DNA from: Capsaspora owczarzaki ATCC 30864
Lineage: Eukaryota; Opisthokonta; Filasterea
Assembly: GCF_000151315.2 (NCBI RefSeq)
Contig: NW_011887298.1
Coordinates: forward strand, 640,577 to 704,576
Direction: 5' to 3'
DNA: 64,000 nt
Part shown: positions 1-64,000 of the stretch, piece after piece
Position numbering within the stretch: the stretch's first letter is position 1
Layout of the letters: each line of letters opens with the position of its first letter
The notes under the pieces: generated by a model
What the model saw: only the letters and a program-made list of their open reading frames with translations
The model's database searches: none
What the model was told of the DNA's origin: nothing
Position numbers and translations under genes: made by a program

Positions 1-338
1 CTGACGTTTGTCTCGCTTTTTTTTTTTTGGCTTTTTTTTTTTTTTCCTTCTGGACTTGTTCGTTTGAGTCGTTCGCTTTTTGTCCCTTCCCGCCCCCCCC
101 TTTCCCCCTTTTTTGTTCTCCAAGTGCGGGAGTGATGCAGCTGGCTCAACGTGTGCATGAATTGGGGGGGGGGAAAGAGTGCTTGTGCCTGTGGTTGTTT
201 TCGGCTGGGTTTTTTCTCTTTTGTTTTTGCCAGCTGCTTGCCTTGTTTCACTGTGTCCCTCGTTTCCCCCCCCCCCTCCCATTGCTGATGCTCACTTGTC
301 ATTCTGTGGGGCTTCTTCTTTTCGTTGCATTTGCTCAG

Positions 339-1218
339 GCGAGTCTGCTGTCGGCAAATCAAGTCTTGTCCTCCGCTTTGTCAAGGGCCAGTTCCACGAG
401 TATCAGGAGAGCACAATTGGAGGGAATTTTTGTGTGGGGTTATTAAGCCCGTTGGCCGATAGTCGCCCTGCTCCCCTGCCCCTTGTGGGCATGCTGGTGC
501 TTTGTGACCTTCTGCAGCAGCAGCAGCAGCAGCAGCAGTCACCTTGTTGAAACGAAAAGAAAACTCGGTCGCTCACTTTGTTCTTGTTTTTTTTTTTTCC
601 GCTTGCTTTGACAGCCGCGTTCTTGACCCAGACCGTCTGCTTGGATGACACCACTGTTAAGTTCGAGATTTGGGATACCGCAGGCCAAGAACGATACCAC
701 AGCCTTGCGCCCATGTACTACCGCGGCGCGCAGGCTGCGATTGTTGTCTACGATGTCACAAACGCCGACACGTTTGCACGCGCCAAGACCTGGGTCAAGG
801 AGTTGCAGCGCCAGGCGTCGCCCAACATTGTCATTGCTCTTGCTGGTAACAAGGCTGATCTGAGCGTCAAGCGTGTTGTCGAGTACGAGGAGGCGATGGC
901 GTATGCCGAAGACAACGGCCTGCTCTTCATGGAGACCTCGGCCAAAACTGCTATGAACGTGAATGAGATTTTCCTTGCCATTGGTAAGCGGCTTTTGGGT
1001 TTGTGATGATGTGGTGGTGAAGTTTCTCGAAGTGAAGTGACTGACTTGGTTTTTTTTTTTTTTTTTTTTTTACAACTCGTTCCACAATTGCAGCCAAGAA
1101 ACTGCCAAAGACCGATTCGCGCGGACCCGGTGGTGTGGCCGCACCCGGTGGTGCTCAGTCTGGCAACGTCGAGCTCAAGCCCGACGGCGCCAAGGCAGCT
1201 GGTGGCAAGTGCTGCTAG
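339..1218 (+). CDS. RAB5: Rab5-family small GTPase (5' exons outside window)
   Basis: Early-endosome Rab GTPase that controls endocytic vesicle docking and fusion, membrane-bound through C-terminal prenyl groups. Visible exons are 339 to about 431, 615-983 and 1093-1218. The first holds the P-loop ([19 protein letters not shown]), the second holds [19 protein letters not shown], the NKAD specificity motif and the ETSAKT motif, and the third ends in GGKCC, a double-cysteine prenylation tail. The combination [20 protein letters not shown] plus FLTQTV is typical of Rab5 rather than other Rabs. The start codon and beta-1 exon are not found in positions 1-338, which look like T-rich intron. The donor of the first visible exon is odd: Rab5 normally reads STIGAAF, but no GT follows the expected cut at 422, and the nearest usable GT (432) would insert three residues. 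Identity is secure; that junction is not. Confidence 0.9.
514..538. repeat. CAG microsatellite inside a Rab5 intron
   Basis: An uninterrupted run of about eight CAG/GCA units lies in the intron between the first two visible Rab5 exons. It is not in the coding frame of the gene. Confidence 0.85.
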
Positions 1219-1602
1219 AAGAACCAAAAAAACCAAGCAAGTTGTAATTTCTGGCGGAGGAAAAACAGTCGTTCCCCCCCCCCCTTTTTCCTCTGTCTCG
1301 CCCTTCTTTTTCTTTCTTTTCCCTGATCTGTTTGGATGAGTTGTTGTATTTGCCGTCGTTGTCTTTCTTGATCGACAGGATGCGCTCGTTTAACCAGTCG
1401 ATACGTGTGTCTATTTTTTTTTTTCCTACCTTTTTTTTTCCCCCTTCGTAATGTGTTTGTGTTTTTTTGTGGTTGCGATTAAAGAGAAAACAATCTACAA
1501 CCTGTGCACATTGACGCTGCCACGAAGAGTTGTTGAACTTGTGTGTGACTGTAATGGATTTTATCGTTAAGAACAACAACTATACAAAGATGCGAAACAC
1601 GC

Positions 1603-2317
1603 TCAGACGTTGAAACCGTGAGCCTTCATGCACTCCTTGTGCGCGGCGATAAGATCTTGGCAGTTGGCCTCGCCGCGCTCGACAATGCTGTGTAGCACAA
1701 CGACCATGCAATCAGAAGCAATACCAACAACCAACGAGAGACCATTGGAGGGTGAGATTCACATCAAATTCGGCAAGTGGTCATGACTGACGAATCGTTT
1801 TGTGTCTTGGCTTTGACACAGTGGTTTCGGCTCTCTCTCTCTCTCTCCATCGCTCAGCCCTCGCCGGTGCAGCAGCAATCAACACTCCCTGACAATCCAA
1901 AAGGGCTATTGTGCAAGTTTGGACTGCGCTTGAGCGGTTGCGAGGGGCCCAGATTCCAGGAGTGCGACGCCACGCCGCGACAAACGGCGAATTCTGATCG
2001 AGTCGCACCTCAGCAAAGAAAAAGGCTGCTTTTGCGCATCATGCCCTCTGCCAGCACCGTCCAGCAGTGCAAGAATGGCATTCGCAATGGACCATTCGCT
2101 CTGATTTTGACTCCACAGTTCCTCCGGCCCAGCGCACAAACCAGAAGCGGCGAATATCTTCTTTCGCGACTTCCCCCACCACAGCTTCTCCCCCAATCCC
2201 AGACCACCCGTACCACTGATCGCGCGGCTTCTTGGTCTCGGGACAAGCGCAGCACGGCTTGCACTTTTTGGCTTCAGTGGGGGCGGCGGCAGTGGTGACG
2301 GGTGCGACTTCGGTCAT
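1603..2317 (-). CDS. COX17: Cytochrome c oxidase copper chaperone Cox17
   Basis: Small twin-CX9C copper chaperone of the mitochondrial intermembrane space that delivers Cu(I) to Sco1 and Cox11 for cytochrome oxidase assembly. Two exons, 2214-2317 and 1603-1687, joined across a 526-bp GT-AG intron (donor GTACGG, acceptor CACAG), give 62 residues. The copper site KPCCACPETKK is at residues 20-30, followed by RDQCIVERGEANC and IAAHKECMKAHGF, so the cysteines sit as in the family. Length matches known Cox17 (about 60-70 residues). The Thr/Ala-rich N-terminus is ordinary. The reading phase fits exactly across the splice. It lies tail-to-tail with Rab5, 384 bp away. Confidence 0.93.
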
Positions 2318-3105
2318 TGCTTGGTTGAAAAACGAGACTGCACAATCTCGCGCCCTTCCTCCACGCAAGAGATCTCCAGCCACTTTGATCCCAAAAGCCC
2401 ACAAAGGCAGCGGCAGCATGGATGTAAGGGCATGTTGCAGCAGGATTCCATGATGGTCTGGTGCGGTTTTCGGCTCGCGGTCCAGTTGCGACCGCGTGCT
2501 CCCCATGCGTTTTGACCAAAAAGAATCGCAAAAAAACTCAAAAACCAACACAAACTCGTCAAAAAGCGTCGCTTTGGCTGTTCCGCTGGAGACATTGGGA
2601 TGGGAATACCATACATGGATCCATTTTGAATTCTGCCATTTAGGACGCTTTAGCGTCGTCGCGCCAGACCCTTGGTACGGGTTGTAGGAGTGGTCTTCAA
2701 AAGCGGCCGTCCGTTTTTGGAGATTCGCATCAGTCTATCTTTTTTACTCTTCTGTATTTTCAAGTGAGTATCTTTTTTTTTTTTTTTTTTTTTTTTGCTT
2801 ATTGAACACCACGCGTTCAAAAAACCTTTCTTTCGCTTTTTTTCTTTTTTTTCTTGCTCCTCCGTCCTGCCTTCTCTCGCGCTCCTGCCTCCAGCCGATT
2901 GCGTTTCAACTCTTTGCAGCCTTGTTGGCTTGCATTGAGCAACGCAATCGACAGTGACACGGGTTGTGCGAGCAGGCAGGACGGGAGCGCGAAAGATCGA
3001 AAAAAAAAAATGCGTTTTTGATCTTTGTCGTCGACCTTGCTTGCTCACCTTCACCTCGTCTCCTCCTTGCCCTTCCCCTCCCTTCTGTCATCTGAATCCA
3101 CAGGC
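2318..3105. other. Intergenic, upstream of COX17 (-) and eL41 (+)
   Basis: About 790 bp shared by the two head-to-head genes COX17 and eL41. It contains a T run at 2771-2796 and pyrimidine-rich sequence just before the eL41 start, which is common ahead of ribosomal protein genes. No convincing further gene was seen; the open frames here have no recognisable protein features. Confidence 0.5.
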
Positions 3106-3493
3106 ATGCGTGCGAAGGTAACGGATTCAAGACGATGCGAGGCTCGATGAGCTGCGGATGTCGCGGTGGCGAGAGAGCGACGTGGCTGGCGAAAAAAAAC
3201 CATTCCCGGCTTTTTTTTTTGGCGTTGTTGTTGATGCTCACCAACCTTTTCACCTCTGCTTGTCCCTTTGCTCTCCCTCCACTCCTACTTGCGACGTATC
3301 CTTGTTTGACTTGTAGTGGCGCAAGAAGCGCATGCGTCGGTGAGTTTTTCAGCCTTGCGCACTTTGTTGATTTTTTTTGGTCTCCTTTTCTGGCAATCGA
3401 CAATGTGCTCACCACGTTGTCCGTTTTGTCCTTCCCTTGATCCTCTACAGCCTGAAGCGCAAGCGCAGGAAGATGCGTGCTCGCTCCAAATAA
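3106..3493 (+). CDS. RPL41: 60S ribosomal protein eL41
   Basis: The smallest ribosomal protein, an Arg/Lys helix at the interface of the two ribosomal subunits. Three tiny exons, 3106-3117 (12 nt), 3317-3339 (23 nt) and 3451-3493, splice in phase to 25 residues starting MRAKWRKKRMRR and ending RRKMRARSK. This is essentially identical to eL41 across eukaryotes and includes the invariant tryptophan. Introns are 199 and 111 bp with GTAACG/TTGTAG and GTGAGT/CTACAG sites. Being split into exons of 12, 23 and 43 nt, it is easily missed by automatic gene finders. Confidence 0.95.
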
Positions 3494-4114
3494 ATGAGCG
3501 GCTAACAAGCGTTCTGGATTGATGTCGCTGGGCGGGGCTTTGGGTTGGGCATTTGCCTCTTTTGGTGAATGTCTGGCTCGGGGTCTTTGCTTGGTGCTCG
3601 TCAGTCTCTGTGCAGCAAACTCTCACGTCTTTCTCAGGGTGCATCGGCTCTTGTGGTGTGCCTTGGGGTGTCCAAGCATTTTTGTGTTTGGATGCATTGT
3701 GTTTTCCGATCCTTGGCTGAATTCAATGAAGGCCTGCTGTACACCCCCCTCTAATACAACAAAAATCCAAAAAAAGAATTCCTTTGTTCATCACGCGTGC
3801 ATCCAATACAAGAGAAGTTTTGTTGGGAGTGAAGGGCGGCAAACAAGACGGGTTACATTTCAAAGACAAAACTTTTGTGCTAGCACACGCATTCATACAC
3901 TCACGCCCCTCTCTCTTCGCATGCATCCAGGTCTCGTACTGTACTGCAATACATGTGAGTGATGTGCAACGAGATTTGGGGGGATCAAGTGGGAGGGCGG
4001 AGGAGGGAGACAAAAACAAAAAAAGACCAGCATGCTCAACCACCACCAAAACAAAAATTTCCACACAAAACATCAAACACAAGGTTGCTGCCGCTGCTGT
4101 GCTCAAAACCAAAC
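3494..4114. other. Intergenic, 3' flanks of eL41 and the SYLF gene
   Basis: Convergent intergenic stretch of about 620 bp. It presumably holds the 3' UTRs of both neighbours. Open frames on both strands have no recognisable domain or splice support. Confidence 0.45.
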
Positions 4115-6003
4115 TTAGTAGTCGTCGCGATACTCGGTCTTGTGCGGCGAAATGCGGACAACACCCGCCGTGTTTTGGATTTGGCGCGATCCAGGCCAGG
4201 CGACGAGCGAGCTGGTCGGCGCGGTTCCGCCATATCGCACATTGGCATCCGACTGGACGGCGTATCGCTGCGGCGTGCCCTCGCCCAGGAAGAGCGGGGC
4301 GAGCGTGGTGGACGCGTTGCGGGGCGGGGTCATGCTGGCACGGCGGCGTTTCCAGGTTTCGAGCGAGACCAACGCCGAGCCTTGCGTCAGCGCCTGGTAG
4401 AGCTTGTTCGCCGCCGGAGGTGATGCCACGTGGCCGGCGAGGATTTCCCACGACTGGCGCTCGTCGGGGTGGAGCGACGGGTACAGGGCTTTGTTGCCCT
4501 TGATGTACTGGCGGAAGAGCGCCCACTCGAAGCTGGCGCCGATAAACAGACCCTTGGAGTGGCTGTACGTGAACAGCTCCGTGCCTTGGGCAGTCGACGA
4601 GCGTCGTCCAAACGCGTGATCCGACTCCAGGTTCTTGCCGTGGTGGCCAGCGACAGCAGTAAAGTTGCCGCCGAGGCAGTTCACCGATCCACGCGAGAAC
4701 GCGGCCACCGCCTCCTGCGTGTGCAGGAGGAGCACCATGCCAGTGCGCTCACCGCCCAGCTCAACGCCGAGACCAATTCCACCCATGGACACGGCCGACG
4801 GTGCCGACCACTTGCCGTTGCGGAGCTTTGCAATGACAAATCCGCGACCTGTTCAGGAGGGAGTAGAAAGCGAAGGGTTGGTATAAGTAAGTTCGGGTGT
4901 AAAATTGGGTGGTGCTTGCTGTGCTTGAGCAAGTGCCGTGTGAGGGTGAAGGGCAAGCTTGACAAAGTGAGCAAAAGTGCTCGAATCAAAGCAAAAAAAG
5001 TTGAACGCACGACCGTCCGATTGTCAGCACTTTTGCGCTCAATCCTGCCGCCATCCATCCTCCAAAGCGATGGCCATCGTCTCCATAGTGAATGCCAAGC
5101 ACGGTTTGGATCAACTGTGAGCATTAACGGGGCATAGAACAGGCAGCGTTGTTGTTGCACCAACAACTTGCATTTGAAACCAAAAAGCCTCCTCCGCCTC
5201 CGCACATCGCTCGAATAAAAATAACACAACATGAGGTAAAAATCAAACAAAATGAAAAAAGAACCGAGCACGATCATTTTTTTCACTCTGCACCCTTCTT
5301 TGGAGCTAATTCGCTCAAAAGTGATTCGAAATTCGAAAAAAAAAAAAAAAAAAAAAAAAACACCAAAACACACACCACATCACCCGCTCGTGTGCGCATT
5401 TCGTTTGCCGTCCTCCTTCTCCTCCTCCTCCTCCTCTCGCCTTGTCCCCCATCCAGCTCTCGTTTTCATGAACGTGCTCTCCGAAGCATCAGTGCACTCT
5501 CCTCTCATGCCCAAACAGCTCAAACCCCACGTTACAACCACCTCTCAGCCGACACTACAATTGCTTTTTTCGGTTTTCCGTCCGGTGTTTGGCTGATTTT
5601 GGTGATTTTCTGTTTGTTTTTCGCTTTTTTTGCACTCACCTCCTCGGCCAGAGATCCCCACGGCGACACGGGTGACCATCAGCACGACAATGCCCAGGCA
5701 GTCCTGCAGGGCCGACAGGGTCACGACGTTGCCCTTGTTCTCGACAGCGTCTGCAATGAAGCGTGAGAGCGTGTCTGAGCACTCGTCAATGTGGCGTTGA
5801 ACCTTGCGGGATACAAAGTTGCCCCCGCGGTTGTCCTTGGCGGTCGGGCCCACGTCCGTGTTGCGATTGCTGGCCAGCGCAGATGCCGGAGCACCCGGAA
5901 CCGGGTTTCCCACGGTTAGCGACGACACTTGCGCGCGTGCTTTACTGTGCAGGTACTCGGGCACTTCCATTGGGCCCTCCTCTTCGTCGTAGTCGGCTGG
6001 CAT
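4115..6003 (-). CDS. SYLF (DUF500/Ysc84-like) domain protein
   Basis: SYLF-domain protein, a family that binds phosphoinositides and actin at endocytic sites (yeast Ysc84, animal SH3YL1). Two exons, 5640-6003 and 4115-4848, join in phase (GISGRGG/RGFVIAKL) across a 791-bp intron to give 365 residues. The domain spans about residues 70-270: VVTLSALQDCLGIVVLMVTR, then the glycine-rich GISGRGGRGFVIAKL and NGKWSAPSAVSMGGIGLG, then SKGLFIGASFEW, all hallmark SYLF segments. No SH3 domain follows; the tail of about 90 residues is low in motifs. The N-terminus (MPADYDEEEGPMEVPEYL) is acidic. Start chosen as the first ATG of the open frame, just upstream of conserved sequence. Confidence 0.88.
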
Positions 6004-6319
6004 TTTTTTGTGACGGCGTTCTAGTTTTTAACGTAATGTGAATCGCTCTTTTTTTGTTAAAAAAAATGTATGTGCTTTTGCTGTCGGAACAGAAAAGCAG
6101 AACAAACGGGGGCGAGAAAAAGAACAAGAAAAAAAATCAGACTGAGGCTTTGGACTTGTTTGAGCGTTTTTCGTCCTTTTTGAAAATTCGGTCCAAGGGG
6201 ACAAAGGTGAGACTGGATCATTTCGATAAGAACAAAGTGTGTCCAAAGTGCGATACAGAACATGGGACTGGACAGTACTGTATTCGGCGGGCAGGTTAAA
6301 CATTTCAGCCTTGAGCTAG
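6004..6319. other. Intergenic between SYLF gene and TIR element
   Basis: About 315 bp upstream of the SYLF start, with A/T-rich runs at 6047-6066 and 6116-6137. No gene seen. Confidence 0.4.
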
Positions 6320-6330
6320 AGTGCGTGAGT
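6320..6330. repeat. Left copy of 11-bp direct repeat (probable target-site duplication)
   Basis: AGTGCGTGAGT abuts the left inverted repeat and recurs in the same orientation at 11980-11990, abutting the right one. Confidence 0.6.
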
Positions 6331-6429
6331 GGGGGGGGGGGCACATGCGCTACGCTAGTGCTTCACATGTTGCCCTTCGGGCTTAAGAACAACTCCCAAA
6401 CAAACGGGTGCCTCCTCTGATAATATATA
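6331..6429 (+). repeat. Left terminal inverted repeat of the element
   Basis: Begins with an 11-base G run and matches the reverse complement of 11885-11979 almost base for base. The few differences are one position near GCACATG and a few in the inner CCTCCTCTGATA part. Confidence 0.8.
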
Positions 6430-6448
6430 GATCTACACGTATTGGACA

Positions 6449-6781
6449 ATGAGTCAAACATTTTGTGTAAAGTGTCAAAAGAAGACTGCCGACGTTGGTA
6501 GCCAGCTTGTGACGGGAGGAAGGACACCCAGGCTCGCCAGCACCTGTGGGGTATGCGGTGGCAAAAAGAGCGCCTTTGTCTCGTCTACTCCAACCAAGTC
6601 TGGAGGCCATATATACACGGTTAACGAGTTCAACCGGTTTCTAACTGGGCGCAACGTTTTTGATGGGTTTACAGCATACTATATCAGCCGTAGACTAGGT
6701 GTCAGGGCAATAGTCAACGAGAAAATAAGATTTGTCACTGTATTCATCCGAAATGGTCACAGCAGAGTACTCCCAATATGA
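6449..6781 (+). CDS. Small Cys4 zinc-ribbon-like protein of the TIR element
   Basis: An open frame of 110 codons that starts 20 bp inside the left inverted repeat. The N-terminal part has two CxxC pairs (FCVKCQKKT at residue 5 and STCGVCGGKKSAFVS near residue 32), the layout of short zinc-ribbon proteins of the DUF5679 type, which I associate with phages, large DNA viruses and Polinton-like elements. The second half (HIYTVNEFNRF, then FDGFTAYYISRRLG) is not recognised. Base composition is more A/T-rich than in the host genes around. It is best read as a viral or Polinton-type piece; no other part of such an element was confidently recognised nearby, so the source element looks heavily reduced. 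The function is unknown. Confidence 0.55.
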   Translation: MSQTFCVKCQKKTADVGSQLVTGGRTPRLASTCGVCGGKKSAFVSSTPTKSGGHIYTVNEFNRFLTGRNVFDGFTAYYISRRLGVRAIVNEKIRFVTVFIRNGHSRVLPI

Positions 6782-6974
6782 AGCTGCAAAATCGCCTCCG
6801 TCACGAGACGCTGTCCCGTCCGCTCTCCAATAAAATCCGAGTTGTTGTGCGTTGAAACCCCCGCCTGTAGTCCGTGGATGACGGTAGACTCAGTGTAGGC
6901 TGCGCGGCGGAGGGGGTTGTGGAGTGCGGTTCCCAAAGCGCGCGCGACCCACCTCACCGTGGTCCCTAGACAGC

Positions 6975-8237
6975 TCAACCGGCATGTTTAGCACGCGTCG
7001 CAGCGCTTGGATGCGAGATCAGATGTCCATGCTTGAATATTCGATGCGTCAGCTGCTTGTGAGCAAAGTCGCCCTTCGTGCACCGAGCATCGTGCTGGCC
7101 GGCGAGAGAAACCTTCCAACCAACAAACCGCAGATTGTTGCCGTCTACTTGAACCAGGACGGATTTCGAAATGGCAAAGGTACACGAGCCTTGCCCTAAT
7201 CCTGGCTGCACGCGGAAGTCGTTGTCGAGTCGATGCGTATGCATGGGGTGTGTGAAGTCCAATGATTCGAGAAATCGGTCTTGAATCATCGACGAAGCTG
7301 GAGACGGCTCCTTGCTGCTCGTTGACCGGTGATTGAAGCACCAGAAGCGCTGTGTCCTTGAGCACAGCACGGGTCGGTTCTCGAACCAGAGGTTGAGTTG
7401 GTTCCGCTCATCTTGCGTGAGGTAAACCGGCGACGTGCCTGGGTGCGAGTTGAGATCATCCTCATCAATGGACTCGGAAACCTCGTCTGCGTGGATGAGC
7501 TGAGCTGCTTCCGGAACCGAAGACACGGACGATGCAGCAAGGTCGTCTTCAGCATCATGTGGAGCGTGGGCAGAGAGAACAGGCGAAGCCGAATCCATCT
7601 CATCTCTGACCTGAGACCTGCGTGACTGACCAGGACAGTAGTCGTGCTTCAAACGCAAGTCGATTGTACTTTGTTGGCTTTCCCAGAAGTCCTCCAGGCT
7701 CTGCGGATCGTTGAACATCAGGCGGGTGTGGGCAAGCTCGGTGAGCCTCGTTGTCGGAGCGTTTCTGGCTGCCTCCTCGGCTGGCTCGCTCGACTGCTGA
7801 TCTTTCAACGCAACTTTCTTGGCAGTAGCTTTTTTACGATATCTGGCGTTGCGATCAGTGCACGACTTGCATGTCTTTCGTCCCTCAAAGAACTCGTACG
7901 ATCGGCGGTCGTGATTGTTTTTGCTGCACCTGAAGGAAACAACCGCCATGAGCTGCGACGTCTTCACAGCTGTGTTGTCATGTTGCACTCGCATGATGTT
8001 ATCTTGGTCGAACGTGACTAGCTGGATGATGGGGGTTTCGGGCGAGGTCAAGAGTTCGGGCGGGATGAAGCCTGGGAGCGCCGCCGTAACATGGCGGACC
8101 ATGAGCCGGTCCGTTCGCGGGGGGAGCTCAAGTTGAAGTGTTTGATCGGCCGGGCTGGGCTTGGCGTCAACCACGAAGGTGACGGTGAGTATTGGCGACC
8201 AGGTTGTGGCGGGATTTTCTGGCGCTGGAACGCTCAT
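6975..8237 (-). CDS. Unrecognised 420-residue protein with Cys/His cluster
   Basis: A single-exon open frame of 420 codons beginning MSVPAPENPATTWSPILTV. Residues about 112-150 form a compact putative metal-binding and basic segment: FRCSKNNHDRRSYEFF, then GRKTCKSCTDRNARYRKK, giving a C-x4-H plus C-x2-C arrangement followed by Arg/Lys-rich sequence, as seen in nucleic-acid-binding fingers. The middle is acidic and serine-rich (residues about 220-290); the C-terminus is Cys/His-containing and not recognised. It lies inside the TIR element on the strand opposite the small Cys4 gene. Neither a transposase signature nor an enzyme motif is visible. Long intact frame and ordinary codon use argue for a real gene; the role is unknown. 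Confidence 0.5.
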   Translation of the reverse strand: MSVPAPENPATTWSPILTVTFVVDAKPSPADQTLQLELPPRTDRLMVRHVTAALPGFIPPELLTSPETPIIQLVTFDQDNIMRVQHDNTAVKTSQLMAVVSFRCSKNNHDRRSYEFFEGRKTCKSCTDRNARYRKKATAKKVALKDQQSSEPAEEAARNAPTTRLTELAHTRLMFNDPQSLEDFWESQQSTIDLRLKHDYCPGQSRRSQVRDEMDSASPVLSAHAPHDAEDDLAASSVSSVPEAAQLIHADEVSESIDEDDLNSHPGTSPVYLTQDERNQLNLWFENRPVLCSRTQRFWCFNHRSTSSKEPSPASSMIQDRFLESLDFTHPMHTHRLDNDFRVQPGLGQGSCTFAISKSVLVQVDGNNLRFVGWKVSLAGQHDARCTKGDFAHKQLTHRIFKHGHLISHPSAATRAKHAG

Positions 8238-9355
8238 TTTGTGAAGATGTGGAGCGCGATGCGTGCGTGCGCGTGTGCGTGCGTTTGTCCTGTGTTTGAT
8301 GCAGAAAGACGTCTAGAACGTGAGGATGGGAGCTCGGTACGCAGAACAGCAAGGGGCGGACGTACGGAGCGATCGAAGAACGATCACAGGGAAAAGGACT
8401 GAGCAGACCGCAAAGATCAACTCTCCCCGTTTTCATCCCGCTCTTTTGGGGCTCGTCCAACGAGCGTCTAAAGTCCCCCCGCGCGCCGCGCCGCTTTTTT
8501 TTGTACATTAAATATGTTTTCTTCTTGTTTTGCAACCACGAAGGAGAGCAGGTCCCAGACGGACAAGCTCAAAACCCACTTTCCAATGAACAACGCTCGG
8601 CGACGCGACGGATCGTCGCGGAGCGACCGAAATTTTCCATTCTCTTTGAAGCGCTCCATTGTGCCTACCTTACGGAACACGAATTGCAAAGCAGAATGAC
8701 GAATATCCGGAAATGCCGAGCGGGCAGTGGCCCGCTCGCGCATATGAAACCAATGCCTTGAAGAACGCCAAAAATCATAAAAAAAAAACGCAAAAAACAG
8801 AAAAAAAGCCAGAAAACAGCCCTCCTTTAGAGCGATCCCCGCCCACTCTGGTGGCCCTAGGCATGCAGTATACATGGTACTGATCACATAGCGCGTTGTG
8901 GCGGCGCTGGATGGCGCACATAGTGGTCAAGGGGACATGGCAAAGTCTTTACTTTTAACAAAACCGGCTTCATATTGAGAGTCCCCTTCTATTACCCCAA
9001 TACGTACGTGAGCATGATACTGATGAACTGGATACACAGTGGGTGAATGAGCTCCCTGAAACCATTGCAGAGATTAACAAGAAGGCGAAAGTGAGAAAGC
9101 CCAATCCAATGCTGGAGTTACCAAAGAAAAGTAGGTGACACAGGCACTCCTGCACTCACACACCCATGCAAAGCAAGTCGTCCGCTCAACGAGCATCGAG
9201 AATGCCGATAAACTTTACAATTGGCTTTTATTCTCAGAGCGACGTCTTCAAGATACTATACAGATGCTGAGAACGCATTGCAACACACGAAAGCGAGCGT
9301 TGGCAGAGGGTGAACGCTTGAAGATGGCTCAAGAAGCCAGAAACAAGGGACGGCC
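8238..9355. other. Interior spacer of the TIR element with unassigned open-frame pieces
   Basis: No complete gene recognised. On the + strand two adjacent pieces in different frames look protein-like: one around 8990-9137 (including NELPETIAEINKKAKVRKP) and one around 9160-9398 (including NADKLYNWLLFSERRLQDT and KMAQEARNKGRPYG). They run into the 3' end of the opposite-strand ATPase. They may be exons of one gene or remnants of element coding sequence; no family was recognised. Confidence 0.35.
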
Positions 9356-10624
9356 CTACGGTCTCGTGCAGTTCAGCAGGGTAGACACAGAGCGCTGAAC
9401 GTGGCGCGAGTGAAGGGTGTAGGTCTTGTTGGGATGGTAAGCGAGAATGTTGACGTTGGTGGCGAGAAGTTTCTTGGTGAGGTCGCGACCAAGAGCCTCC
9501 TCCACATCATCGACATGCTGAGCACCTCGACAGAGACGACAAAAGGTGCTGCTCGCGGGAGGCGATATCTGCGCCAAGTCGCCGAAAAGTCGACGCAGGG
9601 CACCTCGAGTGCCAATGTGGAACTCCAGAAAGATCTGATTCACTTGATGTCCTCTGCCGAGCTGTTTCGTGACCCGATTGAGCAGAACAAAACGCCCGCC
9701 AGCAATCTCAGCAACCGCGCGCTTGGCCGAATCCTCGTTGACGCCACGATGTAGCAGAAAATCGACAGCTTGTTCGTCGGTGAGATCACCCACTTCAACA
9801 ACGCGAGCACGGGTCATCGCTGATGATTCCTCGAGCTCGGGCAGAGTCGAACCATCGCTGGTGACGAGAACAACATTGAGCAGCTGCTCGTCAGCAGCCG
9901 ACTTGGCAAAATTTTGAATCACATGCAACAGTGCTGGACCCTGCTTGGCGATCATGTCTACGGCGTCGATGACGAGCGTGGCAGGGTGACCGTGCTTGGT
10001 CTTGAACTGTTGCGCAACGTCCCTCAGACTGAGACTGAGCAACACCCAGCTCTTAAAGGGTTCTGCTGCCGATGTTACTTCATGCAGTTCAACACCACGG
10101 TCTTTCAAATAGCCTTCTGTGAAGGTGAATTGGTTGAACTCGAAATCTAGCGATTCGGCCAGTCGTTTCGATATGTCGACGAAGAGGTCATCCCGGACGA
10201 TGTGGTAGACAATGCCAGTGCGGTTGGGTCGGATGGCGTCGAGGACGGCGCTGGTCTTGCCGCAGCCTGTTTCGCCAACGACGACCGTGTATGCCTCCAG
10301 CGGCGCGGGGCGCAGCACCCCTTGAAGCATCGCAATAGCATCTGGACGACTGACGTGGTATTTCTCGAAACGTGGGATCACGGAGCCGGCCTCGAAGCGT
10401 GCGAGCATGCGAGCTTGAACGATTTCGGGCGAGTGGGTCTTGGCGATCGTGTACTTGTCGTCCAGCACGTGCCGAGCAACGAAAGCCGCCACAACCAAAA
10501 TAATAAATGTGGTGGAGACCGCCTTGGCGACCGCGCCGCCGATGAAACCGAACTCACCCCGAAAAGCTGGCTGCTGCTGATCCGGGGCCGCAGCTGGAGC
10601 CGCCGCTGGAGCCGCAGCCGACAT
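9356..10624 (-). CDS. Membrane-anchored P-loop ATPase (AAA/STAND-like)
   Basis: Intronless 422-residue protein starting MSAAAPAAAP. A Pro/Ala-rich head is followed by one hydrophobic segment at about residues 25-50 (VAKAVSTTFIILVVAAFVAR), a likely single membrane anchor, and then an ATPase module. The Walker A motif is VVGETGCGKTSAVLD (about residues 113-127) and Walker B is ATLVIDAVDMI (about 213-223). After it comes a sensor-like LLNVVLVTSDGS and a helical C-terminal part resembling the winged-helix lid of archaeal-type or STAND ATPases. The substrate or partner is not evident. It sits inside the TIR element, so it may be captured host cargo or an element gene. The first ATG was chosen; the frame is open a few codons further upstream without another ATG. 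Confidence 0.72.
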   Translation of the reverse strand: MSAAAPAAAPAAAPDQQQPAFRGEFGFIGGAVAKAVSTTFIILVVAAFVARHVLDDKYTIAKTHSPEIVQARMLARFEAGSVIPRFEKYHVSRPDAIAMLQGVLRPAPLEAYTVVVGETGCGKTSAVLDAIRPNRTGIVYHIVRDDLFVDISKRLAESLDFEFNQFTFTEGYLKDRGVELHEVTSAAEPFKSWVLLSLSLRDVAQQFKTKHGHPATLVIDAVDMIAKQGPALLHVIQNFAKSAADEQLLNVVLVTSDGSTLPELEESSAMTRARVVEVGDLTDEQAVDFLLHRGVNEDSAKRAVAEIAGGRFVLLNRVTKQLGRGHQVNQIFLEFHIGTRGALRRLFGDLAQISPPASSTFCRLCRGAQHVDDVEEALGRDLTKKLLATNVNILAYHPNKTYTLHSRHVQRSVSTLLNCTRP

Positions 10625-11107
10625 TTCGGGATAAAACAAGAAAAAACAAAAGAAGAAGAAACTAAAAACTGCGCTGTCATCATCTTTCTCAGCTTTGGCA
10701 ACCCATAATGAGTTGAATAAACCATCGTTCGATTTGTATCATTGTTCTTCCAAGACGTTCTTGTGCCGCTTTTCAAAGCGGTCTGAGTGTTTTGACAAGG
10801 CAGGCGGTTTGTCCAGAGCCCATTGGCGACTTGGCATTGAGGTCGACTGACTTGATAATTGCGTCCCTCTTTTCACTGTCAGCGAGGTCGAGATGCTTGT
10901 GGATGTTCTTCATCTTGGCGGTCATTGGTAAATAGCAAGATCCATTTAGTATTTCTTAAGGCGGTTTCAAAATTTCCAATTCCACTTGCGCCAAACCATG
11001 AATATAAAAGCGTCCGCCTGTGGGTGGGTGCCTGTGTGGGGAGTATGGGGGTAGTATGGGGGCAGTATGGGAGTTGTAAAAATGCAGTATGGGAGTTGTA
11101 AAAAGAG
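10625..11107. other. Spacer inside the TIR element with short G-rich repeats
   Basis: Upstream of the ATPase start. Between about 11038 and 11101 a short motif, roughly GTATGGG(G)-AGTTGTAAAAA, is repeated several times. No gene seen. Confidence 0.5.
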
Positions 11108-11459
11108 GGTGCCCCCTATTGTAATAATATGGGGCCGTTTTTTTAAAAAGGTAGAGTGAACCCCCCAAAATATGTCGTTCATATCCACCACCGTGTCCTA
11201 CGTCGCTTTCCGCCGCTGGTGCTCTGATTGTGTGGTTTACACCATGCCATCAGTGTGCTCGAGGGTCGGGGGCGCAGCGGAAGTGCGTTGGGCGGCGGGG
11301 CGGAGCGAGAAAAGGAGCGGTTTGTGTCGCGGTGTGATTTCTCAGCCAAGCTTTTCCCAGCCCTCAATCTGTGCCACTGCTACATTCTGTTGCGGGTTCA
11401 TCTTGTCCAACAATAATCGGGCCGCAGTAGAGGGCGATTAGCTCCAGCACACTTGGTTA

Positions 11460-11528
<69 letters not shown>

Positions 11529-11910
11529 CTCTCTTGCATGTCCCAACCGAGGGCTGAACTGGTTTTATGCATTCTCTCAGTTTCGGGCTCCTCCTGCCCC
11601 TACCAGACATTGTCCCGATCTCCGATCTAAAGAATTATTTGATGTGGTGTGGCAGCCCGCTGACACTGATTTGCTGCGACGAGGTTGCGTTGACCGTCAC
11701 ACCTTCTCGCGGCCGTACAGTCGCCGGCGGGACAGCGGCGTGTGGTCTGATGCACCGAGTGGCATAGACACATGGTCTACTCTCTCGGGCGGGGGTTGCA
11801 GGGCAGGGGAAAACAATTGCAGAGCTCAGCGACGCGATGGGAGTGAAAGACATGGCGATTCTACCTTTTTAAAAAAACAGCCCCATATATAGTATCAGAG
11901 GGGGGCACCC
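11108..11910. repeat. Nested foldback (MITE-like) at the right end of the element
   Basis: A segment at 11108-11156 (GGGTGCCCCCTA, then ATGGGGCCG, then TTTTTTTAAAAAGGTAGA) is the inverted match of 11860-11910. Arms of about 50 bp therefore enclose about 700 bp. The right arm overlaps the inner part of the element's right terminal repeat, so the foldback and the larger element share end sequence. The interior has no credible gene and contains an uninterrupted A66 run (11461-11526). Confidence 0.7.
11461..11526. repeat. Poly(A) run of 66 bases
   Basis: Sixty-six consecutive A in the foldback interior, the longest homopolymer in the window. The true length may differ, because such runs are hard to sequence. 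Confidence 0.9.
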
Positions 11911-11979
11911 GTTTGTTTGGGAGTTGTTCTTAAGCCCGAAGGGCAACATGTGAAGCACTAGCGTAGCCATGTGCCCCCC
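11885..11979 (-). repeat. Right terminal inverted repeat of the element
   Basis: Reverse complement of 6331-6429, ending in CATGTGCCCCCC. It is followed at once by AGTGCGTGAGT (11980-11990), the partner of the left direct repeat; the flank then continues as a tandem GTGCGTGA array to about 12003. Confidence 0.8.
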
Positions 11980-12228
11980 AGTGCGTGAGTGCGTGAGTGC
12001 GTGGCGCTGACTCCAAAGGCAGTTCGTAACCATGAAGCTGCGGAAAGACCACTTGGTGGTTGTAAAGTACTCCTTCAGTTCCTTGATGATCTCAGTCTTG
12101 GCCTCTGAGTTTTGTCCAAGTTCAACGCGAGGCCTTCAATCCTCTTTGATACTGTACAATTTTAATTTTCAATCCAAAAGCACAACACCCACCCCCTCTC
12201 TTCGCCTCCCCGCCATTCTCATCAAACG

Positions 12229-14103
12229 ATGCAATCCCAGTCGCAGCCGCAGCCGCCGTCCATCCGCGTGTATGTCGGCACATGGAATGTCGGCGAGCGG
12301 CGCATTGTTTTTGGCGATGACACGCTCAAAGCGCTCTTCCGCGAGCCGCTCGTGGGATCGACGCCGGCATCCGCTGCAGACGCCGAGTCCACGGAGAGCG
12401 AGCCGCACCTGGTCGTCGTCGGGCTCCAGGAGGTCGACATGTCCGTCAAGTCGCTCCTGCTCGCCAGCTCGTCTGCAGCGGATTTCTGGGCAAAGGAGGT
12501 CTCGCGCGCCCTCCCGACCAGCGTGACGTATGCCCAGGTATTGAATTGAATCATCATTGGCAATATCATGCAAATGCACAGCTGATATGGCGATGATGGC
12601 GATGATGCGCTGGCTGGCTCTGATGGTTGCAATTGGTCGACAGATTGCTCGTGAACGGCTGGGCGGAATGCTGCTGCTCGTGTTTGCCTCGTCTTCGATT
12701 GCATTCTCGCTCGTATCGAACATTGCTGTGGCCAATACTCCATTCGGCTGGGGCGGCGTCGTCGGAAACAAGGGCAGCGTTGCCGTGCGGTTTGAGTAAG
12801 TTTGTGCTCTGCTCAAGACATTTGACATTTGGTCCCGAATCGATGTCTGTCTTCGCGACTTTGAGGTCGCGACCATTTGAGTTTGAGTTGAACGATGGGG
12901 GACTCCCCCCGGGGGGGGGGGGGTTGAAGCGAACAGCTGACTCCTTCTCATTTACTCTTGCACAGAATCGCAAACGTCTCGTTTTGCTTTGTGAATGCTC
13001 ATCTCCCAGCCCACCAAGGCTACGTTGCACAACGTAATGCTGCCATCAACGCCATTCTGAGCGGTCTGACCTTCAATGTGCAACTCTCCGAACAGGAACG
13101 GGCAGCCGCGGCAGAGGCCTCGGATTCCGATTCGGCCAAACTGCTCGCGTCCGGAAAAGCCAGCGCAGCAACGTCAGGGTCTGCAGCACAAACACGGAGC
13201 AAAAGCCTGCCGGATAGCTTGTCGGGTCGGCCTACGAGTCGGCCTGTTCTCATTCTAGATCACGATATCGTGTTTTGGTTTGGCGATCTCAACTACCGAG
13301 TCGACACTGCCGAAACCGGCGAGCTCCGCAAGAGCGTGCAGAGCGCTATTGACAATCTCAATCTTGCTGGCATTCGCACTCGGCAGTTCTCTCTGCTCCA
13401 GCAACGTTCCAGGAGCCCACTTCCGTCCAGCAGCACTTCTGCTGCTGCAACTCTGTTCGCATCGTCATCTTCTTCTACTCCTGCCTCGTCCTCCTCCTCC
13501 TCCTCGTCCTCCTCCTCTTCCTCCTCGTCGGCATCGTCGTCACTGTTGTCCGTCAACAGCATCTCGTCTCTGATGCCCAGATCGCTGTCGTCCGGAAATC
13601 TTGCCGGCGCTGCGTTGCCAGTCGCTCTCCGCCCCTATCTCGCCCTGGATCAGCTGAACATTCAGCGGCGCGACTCTGGAGTGCTCGCCGGCTTTGTCGA
13701 GCCCCCGATCAACTTTGCACCAAGCTACCGCTTTGACGTTGGCACAGACCAGCTCGATTCGAGCAGCAAGCTCCGCCCACCAGCCTGGACGGATCGCATC
13801 CTGTTCCGTGGGGATGGCATTCGTGCCCTCAGATACAATTGCATTCACGCCCTTCGGTCCAGCGACCACAAGCCCGTCTGTGCAGTATTTGAAGTTTCCC
13901 TTCCTTCCTCAGCATCGCGGCTTGGTCGGGCAGTCTCATCCATCCGTCACTTTGTTGCGCGGCCCACCGTTGTGCCTTCGTGGCTTCAGTCGCTTGCCAC
14001 TCGAGCGTTGGCGCCAATGTGGCGTATCTTTACACCGCTGGGTGCTTGCGTCACCTTCTTTGTTGTCGCTATCACTCTTGTTGTATTTTTCCAATTCATG
14101 TGA
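12229..14103 (+). CDS. Inositol polyphosphate 5-phosphatase, tail-anchored
   Basis: Removes the 5-phosphate from phosphoinositides or soluble inositol phosphates. Exons 12229-12537, 12644-12795 and 12966-14103 join in phase to 532 residues. All catalytic blocks are present in order: GTWNVGE near the start, GLQEVDMS (catalytic Glu), GGVVGNKGSVAVRF, FVNAHLPAHQ, FWFGDLNYRVD, PPAWTDRILF and SSDHKPVCAVFEV. A Ser/Ala-rich insertion of roughly 100 residues (about residues 290-390) separates the GDLNYR and PSYRFD parts. The last 20 or so residues (CVTFFVVAITLVVFFQF) are a hydrophobic segment at the very C-terminus, predicting a tail anchor in an internal membrane. No SAC, SH2, C2 or RhoGAP domain is seen, so it is not a synaptojanin, SHIP or OCRL orthologue. 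It is convergent with ERp44, 286 bp away. Confidence 0.92.
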
Positions 14104-14389
14104 TGATGGATTTGTTGCAATTATACAGTATCTTGCTTACGTTTTGGATGTGCCATATGAGCGTGCAACATGCAGTATTCTGTGATGTGACGAGAGGATT
14201 GTTTGATAGGACTGAGTGTATTCTGGCGTGAATCTACGAAGACGACACGACAACGCCAAAGTGCAGGAGTGTTGTTCAAACAAGCACACGTTGGTTGACA
14301 AACGAACACGGTCTCCAAACAAAACGGGAAACCAACCCAAACAAAAACAAACAAAACAGCTTGACAAAAACGCAACCAGACAACCTCGT

Positions 14390-16015
14390 TCAGAGCTCGT
14401 CACGCAACAAAGAATAACGGTTCCGGCTAGGGAGCAGCTTCTTGAATGTGCTTTCTACGACTTTCTTGTCCTGCTGGCCTTGTTGAGAACCATCCTCGCG
14501 GCGATCCTGCCGCTGTTGTTGTTGTTGTTGCTGCTGCTGCTGCTGCTGATCTTGCGGCTGCTGCTGCTGTTGCTGCTGCTGCTGTTGCTGTTGCTGTTGC
14601 TGTTGACCATCGTGTCCATGGGCATGGCCATGCGCCTGGCCACCTTGCTGCTGCTGCTTGTTGTGGAACTCTTGGTGAAGCTTGCCCGCAGTGAAGTCGG
14701 CAATGAACTGGCGCAAGTGGTCGGGATTCTCAATGTTGTCGAAGTTCTCAAAGGGGTACATGTGCTGGAACGAGTCGATAGCAAGCACGGGAAGATCGGT
14801 CACGTGCTTGCCAAGGTGGTGAAGCGGGTGTGCAAACTTGACACCGTCGGCCACAATGTAGTTAAAGTTTGCGCGCTCGCCGACAAAGTGCTGGGTCACA
14901 ATGTTGGTAAACCGTTCGACGGGCGCACGGTTGTCCGGGTGGTAGAAGAGAATCAAGAAGGGGAGCTGCTCCTCGGTGAGGCCCTCGGCGTTCTCAAAGG
15001 TAATTTCGCGGACGAGCGGAACGCACTGCGACTGGGCCCAGGCCTTGAGCTGGACGTACGTCCAGATGCCCTTGAACTGAACCTTGTCTTGGCCGCGAGC
15101 ATGAAAGTAGGCGTTCGGGAAGGACATGCCGAGCTCGTTGGCAGCCTCGCCATTAAACGTGTAGGTGAACTTGCAGTCGTCGTTGAGGTCAGCTGCCACG
15201 TCACGGAAGGTTTGGAGAATCTCGTTGCGCTCGCTCAGGAAGACGGCCGAGATTTGCTTTGGCGTGGTGCGCTGGATCTCCTGGAACTCGGCGACAGTGT
15301 TGTAGCGGGTGAGGGGCTCCTGCATGAGGAGGGTCTGGAGGAAGTCGACGAGCGCGGGGACGCTTCGCTCGCCACGGTACTCCTTCCGCAGCAGCTTGCC
15401 AAAGCGGAAGATCTTGAGTGTCGGGTACTTGTTGATCTTGAATCGCATCGCGAGAGCCTTCTCCTGCTCTGCATTGACGCGCGCCAGGACAATCCGGTCG
15501 CCTGTCGGCGTCGCGCCCAAGTGGGTCGCCGTCGCCTCGTAGATTGGCCCGAGCATCTGCGAGAAGCGGCACCAGTCAGCGTAAAAGTTGACCAGGACGA
15601 GCTCGCGGGTGTCAATCAGGTCGTCGAACGTTGCCGTCGTAAGCTGGTTGACCGAGTCCTTGCTCAGCGTTGGTCCGTCCGTGCGGCGCGTCTTGCGGCG
15701 TGCGTGCAGGCGCTCGGCGTGGAACCGGCGCATGTGGTCCTCGTCCTCCTCGTTGTGCTCGACCTCGTGCAGGTGCTCGGACAGCGCCACCTTGACGGCC
15801 TCCTCTTGTGCCTGTCGCACAGCCGCGAGCTCCTCCGCGTTGCCCTCCCCAGCAGCAGCAGCAGCAGCCTCCTCGGCCCGAGCAAGCAGCGCCCGGCCAG
15901 ACGACGAAGCGAGGCTGAAGCGATCTCCGTTGTGGGTGCTCGGCGAGTGCAACGCGAGTGCGAGCACGGCGATCGCAGCGAGCAAAAGCAGCGTTCGAGA
16001 AGCAGAAGAAGGCAT
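14390..16015 (-). CDS. ERP44: ERp44-like thioredoxin-fold ER retention chaperone
   Basis: Protein-disulfide-isomerase family member of the early secretory pathway that retrieves Ero1 and unassembled cargo through a mixed disulfide. A single exon encodes 541 residues. The N-terminus MPSSASRTLLLLAAIAVLALAL is a signal peptide. The first thioredoxin domain (about residues 115-225) carries NFYADWCRFSQML: the CRFS site is the ERp44 signature, with serine replacing the second cysteine. Two more thioredoxin-like folds follow (about 230-430), and the protein ends RDEL, an ER retrieval signal. Between them is an unusual His/Gly- then Gln-rich insert (about residues 445-505) encoded by CTG/CAG repeats at about 14508-14605. 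Length exceeds human ERp44 (406) because of this insert and an Ala/Glu-rich N-terminal linker. An A-run of about 30 lies just upstream of the start. Confidence 0.93.
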   Translation of the reverse strand: MPSSASRTLLLLAAIAVLALALHSPSTHNGDRFSLASSSGRALLARAEEAAAAAAGEGNAEELAAVRQAQEEAVKVALSEHLHEVEHNEEDEDHMRRFHAERLHARRKTRRTDGPTLSKDSVNQLTTATFDDLIDTRELVLVNFYADWCRFSQMLGPIYEATATHLGATPTGDRIVLARVNAEQEKALAMRFKINKYPTLKIFRFGKLLRKEYRGERSVPALVDFLQTLLMQEPLTRYNTVAEFQEIQRTTPKQISAVFLSERNEILQTFRDVAADLNDDCKFTYTFNGEAANELGMSFPNAYFHARGQDKVQFKGIWTYVQLKAWAQSQCVPLVREITFENAEGLTEEQLPFLILFYHPDNRAPVERFTNIVTQHFVGERANFNYIVADGVKFAHPLHHLGKHVTDLPVLAIDSFQHMYPFENFDNIENPDHLRQFIADFTAGKLHQEFHNKQQQQGGQAHGHAHGHDGQQQQQQQQQQQQQQQQPQDQQQQQQQQQQQQRQDRREDGSQQGQQDKKVVESTFKKLLPSRNRYSLLRDEL

Positions 16016-16022
16016 TGGGAAA

Positions 16023-16055
<33 letters not shown>

Positions 16056-16057
<2 letters not shown>

Positions 16058-16330
16058 GAATGAACTGCTTTTGTTGTTTGGATCTTCCATTGAATCTATT
16101 CTATTGAAACTATTGAATAGAATGAACTGCTATTGTTGTATGGATCGATCTTCTATTGAATCTATTCTATTGAAACTATTGAGAGGGTGCGGGAAGGGGG
16201 GGGGATGAGAGGAGACCAATGTCAGAGATTCAATCAAGTTTGTTGTGTTTTGCTCAGAATGATGGGAAGATGTGTTCAGTGAAATACACGAAAAACGCAT
16301 CGGAGAACTCGGAAAATCATGCTTGATTCT
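16056..16330. other. Short intergenic spacer with a 40-50 bp imperfect direct repeat
   Basis: Between ERp44 and the AlaRS gene. The sequence around 16057-16116 (GAATGAACTGCTTTTGTTGT, then ATCTTCCATTGAATC) recurs at about 16118-16177, a tandem duplication of about 60 bp. No gene. Confidence 0.6.
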
Positions 16331-19300
16331 TCACTTGGATGGAATCACCCAGCGCGCTTGGTGCGACGTCGCGCCAGACCATGGCTGGGAATGCTGCGAA
16401 AGCTTGGCCTTGAGCTCGTCAAAAGTCGGCTGAGCGGACAAACGACCAGTCGCCAAATTGTCGCTACCACCACCTTTCCCGCCACCAAGCACCGATGCAA
16501 GTGACTTCCAGAGCGCACTAGCACGGAGTGGAGTGGTCGATGGGGCAGAAGGAGTGGAACTCTGGAGTTGCGGAGCTGCAGGAATGGCAACCGCCATCGA
16601 ATTGTCGCTTCCAATCACAACGTGAACGACGGTTGGCTGAAGGGCGTTGGCCAGTCTCTCTGCGCGAACATTGGCAAAACTGCTGGGCTCGCTCGAGTCC
16701 ACCATTCGGAAAGAAACAGACACGGCGGTCGTATCTGCCACCGCAAGCAAGCCGCTCAGCTCTTGCGCCTCATTCCACGGCGAGCTGGCACGCTTGACCA
16801 TCGCCGCATCGATCGCCTTGGTCTGATCTTTCAAGCGCTGCACCAATGCGTTCAAGGCATCCTCGACGCCTGGACCTGGCTCCACCTTGAGGGTTCGGGC
16901 GATTCGGCCAAGAACCTGCTGTTGGCCTGCCAGCCAAGTGATGGCCGTCTCGCCAGCAACAGCTTCAATGCGGCGTGTGCCTGCTGCGACGCTGGATTGC
17001 GCCACAATCTGATTTTTTTTGGTGTGGCACATGGAACACAACAACAGTCAGGAGTCAGTCCGTTGATCAAAACGCACAAGATTCTCACAAGGCTTTCTTC
17101 TCTCTCCCCCCCCCGTTCGCGTCCCCCCCCCGCCACCACTCCCACTCACCTTAAAGGGGAAAACCGAATGCGAATTCGACGCGTGGGTACCGCCACAAAG
17201 CTCCATGGACACGTCGCCGATTTTCACGACGCGGACATTTTCGCTGTACGTTTCGTTCAGCATGGAAATGGCGCCTCGACGCTGGGCCTCTGCCAATGGG
17301 AGCACTTCCGTTTGCACGGGAAGTCGCGACTGGGCAATGCCATTCACGGCTGCTTCGAGCTGCTCGACCTGAGCGTCCGAGAGCGCGGCTTTGTGCGTAA
17401 AATCGAATCGGAGGCGCTGTGAAGTCACCAACGAGCCTGCTTGCACGACAGTTGTGCCAAACATTTTGCGAAGCGCAGCGTTGAGCATGTGCACCGCCGT
17501 GTGGTGCGCTGAAATGACGTGGCGAAGCGACGCGTGCGAGCGGAGTTGGATTTTGCCTCCAGCAGCAATCGAATCAAATGCAGTGCCATCGACATCCGAA
17601 TCGGCTGGCCGAATACGGATGGTGATAAAGTCGCCAGCTGGCTTGGAGGTGGTCTCGACCACACCAAGCAGCGTCGAGCCGTCGCTGCTCAGCACATCGC
17701 CTGTTTCGCCAACTTGGCCACCACCCTCAGGGTATAATGGAGATTGGTCCACGACGGCCAGCTTGACCTTGCTGTCTCGCGACTCGGACATTGCTAGAAT
17801 GGTACTATGAACACCGAGAGAACAGCTTGGCGATTCGGCTGTCTCGTACCCAAACAGACAAAGACCGAAGTCCCAGTGCCTTACATGACACAATGGCCTC
17901 TTTCAGCTGTGTGGTCTCCTGCTTGGAGTTTGCGTTGGTGAGAAGGGAAGCGGCAGAGCCAGTGGCACGCGACCGCTGACGCGTCATTTCCCGATTGTCG
18001 ACAACCATTTGCTCGATGGCTTGCTCGTCAAAGGAGACGCCTCGCTGTGTTGAAATAATACGCGCCAGGTCGATTGGGAATCCGTGAGATTCGTGGAGCC
18101 GGAAGACTGTTGCCGGTGCAAGAACGGCTGCAAATCCAAACGAAACAAACACAACAAAAAAACAAAAACAATCACCCAAAAGTGAAGGGAAAACAAATCG
18201 ATCCAGTCCAGGGGGGGGGGGAAGATCACTCGAGAAACTCCAACACTCAACATGTCGCATCAAACACTCGGACAGTACCTTGCTTGCGTTGCACAGCAGC
18301 GTCAATTTCCGAATTCAGCATGCTCACGCCGCTGTGGAGAGCGGAAGAAAAGACCTCCTCTTCCTGCTTAAGAATGGCGCAAATTTCCGTTTGTCGCGCA
18401 AAGATTTCCGGATAGAAGGTTGGATCCGTGGACGCGAGGAGAACGGGGACAAGGTCGGCAAGGAAGGGCTTCTTCAGTCCCATCTGCAAGCCCACGCCGG
18501 CAGCTCGTCGAATAACGCGACGAAGAACATACCCACGACCAAGGTTACTGTGATGGCAAGCAGCGGGGAGGAAGAAGAAGAAGGATTCACGGATTGGGAT
18601 GGATGTTAGCCAAAATCGCGATCAAACCGGCCCGCCAAAAAAAAAAAAAAAAAAAAAAAAAAAACGAATCTCACCTGGGAATGACACCATCAGCAATCAA
18701 AAAGGAGGCTGCGCGAACATGGTCGGCAACGATGTTAAGGAAGGCAGTGGGCGGCGTCGCCAATTGTCCGGATGCTTGAGAAGCGGCTGAGGCTGCTGCT
18801 GCGGTGGCGGCGGTGAGGCTGGCCAAACTGTCAATCTCGAAATTGCTTGCCTTGCCTTGCAACACACGCGCAAGACGCTCAAGACCCATGCCAGTGTCAA
18901 TGCACTTGGTCTCGAGCGGGGCGAGGCTCAGTTGTCCGCTGGAGCTTGCCACCTTTTGCTCTTGCATAAACACAACATTCCAAATCTCCATGTACCGCTC
19001 CGGGTCGCGCGCATCTAGTCCGTTCTGCAGGTCGAAATGAATTTCTGTGCACGGACCGCAAGGACCCGGGCCGTCACCCATCGACCAATAGTTGTCGGCG
19101 GCGCCCAGGCGCCAGATTCTTGATTCCGGCACACCGATCTGCGACGCGCCAAAACGCGAGCGGTTTTGCAAGTGGAGTTGGCGTCAAAGAAGTTCCAAAC
19201 ATGGTTGAACAACAACACTACAGGATAACAACGCCGAAATTGGCCCCCTGTTTATTACCTTGTCGCGCCAAATGGCGTACGATTCGTCGTCCGTCTCGTA

Positions 19301-19939
19301 TACAGTGATCATGAGCCTGTCCTTCGGCAGCTGGAGATGGGCTGTGAGGTAGTCCCAGGCCAGCGGAATGGCAGTTTCCTTAAAGTAGCCTCCGAATGAA
19401 AAGTTTCCCAGCATCTCAAAGAAGGTGTGATGTCTCGGCGTGTACCCGACGTTGGTCAAATCGTTGTGTTTGCCACCTGCGCGCATGCACTTTTGCACAG
19501 AGACGGCACTTGTAAGCCTGCCACTGCTGCTGGCACGTGGATGGAGGAAGCGATCCTTGAACTGGACCATGCCCGCGTTGACAAAGAGCAGAGTGGGATC
19601 GTTCTGCGGCACCAGCGAGCTCGACTTGACGTGCTCGTGGCCGCGGTCGACAAAGTACTGCACAAAGTCGCGCCGGATTGCAGCAGCCGAATTGCTGGTC
19701 GCAGCAGCAGCAGCAGTAGTGGTAGTAGAGGAGCGCTGGTCGTTGTCGGCAATGTACCGCGGACGGCCAACGGCAGCATCCGTCGCAGCATGATGATTGC
19801 TGGCAGCAGCATGATGATTGTTGGCAGCAGCAGCAGTAGCAGAAGACGACGCTGCAGCCGTGGTCGTCGACAGCCATGAGCAGCAGCGCGATGATGGATG
19901 CGACTGGAATCGCAGCAACAACTGCCTTGTCGCCAGCAT
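16331..19939 (-). CDS. AARS2: Alanyl-tRNA synthetase, probably mitochondrial
   Basis: Charges tRNA-Ala with alanine and edits Ser/Gly mischarges. The model uses six exons: 19259-19939, 18675-19138, 18279-18547, 17885-18127, 17150-17838 and 16331-17008, giving 1007 residues, with every junction in phase. Class II motifs are seen: [40 protein letters not shown] and [11 protein letters not shown]. The editing domain has [12 protein letters not shown] and [11 protein letters not shown], the zinc-type HxxxH and CxxxH sets; the C-Ala part has [11 protein letters not shown]. The first 30 residues ([20 protein letters not shown]) resemble a mitochondrial targeting peptide, followed by an Ala/His/Thr-rich stretch. 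The junction at 17839-17884 is weak: it needs a 46-nt intron that removes a conserved-looking FGYETA segment, so a frameshift there is the alternative. Confidence 0.9.
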
Positions 19940-20338
19940 GTGTTACAGTAACCCAAAGAAAAACAAGGACTAAGCAAGCAAGCACATATACACTATCAGA
20001 TGACAGGTACTGTCGATCGAGGATTGAGCATTCATGATTGAATCACTGGGCTTCTTGCAGTCGGTCGGTCCAACTGCAATGCATTTCCAGCAGCCATCGC
20101 AGTACAAAGCGAGCTGCTGTCTTTATCAATACATTGCCAATTTCATTCATTCCATTTTCCTCAGTCTTTTTATTTTGTAATACGAGCTTGTCTGAGCGGC
20201 TTTTGTTTTTTGCTGTCCTTGCATTGCATGTTGACTGACCCGTTGTCGCTTGTCGCTTTGCCTCACAGCTCTTCCCTCTCTCCAACAAGTCTCCCCCTTT
20301 CCCTCTGTTAAGTCTCAATCAAGTCGCTTTCAACAGAC
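19940..20338. promoter_or_regulatory. Shared upstream region of AARS2 (-) and prohibitin (+)
   Basis: About 400 bp between two head-to-head starts of genes for mitochondrial proteins, so it must hold both promoters. No TATA-like or other motif was picked out with confidence. Confidence 0.4.
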
Positions 20339-21697
20339 ATGGCAGCAGCGTTGGTTGACAAGATCATGAAGCTCGGCCTCGGCCTTGCGATTGCTGGCGG
20401 CGTTGCTCAAACCGCCCTCTTCAACGGTAAAAGGACGCTCTTCACCCCCCCCCCCCGCCTTCCGCGTTCGTTGAGTCTTTTTGTCTGGACAATGTCAGCA
20501 GAACGGAGGCCAGCCTTGGAAGGCGGGGGTTGGTTGGTTGGTTGAGGGGTGGTTGGGTGAAGCGAAGGGAAGACGGCTTTCTGGAGCTGTCTTGGCGATT
20601 TCGAGTGCTCTTCTGCACAAGCGACACAGTGCCGGACAGAGGCGCGTTGGGGGTGGGGGTGGGGGGTGGATTAGGGAATGGGAATGGGGAAGCAGGACCG
20701 CTCTTGGACGGAGCAAACCGCGAGAGAGGGAGAGGGAGCGAGTGGCTGGTGGGAAGTGGTCGAGAGAGATCTCGACTTGCTCTCTGCTTTGCAGCACGAC
20801 GAGCGAGGCCAACAAAGTCATCACGAACACAACAAATGAACTTGTACATTACGCATCAAGGAACGCTTTTTTGGGGGAATCGTTCAGGCTTGCTGCTGGA
20901 TCATTGACACTTACTTTTGGTGGGGGACTTTGAACTTTGATGCTTTTGGCAGTCGAGGGCGGCCACCGCGCTGTCATCTTGGATCAGTTCGCGGGTATCA
21001 AGCCCGACGTGTTTGGAGAAGGCACGCACTTCAAGGTGCCGTACGTGCAAAAGCCCATCTTTTTCGACGTGCGCTCGCAGCCCCGCTCCATCCCGACCGT
21101 GACTGGCTCGAAGGATCTCCAGAACGTCAACATTACCCTGCGCATCTTGTACCGACCGCGCATCGACCAGCTGCCCCACATTGTCAAGACGCTTGGCCCC
21201 ACCTACGACGAGGTTGTGCTGCCCTCGATTGCCAACGAGGTCCTCAAGTCGGTTGTCGCGCAGTTTGACGCTGGCGAGCTCATCACACAACGCGAGACTG
21301 TCTCGGCCCGCGTGCGCGAGCACCTCACATCGCGTGCCGGCGAGTTTAACATTCTCCTTGACGACATTTCCATCACCCACCTTGCCTTCGGCAAGGAATT
21401 CACCGCAGCCGTCGAAATGAAGCAGGTCGCCCAGCAGGACGCCGAGCGTGCCCGCTTTGTTGTCGAGCTTGCAGAGCAGAACAAGCTTGCCTCCATCATC
21501 CGCGCCGAGGGTGACTCCAAGGCTGCCGAGCTGGGTTGCCACCCGCTTTGCAAGAGTCCGGCCCCGGTCTCGTCGAGCTGCGCAAGATTGACGCTGCCAA
21601 GGAAATTAGCGCCACCCTCGCGCGCTCGCGTAACGTGGTATACCTTCCCAGCGGCAACGGCACTCTCATGAACATTCCAGTTGAGCGATCAACTTAA
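20339..21697 (+). CDS. PHB1: Prohibitin 1
   Basis: Subunit of the ring-shaped prohibitin complex of the inner mitochondrial membrane that holds m-AAA protease and stabilises membrane proteins. Exon 1 (20339-20426) encodes [20 protein letters not shown], with the N-terminal membrane segment; exon 2 (20953-21697) has the SPFH domain: [45 protein letters not shown] and the coiled-coil [20 protein letters not shown]. The C-terminus reads [15 protein letters not shown] and [13 protein letters not shown], closest to PHB1. Between SKAAEL and ALQESG the frame shifts: the stretch 21530-21560 appears to have two extra bases, one in a GGG and one in a CCC run. The coding total is consequently not a multiple of three. 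An assembly error is the simplest reading, since everything around is conserved. Confidence 0.92.
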
Positions 21698-21815
21698 ACA
21701 GAATTGGGCAAAAGCCAAAAAAATGTATTGCTCTGCTTCATCCTTTTGCTTAAAATACAGTTTTTACAAATTGAATATATAGGTCAGATGAATAGATAAA
21801 GAATGCATAAGAGCT

Positions 21816-23184
21816 TCATGGTCCTGTCAACCCAGACCTCGTCGCAGGCTTGACACTCTTGACGACAATGAATTTAACCACTCGCTTGTTGCCGAGAAAC
21901 CGCATGAGTCGCGCCGCAAGACGAAATCCAATCCAGTCAAGTGGTCGCGTAACCGAGGCGAGCTGCTCCGCGGTAGTTTCGATGTGTCTGGCAAAGCCTG
22001 ATCAACAACGATGAAAACAACAACCAAAAACGAAAAAAATTGGCGCTTCATTTGCTTTGTCACTGGATATTCGGCTGCATCTCCCATCAACCATACCCTC
22101 AAAAACCTGGTCGGAAATATCTCGTATGTGCACGTCCTCAAACCCCGCGGCCGACAATTGAGAGGCATACTCGGTCTGGGAAACCATGTTTGCCAGCGGA
22201 ATGGCCGCGGCTTTGCATCCTAGTCGGAACATTATCTGCGACAAACGAGCTGAGAATGCTGGAGAGCAGAGCGTCTCTTGCCAAGAGTCTGTCACGCAAA
22301 TATCAACAAGCCCGAGGCGACCGGTCGGCTGAAGGACTCGGAAGGCCTCATGCACGAAATCGCGCCGCAAAGCATAATGGTAGGCACTATCGAGACTGAG
22401 CACCACTGAGAATTGCCTGGCAGCGCGGCAAGAAGCCGCCAAGTCGACCGCAGACCCCTGTACGACTTGGACGTTGGATTCAAGTCCATGGCGTTGAATG
22501 TGACATTGAGCCTGTGCGACCTGCGACGGTGCAATCTCGACGCCGAGAATGGATTTTGGTTGAAATGTCTTGGCAAATAAGACATCTTGATCTCCACAAC
22601 CACATCCAACATCTGACAGAGCCAGGGTTGAGCCAAGCCAAAAAAAAAAAAAACCAAGAGTTGTTAGCAATAGTTGAGATTTCGCTTCTTGTAAGGCTTC
22701 TCGAAATCTTACCAAGCAATGTGTCTTGACTATTCAGCTCCACTGTATGCGCAAGAAGCGTTGCCAGAGCCTCACAGGCCTCGCGTAGACCATAGCTGGG
22801 CGGAAGTGCGCTCGCGCTGGGCCAAAGCCCGAAATTCATCCACGTCTCAGTGGGCGGTCGCAGGTTGAGGAGAGCCCTCTTTGAGCTTTGAATGTCGTAC
22901 ATGTCGAACATTAATCGACGGTCCATGGCGGACGCCGGTCGGGAAGCATCGGGCTCTGTGCTGGGTGAGAATCGCGCGCGAATTGGCGCCAAAACGGCAC
23001 CGAGCGGCGCCGCGATCGCCTGGAGCAGCGCAGTCCCGGGCAGTGTGCGCGAGCCCCATGCTGCCAATGAAAGCAAGCCAAGCGCGAGGGCTGGGTCTCG
23101 GGACAGGGCGACAACGGCTCGCCTCGCCAGCTCGAGCTGGGCGCTGAGAACGACTGAGGCGATGAGAACTCGCCCGACTGACAT
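21816..23184 (-). CDS. Class I SAM-dependent methyltransferase with hydrophobic N-terminus
   Basis: Transfers a methyl group from S-adenosylmethionine; substrate unknown. Exons 22713-23184, 22097-22612 and 21816-21997 give 389 residues in phase. The SAM site motif I is DTLLDVGCGCGDQD, created exactly at the first splice junction. It is followed by ILGVEIAPSQVAQAQ (motif II with the ribose-binding acid), QGSAVDL and VLSLDSAYHYALRRDFVHEAFRVL, typical of the Methyltransf_11 type close to sterol, tocopherol and small-metabolite enzymes. The first 60 residues are rich in Ala/Leu/Val (VGRVLIASVVLSAQ; ALALGLLSLAAWG), suggesting membrane association or import. The segment ETWMNFGLWP before the domain recalls the fold entry of natural-product methyltransferases. 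It is convergent with PHB1, only 118 bp apart. Confidence 0.85.
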
Positions 23185-23389
23185 GACAACGGACGACAGG
23201 ACCAAGACTGAGCACAGAATAGATGGATGGATGTAGGAAGAATTGAGATCATAGTTTGGCAAGTCGTTGCTAGCTCTTTAATGCCCGAAATGGGTGCTTC
23301 TGTTTTAATGTACAAGAGGTTTTGAGTTGTCACGGATGACAGCGGACGGACAGTAAAGAGTTGCACGGAGGATTGGATGCATCGTAGAA

Positions 23390-25612
23390 TCACTCAGAGA
23401 CAACCCGAATTTGGGGGTTGGAAAAGCTGTCAGTGAGCTCAATCTGACCGTCCTCCTCGGGCGACGCTTCATCGTCGCTGGTGTCGGAATCACTGGACGA
23501 ATCCTCGATCACAGTCGGGTTGAGAAGTTCTAAATCGGAAATGTGCTGTGGATTGTGGTGCGGATTGTGGTGTGGATTGTGGTGTGGTCGAGCGCGAACA
23601 GTTGTGCGATCGGCAGGCGACACTTCGAGCGAAGTCATGGAAACCGTATCGTCCTGATCCCATTCCAGTGGTTCTATCTCGACCATCCGCTTGAGCATTC
23701 GCTTGGACCGTCTCAACTGTTGTCGGGAAGCCTCATTAAAGCCTCGCAAGATCAGTCGTTTCCCGGCATGTCGATACCGCTTGGCCAGCGAATGGATGGC
23801 GTTGACGCCTGAAAAGTCACAAACAAGTGATGCGGAAAAGTCTAGCACCACGGTCGCTGGGTCGCTGGCAATGTTGAAGAGCGAATTAAAAGCTTGGGTG
23901 GATCCAAAAAACAAGGGTCCCGAGATTGCGTACACTCGCACTTCTTCGCTGGAGCTGGGGTTTTGTTGCGGCGATTCAGCGACATTGATGATGGTGTTGG
24001 TAGAAGTGGTGGAAGTGGAGGCGGTAAGGTGCATCTCGGTGGTTTGGGGACTAGTGCTCAGTTTGGACTCGGGCGCTGCACTTTCCTGAGATGGATGATT
24101 CCCGTTGGACGACGCGTGACGGTCGGTCGAGGGCTCGACGACGACAGGCGTAGCGCGAATAAGCTTCCCGTTGCTGTTGGCCAAAACCAGCGCAGACCAG
24201 ACAATGCCAGCTGCGACGGCGACGGCAAGGTCCATCACAACAGCAAGGACGGTGACGAGCACAATGCAGAAAGAATCGACCCATGGGAGCCGGATGAGGT
24301 GCGAAAAGGTCGGCCAGTGGAAGGTGTGGACGAAAAGCACAAACATGACGCCAGTCAGGCACGCCACAGGGACCAGCTCAATCGCAAAGCTCAAGCCGTT
24401 CGCAATGATGAGCATAAAGATGCCCGAGGTCATGGACGAAAGCCGACCGCGTGCGCCATTGTTAATGTTGGCAAAGCACTGTCCGAGCATGGCACACCCG
24501 CCCATGCCGCCCGTCAGGCCAGAAATCACATTGCCAAAGCCCTGGGCAAGACACTCTTGAGTCGCTTGCCACGGCGTGGGCTGAATGTGAAGCATCTCTG
24601 CAACGGCGTGCACGGCAAGCACAGACTCCATCAAGCCGACCACGGCCAGAATAAAGCCCGTCAGTACAATGCTATGCCAGTCTGGGTTTGACCCTAGCGT
24701 CGGCAGGGCAAAGATAGGCAGGGCCCCAGCGACGGAGGCAGTTTCGCCAACCGTCCGGACCGGCAAGCCGATGAGAGTGCGGTTGATGATATGCTCAAAG
24801 AAGGTGACGACAACTAACGAAATGAGGGTGCTGGGCACGAGGCGACCGAGACGCGGCACGCGGGGAAAGAGCACCACGATGACGACAGAGATGACAATCT
24901 CCAAAATGACAAGCCAGGTCGCGGCGTCGCTCAGGCTCATCCAGCCGTACTCTTGTCGTCGCGCGCACTCTTCGTATGTTGGAAGCTGGCACGAATGAAA
25001 GACGTCGAGCTGTGCACGGAAGAGGTTGATGGCCAATCCGTTCAGAAATCCAATCATGGCGCTCGCCGGGACCAGCTTGAAGAACTTCGCCAGGCCGGTC
25101 AACCCCACCAGGAGCTGGAATACGCCACACATGATGACCATCATGAACAGCATGCCAAGTCGCTCTGCCTCGGGATAGTCTTCCCAGATGCCGCCGGCAG
25201 CAGTGTAGCGCATCTGAACGACGGCGAGCGCACCCGCAGCGCCCGTGATTGTCGCTGGCTGCCCACCCAGAAGTCCGTCCAGAAATCCCAGCGTCATTGT
25301 AGATATAAAACCGACCCTCGGACTGATGCCTGCGAGGAAGGAGAACGAGATGCTTTCGGGCACCTGGAGGACGCTGACCGTCAGCCCAGACAGCAGCTCC
25401 TTCCGCAGCGTCGCCGGGTTTCGCACGTAGAACATTGTCGAGTCGCCAATGTAGGACGCCGTCTGGCGCGGCAGGGTCTGGAGCTTGGCGCCGGCGGCCG
25501 CGAGTGCGCGCCTCCCACGCCTTGACGCACGTGAGGTGCTCCTGCGACCCCACCGGCGCAACTCGCTCGCGGACTCGACTAGATTGTCACGAAAGTGAGT
25601 AGCGAACGACAT
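23390..25612 (-). CDS. SulP/SLC26 family anion transporter with STAS domain
   Basis: Membrane transporter for sulfate, bicarbonate or related anions. The single exon encodes 740 residues. After a basic N-terminal tail of about 65 residues come 10 or more hydrophobic segments (residues about 75-480) with SulP hallmarks: LLSGLTVSVLQVPESISFSF, GFISTMTLGFLDGLLGGQP, TGAAGALAVV and GFGNVISGLTGGMGGCAMLG with QCFANINNGARGRLS. A Ser/Thr-rich linker (about 490-560) leads to a STAS domain (EVRVYAISGPLFFGSTQAF, then VVLDFSASLVCDFSGVNAI). The C-terminal tail has tandem NPHH repeats and an acidic stretch. The pattern of the core resembles bacterial or plastid-type SulP proteins more than animal SLC26, but this is an impression. 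Lack of introns in a 2.2-kb gene is unusual here and could reflect horizontal or retro-copy origin. Confidence 0.92.
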   Translation of the reverse strand: MSFATHFRDNLVESASELRRWGRRSTSRASRRGRRALAAAGAKLQTLPRQTASYIGDSTMFYVRNPATLRKELLSGLTVSVLQVPESISFSFLAGISPRVGFISTMTLGFLDGLLGGQPATITGAAGALAVVQMRYTAAGGIWEDYPEAERLGMLFMMVIMCGVFQLLVGLTGLAKFFKLVPASAMIGFLNGLAINLFRAQLDVFHSCQLPTYEECARRQEYGWMSLSDAATWLVILEIVISVVIVVLFPRVPRLGRLVPSTLISLVVVTFFEHIINRTLIGLPVRTVGETASVAGALPIFALPTLGSNPDWHSIVLTGFILAVVGLMESVLAVHAVAEMLHIQPTPWQATQECLAQGFGNVISGLTGGMGGCAMLGQCFANINNGARGRLSSMTSGIFMLIIANGLSFAIELVPVACLTGVMFVLFVHTFHWPTFSHLIRLPWVDSFCIVLVTVLAVVMDLAVAVAAGIVWSALVLANSNGKLIRATPVVVEPSTDRHASSNGNHPSQESAAPESKLSTSPQTTEMHLTASTSTTSTNTIINVAESPQQNPSSSEEVRVYAISGPLFFGSTQAFNSLFNIASDPATVVLDFSASLVCDFSGVNAIHSLAKRYRHAGKRLILRGFNEASRQQLRRSKRMLKRMVEIEPLEWDQDDTVSMTSLEVSPADRTTVRARPHHNPHHNPHHNPQHISDLELLNPTVIEDSSSDSDTSDDEASPEEDGQIELTDSFSNPQIRVVSE

Positions 25613-25841
25613 GGTTGGTTGGCGGGCGAACGGTCACCCAGTGAGACTACCAATAAGAAAGACTACAAAAGAAGCTCAGTTTGCTATGGTCAGGTGGTTT
25701 GCTCTCAGAATATGATTCAAAAGAGTGAGCTCAGATTCGAGGAATAGCGTGCTTGGAAACAAAAAATGGATGGAGAGTTAAAAATTGGAAGAATGGAGAA
25801 TCAACAAAATGCTGCAAAAACCAACAACTCAATTGACGGCG

Positions 25842-28800
25842 TTAGCGGCTTTCAACATGAAGGGTCTCTTGAGGGAAGAGCTTGGCCTCCTTCAAGGACA
25901 TGTCTGGAGTCATTTCATTGATAATGCGACGAGGGCGATCGGCAACGATGCGGTAGTCCTTCTCGCTCAAGCCTTGCGTCTCGATGAAATTGATGAGAGT
26001 CTGCTCAACCAAACAAACAAACAAACAAACAAACAATCGATCAGTCAATCAAAACAAACAAACAGAATCATCCAGACCCGTAAATGGATGAAAGCGGTGA
26101 CTGCTCGCAAAAAAAAAAACCAAAACAACAACAACAAAACAGCCGGCGTACTCGAATCGGAGTGGAGCCCAAAAATCGTCGGGTGATTGGATCGCCGCCG
26201 GGAATTCGGATGCGGAAGGTGGCCACGTCGCTGGATCCTGGAGCAGGCTCGGGTGGAATGGTGGAAATCAAGATGGCAATGCGCGTTTGCTCGTCCTCGG
26301 CCTGCTGGTGCGCTTCAGCCTCAAGCCGCTGTTGTTCGTCGATCGCCTTTTGCTTTTCAAGCTCCTGAGTTGAGATATAAACCGAAAAAAAAAGTGAGCC
26401 ACCTACTGGCTGCAGGTGCGCAACATTCACAGAAACTTTTGCGACGGAACAAGACTACCTTCAGACGATCTTGCTCGAGCGACTCTCGATAAAGGCGATC
26501 TTGCTCGATCTTGATCTCCTCGCGAGCCAAGCGCTCACTGTTTCGCGCACGGTCCTTGGTGGCCTCCTCCTGCAACATGGGTGCCGACGTTTCCGTAGTT
26601 TGCAAGAGCTTGGTGTAGAGCTCTTCAACAGGAACAAAGCCTAAAAGTGAATCAACAGCAAACATTGAGTCTTTTCTCGTCTTCGCCCGAAAACATGCAA
26701 GAAAGCAAGAAAGTGAAAGGCTAAGGAAAGTAGACACCTACCTTTCACAATATTGAGGGTGTGGAGTGAACCTGCAACTCGAGCAAGCAAAAAGCAGTGC
26801 GGGTAGTGCTCGATGTTAGTCAAGGCATCGATTGTGCCGAATCGGGAAACAATGCGGGGAAGCTGTCGTTGGCGAGAGGCCGTCGTGTTGTCCCAGCCCC
26901 AGATGACAAAGTTCTCGGTCAAATAGCGCACAATCGCTTCGTCACACAGAACTTGGCTACGCCGAGCAACCACCATCAAACAAGTCAGAACCTCGACCCG
27001 AAAGGCTCAAAACCATCTCCGAAACCCAAACGATGCGTCGGTCTCACCTGCAAAAGACGTTGCTCTCAGCGCTCGTATCCGAATGCAGGTAGAAGAAGAG
27101 GCATTTGCCTTCCTTGGTCGCCTCTCGCAGTGCATCTCCAAACGAGCCAACAAAGAAAACGGGTTGGACTTTTGTGTGGAACCGCTCAACAAACTTGTCG
27201 ACAAATTCGCTGCAGGCGACAGTTTCGTCCATCGCATCTACGCGCCACGCCGAACAAACAAAACGGCCGTCAGTCAGAACTTGTGCCAAAGCTGTCCAAA
27301 TGTTGTGCACCAGAAAAAAAGAAAACGAAAACACGACTTACCAGGAACTTCTGACAAAGTTGGGTCGCTCATAACGCCATCGGCGTCAAAAGCGTCGTCA
27401 AACAACGAGTCGTCTTCGTATTGGTCCTCAGCATCATCCTCGTCGTTGTCAGCCTCATCCGCTGGTTCGTAAAAGACATCAATTTCACTATCCGAATCGG
27501 GCTCCTCAACGACAGGAGACGCGCTCGTTGCATCGTTGCGTGCAGACCCTTCTGCTTGAACGCGTCGTGGCCGAGCATCCCGGCCCGAATCGCCACTATT
27601 GTTCCAGCGATTGACAAGTGTGAGCGCCAGTGTTGACTGCCCAGGAGGCAAGAGAGACTTGATGGTTGTCTGGAGAGTTGAGTGGCAAAACGACCGAGAA
27701 AAATTGCAAACATTTTGGAGGAAACAAGGAAGTGAGTCGAAGCAAGAAAAGCACTCGCAATCAACACTGCACGATCGTCACAACAAAAACCGCCATACCC
27801 TATCGGTAGGTTGCTGTCCTCGGGGCCAGCCAGTCAGCTCAATGTCGGGATACGCAACGTTGGCTCTGCTCTCCAGTTGCTCTTTCATTTCACCGACAGT
27901 TTGGGACTCGACGACGTGCAATTCAATCACTTGCCCATTGTAGGTGACAGTGGTCAGCACTTCGCTGGCTTCTTCGTCGTCATCACTGTCAATCAGCACC
28001 GGCGAATGTGTATCCTCCAACCCGCCTTCGTACTCGCGACGATCTGCCAGAAAGATATCTCGGGTTCGCGCTGCACCAAGGATCTGTCCGAGCGGCCGGT
28101 TGTCATCCTCAGGACCGGCATCAAGCCCAATGAGCAGCTGGTTGGCTGGGGCCAGCCTTGTCAAGCGAGCAATTTCCGCTCGCAGGTCTTTCAAAGGGCG
28201 AGAGGCCTGCAGCTGAATGGGATACGGGGTCTCGTGCCAATTCACGTTAAAATGGACATGCACACCGTCCATCGGTGAGGCGGTGCGCACAACGGGGCTT
28301 GCGCTGCTAGGTTGCGAAGCGCTGAGCAACTTTCCTTGGGTCGCCATAAACGGGGCCGCTTGGAGGGCGCCAAATGCCGGAGGGCGCACAAAGTTTGCTG
28401 AACGCCCGGAGTACCCATAGCGATTGCCATAATCATCCTCGTCATCGTCATCATCGTCGTCGTCGTCGCTCAGCTTTCTGTGCGATGATGGTTTGGGTGC
28501 GGTGCGCACTGGCGGTTCGAGCACTAGAGGAGCCTTTGGGTTTGTGTCCAGACCTTGCGGTTGTTGCTGTTGTTGTTGTAGTGGTTGTTGCACCTGCTGC
28601 GGCTGAGGCTGCGGGTGGGGCTGGGGCTGGGGCTGCGGCTGAGGTCGGTTCACAGGACGATCCGAACGCGAATCGAGCATGTCATAGACCTCGTCCGAGA
28701 TTGGCTTCAGCCCGAGTCGGCGCATTTCCGCGTCCAGCTTGCTTGTGTCGTGCTTCTGCTCCTGCTGGTACAGCTGCTGGAACCGGCTGTTGCCGCTGCT

Positions 28801-29001
28801 CGGATCGTACGACGGGGCAAAGTCCTGCTCGGACGTCGAGCTGTTCTCCGACGACATGATTGCGTCCTCCTCGCCCAGCGCCATTGCAATCGCAGCATCC
28901 AAGTCCCAGTTGAATGCGACCAGCAGGCTCTCGGCCATCGCCCGGTCGGACGAGTTGGTCACGTCCATGAACTGGGTGATCAGTGCATTACGGTCTGCCA
29001 T
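25842..29001 (-). CDS. FAF1: FAF1-like UBA-UBL-UAS-UBX protein
   Basis: p97/VCP adaptor that brings ubiquitinated clients to the segregase. Seven exons, 27799-29001, 27342-27669, 27048-27237, 26742-26956, 26459-26640, 26152-26364 and 25842-26000, all join in phase and give 829 residues (human FAF1: 650). In order: N-terminal UBA-like helices (LITQFMDVTNSSDRAMAESL), a Gln/Pro repeat, an acidic Asp run, a ubiquitin-like domain (HFNVNWHETPYPIQLQ), a second ubiquitin-like region (VTTVTYNGQVIELHV-type, ending IELTGWPRG), an acidic linker, a thioredoxin-like UAS domain (CLFFYLHSDTSAESNVFC and NFVIWGWDNTT), a Glu/Arg coiled coil (RLAREEIKIEQDRLYRE) and a C-terminal UBX (ATFRIRIPGGDPITRRF, LINFIETQGL, DYRIVADRPRR). 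The p97-contacting loop normally has FPR; here the late segment reads LFPQETLHVESR, a FPQ-type variant. Confidence 0.93.
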
Positions 29002-29020
29002 TTGCTCGACACTGTTCTAT

Positions 29021-29021
<1 letters not shown>

Positions 29022-29085
<64 letters not shown>
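29022..29085. repeat. (CA)n microsatellite
   Basis: An uninterrupted CA run of about 32 units just upstream of the FAF1 start codon, in the interval shared with the phospholipase B-like gene. Confidence 0.95.
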
Positions 29086-29088
<3 letters not shown>

Positions 29089-29875
29089 GCACCCCAATCC
29101 ACCCACCACCCCATCATCCCGTAAATGGTCAGTTGGCAAAGTTTCATACGCCCAACATCACCTCCGACACTTGTGGGGCTTCAGTGCTCAAGTGGACGCG
29201 TCGAGTCCTGTTCCCCTTCATCCCCATAACCCCACTTCCATCGCCAGCCTCTTCTCCCCCCGCCCCCCCGCGACCTCGTTCAATCATTTTTTGTTCTCCG
29301 TCTTCATCGCTTCATCCATTGAATTGTCGTTTTGACTCTGTGTCGCCGTTCAGACGCTTCCGTTCAATGACGTCTTCAATTTCCTCATTTTTTTTCCGCG
29401 AATTCGCCATTCTGAGCTTCCACAATGAATACGAATACGAATGCGAGTACGACGACGATGACTACTACTTGCTACTACTACTACTACAAGTACTGGTACT
29501 TCTGGTGTTGCTGAATGGATCGTCAACGGCTGAGCGACCGAGCGCGTGAGTGTTGGCTTACAATACGAAACGCAGAATAACTCAGAGATTGACTGAGCTA
29601 CTGTACACAAAAAAAAACGATCTGAGAAATAATAACAACTGATAGACTACTGAGCTCCAACAACACTACAGAGCGACTTCGGATTCGACTCCAAACAAAT
29701 CCAAACTCTGAGAGATTTTCTTCTTGATCCATCCATCCCACTGTACTGTCGTTTTACGAGGCAAGTCACCACAACAACAGCCGCTTATTCACTATGTCTC
29801 TAGATCTATTCCTTGGTTTGTGCTCATTCATTGTTCCTTTTTGTCAACCGCTGTACTGTACTGTACCTTGCAGCA
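29086..29875. other. Head-to-head upstream region of FAF1 (-) and phospholipase B-like (+)
   Basis: About 790 bp. It contains short runs such as ACTACTACTAC near 29461-29490 and GAATACGAATACGAATGCGA near 29425. No gene with splice or domain support was seen. Confidence 0.45.
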
Positions 29876-32515
29876 ATGGTCGGCAGCAGAAGCGGAAGGT
29901 TTTCGCTGCTTGTCGCGACCGCAGCTGCTGCGCTGGCGGTGGCTTGCAGCTGGCAGTCCCAGGGGGTCTCTGCCGCCGGATTCAACTACACTGAGGCGAC
30001 CGTGTACTACAATGCTGCGCAGGACGCCTTCACCCTCACGGTCGGCGTGCTGGACTTGAAGAATGGCATTGTTGCGGCGACTTTCAACGACTCGATGAAC
30101 ATTGACGGCTGGGGCACCCTCCGCATCGAGCAGACAGACCGCTTGGTCAACCACGACTCGCTCAAGGCCTTCGGAACAGGCTTCATCGAGGGCGCCCTCA
30201 CTGCGGTGAGTCACGTCGTCGAAGGCAATCGTCACGCGATTTTCTCGCTCCTTGCTGCTTTCCCCCCTTTTTCCCCTTTCCCCAGGCGGGCTGCCTGCAT
30301 TGCGTATTCAGTCGTACTGCTGGCTACGAGCTTGCATTTTGCTGATATTTTTGGATTTTTGGGGATTTCGGGGTTTTTTGGACGCAGGATCGCATCTGGC
30401 AAGCGCACGTCAACCTCAATGCGCGGTGGGGATTCAACGACACTGCCGGGTACCCGCCGTACCTCATCGAGTTCTTTGAGGAACAGTACGGATTTATGCG
30501 CAACAGCACGCAGCAAAATGCGACCGATCCCTACTGGCAGTACCTCAGCCTGCTGATGGACCAGTTTGACGGTCTGGGCCATGGTTACAACATGTATGCC
30601 GATAGCGACAAGGTGAGTCATATCTTCCTTGTCGTCCTGTTCTCTCTTAAGTTGAGCTGTGTGACCTGACTTGTCTTATTGTACGATTGTTGCTCTACAT
30701 GTCGTCATCAGCGATTGACCCCGCTGCAACTGTACATCATGAACAGCGCGGGCGACATGGAAGACCTTGTGGGCGGCCTTCTTGTCAAGCAAGGTCTGCC
30801 CTACTACCTTGGCATGACTCGGGACCGCATGGTTGCGGTCGGAATGGACCCCGACAACCCACAGCCGCCTGCCGAGGATGCCTTCCCGTGGGACAAGATC
30901 ATGCAAGATTGCTCCGTTTTGATCAAGGTTGTGTTTCAACGCAGGAGGGGGAACGAGATTACCAAATGCAGTCCATCGGCTTGCTTACAACTTGGCTGCA
31001 ACTTGATCTTTAGGTTCTTCCTGGGTTTGAAGAGCTGCTCATGGCTCATGCGACTTGGCGTGATTTTGGCCAGCTCATCCGCCTGTACAAGTTCTACGAC
31101 TTTACCTACGACATGGCCGGTCTGCAATCTACCACCCTGTCATTCAGCTCCTCGCCCAGCTTCCTTTCTTCGAAGGATGACTTTTATGTGCTGGACAGGT
31201 AATGAGTTACGGCCTGGATCCAGGCGATGAATCGAGTCGCTCACGTGCAGTTTTCTCAATTCCTCTTCCGATTTCAACTTTTGCAGCGGAATGGTGGTCA
31301 TGGAGACGACCAACAGCATCCTCGACCAGACTCTCTACCAAAAGCTGAGCCCTCAGACCGTGCTCTGCTGGCAACGCGTCATGGCGTCGAACGCGCTGGC
31401 CGGCACGCCGCAGCACTGGACTGAGATTTTTGCCCGGTATCTGCCTTGTCTTGATGGAGGGGGGAGGAATCGTCCTGACACTGCAGAACTACATCTTTTG
31501 CCAACTGTTCAATTTTCTGACTACCCCTTTTCTCCACAGCTACAACAGTGGCACCTACAACAACCAGTGGCAGGTTGTCCAGATGGGCAACTTTGAACAA
31601 TTCTTTGAGCTGCCTCCCGGCACGTTCTGGATTATCGAGCAAATTCCTGGTACCACTGCCGCGTAAGTGTGTGTGTGTGGGGAGGGGGGTGTGACTGCGA
31701 GAGTGTCGGTTGTGTGCAACTCTATGCTGACTCGATCCTCTACAGGCAAGACGTCACTGGCTTCTTGAACCAGAACGGCTACTGGCCCTCGTACAACATG
31801 TAAGTCGATCTGCACCAACCATTCTGTGTCTTCTGCGGGGGCTCATTCTGTTTGGATGGCATTTCACAGTCCGTATTCTCCGATGATTTACAATCTGAGT
31901 GGCTACCCCGCGTACTTTGCAAAGTACGGCAACCAGTTCAGCTACACCGAGAACCCGCGCGCGACCATCTTCCGCCGTGATCATAACAATGTATGTTCCG
32001 CTTTTTTTTGTTTGCTCAGCTTGGTCCTTGAACTCACCTTTCTCCTCCGCCCTTCAGGTCGTCGATCTCGAGAGCATGCAGACTATTATGCGATACAACG
32101 AGTACCAGACCGATCCGCTTTCCCTTGGCGATCCTGCCAACGCCATTGCATCGCGCTACGATCTGCGCCCCTCTGGTGGCTCTGCATTTGGTGCGATTGA
32201 CGGCAAGGTAAGCCTAGTTTTGTTTGATTGGCGTTGTTGTTGTTCTTTTTGTTGTTTGGGCTTGTTTCGGTCGGCTTTTGTCCACAGATCTCTAACCGTT
32301 TTCCGGCGTTGCGTCTTTGTGTGCTTGTGCTCCCGATTCACCAGATCACTTCTGTCGAGCTGGCGCTGGAATATCTTGGATGCATTGCCATCAACGGCCC
32401 GACCGCCCAAACGCAGCCGCCGTTCTCTTGGTCGACCTCACCCTTTGCCGCAAATACCACCCACCTTGGCCATCCCGATACCTTTGACTTCCCCTGGGTG
32501 CTGATGCTTATTTGA
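29876..32515 (+). CDS. Phospholipase B-like lysosomal hydrolase
   Basis: Secreted or lysosomal N-terminal-nucleophile amidase-fold protein (PLBD family; amoebal phospholipase B). Ten exons: 29876-30205, 30388-30612, 30712-30927, 31014-31198, 31287-31436, 31540-31662, 31746-31799, 31870-31990, 32058-32207 and 32345-32515; all phases fit and give 574 residues. The N-terminus has a signal peptide (RFSLLVATAAAALAVA). Family blocks include GWGTLRIEQTD, DQFDGLGHGYNMYAD, TPLQLYIMNSAGDMEDLVG, CSVLIKVLPGFEELLMAHATW, FWIIEQIPG, SYNIPYSPMIYNLSGY and TIMRYNEYQTDPLSLGDPANAI with SRYDLRP. The cysteine in DCSVLIK corresponds to the autocatalytic nucleophile region of the family. Several NxT/NxS sequons are present (NYT, NDT, NST), as expected for a glycoprotein. 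Introns are short (67-182 bp). Confidence 0.94.
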
Positions 32516-33587
32516 AACAAGTTACTGTTGAGTTTGAGATTTGGCAATGAAAACTTTTGTTCTTGTCCAACCCTCTTTTTCATGATCTTCATCTTCATTT
32601 GCGTATCTTCTTGGCGTTTTTCTCGTTCTTAGTATTCCGTCTCTTTTTTTTGATACTTTGCGACATCACACAACCAATTGGGGTTTGGAGGGATGTGCAT
32701 TTCATTCCCCTTCTGTGTAAGCCTGTTGTCGTTCAACTAAAACCAAAAAAAAAAAAAAAAAAAAAATCTGTTTCGATGTTGGCTTTTTTAGTCCGTTCAT
32801 GCGTTTTTGTCGCGCACTGGGAGGTCGCTGCCCCCACGCATGGACTGTTCGACTTGCCTTGTTGGAACGCAGGCCCGTGCGTCCGAGCACCATCCGCGAC
32901 CGATCGCAGGTCGCAACGCAATGGAAAAGTCGCAGCGATCTCGCAAAAAAAAAAAAAAAAAAAAAAAAACTCGTGCTCAATGATCACAAACCACGGGTTA
33001 CTCCCCCTGCACGGAACGGGGGGGAGTGTGTCGGATGCTGCGTGCGTTCGGTGCACTGGGTGGCAGCATGCGCGTGTCCTCCGTTGGACGAGAGCTCCTG
33101 GTCCGATTGCACAATCACAAATCACAAAATCAAACCAACAACAAAAAAAAAAAAAAAAAAAAAAAAGGGAAAACCGAGATCTCGCGTCGCTGAACGGATT
33201 TCTTACTTCCTCTCAAAGTGCTGTTGAAGCGAGACGTGTGGTTTTGGGGTTGGTGAATTCAGAGTGTCACCGCGGTAGTGTTGGTGCAGTCCGTGGCTGG
33301 AGGACCAAAACGAACGATTTGAAAACGGACGATGATGGCTGTGATTGAATGAATAGATTGGAACAGTTGACGCGGCGCCACATCACTTTCACCGCTCACC
33401 CTATTGCTGCTTCTATTGCTGCTTGGGAAAACGAGGGGGGGGGGGGTTTGCTCGTTCGCAGATATGGTGGTGTTTGTGTGCAATACGGCTGCTTTGTGTG
33501 TGGCTTTTCGTTGGCTGATCGCGTTTTGCGTTTTCCTCAAATCTGATCGACAGGAATCTTCTACTACTGTTTCCGGTTTCAGGCAAA
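32516..33587. other. Intergenic with two long poly(A) runs
   Basis: 3' flank of the phospholipase B-like gene and 5' flank of SEC61B, about 1.07 kb. It holds A runs at about 32743-32766, 32945-32969 and 33141-33166. No supported gene. Confidence 0.5.
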
Positions 33588-34221
33588 ATGGTACGGTGCA
33601 TGCGTTGTGGATTACATGTGCTCTGCGTTGCGTCGAATCATGCATACTGATCGTAAACCCTTTTTTGCTCGTTTCGGTTTTGCTGTGCAGTCGCAAAGTC
33701 AAGTTTCTACCAACGTCGGCTCCTCCACCTCCCGCCCCGGCGGCTCCACCCCTCGCAGCGCTGCCAGCGGCATTGTCCGTCAGCGGTATGTATTTTTTTC
33801 TTGGCTTTGGGATGGGCCGCTCGCTTGCACAACAGAAGAGCTCACTTTGGCCAATCTCCTGTTTTTGTGTTCGTTTTTGTGTTCGTTTTTTGTGTTTGTT
33901 CAGCCGCACTGGTGGTGCCTCGACTTCCCGAGCTGCCCCCTCGACTGGCTCTACTGGATTTCTCGGCTTTTCCATGGACGATGCTCCTGGAATCAAAGTG
34001 TACGTTCCTTGCTCTGCTTTCTCTTTTGTTCAGTGAGACTGATTTTCTGTCTGGAGGCAACTTCCGTCACTTACACTCTTTCTTCTGCGTGTGTGTGTGT
34101 GTGTGTGTGTGTGTCTTTCATTGGGATGTTGAATGGCAGTGGCCCGGTCACCGCACTCGTGTCCAGTGCAGTATTTATTGCAGCCGTCTTGCTCATGCAC
34201 ATTGGATCACGCATGTTCTAG
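33588..34221 (+). CDS. SEC61B: Sec61 translocon beta subunit
   Basis: Small tail-anchored subunit of the ER protein-conducting channel. Exons are 33588-33590 (only the ATG), 33691-33785, 33904-33999 and 34140-34221, giving 91 residues with perfect phase. The disordered head (SQSQVSTNVGSS) and Ser/Thr/Gly linker lead to the family signature FLGFSMDDAPGIKVGPVTALV, in which the DxPGxKVGP core is visible, and then one membrane segment, SSAVFIAAVLLMHIGSRMF. Length and layout match Sec61 beta (about 80-100 residues). The start exon consisting of the initiator codon alone is notable but agrees with the acceptor at 33690 and a clear downstream frame. Confidence 0.94.
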
Positions 34222-34563
34222 TGCTTGATGTCTGCCGCCCTGCCCTCATACCTTCCGCCTCTGCTATCACTCGCTGTCTGGTTCCGCCTACTGTCTAGAA
34301 AATAAACACATGAAAGTTTTCATTTTTTGTTCTGTTGCTTTGGTCATTGGTTGTTGCATCGCAAGGGTTTTTTGGGTTGAACATTCAGCGTTTTGTGCTT
34401 GTTGTCTCGATGCAGCTCCACGTCCAAGTGGCACTTTGACCATTGTCATGGTACACACACAATGATTGCTTTTTTTTTTCTTTTCTTTTTTCTTTTTTTT
34501 TTTTTTTTTTTTTTTTGGATGATGGTTCATCAGTCATCATTCAATTTATTTCCACTTTCTCGA
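34222..34563. other. Short intergenic spacer with T-run
   Basis: Between SEC61B and the kinase gene; includes a T-rich tract at about 34470-34516. It probably holds the SEC61B 3' UTR and the kinase promoter. Confidence 0.45.
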
Positions 34564-39237
<4,674 letters not shown>

Positions 39238-40850
39238 AACAGCACCGAAAGTGCTGGATGTTTTATTTTTATGCTGTGGTTTTTGTCGTTCATGTACGGT
39301 CTGTTGTTTGTGTTGCAATGGCTTTAATTTTTGACCTTGTCAGATGTTATGGCTCGAAGATAGTACATTGTCGTTGTTTTGCTGAATCTTTTGGTGATGC
39401 TGCTCAAGTTCCCGTTGCCCGAAGCCAATAGCTCTAAAGCACTTCCTGGGTGTCATGTATCGTATTCATTCACAAATCCGGTGTTGACAGGCTCAGCACG
39501 GAAAGTGAAAAGACCGAATTTTTTCAAAAATTCGGTGTTGTTCAACTTGCGAATGCTTGGGTTTGGCTTGTTTCTTTCAATCGTAGTATGCAATATATGT
39601 TGTTTGCAGTGCATAGTTGTGGAAAATGGACGGCGGGGACTGTCCTGGAACGCGAAACGATGAGGAGGGGAATTGGCTGGCGGTCCATTGCGATCGGCGC
39701 TCCTCCTTGCTACTGCTCCCCAGGCCATGTCAACGCGCGCCTTTGCATGTCCAGTGACGTGATACAGTTGTCACGCGTTGTTTCTGATGCGGGGGCGGTC
39801 GGGGACGGTCGCACAGACGCAGGAAAGCGCTGTTGACACAACTTCGCACCCACCACTCATTGACTGCACCAGTGCGCCAATTCTTCACTCAAGATATCTC
39901 TCATTCTAGCTACAAATACAATTGATACACTATTCACACGTATTCAAATGCCATGGAATCATGATGAAGTGCTTTGGAGTTGGAAGCAGCTCTGGGCATG
40001 GCCAACTTGGTGCAGTTCCAGACTCCTGTCAGCGGGCAGACAGCGCTTGCGATGGCGACGTCTGTCTGTAGCGTCAGCCATACTTGTAACCAGTCATGGA
40101 TCCGCTTCAACGGCGGCTGCGCACTGGGGTGCAGATACAGCCACGCCAATCTTGAGACGTAAAAACAGAAGTGAGCTCAAATCGGTCACTTCCCTTACTT
40201 GTACCGCTGGCAGTCTTGCGGCACTCGGTCCTCGCTGCACACCAATGCGTGTCAAAAATCATTCAAATGTAATACAAGTGAGCGCTGACGTCAAGCGTGC
40301 GGTGTGCGCCGAAAAACGAGCGTTGATCGGTTGTAGCGTTGTTTGTCGCGATGGGTGTCACTTCCGCGAGCTTGATACCGGCCTGTGACAAAAATTGTGA
40401 AGGGTGGTGATTAGCGCATTCATTGTCGTGCAGTTATGCTCAAATAATGTCGCTGCAGTTCCAGTCCAGTGGCAGTAACAACATGGAAACATACTGTTCA
40501 AAGAACGCCTGCGGCCAACTTCATTTTTCGTGAATGCTCGCTTCAAAATGACAGAAACCGCGCCCTGCACATCAGAGTACAACATGGCGTTAGGACGACC
40601 GCTCAATCCAGTATTATTCAAAGCAGCGAGCGGGGCAAAAGGGGCCAATGCAGCGACAGGACAGGCGATAACACGAAGCGAGTGAGTTTGTCCTCACCGT
40701 TTGCGTGTCTTTTCGCGGTGTTTCGTGCTTCTTTTCTCGACTTGTAGTATTCTGAGATATTATGACATATTGTCCAATCGAGATACGCGCGATTGGAGCA
40801 GGATGAGAAAGTGTAGTTTCATGCCTGCGATCGAAACCCATTTTTTTCAT
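39238..40850. other. Gene-poor interval downstream of the kinase
   Basis: About 1.6 kb without a gene I can support. Short open frames exist on both strands. One + strand stretch near 40070-40160 resembles a CCCH finger and is listed separately. Composition is more A/T-rich than the flanking genes. Confidence 0.45.
39974..40162 (+). other. Fragment with CCCH-finger-like pattern
   Basis: An open frame of 62 codons contains CNQSWIRFNGGCALGCRYSH, a C-x10-C-x3-C-x3-H spacing. SW-x-x-FN-x-GC wording of this kind is met in the zinc knuckles of gag-like proteins of tyrosine-recombinase retroelements, as well as in cellular CCCH proteins. It lies in a repeat-rich island, so an old retroelement remnant is the likelier reading. 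No neighbouring parts of such an element were recognised. Confidence 0.3.
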
Positions 40851-40859
40851 TTTTTTTTT

Positions 40860-41145
40860 ACCGTCTAAAGCTTTATTAAGAATAACAAAGAAAAAAGAAC
40901 GTAGGAAGGATATGAGACAGTTGAATGTCGTCATAACGCACACCAGTGAAGGCATGCGGGGAGAGTGCTCAAGAGCTCACGGAGGAGCTCGAACAGATTT
41001 TTTTTTTTTTACCGTCTAAAGCTTTATTAAGAATAACAAAGAAAAAAGAACGTAGGATATGAGACAGTTGAATGTCGTCATAACGCACACCAGTGAAGGC
41101 ATGCGGGGAGAGTGCTCAAGAGCTCACGGAGGAACTCGAACAGAT
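40860..41145 (-). repeat. Tandemly duplicated 3' end of a non-LTR retrotransposon
   Basis: The segment 40860-40997 (ACCGTCTAAAGCTTTATTAA to GGAGCTCGAACAGAT) is repeated at 41011-41145 with one 4-base deletion and a few changes. Each copy is preceded on the + strand by a T run (about 40851-40859 and 40998-41010), which is a poly(A) tail when read on the minus strand. Two minus-strand 3' ends therefore sit head to tail. Confidence 0.85.
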
Positions 41146-42180
41146 GATCAGCCGGGCTGACAATGGAAGGATCAGGCATTCCCCACCTATACACCACGAA
41201 AGACATGTTGCTAGCCAACACGGTTCACAAACAAGTAGACGGCTGGCAGGCGGTGGGACAGCACTCTGTCGTAAGGAGCGACAATTCAGAAACGGTCAAC
41301 CGCTTTACACACGATTCGCGGGTACTAGGTGTACGCGAGGGCAAACAGTTGTGTGGAAAGACGTTCATTGTACCGGATTTCAAAAGCCTTTCCCCACCTG
41401 CTTTCGAAGGGGGGATGCTCTTGCTCATCAGTATGGAGAGGGGCGGCGCCAAAGTCGTCGCCGTCGTCGTCAGTCCTCCAGGGATTGGGGAGGGGTTTGG
41501 TAGAGTGCTCGAGGCGCGCTGCCAGTGTGATGAGGTACCGAAAGCGGAGGACCGCGTCGGCGGGGGTGAACACTGTGTTGTCGAACTTGGCAGTGCAGCG
41601 CAGCTTCCAGAGAGTCCAACGGGCAGTGTGCATGACGATGGTGAGACAAGCGAGTGCTTCGTCTTTCATCAAGGCGTGGTAGCGTTTGTTCTTGATAGGG
41701 CCAAAGAGCCATTGCGAACGCTGTCTAGGGAACCAGGGGCCTTGCGCGTGGCTGAACAGCGTTTCGGCCTCGCGCCAGACCGCCACAGCGTTCAGGATGG
41801 TCGCGATAGTGGTTGTTGAACTGGCTTATGCGTTGTATCAGCTGGGTTTGTTCACTTTCTTGCCTGGCTTTGGCTCGAGAGGACCGAAGATTGACTACTT
41901 CAAAGAATACAACCTGGCAATGCAGAATTTGAATCGCGGAACGGATAGGGAGCGGGAGAGAGCAGAAAAAGTGCGTTCTGTGCAAGGGTTGGTGCCAATC
42001 CCGAAAGTGACGACCCAACCGGAAACGCTGAATGCAGGCGAACAGCATTGGGAATCACTCAGCCTTCTGAGTGCCGGGAGACCAACGTCGGCACTGCTCG
42101 TGCGACCCCACAACAAGCGTTGATCCTCGAGTGGCTCGGCAGTACGTTTCGCGATTGTGAGCGGAGCAAAAAGAAAAAGG
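41011..42180 (-). mobile_element. 5'-truncated LINE (non-LTR retrotransposon) tail
   Basis: Minus-strand open frame 41325-41786 encodes a tail segment with the wording of LINE reverse-transcriptase C-termini: QWLFGPIKNKRYHALMKDEA, then CLTIVMHTARWTLWKLRC and VLRFRYLITLAARLEH. It is followed by an untranslated region ending in a poly(A) tail (T run at 40998-41010 on +). Further minus-strand frames up to about 42218 may be upstream coding sequence but are interrupted. Neither a reverse transcriptase YxDD core nor an endonuclease is present, so only roughly the last 1.2 kb survives. The right edge is not resolved. Family assignment rests on recognition of pattern, not alignment. Confidence 0.5.
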
Positions 42181-42378
42181 AGCAAAAAGCGCTCCTTTGC
42201 CCATGTCCCGCGAAACAAAAAGAGGTTTTTTTTTTGAAAATGCTCTTGATTGTTCGGATTTTATCCATTTCGAGTAAAGAACCCCGAAGGAGGGCTTGTG
42301 CTTGTCAATCAGTAATCGAGATGAGCGAAAGTTTTTTTTAGTTTGTGCTGATCAATCAGTCCTTTTGATTTGATTACA

Positions 42379-43017
42379 ATGACAGCGATCGCTGTGGGAG
42401 ACTGCTTTGAACAACCGTTCCGCGCCTTCAACAACAGAGAACTTGATTTAACTGAAGGCTGCCCCTTTGGCATCGTCTTGCGTGTGTATACACACGATGT
42501 GGTGATGGTGTTTGCAACTGAGCTTGGTTGGGATCCCGAACAAGACGGAGCTGTCACAAACGTTATGGTCCACAAGTCACCCAGCGAGCACTTCACCGTA
42601 TCCGTGTGCCCGCTGCTTGTCTACACAAGAGACAAACGAACCCTTGCTGGGCAGCCGGTTGGACGTGTTCACGACGTTTCGAGCCTAATTCCGCCACGAC
42701 CAACTCGAAGGCTGTTGGTGCGGTCTCTGTGCTGCCCGCACGTTGACTCCAACATCACAGACCAACGCCCATGTGTGCAGGTCAGCCCCGTTTGCCAACG
42801 CAGCAACTTTGCGCTGTGCCTGATGATTACCACTGGTGCTCAAGGCGCGACCTCCGAGCATCTCGTGAATATCGACGAGCTTGGTTGGGAACAACGCACC
42901 AAAGCTGTGATCGGATCTCTCCATACCTACCGCCTCTTCTGCGCCTATGTTGATCCCTCTCAACCAGTTCTTGGTACTCTTGATGGAGAGCTGGTAGCCG
43001 CCAGGCTTGACTGGTGA
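42379..43017 (+). CDS. Hypothetical protein
   Basis: An open frame of 212 codons starting MTAIAVGDCFEQPFRAF and ending LDGELVAARLDW. I do not recognise it. It has several cysteines (LCCPHVDSN, PCVQVSPVCQ) and mixed hydrophobic and polar content like a folded domain, with no signal peptide or membrane segment. The stop overlaps a perfect donor-like site (CTG/GTGAGTG at 43014), so the coding region may continue in a downstream exon; a possible continuation is the open + frame around 43346-43560. It stands between a LINE fragment and a tandem repeat, but codon use looks like that of host genes. Confidence 0.45.
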   Translation: MTAIAVGDCFEQPFRAFNNRELDLTEGCPFGIVLRVYTHDVVMVFATELGWDPEQDGAVTNVMVHKSPSEHFTVSVCPLLVYTRDKRTLAGQPVGRVHDVSSLIPPRPTRRLLVRSLCCPHVDSNITDQRPCVQVSPVCQRSNFALCLMITTGAQGATSEHLVNIDELGWEQRTKAVIGSLHTYRLFCAYVDPSQPVLGTLDGELVAARLDW

Positions 43018-43904
43018 GTGAACTTAACATAACTTGACTGAAGTTTGTGACGCATTTGTTTTTGAGTGCTTTACAACTCCCTTCCCTCGACTATTTGCAT
43101 TGTTACCCCCGTGTATCGTACGTCAATCTTGTTCATAACAATAAACTGTATTGGATTATGTTGTCACTGCAGTTGTACATGCACTGCACAGGTAACGAAC
43201 ACAGGTCAAAGTGTGCACCATTTTTTTAAAAAGATTTCGTTTTTTTCGGTTTTTTGATGACGACATTCGAACAGCCATGTCCGACAACATCACCATCTAC
43301 TGAACCCACTCTTCGAGTGGAGGCAGTGAATCCCATTTCACATCAATGTCATGGCAAATGGGCAAGGGGTCTTCGGGGCGGGGTGTCCAGGTCGGACCGT
43401 CACACGTCCGCCGTGGAGCATCAGCTGGTAGAACATCACGCAGCCGCCTCCTTGCTGGCACGCGTGCGTGCTTTGAAGAAGAGCAAGGGCCGCACAGGAT
43501 AGCTTCATCAGCTGGGCAGCAAGACGACGCAGACGACATGATACAGGACGTTGAAGTTGCACTCGAGCACTGTAAAAAAAAAAAAAAAATAGGAATAAGG
43601 CTTTTCCTAATCGAAAATTAGGAACCGAATCGAAAAAACCTAATCGAAAATTAAGAAACTGACGTCATCCTGAGCAAAAGGCGAAAGAAGTTTTTTTTTT
43701 GTGTGTGTTTGGTTTTGGTTTGACGATGCAACAACAGTGGCAACACGCTGGACATGGGGCAAAGGGCAACGTTGTTTTGAAGAAAACAAAGTGAAGATGA
43801 AAAGAAAAAAGAAAAGCGATAAAGGAGACCAAGAAAGCAAATTCTGACGTCGAGCTATCGCCATCTTCTCGCTCTGCTGAGGCACCGAATTTTGAACCAA
43901 CAAA
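43018..43904. other. Repeat-rich spacer with short AT-rich palindromes
   Basis: Holds an A-run (43573-43588) followed by two copies of a CCTAATCGAAAATTA motif (about 43605-43619 and 43639-43653), each nearly self-complementary. An undefined + frame at 43346-43560 may be a last exon of the upstream gene. Nothing else is supported. Confidence 0.4.
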
Positions 43905-44464
43905 ATGATATGTGAGACTCCGATTCCCACGGGTTGGGGCTTAGAGCTATTGGCCAGGTAACGTCGATTGATTGATACAAAATGCGCAATGACAACTATC
44001 CAAAAGCATCCCAATACACCAGAATATGCAAAAATCCTCATTAACTACCACGCCGGCTGGACGGACGCAAACTTGGGTCCTGACATGATATGTGAGACTC
44101 CGATTCCCACGGGTTGGGGCTTAGAGCTATTGGCCAGGTAACGTCGATTGATTGATACAAAATGCGCAATGACAACTATCCAAAAGCATCCAAATACACC
44201 AGAATATGCTAAATCCTCATTAACTACCACCGGCTAACCTCGCCGGCTGGACGGACGCAAACTCGGGTCCTGACACTTATGTGAGACTCCGATTCCCACG
44301 GGTTGGGGCTTAGAGCTATTGGCCAGGTAACGTCGATTGATTGATACAAAATGCGCAATGACAACTATCCAAAAGCATCCAAATACACCAGAATATGCTA
44401 AATCCTCATTAACTACCACCGGCTAACCTCGCCGGCTGGACGGACGCAAACTCGGGTCCTGACA
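43905..44464. repeat. Three-copy tandem repeat, unit 180/189 bp
   Basis: Copies start near 43905, 44085 and 44274, each with TGTGAGACTCCGATTCCCAC early and GCCGGCTGGACGGACGCAAA late. The first unit is 180 bp; the second is 189 bp, with an extra CCGGCTAAC-type insertion near its end that the third copy shares. Copies are almost identical otherwise, implying recent expansion. On the minus strand each copy keeps open a frame containing VFGCFWIVVIAHFVSINRRY, but no start context or longer gene supports coding. Confidence 0.9.
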
Positions 44465-45341
44465 TGATAAATTCGGTTTTTCCGAATTTTGACCGAATTT
44501 TGGTCCGAAATCCGGAAACAAATTTCCACTGTGTAATGCGGTCGAAGCTGAGGGTTTTCAGTTTTTGTAGTTGCTGGATTTTAATTTTACGATTTGCCGC
44601 GATTTTTGTTCGTTTTTGCGAAATAACCAATTTCATCAACAACTCGCAACAAAAACAGAATCGCAATGGCACAGGACACACACTATTACAACAGTTTCAA
44701 GATTTACAAGACCTGGGTAGGGGTAGCAGCTCCTTTGTTGCCATGCAACTTTTGACAACCGATTCTCACCAATACCGCACTCATATCCTCCCACTCCCAA
44801 AGTTGGCATGAACCAAAACATATTTACGACATGATACGAAGCAACGGAAGGGCTCCGAAGCAGTATGCATTCCGTAGTGCGGCTGGCAAATCAGGCGATG
44901 AGTTGGTTTCCATTCACATTCGTTTTCCCCTTGGTCTTCAGTGTTCCAATGACGAATCAAAGAAAATAGAATTTTAAAAAAATGATATCGCAGTGTATTT
45001 GAAGTTAGGATAACAAAGGGTACTGGTCGGGCTTAAAAGGGTGCGGGGTCAAAAATGCACCAGGTCTAACAGTGAAGGCCGTAACGAGAAAAACAAGGAT
45101 CCAAGGGAACAATGGTTGATGACGAAAAAGCAGAGCAACAGTGTGTCCAGTGCGCACAATCGAAAGCAGGAGCTGAACCAGAACAAAACCAGAGAAAACC
45201 AGTTCTCTGCCATTTCCGTTCAAAAAAGGGGGCTCCATCCTCCGAAGCAGACACGCCACACAAAATCCCATCAGCAACCAAACACCCACCGGAAACAACA
45301 CAAACATCTCGACTCCAACACAGCAGCCAGGAACAGCAGCA
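44465..45341. other. Spacer downstream of CNOT9, no gene seen
   Basis: Starts with a run of TTCGG/CCGAATTTT half-palindromes (44470-44520). The rest has no supported gene and includes the 3' flank of CNOT9. Confidence 0.4.
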
Positions 45342-46886
45342 CTATTGTTGGGGCATGCCATCAGCAAGAGTCATGATTAGCTGATGCAACCATCGAGTGG
45401 TTGTGGGGTCGGCCTTGAGAACATTGGCAAACGTGTTATCGCGCAGCGGTTCTGGTAGGCATTGCCGAAGGGCTTCGCGAGCTCGGGGATTCTCGCTGAG
45501 GCGTAGATAGCACCGGACGACGTGCTTGATCAGTCGACCGGACGGTTCCTTAACGAGCCCATGAACCATCTTGCCAAGAATAGTAGCAACGTGGAAGAAT
45601 CGATCCGGCGTCTGGCAGATGTACTGCAACCCAATGTCGTCGAGGAGAATCTTCTGTACTATGAAGGTGGCCACTGTCTTGGACAATTCGGTGCCTTGCT
45701 CCATAATTCGCAAGCACAGCGGGATGATTTCGGTCGTGAGCAAGAACTGAATCACATCCGAGTCGTCCGTTTTCACCAAGGCACCGATAACGCCAAGCGA
45801 CGTCAAGCGCAAATAATCAAACGCTCGCCCCTTGGACACCGTATTGAGAAAAGGATAGAGGAAAAATGGGATATGCGCCGTCAAGAACAGGGCGCGCGTT
45901 TCGGCATGGGACGCAACGCACTGCAGCAATGCAAGGGCGTTGCAAACTCGGTTGGATGTACTCGCAGTTAGAGCTGGGGGCATTAACAGCGGGTAGACGG
46001 ACACAATTTCTTGAATAAGGATTGCCATAGTTCCTGGTTTTTGTTGGTGTCGTCAGCAAGCATCAAGAAGAAGCAGAAGAAGAAGAGGAAGAAAAAGAAC
46101 GATGAGCAAAAACCACACACGGAAAGGATGAGGTGGGTGGATGCCAACATGGATGATTATTTGGTGCGTACCGAACGAATGCCACAAAACAGGAGCCAGG
46201 TCAGGGAACATTTCACGTTTTTTGCTAAGTTCCAAAAGCGCATTTTCACGCTGGACGCAACCAATGCACAGTGACAGAGGATGGACGGCAAGTGAGAGAG
46301 AGGGAGGGAAGGCAAGCTAGCAGACTGGGACAACTTTCAACCTCCAAAAAACACACTCACTTGGTCTGGGTTTATCAATTCGAGCACGAGCATGTTCATG
46401 GCATCCTTCTCGCCAAAGCCACCAGCGGGAGCCGTCGTTGGTAGACCATACGCGGGACCTGGACACGCAAAAGAGTGAGTCAGTGAGCTGTTGAGCATTG
46501 AAGTGGCGTTGTGTAGCCGCTGTTCTCGACCAAATGTTCAACAGCGCCACACATCCAGTGTGCATTGCATCAAGGTCGATACATCCTCTCCCCCCCACAC
46601 AACTCGGGTGTGGAGGCCTGGTGCAGAGTGGAGAGTAGGACAATACTCAAGAAAAAGCCCGTTTACCTGCCATGCCCATGAGCAGCGGATTGCCCACTGC
46701 GTTGGAGCCAGCAGCAGCACCTGCAGCCGAGACAGCGCCTGATCCAGCCTGCTGCTGCTGCTGCTGCTGCCCCTGTTGCTGCTGGGGCGGGACGATCGGG
46801 CCGACGACGCCGGCGCCTGACTGTGCAGCTTGGGTTTGCTGCCCGCCCTGCTGCTGCCCTCCTTGCTGCCCTTGCCCTTGGAGATG
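45342..46886 (-). CDS. CNOT9: CCR4-NOT subunit CNOT9 (Rcd1/RQCD1), first exon not found
   Basis: Armadillo-fold subunit of the CCR4-NOT deadenylase that binds Trp-containing partners such as GW182 and Roquin. Exons found on the minus strand are 46667-46886, 46361-46458, 46172-46250 and 45342-46033, all in phase. The first is a Gln/Ala/Gly-rich leader ([10 protein letters not shown] onward). The core follows: [119 protein letters not shown] and [19 protein letters not shown], the most conserved CNOT9 blocks. The initiator exon must lie upstream of 46887, but the long A-run at 47025-47068 and lack of a clear ATG/donor pair left it unassigned. The low-complexity leader is unlike animal CNOT9. 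Confidence 0.93.
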
Positions 46887-47022
46887 CTGTGTGACGAGAC
46901 GAAAAGCCGTTGGTGTTAAAGGAAACAAGGAAAACGAACACGAGACCGAAAAGTGAGTCGAAAGAAAAGGCGAGCTTCCAATGCAAAAGAGAACAAACAG
47001 GGAACAAAAGAAAGTACAGATC

Positions 47023-47069
<47 letters not shown>

Positions 47070-47588
47070 CGCGAAAAGTTTGAAACCTGAAAGAAAGAAA
47101 AAGGGTTTACAGTTTTGAGAGAAGGGTTTACAGTTCAAGAGCAAAAGAGGAGGGGGGAAAGTAGAAGAAGGAACGACGGGATATTGATGGGAATGGATTC
47201 AGAAGCGCAGCAAGAAAAGAAAAGAAAAAAAAAACGAACGATCGTAACGTACAAACATTGGGAGAGAACAGAACGGAGAGAAGGAAAAGCAGAAAAAAAA
47301 AAAAGACTGAGTTTGGATTTTGGCTGAGCTTTGGTTGAAAAAGGAAAAAGATCAAAATGTGTCAACGAAACGGGGGACATGCACTTGAATCGATGCGTTG
47401 ATAATTGAAGAAAGAAAACAGGCAGATCAACTCGTCGAAGGGGGGGGGGAGCTAGTCGCATTGACATTGAAAAGGAACAGCCAGATCAGCTCATTGACGA
47501 ACAACAACCAGATCGACTCAAAAAATTCCGCAATGGATGCTCAATAAGAATACTTTGCTAACAAATCACAAAAAAAACCCGGCTCACA
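46887..47588. other. Region upstream of CNOT9 with poly(A) run
   Basis: About 700 bp, purine-rich, with an A run at 47025-47068. It should contain the missing first CNOT9 exon and the promoter; it also flanks the 3' end of SNAPC3. Confidence 0.45.
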
Positions 47589-49325
47589 TCACGCCAGCTC
47601 GTGGAAATACTCGCTCACGGTGTGCTCGTACATAACTCGACCACTCTCATCCTTGTGGAGAAGGTCGTAGCACACGTCGCAAAAGTAACAGGGCGTCTCG
47701 AGGGCGAGCCGGTCGTTGTAGGTGGCGAGTTTGGCGGGAAGAATGTCGCACACCAGGCACTTGCGCGTTTTGACGCGCGATTGGAAGGTTTGCTTGGGAA
47801 AGAGCCGAGCGTCAGACCCGTCTGTGGGAAGATGGATGATGCGCATATCGCGCACCGTGATGACGTGCTCGCAGTCTCCCTGGTGGCAGTAGAGGTAGGG
47901 CTGGCCAAGTCGGATGGTCAAATCTTCAAATCGGACATCGTGCATTGAGGCGGCCGCAAAGTTTCCTAGTCCCGTATGTGTCGCGCGCATCTTGCCCGGT
48001 TCGTTAATCCAGTCCAGCACCGATCTTGAATAATCAACGGCGGCTGGATCCCGCATGTCATTGAAAAAGACCCCCTCGATGAAAAAGTACGACGAAGGTC
48101 GAGTTTGGCCTCCGCCCACAACGTCAGAAGGGCAATACAGCTTGTCTCTGAGTGCGGTTAGGCGCTGGCTGCCTAACACCACAAACTCCGACATGCGAGC
48201 TGCCCGCCCTCCGTGGTACATTGAAATGGACAGGACTGCTTCTGGTCGTGTGATGAGTTCTGGTTGTGTATCTGTCTCTTCGCGCTGCATCATGCAAAAT
48301 CACGACGCGTCAGTTTCGGGGAGCTATCCAATGTATACTTTCCCCCCCCCCCACTCACCTTTGGAGGCATATAGTAGTTGTTCTCTTTTGAAAGTCGCGG
48401 CACGGCTAGGGACTCTCTGTTGAATCACGGCAAGAGATGAGCAATCCATGCACTGTCAGACTGTCAGGCACGCGGTTTCGCACCTTAGTGTCGTGCACTG
48501 CATATCGCTTGGGATTTCGGTCGCGTCAAACATGTCTCGGACTGCAGGCAACTCGGGATTCTAGAGCACAAGTGACCGGCAAGGTGAGCAACCCAGAGCA
48601 CAGAAGACGCGTCCATTTGCACACCACATACCTTAAGAAGGCTCATGCTACCACAACCCAGCAACAAGCAAACAAACAAACCAGCACACACACTTCGGGT
48701 GAGTCAACTCTGAAAAGAATAGCGTCAAAAGCACTCGATCCAATCCGCAACACAAAATCTCAAACCTGCAAGCCGAGGCTATTTCGGCCAATCGCTCAGC
48801 TGAAACCTGGGACTTGAGCGTAACTCTTGACTCCACCGCACCACCAATCAGAGCACTGTAGGAATTGAGAAACGTCCGGACTGAGATGTGCGGAGTCGGG
48901 TTGGAGCTCGATCCAGCGCCTCCGGAGCTTGTGGAGCCAATCGCGCCGGATCCAAGAACACCGCCGAGCATAGAGCTACTTGAGGTCGAAGCACCGGCGG
49001 AGGCCGTTGTTGCGCCATACGTGCAATTGGGCGGCGGGATCGCTGGCGCGTGGCCGTACGAGGTGCCGACACGCGAGCGCACTGCCCGTGGTGGCCTTGG
49101 AGCTGTCACAAGCGACGTGACAATCCCAGCTAGATTGCCAGCTGGAGCGCCGCTGGAAGCAGGGCTGGCTGGAGCCGAGGCCGAGGACGACGCTGCCGCC
49201 GCCAACGTACTCGCAGTAGTTGGGCGGCCAGTTCGTCGCGGCGTCGGCTGCTGGACAGGCAGCGGTGCTGCAAACACAGCAGTCGTTGTTGTGTTGGGCT
49301 GGTGTGATGCATCCATGGCTTCCAT
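47589..49325 (-). CDS. SNAPC3: snRNA-activating protein complex subunit 3
   Basis: Subunit of SNAPc, which recognises the proximal sequence element of snRNA promoters for RNA polymerases II and III. Exons 48766-49325, 48632-48647 (16 nt), 48484-48560, 48359-48416 and 47589-48284 are all in phase and give 468 residues. The C-terminal zinc region is diagnostic: LYCHQGDCEHVITVRDMRI, then TRKCLVCDILPAKLATYND and PCYFCDVCYDLLHKDESG. The preceding SYFFIEGVFFNDMRDP and DWINEPG match the family core. The N-terminal 170 residues are Ala/Ser/Pro/Thr-rich and probably disordered. The 16-nt exon encodes MSLLK plus part of a serine codon and is needed to keep the frame. The gene lies tail-side to CNOT9. 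Confidence 0.92.
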
Positions 49326-49753
49326 GGCGGGATGAGTGGGTGGAAGTTGACTGCTTGGTGTGTTTTTGTTCCTCGTGGAAACTGGTCTCAGTCGATACGA
49401 ATAGTTAGCAAAAAGTACGAATAACAGAAGAGGAGTGGAGTGATGCTGATAGTGTGAAATTGCGGCAGTGGAAAGCACTGCACAGAGGAGACGGCGCGAG
49501 AATGGAAACATCAACCTCAACAACCGGACAGATTTACTTCAAAGGCAACAATAAGGAGGGTGCTTCGAATTCCGAACAAAACCTATTTCGGTGACGCTTC
49601 GACATCCGCCCCTTGTTTCGATACTAATACATACTACATGGTTTAGTGATACTATGGCGAGTCAGAGGGGTCGATCGTATGTGCCGGGTCGGCAGGGCGC
49701 CGGTCGTCTGCTGGACATGCATTACGCCCAACAAAGCTGAGCAGATTGGTTTT
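49326..49753. other. Upstream region of SNAPC3, no gene seen
   Basis: About 430 bp between the SNAPC3 start and the stop of the next minus-strand gene. Possible PSE- or TATA-like elements were not identified. Confidence 0.4.
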
Positions 49754-50295
49754 TCATGAAAACCAAGTCAGAGCATCACCCTCGCGATACTCGTCCAAAG
49801 CGCGGTTTTTTGCGATCTCGAAGGAAGCTTCGACCGGGTTCGAGAAAAAGGCGGGAAGATTCACAAGAAAATCGCAATGAGCCTGCAAAGTGACACTTGG
49901 GCTGCGTTCGCACCACCAATGTTGTGCAAGTCGAGTCAAGTCGATCAGACATAGAGTAGACACGTCGCGGACACCAGCGTCTCGAAGCGCAGCTCGTGCG
50001 AAGACTGGATTTTGGTTGATTGGCATCAATCGAGGACACCGCGGGAAGTTGCCCGGCGTCGTACTGGCTCTGCATCTTGGTCAAAGTGGGGAGTAGTACT
50101 CTGTGATCCCGCTTGGATGCGCGAAAGATCAGCTTGGGAGGCGTGTCTGTCAACGCCAACAAAGAACAACAGCTGAGAACAAACATCTAAAGGGAAAAAA
50201 AAAAAAGAACAGAATCGTTGCAACAGCACACACTTCGGAGATGAACTGTGATTCAACTTTCGACTATCACTTTGTGGGTTTTGTGTCTTCGCCAT
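49754..50295 (-). CDS. Hypothetical protein, two exons
   Basis: Not recognised. The best model joins 50234-50295 (MAKTQNPQSDSRKLNHSSSPK) to 49754-50069 across a 164-bp intron with a GTGTGT donor and an ATGCAG acceptor, giving 125 residues in phase. The second exon has a helical, folded look: LMPINQNPVFARAALRDAG, VSTLCLIDLTRLAQHWWCE and LVNLPAFFSNPVEASFEIAK, ending in DALTWFS. No signal peptide or membrane segment. Other acceptors (50111 or 50150 area) give frames that stop early, so the junction is chosen on phase alone. Its start faces that of the next gene only 82 bp away, suggesting a shared promoter and supporting both as genes. Confidence 0.5.
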
Positions 50296-50377
50296 TCTGA
50301 AAACGGTTGTCGTCAGTCTTTTTTTTTTTTCTCAGCTTTTGTTGGTTTTTTGAAATAAAAAACCCCATTCGACTTCG
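50296..50377. promoter_or_regulatory. Compact bidirectional start region
   Basis: Only 82 bp separate the two divergent ATGs; it includes a T-run (50320-50331). It must hold 5' UTRs and, with parts of the genes themselves, both promoters. Confidence 0.4.
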
Positions 50378-51662
50378 ATGGCAAACACTGACAAAGCCAA
50401 GGCAGTCATGGACGTGCCTCAAACGGAGAGAAGCCAGTTGGTGCAACTTGCAAATGGTAATGAGCGCGGCTTGAACGAAGCTGAGCATGACGCGGGAAGT
50501 CGGGTTTCGCGAGAGTTTCTCTGCTCTCTTTCTCTCTCTTTCTCTCCCTCTTTTTTTTTTTATCCATCCACCATAAAAACTCACCTTCCAATATACATTT
50601 TTTAAATTAGAGCTCACCACGTCATACGGCTATGTGAACAAGCACAAACGCAACCAAATGTTGAAGTTGCTTTCGATGCTGCAACAAAAGCTCAGCTTCC
50701 GTAACTACCGAAGGAAATGAAGATGTTGTGCCTTCAAAACACCATTCACTGTGCTCCCTGCCAATTTTTGTTTTCCAGAGTTATTACCCGAAGAGGCGAG
50801 CCAGATCCAACAAGTCGAACGATTGCTCGCAGCCCCAATCAGCAACCAAACGACGTTCACCAAGCATCGTCGTCTGCTCTTGCAAGCGGCGGTTCACAAT
50901 TTGCTGATCCGTGATTTCGCTCCGAATTTGGACAGCATGCCTAGCCTTGGCGTTGTGAACTCGTTCACAAGCCTTTATGAAGCGCTTTCGGCGTTGTTGG
51001 CCAAGTCAAACAGTAAGTGATGCTGTCATGGGCTTTCTTTTGCTGAAAGCCGTCAACTCATCACCCACTCACTCACTCACTCGCTCACTCACTCGCTCAC
51101 TCACTCACTCGCTCACTCACTCACTCACTCAGAATCTGCAGAAGACGTCGAAAAGATCGTTTTAGCGCATGATGCACTCGCTGCCAAGTTACCGCTCATT
51201 TCTGAGCATCGTACGGCTCTAGCCGTGCTTGACGAGCAGCTCGACGTGGCACGCCTAGACGTGGCGTTCGACTCGTCCGTGCAGCAAGATTCGGACAGCT
51301 ACACTATTCCAGGGGCTGTCAGTGCTCGTTACGAGGAGATCTTATCAGATTTACCAGTTGTTGTGGCGCACTGGGCGTTCCAGCTCCTCAAAGCCCTGTT
51401 CAAAAACAAGCCAACTCACAAGGATCCAGAGTTCACGTCGCCCGAACACATGAAAGTGCTGAATGACATGTTCATTTCCGACGTTGAGGAAGGGGAGTTT
51501 GTCATGCGCATTGGAAGTCCAGTCAAAGTGGTTGTGCTTCTCGAGCCTTCTCTCACTTGGCGGTATGGCGGCCCGAATCCTGGCATCGTGGTGCATCGTC
51601 AAACGAAAGACGACAGCCCTATCACCGACATTGTGAAGCGTGTGCGCGAGTTTGTGCTGTAG
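50378..51662 (+). CDS. Hypothetical helical protein, four exons
   Basis: Not recognised. Exons 50378-50456, 50611-50700, 50779-51012 and 51133-51662 join in phase with good GT-AG sites and give 310 residues. The N-terminal half is strongly helical (KRNQMLKLLSMLQQKLSF; SQIQQVERLLAAPI; RRLLLQAAVHNLLI). The C-terminal 100 residues look like a separate alpha/beta domain (FVMRIGSPVKVVVLLEPSL, then GIVVHRQTKDDSPITDIVKR). No signal peptide or membrane segment. The consistent phase across three introns makes it a real gene with moderate confidence. The third intron holds a TCAC minisatellite. Confidence 0.65.
51058..51132. repeat. TCAC/TCGC minisatellite at an intron 3' end
   Basis: Roughly 18 units of TCAC with interspersed TCGC run right up to the acceptor AG, so the repeat itself serves as the pyrimidine tract. 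Confidence 0.85.
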
Positions 51663-51938
51663 GGTCATGCTAGCGAAGTTTTGTCGGTGTACTCGGGCTC
51701 CATGAGGAGTTTTCCTGAGATAAATACATGTATGTAGATGCATAGATGGACTAGCTCGAGGAAGTCAGGGCCAGGGAACGGGAACGGGAACGGTTCACAA
51801 AATGATTCCACGTTGCGACAATGAGCGAGGCCCGGCCCTCCCCTCCCTGCTGTTCGCTTCTAGCCGACTTGCACTGTTTCACTGTTTGACTGGTCAAACA
51901 AGCTTCAAACAAATCCACCTCCCCCTTCTTCTTCTTCT

Positions 51939-51986
<48 letters not shown>

Positions 51987-52255
51987 GCGTTTTAGACAGA
52001 ATCAAGTGCCTGGAACACCGAGCACAGAACCTCGTCGGCTTGAGGATTAGTCAAACAGCGTATTTGTAGCCCCACGTTAGACTGCATACACACGCTGCTT
52101 CGAGGGTCCAGCCGGGTGTGTGTTCGGATCATCTCCCAGGGGCGTAATGGTGGCCAACTCAAAAAATCGTGTTCGGAATTAGGGACGCCTCAATAGCAAC
52201 ATGAAAGACAACGCAACAATAGCACAGTCAAAAAGCGACACAGAAGCAGCGTGGT
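51663..52255. other. Convergent intergenic with 44-base T run
   Basis: 3' flanks of the hypothetical gene and the ABC transporter. A CTT/T tract occupies about 51925-51985, with 44 unbroken T at its end. No gene seen. Confidence 0.5.
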
Positions 52256-55200
52256 TTAGTCGCGACTGCTGATTCCTCGGAGCGCGAGGATCATCAGGAC
52301 GACAATACAAACGATCGTTGCAACAAAGCCCGCCCAGACGTCCACATGATCCAATGACCAACCTCGGCTCATCAGCGAACGCATGGCATCCGACGCCCAT
52401 CGCGTCGGCAAAATGAAGGAAATGTAGTTCAAGCCTGTTGGGATGGCCTCGACTGGCCAGAGTACGCCTGTGATTGCCAAAGCGACGAGCCAAAGCAAGT
52501 TGTCAGTCAGACACATCGATAGCGCGCTCGTTTCTCAAGAGCATTGGATCAAGACGTACCTGAAAGAAGCAGCACGGGATAGAACGAACTCAACGCCAAC
52601 TGCACAGCAGTGGCTTCGTCTTTGCTGACGGACGAAATGAGCAGGCCAAACGCCATACCTAAAGGGATGGAAGGATTGCAAACCCAATGGCAATAACCAA
52701 GGTCAACGATTGCACCAGAGACAAGAAAGTCAATCAAGAGGCAGACGGAGGAGGGGGGGGGTAGAAGAGCCGATACGTACCTGCCAACCCGAGCAAAAGG
52801 GACAGAATCAGGACAAGGATGAACGATCCTTCCATTGGAGCCTGAAGGCATGTCAAACAGATGGGGGGAAAGTAGATATCAGGTGAGTACAACAAAGCCC
52901 TCTTCGTTCCCACAAGACATAAGGCAGCCAGGACCTTACACTGAACACCACCAGCGAGAACAGCAGCAACAGGCCGAGTTGCACAACAAGGACGCAGAAC
53001 TGAATGAGAGTGTGTCCGATAAGAACTTCTCCGGGAGAGACGCCTAGATCCACGAATAAGCATCACTTTTGTAAGCCAAAGAAACCCACAAAGCTCATCA
53101 ACTTTACAATGGCTTGTTTGCGTTGGGCGTCTCACCAGCAGCCCAGGTTCGATCCAACAGGCCTTCTTTCTTCTCCAGCACGAACGACATGGCCGTCAGG
53201 CCGATTGACATGGCAAACGCAATGTTGATAATCATGGCTGGGAGAATAAAGTCGGTAAACCTCGGATTCACCTCGCCGTAGATGGGTGGCATAATGCGGA
53301 CTGGCAAGTCTCCCAGCTCGGGATCGAGGCCACTCAGCGTCAGGAGCGTGTGAACAAGAGTCTACAAACCCGACAATGACGACCGCGCAATACCAGAAAC
53401 CAAAAAAACCAGTGAGCACTCGCCTTGACTCTTTCTGACTCTTTCTCACAACCACCATCATCATCATCAGCAGCAGGTTGCACAAGCAAGGTCTCGCTAA
53501 AAACAAACCTGGAACGCCTCGGTGATCTTCTGCTCAAGAATGATTGCCACTTGTTGGTTGGTCATGTCCATGGTCACGTTGATCGACGAGCCAATGATAA
53601 TGTCAGGCGTGACGGTCGTTTGATTGACAAAGCGCAAGATCAAGTCGTCTGTAAAGTTGCTCCCAATGTCAATCACGCCCCAGTAGTCGCCGGCCCGCAC
53701 GCCTGCCACGCCCAGATCGTGTGACGCCACCGGCACCTGTGTGATGGTTGATGAATCGAGATAGGAAAGATAGAGGTCGCCAAAGCCGCCTGGCGCATCG
53801 TGGTTGACAATGGCCATGTGCAAACCCTCGGGATTCGGTCCGATCGCCGTGCAAAACAGGATGATTTGCACGGCAGGCAGCAGGAATTGGAACAACAGGA
53901 GGAGGTAGTTTCGACGGAGACGTGTAAAGTTCTTCCAGAGCATGGCCTTGACGTTGCGTGGCTTGGCCCAGCGAGCGTCTCGGACGAACGAATAAAAGTA
54001 CTCTTTGACGCCTTGGCCAATGCGCGAGCAGATACCGTCTTTGCGCGCCTGTGCTTCCGTGGGCACAAGACTACGCACCTTCTTCGAGTCAGATCGTGCA
54101 CCTGAAGCTCCGAGCAGCGGAGTCTTGGCATCGTCGTCGTTCGAGTTGATGCGGTGCGCACGTTCAGGATCGCCGCCGTGCTGGGCGATGCTCTCTTCTT
54201 GCTCTTCATGCAGCGAGGCAACATGGTCGGCGATTTCCTCAGACGACTCTGCCTCCTGGCACACGCGCAGAAAGACGTCTTCGAGCGAGTCGCGCTGGTA
54301 CTGGCGCAGCAGGTTGGCTGGCGTGTCTTCAACGAGCAGTCGGCCGTCGCCCATCATGCCAACGCGATCCGCCTGACGAGCCTCGTCAATGTAGTGCGTC
54401 GTAATGATCACTGTCGTGTCTGTGGTCTTGACCAGCTCGAGCAGATGCGACCAAATTCTGTCTCAGACAAGCAATCCATGAATCAAAGAAGTCAGACACG
54501 CACACAAATTTGGAAAAGGGACAAAAGGCGGGTCTTTCACACAAAAGCAGCCGACAAAAACAAGGCAAAGCCAAACCAACAGACTTGGGGACAATGCGTT
54601 CAGGATTGCCTTTTTTTGCATGCTCTTTCTTGGTTTACCTTGCGCGAAGCACGGACGAGACTCCGACTGTCGGTTCATCGAGGAGCAGCAGCTTGGGCTG
54701 GTGGAGCAGCGCCGCGGCGAGCGAGACGCGTCGCTGCTGCCCGCCCGACATGGCGTTGACGAGCCTGTGCTTGAGATGCACCATGTCCAAGAATCGCAGG
54801 AGGAAGTCGGCGCGCTCGTTGAGCTGCTTGTCGTTCATGCCGTTGAGCATGGCAAAGTAACGGAGCGTCTCCATGGTAGTGAACTCGCCGTACAGCGCGA
54901 GGTCTTGCGGCATGTACCCGATGGCCGAGCCTGGCACGGGGTGTCCCTGTGTCCCTGGCGTGGCTCCGAGGACGGTGCACGACCCGCCGTGGATGGACAG
55001 GCGGCCCATGAGCAGCTTGACGAGGGTCGATTTGCCACTCCCCGACGGGCCAAGCAGCGCGTAAATCTGCCCGCGCTCGGCCGTCATGTCAAAGCCCTTG
55101 AGCACCGGCAACTGCGAGCGGAAGCTGGAGTAGTTGCGCACCAGGCCCCGCGTAATCACGGCGGGCTGCTGCTGCGACGACGGCTGTGCGGACGCAGCAG

Positions 55201-55261
55201 ATGAGGACTCACCAGAAGCGGCACGCGACCCGCCGCCGTTCGGAAACAACGCAGCCGGCAT
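52256..55261 (-). CDS. ABC transporter half-molecule, ABCH / ABCG20-like
   Basis: ATP-driven lipid or hydrophobic compound exporter with one nucleotide-binding and one ABC2-type membrane domain. Exons 54639-55261, 53509-54457, 53136-53361, 52940-53043, 52781-52841, 52560-52658 and 52256-52467 are all in phase and give 757 residues. The NBD comes first: LLGPSGSGKSTLVKLL (Walker A), GYMPQDLALYGEFT (Q-loop), NAMSGGQQRRVSLAAALL (signature), LLLLDEPTVGV (Walker B) and IITTHYIDEA (switch His). After a charged linker with MLWKNFTRLRRNYLLLLF come six hydrophobic segments, with a large extracellular loop after the first. They include LTAMSFVLEKKEGLLDRTW and LLLSGVLWPVEAIPTGLNY. The NBD-first layout with the EKKEG-DRTW loop fits the arthropod ABCH group. 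The usual EPTVGVDP is EPTVGVSS here. Confidence 0.9.
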
Positions 55262-55650
55262 TGTTGGCTCGGTTGTGGGTGGGTTTTGTAAATCAACAAA
55301 AATAAGGAGGAATGGAGGAAAACCAAAGAGACAAAAGACTGGAGATCAGGTTTGATCGGTGGGTGGGTGGGTACTGTATTGAAAGTTAAAAAGTGAAAGT
55401 AAACAAGTGCGCAAGCTTCCATTTTACTTTCTTGTCTATCTTGTCAAAGATGGTTTTTTGTTTTGTTTGAGTGTTTCATTGTTCAACAAATACTGCAAAA
55501 CAGCGGGGGACAAGCAAATACAGCGAGGAAGAAAAAAAAAGGGTGGAGTGGAAGAGAAGCACACATAGAGGTCTGTTCTCATGCTAACAGGAGCATGGGA
55601 AAAAAAAAGACCCTAACAAGGGACAAAAGCGCAAAATACATGAGTGCAAA
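55262..55650. other. Spacer between ABC transporter start and eIF2 gamma end
   Basis: About 390 bp upstream of the ABC transporter start; no gene seen. Confidence 0.4.
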
Positions 55651-58065
55651 TTAATTCGAGCTGGTGCCGTCAGCATTGATGGTGATTCCTCGTCGGATGG
55701 AGCCCCAGCCAATGAGTCTACAGGCGTGACAATCAGAGATCAAAGTCAGTAGCTGAAGCAAAAACCCTCTAAACAAACACAAAAATCATCTTGTCTCTCA
55801 AACTCACCGCCAATGCTTCTCGACACGACGTGACAATGCAATCTTCTCGCCAGACTCGGTGCACACGGGCTGGGTGAGGGCAATCTTGGCAAGATCGGCC
55901 TTAACAGCGACAACGCGGCCACCAGTGGACAGGGAGCCAATGTTCACCATCAACACCTCGCCCTTGGTGAGCTTCTGGACCTTGGCCTGCTTCTTGTCGC
56001 CTTCCGTTCGGACACCGAGGAGACGGCGAAGCAGGAAGTAGCTGATTTCGAGCTCAGTGTAGATTTCGGGAAGCGCGCCAACGCTGCCGAGCACCTGACC
56101 GACAAGACGATCGGCACGGCAGAGCGTGGGATCAATCTTGGTGCCGACACCAATGAGGCCACCGGGGACGGCGTATTGGAGCTCGTTTTGCTCGGCAAAG
56201 AGTGACACGACGCGCGAGAAGATGGGGGTGCACTTGAGCCGGCCCTCGTCGTTCTTGGCGACGATACCAGGGCGGACCTCAATCTCCTGACCAGCCTTGA
56301 GGACACCAACGAGGATGGAGCCACCAGCGACGCCACCCTTGAGGTCGTCGACCTCGGCACCGGGCTTGTTGACGTCAAAGGAGCGGATGACAATGAGACG
56401 GGGTGCAGCCGTGAAGTCGCGCACGGGGATTGGGATTTTGTTGGCAATGTATTCGCAAACGCAGTCAATGTTGTATTTGAGCTGCGCTGAGATGGGAATG
56501 ATGGGGGCGCCCTGAGCGACAGTGCCGTCCACAAACTTGAGAATCTCTTGGTGTTGTTCGAGGGCCTGAGCTTCTCGGACGAGATCAATCTTGTTTTGGA
56601 GGATAATGATGTGCTTGAGCTTCATGATTTCGATGGCTGCAGGTTGAGGAGGAGAGGAAAAAAAAAAAAAAGAAAACAAGCATGACGTTAGAGATGACAC
56701 AAAATGGTTGAAACTTCGGGCATTGCGCTACATGCGCGGAAAACGTACCAGCAAGATGCTCACTGGTCTGGGGCTGCGGGCAGCTTTCATTGCCGGCAAT
56801 AAGCAAGAGAGCAGCGTCCATGACTGCAGCACCGTTAAGCATGGTCGCCATGAGAATATCGTGACCGGGGCTGCAAGGAGAGGGAAGTTAAGGAAAAAAA
56901 AAAAAAGTGAGCGCCCCAGAAAAAAAAAAAGAAACAAGAAACACCGGACAGCAAAACCTTGGTCAAAAGCAGCTCAACAAAAAGAGACGTACCAATCAAC
57001 GAACGACACATGTCGCAAAATACGGAAGCGGCCGCTGCAGCCAAGACGCTCACATGGCAGATCGTCCTCCTTGTTCGAAGAGGCCGATCGGTAGTTGCCA
57101 GGGCGAGGGCACGCAGGGTTGTCGCACTTGTAAATTTTGGCGTTAGCGTAACCGAGCTTGATGGTAATGTTGCGCTCGAGTTCGTTCTTGAAACGGACGG
57201 TCTGAAAAGGATGGAAGAAAGTGTGGAAGTGGAAGCAAATGAGAAAAAAAATACTCTCGAAAGGAAAGACAGAGGAAAAGCACTCCTCCTACTGCCCACC
57301 GAGAGATCAAATACACGCTTGTGCTGTTGAGGATGCTCACCTGAACGCCAGAAATGGCCTTGACAACGGTAGACTTGCCGTGCGCGACATGGCCGATGGT
57401 GCCAATGTTGACGGTGGCCTGTCGACTCAGAACGTCGGGCGAAAGAGGTGACAGTGTGGCGACGTCGAGGCCCTCGAGGGTCTGCGTGCGGAGGTGTGAC
57501 CTGCGACCATGAAGGAGCACGAAATCGTCAACCACATCGTCGGCAGCAGCAGCAATTGGAGCGGGTTTGGAAGGTTTCAGCAGACACCACATGATGAAGT
57601 AAGCGTGAAAGAAGTGTTGGTTGAAGAGAGAGAGGAAAAAAACAAGACTGAAGGACAGGGATTGGTTGTTGGTGGAAGTCGATTTCAGAGTGATTGCATC
57701 AGCGAGAACTCTTTTGCTCTGCTCGCCCCACGTCCTAATTCTCGCCAAACTCTCAATGCAATTCTGCACGAGAGCACCATAGAACGAAGCCGCGGGCAAG
57801 CGCGTTCGCCGGTGATGGCGCAGAGGTGAAAGTGCGAAAAGTTCGCGTTCCAGACAGACGTTCCTCAGCCAGTGCGGGGAATCGCAACAGATGAGGAGCC
57901 ATCTTCCAAGACCCCATTCCATTCGCAGCTTCACGGGGATTCGCTGTAGGTGGGAGGAGGTGCGCGATGCATCACAAAACGCGTGGATTGCGAGCGTGTT
58001 TACCCTTTGGCGGGCGCTGGTGCGGCGGACGACGATGCGGCCGATGTGCTTGCTTGATCAGCCAT
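55651..58065 (-). CDS. EIF2S3: Translation initiation factor eIF2 subunit gamma
   Basis: GTP-binding core of eIF2, which delivers initiator Met-tRNA to the 40S subunit. Exons 58004-58065, 57341-57500, 56993-57201, 56749-56870, 55808-56636 and 55651-55717 are in phase and give 482 residues. Motifs in order: [19 protein letters not shown] (G1), [15 protein letters not shown] (switch 1), a Cys4 knuckle (YKCDNPACP to CERLGCSGR), [18 protein letters not shown] (G3), LQNKIDLV (G4) and [10 protein letters not shown] (G5). Domain II follows with RSFDVNKPG and [16 protein letters not shown], then domain III ending IGWGSIRRG. All nucleotide-binding residues are intact. The first exon encodes only an Ala/Ser-rich leader ([20 protein letters not shown]). 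Confidence 0.96.
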
Positions 58066-58354
58066 GACGATGTATCTGGCTTTGTATGGGAGGGGGTCTG
58101 TGCAAGTCAAACGGAACGGGGCAGGTCGGCAGTGAGTGGGGGTAGAGCTTGAAGAGACACGCGATGACATGAACAAAAAGAGAGCGCCTTCCTGCTGCGC
58201 CTCCCTGCGCCCTGCACCCATCCCGACTGAGCCACACACGCTCTTCATCTCCTCGTCTCGTTGGTTTGGGGTTGGTTTTGAGGGGTTTCCCACCGACTTC
58301 GACCTGCCTGGCTGGGGAAGCGACAGAGTCCCAAGCAAGCAAGAAGGCGATCTC

Positions 58355-58393
<39 letters not shown>

Positions 58394-59673
58394 CCGGTTT
58401 GCAGCAACAACAACAACCATCAATGCTCGCCAGCGACGGGCTGCCTGAAGCGAGCCAACAACGCTCCTCCAACGGCAAGACTGGTTCCTTGGCTAGCTGG
58501 TGACGTTGGGGTTGACTTGCGGCGCGGTGACGGAGCGGCCAGAGCTCCAATACAGCCACATGGCCGAAAACCTTCCCCTTTGACCCGACGCAGACCTCGC
58601 TGCAAGCCCCCTTCCCTCACCTCCTCCGTTGTGACCATCGACACATGCAAGCGAAGCCTCCAATACACTTGGTTTGAAAACGGAGGGATGGAGCTGCTTT
58701 GTTCTGCCGAACGATGTCGCAATCCAACGCTCAACGACAAATGAAGTTCGGCTCTTTACCGGTTATTGTGACTGCGCTTCGCAACATGAACACACAATGA
58801 CAAACAAAAAAAGCTGTGATGGCTCGAGAGCGCTTGATGAACTCATACCGAGAAAGCACTTTGTCCAAACTCTCCTTCTAAACTAAGAGCAAAGTCCACT
58901 TTTTTTTTTTTCTTTTTTCTGATTCTGTATGGAAGTTGAATTGCACAATGCAGTTTCCATTGAACTTTTTTTTTTTTTTTTTTTTTTTGTGTGTGTTCGC
59001 GTTGTTTCTTGTTTCTTGTTGGATTCCCGAGTCGGCTTTGTGTGCGACCTCATCAGCATGAGCGAGACATCCAGCACCGAACCAGAGTGTCTAGGGCGCC
59101 GCTTCCATCTGCCCATTGCAATGCCATGGCTGCAGTCGCTCGGCCTGGCCAGTACCCGAAAAAGGGCGCCTTTTTTTTTTTTTTTTTTTTTTTTCGAAAG
59201 GTTCTTTTCCTCCTCTTCTTGGGCGTCTCCGCGTCCGGTCGTCGATCGTGTCCGGCATTGAACGTCATTTCACGCCCATCGACCTTGGCGCCATCGTCGC
59301 TGGTCTTCGCTCTCGGGTCCACCGACGCTTGTACCGTTCAGCCTCTTTTTTTCCCCATTTTTTTGATCTTTTTTTTTTTTTTTTTGATTGTTTTTTTTTT
59401 TGTTGTTGTTGTTGTTGTAAAGGCTGGTGTGCTGTCCAGCAGTCGAGAGACAGCGAGACTCAAATGCAACGTACAACTCGGCACATTGCTGCATCCACGC
59501 ATCGGGAGAACGCGCCCCACCCACCACCTTCCACTTTCCATTGCGTTTTGGCCTTTTTTTTTTTTTTTTTTTTGTGATTCTCTTGCGGCGCGCGCTCACC
59601 TTTGTTTGGCTGGATGTGCTGCTACAGGATCAAGCTTTCGCGCAAGTAGTAGCTCGGTCCAAGATTCACCACG
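58066..59673. other. Head-to-head upstream region of eIF2 gamma and the LRR gene
   Basis: About 1.6 kb with five or more T runs (for example 58359-58393, 58968-58988, 59170-59194, 59369-59385 and 59556-59573). An acceptor-like CTACAG at 59625-59630 just before the LRR gene suggests that a 5' UTR intron may occupy part of it. A 26-codon frame at 58422-58502 (starting MLASDGLPEASQQ) was noted without support. Confidence 0.45.
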
Positions 59674-62600
59674 ATGGACGCCTCTGCCACCGCCGACCAG
59701 CGGTCCTGGTCGACAAGGGTTCAGGCCGCCAGTGGAGACCTCGCGTAACGTTATGATTCTGTTGTGTGCACTTCCTTCTTTTTTTGTTTTGGCAGTCTCA
59801 CCCACCGTCATGTCATGCGGACGTGTATCTACAGGCTCAATGACTGTCAGATTGATGATGCAGCGGCACAGCAGATTGCTGCCGCGCTTCAAACAAACAC
59901 CACTCTGACCGCGCTCTTGTAAGCACGCGCGCGCGCATTGCTGTTTCGTTTGTGCTCTGCGATTGCTTTCCAGTACAACGTTCTAACATTTGATTCATCA
60001 ATCTCCTCCTTCTTCAGCTTGGAGAGAAATGCCATTTCCGATACTGGCGCTCGCGCGATCGCCAACGCGCTCGTACCCAACACAACGCTTTCCGTTCTCA
60101 GGTAACGCCTGCTGCCAATGCTGGAGTCTTTTTTTCGGTTGTTGTTTCCTTGTGTCACTAGCACTAAGTGTGTCTTGCTTCATCTTGGGCGGAAACTTTG
60201 ATAGTTTGAGTGAGAATCAGATTCGCGAGGACGGCACTCGTGCCTTTGTTGAGCTGTTGCGGACAAACACTACTTTGACCAGCCTCAAGTGAGATTGCCA
60301 GCTTTTCCCTCGATTCTGATTTCAACTACTTCATATTGCTCACATCATTCATTCTTTTTATTTTTTGATTGTTTTTTGCACAGTTTGGACGGAAATCCGA
60401 TCGGCCAAGCTGGTCAAGAAGCCATCGACGGGATTGCCAGCTCAACGTGCACCGTCTCTTCTGCCACTCGAGCGGGTGAGTTTTGTCTTGCGAGCGAGCA
60501 TGGTGTGTCGTGTTGGAGAAACCCTTCCCCCCACCTTGCCCACTCACCTCTGGTGTTGTCGTTCCTTTTTCAATGTTGATGTCGTTCGTAGCATCTCCCG
60601 GATTTATCCGCTATTCGGCCGCAGAGTTGCTGGCTATTGGCGAACATTTCGGAGGCGTTTATGCATCAGTGCCAGTAAACCGCTCCGCGCAGGGACAACG
60701 CCAGGACTCGTCTCATCCTGTAAACCAGCCCACGCCGCCTCCTCAGCTTAACATGAAGTTTTATTGCGACATCTCGGCATTATCTCGCCCGCCGCAGCTC
60801 CAGCCAAGCTTTCACCACTCACAACAGCCGCACCAACCGGCTCAAGCACAGCATGCGCAGCAAAATGCGCGCAAGAATGACAAGTGAGTAATACCGTCTG
60901 TTTTTTTTTTGTCGGATCGTTTTTCGGATTTGTGCTTTGCGGGGGGGGGAGTGCACGCTATCTCCTTTCCCTTCCCAGCTTGCACGCATTGACAATTTTT
61001 TTTGGCCATTGTCTACAGATCGTTGACCCGAGTGCGCAAAATCAGCTCGTCAGGCAGCCCAACCCACAGCGACGCGCCTTTAGGCGGCCTGTTGGACGCT
61101 TCGAAAGCCGCACCAATCTCGGCTCACCATCCAGCCAGCGCGAGCGACGAATCGTCGGATGCAGGGACGGCCAAACAGGCACGAGGGCGCAAGGGCAGCG
61201 CTTCGTCCGCTACCAAAGCCACTCATGTTGCTGAGACTAGCGGTGAAGAAGGAGGCTCGGCGTTTGAGCAGCTGATTCTCAAGTCTCTTTCCAAACAACC
61301 GCACTCCGAGCCCGCACAACGAGCAGGCGCGAGCAAACCAACAACAGCAACGACCGACGATGCTTTAACGAAGCCGCTTCGCACGTTGACTCTGGCAGAA
61401 ATTGAGCAAGGCTTGACGACCAGCTCTGCGCCAGAAGGCGAGCAGGATGACGCTGATGCCTCCGCTGGTGCTAGTCATCAACGTCCTCGACCCGCGCCCT
61501 TGCTTGGTCTTCAGAACAACTCACAGTCTACCGCGTCGATTGCAGCGGCGAAAAGCACGCTTTCACCGAACGCTCTGCGGCGGACTGGTCGCGGCTCGGA
61601 AAAGTTTGCTCCGCGCTGGAAGACAGATTCCAGTGGGCCGACACCCGAGATCAATGCGACCTCAATCTTGTCACCGGCGTCGCATTCGCTGTCCGCACCG
61701 TCATCACAAATGTCCGACGGCACACCCGGCCGGCCACCCGTCCAACGAGACTTGTTTGGCGCGACGGCGGGAAGTGGTGATCACCGAGCCAATGGCGGCC
61801 GCGGCATTGCGGATTCCGGCTACACGGTCCCATCTCGTCGCGATGTGTCTGCGCGAAGAACCTCTGCCGACCACAACTCTGCCCCAGCGTCGCGCGGCTT
61901 GCGTGGCAACGCACCTCCGTCTGGTGACGGTTACCACAGGAAGGGCGAGTATTTCGACCAGTCTGCGTTCCGAAGCAATCCCGGCACCGCTGGCTCTGGC
62001 GAAGATTTCGTCCCAGAGTGGATGGACGATATGGATGTCAAATCTGCGACCGATTTCGAATTCCGCTCGTTGGAAGAGGTGGATCGTGCGCCAAGGTACC
62101 GCGAGCCGCGCTCTGCGCGCACTCGCACCACGAGCCGATCCGTGGCCCACGATGACTTTGATCCCAACGCAACGGGCCGGTTTGACGCCGAGGACGATGC
62201 TCCCGCTGACAGCGAGCTGCTCTCGCGTTATTCTGGGGAAGGCGCGCTGGAGGCCATTCTCGATCCCCATTCGCCCCCGCGCAAAAGCACTGCGGCCGAG
62301 GCAGTCTTTACTGTCGAGTTTGAGCCGAATGTGCGTGTTCACCAGGGCAAGAGCACGAGCACGAGCACGAGCACAAGCACGAGCACGGCCGCCGGCGCCG
62401 CCGCCGCTACTGCTCATGTCGCTGCTGCTCCTTCAGCCGGCTCCGAGCAGCCAGCAGTCAACCACACTGCGGCTCCCGCTGCTGCGCAGAGCACCTTGTT
62501 CGGTACGCTCGACGCCGTGCCGCAACCGAGCCCTCGCAAGCAAGGCGACGACGAGGCATCCTTCTCTGTGGCAGGCATCGACATGAGCTTCTTGGAGCGC

Positions 62601-63239
62601 GACGACGATGACGTTGGCCATTCTCTGAGCTCCAACATGCTGCGTGGGCGTGGTTCTTCCACCTCCTCGGTGTCCTTGAGCTCGGTGTCGTCCGCGTCCT
62701 CCATCAATCCTCACGGTGTTCCGTCGACAGTGCCCGATCCAGTTGTCAAGATCGACGCGGAAGCCCTGAAGAACAAGGCGGCTCCGAACGTGTTGGATCG
62801 GTTCCTGCTGAACATGGTGACTTCGAATGCAGCAGCTGGGCCCCAGCAGCCAAACAACGCTCAACCAGGTGTTCTTGGGCACGCTCCAGCCGTTGCTCGA
62901 GTTCCGCAGCCTTTTGGCTCTCCGTCCCAACAATATTCCGGCGGGATGCCCACCGTTCCCGAGACTCCGCCGTCCGCGGCCAAGGCCGTCATCAAGCCAG
63001 CGTTTGCCAGTGTGCCCACATCGGTGATCAAGCAAATGTCCAAGAAGCCGAGCAGCAGCAGCCCGACAGGCAGCGGCGTGCCTCGCCGCGTGACGCCAGA
63101 TGCTGAAGTCAGCCAGTCGCCTCCGCGATCACATTCTCACCTTACGCAGCCGCCGCACGAGCAAGCCCAGTCTCAGTTTTCGGCCGGACAGCACGCTGAG
63201 ATGCAGCATCAACACCAACTGCAGCAGCTGCAACAGGCA

Positions 63240-63296
<57 letters not shown>

Positions 63297-64000
63297 TATC
63301 AGGCGCAACAGCAACTGCAACGGTCTCTCGAGTCGCAGCACCCGCTGCTCATCAATGGTCGAGCTCCCACCTCGTTGTATCATCCTGATCCTCACGCGCA
63401 ACAGCAGCAACAACAACTGCAAGCGCAGCAATTGCAGCGAGAGCAGCTGCTTTTGCAACAGATGCAAGTGCTGCAGCAGCAACAGCAGCAGCAGCAGCAT
63501 CAACAACAACAAATGCACCAACATCAGCAGCAAATGATGCAACAGCAGCTACAGCAGCAACAGCAGCAGCAAATGCGAGACCAACAACTGCAACAACAGC
63601 AAATGCAGCAGCAGCAAATGCAGCAACAGCTACAGCAGCAACAGCAACTGCAACAACAGCAGCTGCAGCAACAGCAGATGCAACATCAACAAATGCAACA
63701 TCAGCAGTATCAACAGCAGATGCAACACATGCAGCAGCTTCAACAGCAGCAGCAGCAGCAGCAGCGCCGAGACATGGCCATGCCCCAGCAAGCTGGCAGA
63801 CCTCCATTCCCATATAATCAACAGGCACAATACTATGGCCCCAACAACCCTTCTGGGGGAATGCCTCCGCAGCAACTGCACCAGCACCCTCTGAGCGGCT
63901 ACCCTCAGGCGATGGGCGTCCGACCCCCTTCGATGCCTTACGTCCAGCAACCTTCCCAGCAACAGCAACATCCTTTCGCACAAATGGGCTGGTTCCCGAA
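59674..64000 (+). CDS. Leucine-rich-repeat protein with eIF4E-binding motif and Gln-rich tail (3' end beyond window)
   Basis: Exons 59674-59744, 59796-59918, 60018-60101, 60205-60288, 60384-60475, 60592-60883 and 61019 to beyond 64000; all junctions keep phase. The first five encode ribonuclease-inhibitor-type LRR units, with exon borders once per repeat (LNDCQIDDAAAQQIAAAL; LERNAISDTGARAIANAL; LSENQIREDGTRAFVELL; LDGNPIGQAGQEAIDGI). The sixth brings IRYSAAELLAIGEHF, a canonical Y-x4-L-phi eIF4E-binding site. The last exon is over 990 codons: disordered, with RGSEKFAPRW, FVPEWMDDMD, LTLAEIEQGL and NVLDRFLLNMV patches, then a long polyglutamine tail. The eIF4E motif and some patches recall 4E-T (EIF4ENIF1), a P-body translational repressor, but 4E-T has no LRRs. 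Assignment to that family is inference. Confidence 0.75.
63182..63780 (+). repeat. CAG/CAA-rich polyglutamine coding repeat
   Basis: Mixed CAG/CAA tracts in frame encode Gln runs with His, Met and Leu interruptions; the longest pure run (about 18 Gln) is near 63240-63297. The mixed codons mean that it is maintained as protein sequence rather than being only a slipping DNA repeat. Confidence 0.85.

Follow-up and report, generated by a model that had tools for sequence, protein, structure and literature searches.

The interval 6331-11979 of the window analysed here, a stretch of 64,000 nucleotides from Capsaspora owczarzaki ATCC 30864, is probably a nested composite, whose outer shell would be a Polinton-like element reduced by deletion to a non-autonomous derivative. 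The first-pass annotation had hesitated between a Polinton-like non-autonomous element with cargo and an undescribed element class. The former guess turned out to be largely right, as the interval holds an integrase scrap and a DUF5679 gene that modestly match a provirus on contig 9; an undescribed class finds no support. A single coherent novel interior was rejected, given that a Mutator-like element (MULE) and a MITE are nested within the outer element; once both are subtracted, about 2.6 kb is left, made up of the ends, the DUF5679 gene, the integrase scrap and an ATPase gene. Nesting of this kind, with a MULE and a MITE inside another element, is commonplace among transposons. The unusual feature is the ATPase gene, present in the genome in 15 mostly readable, mosaic copies.

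The left terminal inverted repeat (6331-6430, + strand) starts with a G run, and the right one (11886-11979, - strand) was delimited by inverted-repeat alignment with it. Positions 6336-6429 and 11886-11979 match in inverted orientation over 95 columns with 95.8% identity and 147 bits, against 31 bits for the top inverted repeat among 20 dinucleotide shuffles, which bears out the nearly perfect inverted ends of about 95 bp initially claimed. Terminal inverted repeats, as known from Polintons, are therefore present. Diverged relatives of the left end (75-80%) occur on C2, C5, C12 and C17, and the core end motif, with at most one mismatch, was found at 14 places in the genome (reversed control: 0). 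The genome search with the ends that had been recommended gave a mixed answer, with two facing pairs but ten single ends, and the interior recurs in part, the ATPase gene lying between paired ends at one further locus, L015. The inner arm of a right-end hairpin was located by eye at 11107-11126 (+ strand) by comparison with the right ends of L015, L016 and L018, and is separated from its partner by the MITE.

The flanking repeat noticed at first is real and exact (AGTGCGTGAGTG, 6320-6331, + strand, with its partner at 11980-11991), but the length of 11 bp assigned to the duplication is ambiguous, as a target duplication of 4 or of 12 bp fits equally. A further, overlapping exact copy of AGTGCGTGAGTG occurs at 11988-11999, because the right flank at 11980-12003 (+ strand), flanking repeat included, is a tandem array of 3.0 exact copies of AGTGCGTG; the length of the target duplication is therefore not readable from this flank. 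By eye, 3/4 or 11/12 bases give an exact fit, as compared to 4-6 bp (about 6) for Polintons, and a 6-base duplication fits only with a substitution concealed in the G run. An 11-bp duplication was hence discarded as a class signature, the flank being a tandem repeat. The flanks of L015 showed no clear target duplication.

The Cys4 protein of the first-pass annotation is encoded by a 110-aa ORF at 6449-6781 (+ strand), whose final residues, from 6755 on, are read from the end of the inserted MULE. It matched Pfam DUF5679 (E 6.7e-6) at 26.6 bits, slightly below the 27-bit cut-off. At E 0.001 the genome holds a single further match to it, the DUF5679 protein of the Polinton-like provirus on contig 9 (39% across 51 residues, E 3.8e-4); a literature search for DUF5679 found nothing. 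A 37-aa scrap (9025-9135, + strand) from the C-terminal region of a Polinton-type integrase matched the integrase of the same provirus (48%, E 3e-4, among fetched loci only) and the remnant at L022 (73% identity). Fuller remnants at L024 (44%, E 2e-12) and L022 (36%, E 4e-9) also matched the contig-9 integrase among the fetched loci, and the scraps of L026 and L027 matched it directly in a further search. Integrase scraps adjoin the ATPase gene at seven of its 15 loci, i.e., the window, L022, L024, L025, L026, L027 and, weakly, L023 (E 0.003), those outside the window being broken or partial. The similarity to rve alone does not single out Polintons, because the contig-9 integrase query matched two more rve frames, on C5 and C8 (35%, E 2e-4).

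The contig-9 provirus has matches above cut-off to a Pox_A32 ATPase (31.1 vs. 22.8 bits) and DUF5679 (35.9 vs. 27 bits), and matches below cut-off to a Ulp1-like protease (18.7 vs. 20.7 bits) and rve (25.3 vs. 32.6 bits); its packaging ATPase had a terminase-family match in PHROGs (E 1.5e-8). A polymerase candidate ORF chosen by eye on contig 9 had no Pfam polymerase match, and the polymerase profile PF03175 matched nothing in the genome, the controls included. One side of the provirus is largely N and its own ends are not visible, so that ends in common with the window element are not established. Viral-contig searches with three contig-9 proteins (the integrase, the polymerase-like one and the A32-type one) were uninformative, single-protein queries catching close relatives only.

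With Maverick/Polinton elements and Polinton-like viruses (PLVs) the interval shares the inverted ends, a probable Polinton-type integrase, albeit as a scrap, and a DUF5679 gene, of which a resident provirus has a relative. It differs in size (5.65 kb vs. 14-40 kb), in carrying another ATPase and in lacking a polymerase, capsid, protease or packaging ATPase among the four ORFs scanned with Pfam, beyond which no ORF between the ends exceeds 168 aa. PLVs are described, in the part of the source available, as having terminal inverted repeats that range from hundreds to thousands of bp, in some cases with duplications of 4-6 bp (PMC12220804), and the (AGT)2 or (AG)3 motifs reported for the ends of vertebrate Mavericks in the accessible part of PMC8097293 are absent from the ends of the interval. 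The terms Polinton and Maverick have 0 occurrences in the main text, as available, of a survey of Capsaspora transposable elements (PMC4007536). Capsaspora is named in a tree legend of the virophage-Polinton section in the portion available of another work (PMC3671162), and related genes of this species may therefore already have been noticed. As regards non-autonomous or internally deleted Polintons, and Polinton cargo, no such case appeared by title among the literature matches listed.

The inner MULE (6755-8996, - strand; ends GGT.../...ACC) is an internally deleted version of the full copies at L031 (1403-6856) and L032 (148-5676), about 3.2 kb being missing at 6996-6998. The ORF previously described as an unknown 420-residue Cys/His protein exists (6975-8237, - strand), but its identity is known: it comprises the first 399 aa of a MULE transposase, 95% to a copy on contig 14, with residues 1-399 of 751 kept and the catalytic part deleted. 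In the full 751-aa ORF of L031 the Pfam MULE domain lies at residues 575-668 (41.4 bits, cut-off 27.6). The earlier statement that no recognised transposase or integrase was present consequently fails, as parts of both lie inside the interval. Two Capsaspora Mutator-like families, named Com, have nine-base duplications according to the available text of PMC4007536; target duplications of 9 bp (L031) and 10 bp (L032), within the 8-11 bp typical of Mutator-like elements, were found by eye at the full copies, and an empty site was seen, again by eye, when these two loci were compared. The window copy resembles Mutator-like elements in its transposase N-terminus, its ends and these full relatives, and departs from them in having lost the catalytic domain with about 3.2 kb and in showing no target duplication at its borders.

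MULEs often have long inverted ends, and the outer shell could in principle be a Pack-MULE-like element with such ends and a duplication of 8-12 bp; the resident MULE transposase would then have moved it, along with pieces of viral genes and an ATPase captured from the host. Full MULEs with 9- and 10-base duplications do reside in the genome and the 11/12-base flanking repeat is close to that range; nonetheless we consider this origin unlikely, given that the shell ends, starting with a G run and hairpins, are unlike resident MULE ends (GGTAATAGAAGAG), that the flanking repeat falls in an 8-base tandem array, and that the integrase scraps beside the ATPase at seven of the 15 loci would be left unexplained. 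We rejected the idea that the outer ends are those of a MULE, as they differ from the ends of the one MULE family examined.

The second insertion, at 11127-11888, is a 760-bp MITE: short and non-coding, it has inverted ends of about 29 bp, a TA duplication and multiple copies, 11 others being near-complete in the genome with 89-97% identity. The copy at L048 is 96.7% identical to it across 763 columns, and the two copies whose flanks were read have TA on either side. In size, inverted ends, TA flanks and copy number it is like TA-specific MITEs (Tc1/mariner/pogo-like). The ends of the pogo-like 3.1-kb element of L017/L024 do not match it.

From the observed ends, nesting and homologies we infer, for the Polinton-like derivative, both mobilisation in trans and an order of events. 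The shell would have been a remnant of about 2.6 kb before the insertions, retaining the ends, DUF5679, the C-terminal integrase scrap and the ATPase, and was probably mobilised by a related integrase acting in trans on the ends; no intact element bearing such ends was found. The Mutator-like element would have inserted later and then lost its own middle, and the deletion probably removed Polinton sequence too, because no target duplication remains. The TA-specific MITE would also have come in later, into the loop of the right-end hairpin.

The ATPase gene (9356-10624, - strand; 422 aa) is open, adjoins the right end and is oriented inward, toward the integrase scrap. The membrane-anchored ATPase recognised at first scored 33.6 bits for Pfam ATPase_2 (cut-off 33.2) and did not match Pox_A32; an N-terminal membrane helix was seen by eye, as were Walker A (GETGCGKT) and a Walker B-like motif (LVIDAVD). 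Two other copies scored 19.8 and 23.1 bits for ATPase_2. The protein is a possible STAND/ATPase_2-type P-loop ATPase by its Walker motifs and by passing, though barely, the ATPase_2 cut-off, and is set apart from that class by the N-terminal membrane helix, the Polinton-type sequence nearby and the lack of a solved relative in a PDB sequence search at E up to 1. The AlphaFold model is unusable because of its mean pLDDT of 39.8. A close-relative search of IMG/VR with the ATPase yielded no relative, and PHROGs gave nothing informative for the two window proteins queried.

The frame is open at 14 of the 15 ATPase loci, the start Met being kept in 11 of these 14 (missing in L024, L029, and L030). 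The copies are strongly mosaic in a recombination test and pN/pS was below 1 in all tested pairs (78/78), with L026, a 99% duplicate of L027, and L022, whose frame is broken, excluded from both tests, and L023 retained despite a frame crossing an N gap. A neutral stop-codon simulation of the frames presumes independent lineages, which recombination violates. It counts against the Polinton-like reading that only the window has both an end and an integrase scrap: across the 15 loci at least one end was found at six, an integrase scrap at seven (one of them weak) and neither at three. Had an ordinary dispersed host family come to lie next to Polinton-like sequence and ends via insertion hot spots or segmental duplication, the apparent element would be a chance bracket; the three loci with neither feature, the open frames and the ten single motifs among 14 speak for this. 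Such a coincidence appears quite improbable: the ATPase lies between facing ends at two independent loci, the window and L015, the latter a 2.16-kb end-ATPase-end copy on contig 2; at L015, L016 and L029 the segment common to the ATPase loci continues into the ends; and the 94% similarity between L022 and L024 runs unbroken from integrase remnant into ATPase gene. That the ATPase itself is the mobility protein of an undescribed class with G-run hairpin ends is highly implausible, even though no other long frame between the ends of L015, the shortest paired copy, has a recognised domain, the ATPase frame is open at nearly all loci and no close IMG/VR relative was found, as the Polinton-type integrase scraps offer a conventional source of mobility and no ATPase_2 protein is known to cut or join DNA by itself.

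If the interval is indeed a Polinton-like derivative, the family itself invites a more tentative and rather unlikely proposal: deleted Polintons may have dispersed a membrane-anchored STAND-like ATPase, whose copies would be kept readable by the host or by surviving elements while the element bodies decay, recombination making new combinations of divergent blocks as in variable recognition families. The ATPases could be Polinton-borne defence or conflict genes, amplified by end-ATPase-end mini-elements like that of L015. The nested composite, if true, would document gene-carrying, non-autonomous Polinton derivatives and link Polinton-type ends with a multigene family of mosaic ATPases, and the seeding of variable gene families in protists by virus-like transposons would become testable.

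The element at 6331..11979 is bounded by inverted ends which, as the first-pass annotation had proposed, measure about 95 bp (95 columns, 95.8% identity, 147 bits), as compared to at most 31 bits for the best inverted repeat in 20 dinucleotide shuffles. The flanking repeat reported as 11 bp was also found, although its length is 12 bases (AGTGCGTGAGTG at 6320-6331 and 11980-11991). Since the right flank (11980-12003) is made of three exact copies of AGTGCGTG, a target duplication of 4 or 12 bases fits exactly, and one of 6 bases only if the G run conceals a change; for Polinton-like viruses, duplications of about 4-6 bp are on record (PMC12220804). The core end motif (at most one mismatch) occurred at 14 places in the genome (27.46 Mb, 29 contigs), against none for the reversed control. 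Besides the facing pair of the window, these places include a second one at a contig-2 locus (L015); the other ten ends stood single. With an extended end query of 166 bp, 14 matches were obtained.

Searched against the genome, the interior separated into independent repeats, for which copy counts are lower bounds. The segment 6755-8996 matches Mutator-like transposons (MULEs) of ~5.5 kb at two loci (L031 and L032) and a partial element at a third (L033). In a 751-aa frame of the L031 copy, residues 575-668 form a MULE transposase domain (41.4 bits, cut-off 27.6); of the three odd genes formerly listed as cargo, the 420-aa ORF is indeed present, but its first 399 residues match this frame at 95%. 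The window copy is missing about 3.2 kb (gap at 6996-6998) and its left and right flanks are unlike each other, so that sequence must have been lost or rearranged after it inserted. Full copies showed, by eye, target duplications of 9 bp (L031) and 10 bp (L032), and an empty site was read, likewise by eye, at L031 8890-8950. A resident MULE with 9- and 10-base duplications and a pogo-like element agree with a survey of C. owczarzaki transposable elements (PMC4007536). Two copies of a 3.14-kb pogo-like element, aligned at a reported 100% identity (L017 5563-8708 and L024 648-3792; DDE_1, 48.2 bits; perfect inverted ends of 31-32 bp), look recently active. A segment on contig 7 (L039, C7:1275780-1276463) resembles the MULE transposase part (33% identity); the length given for its open frame, 3281 aa, is not reliable because the locus contains 1415 N.

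The other insertion, at 11127-11888, is a MITE with 29-bp inverted ends and at least 11 other near-complete copies in the genome (89-97%), plus fragments; flanks were read for two copies, and each had TA at either side. It occupies the AT-rich loop of a hairpin adjoining the right end, which is uninterrupted in L015, L016 and L018. The last of these holds a lone right-end copy (4891-5056; its hairpin reads CAGTGCCCCC...GGGGGCACTG) and gave no match to the interior of the window element.

Without the two insertions, the remaining shell measures about 2.6 kb. L015 is a cleaner relative: its inverted ends, 101 and 90 bases long (84%), enclose the ATPase gene in a unit of 2158 bp, ends included. 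The window DUF5679 (Cys4) ORF has a single other genome match, on contig 9 (39% over 51 residues, E 3.8e-4), where a Polinton-like provirus has open frames at C9:1045461-1048616, C9:1036600-1041500 and C9:1048617-1051200 (L044, L045 and L047), the adjoining stretch L046 being largely N. The provirus carries a DUF5679 gene, a Pox_A32-type ATPase, an Ulp1-like protease scoring below cut-off, a 372-aa integrase (rve 25.3 bits, under the cut-off of 32.6) and a 638-aa frame with polymerase-like motifs, seen by eye only. Further ORFs with a possible resemblance to penton and minor capsid proteins had no Pfam support. A 653-aa open frame at G000:C27:7999-9567, 31% identical to the polymerase-like protein, is possibly part of a second Polinton-like element.

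The contig-9 integrase had 11 genome matches, including itself and remnants in L022, L024, L026 and L027; it also matched a fragment on contig 1 (C1:3342648-3343106, 50% identical), two further rve frames (contigs 5 and 8; 35%, E 2e-4) and, weakly, a remnant on contig 17 (E 0.007) 5.7 kb inside a single end. The frame-broken integrases that lie to the left of the ATPase gene in L022 and L024 resemble that of contig 9 (36%, E 4e-9, and 44%, E 2e-12, respectively), and window 9025-9135 retains 37 aa of the C-terminal part (48%, E 3e-4), all three E-values being computed over the fetched loci.

The ATPase gene (9356-10624 in the window; structure prediction too low in confidence to use, pLDDT 39.8) occurs at 15 loci (window, L015-L016, L019-L030). 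At least one recognisable end was found at six (window, L015, L016, L021, L029 and, partially, L020) and an integrase scrap at seven (window, L022, L024-L027 and, weakly, L023), both together in the window only; L019, L028 and L030 had neither. L026 and L027 may be one locus assembled twice, as they are 99% alike across kilobases.

Fourteen of the 15 copies are open stop-to-stop over at least 431 codons, L022 being broken and L023 open only across an N gap. The usual start Met is kept in 11/15; L024, L029 and L030 lack it, since their first in-frame Met comes immediately ahead of the ATPase domain. If change were unconstrained, 5% per site would be expected to introduce a mean of 1.7 stops per frame, with 17% of runs free of any; nearest neighbours among the copies differ by 6-10%. 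Among 13 distinct copies, pN/pS was below 1 in 78/78 pairs (0.47-0.82, median 0.67), with two gene blocks at 1.05 and 1.19. Incompatible neighbouring site pairs amounted to 0.189 in a PHI-type test vs. 0.493 ± 0.009 with sites permuted (0/1000 as low), and the nearest relative switched along the gene in both copies traced. The ATPase copies therefore exchange blocks and are mostly kept readable. Selection may act in the host or in the element. Mosaicism is strong: conserved flanks enclose blocks that are hypervariable, most notably those of the C-terminal third (n = 13).

Polymerase, capsid and packaging genes, by which Polintons are recognised, gave no hit among the four ORFs scanned in the window element itself, which is therefore filed as a Polinton derivative and not as a Polinton. 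Its ends, nesting and homologies are observed directly, and the shell is probably a Polinton deletion derivative: an integrase would act in trans on its ends and so move it. Along with this mobilisation, we infer the sequence in which events took place and whatever part the ATPase plays. The element is largely explained as a known kind in degraded and nested form; its unusual features are that it is a mini-Polinton carrying a gene, and that an ATPase family, mosaic and mostly readable, is tied to it.
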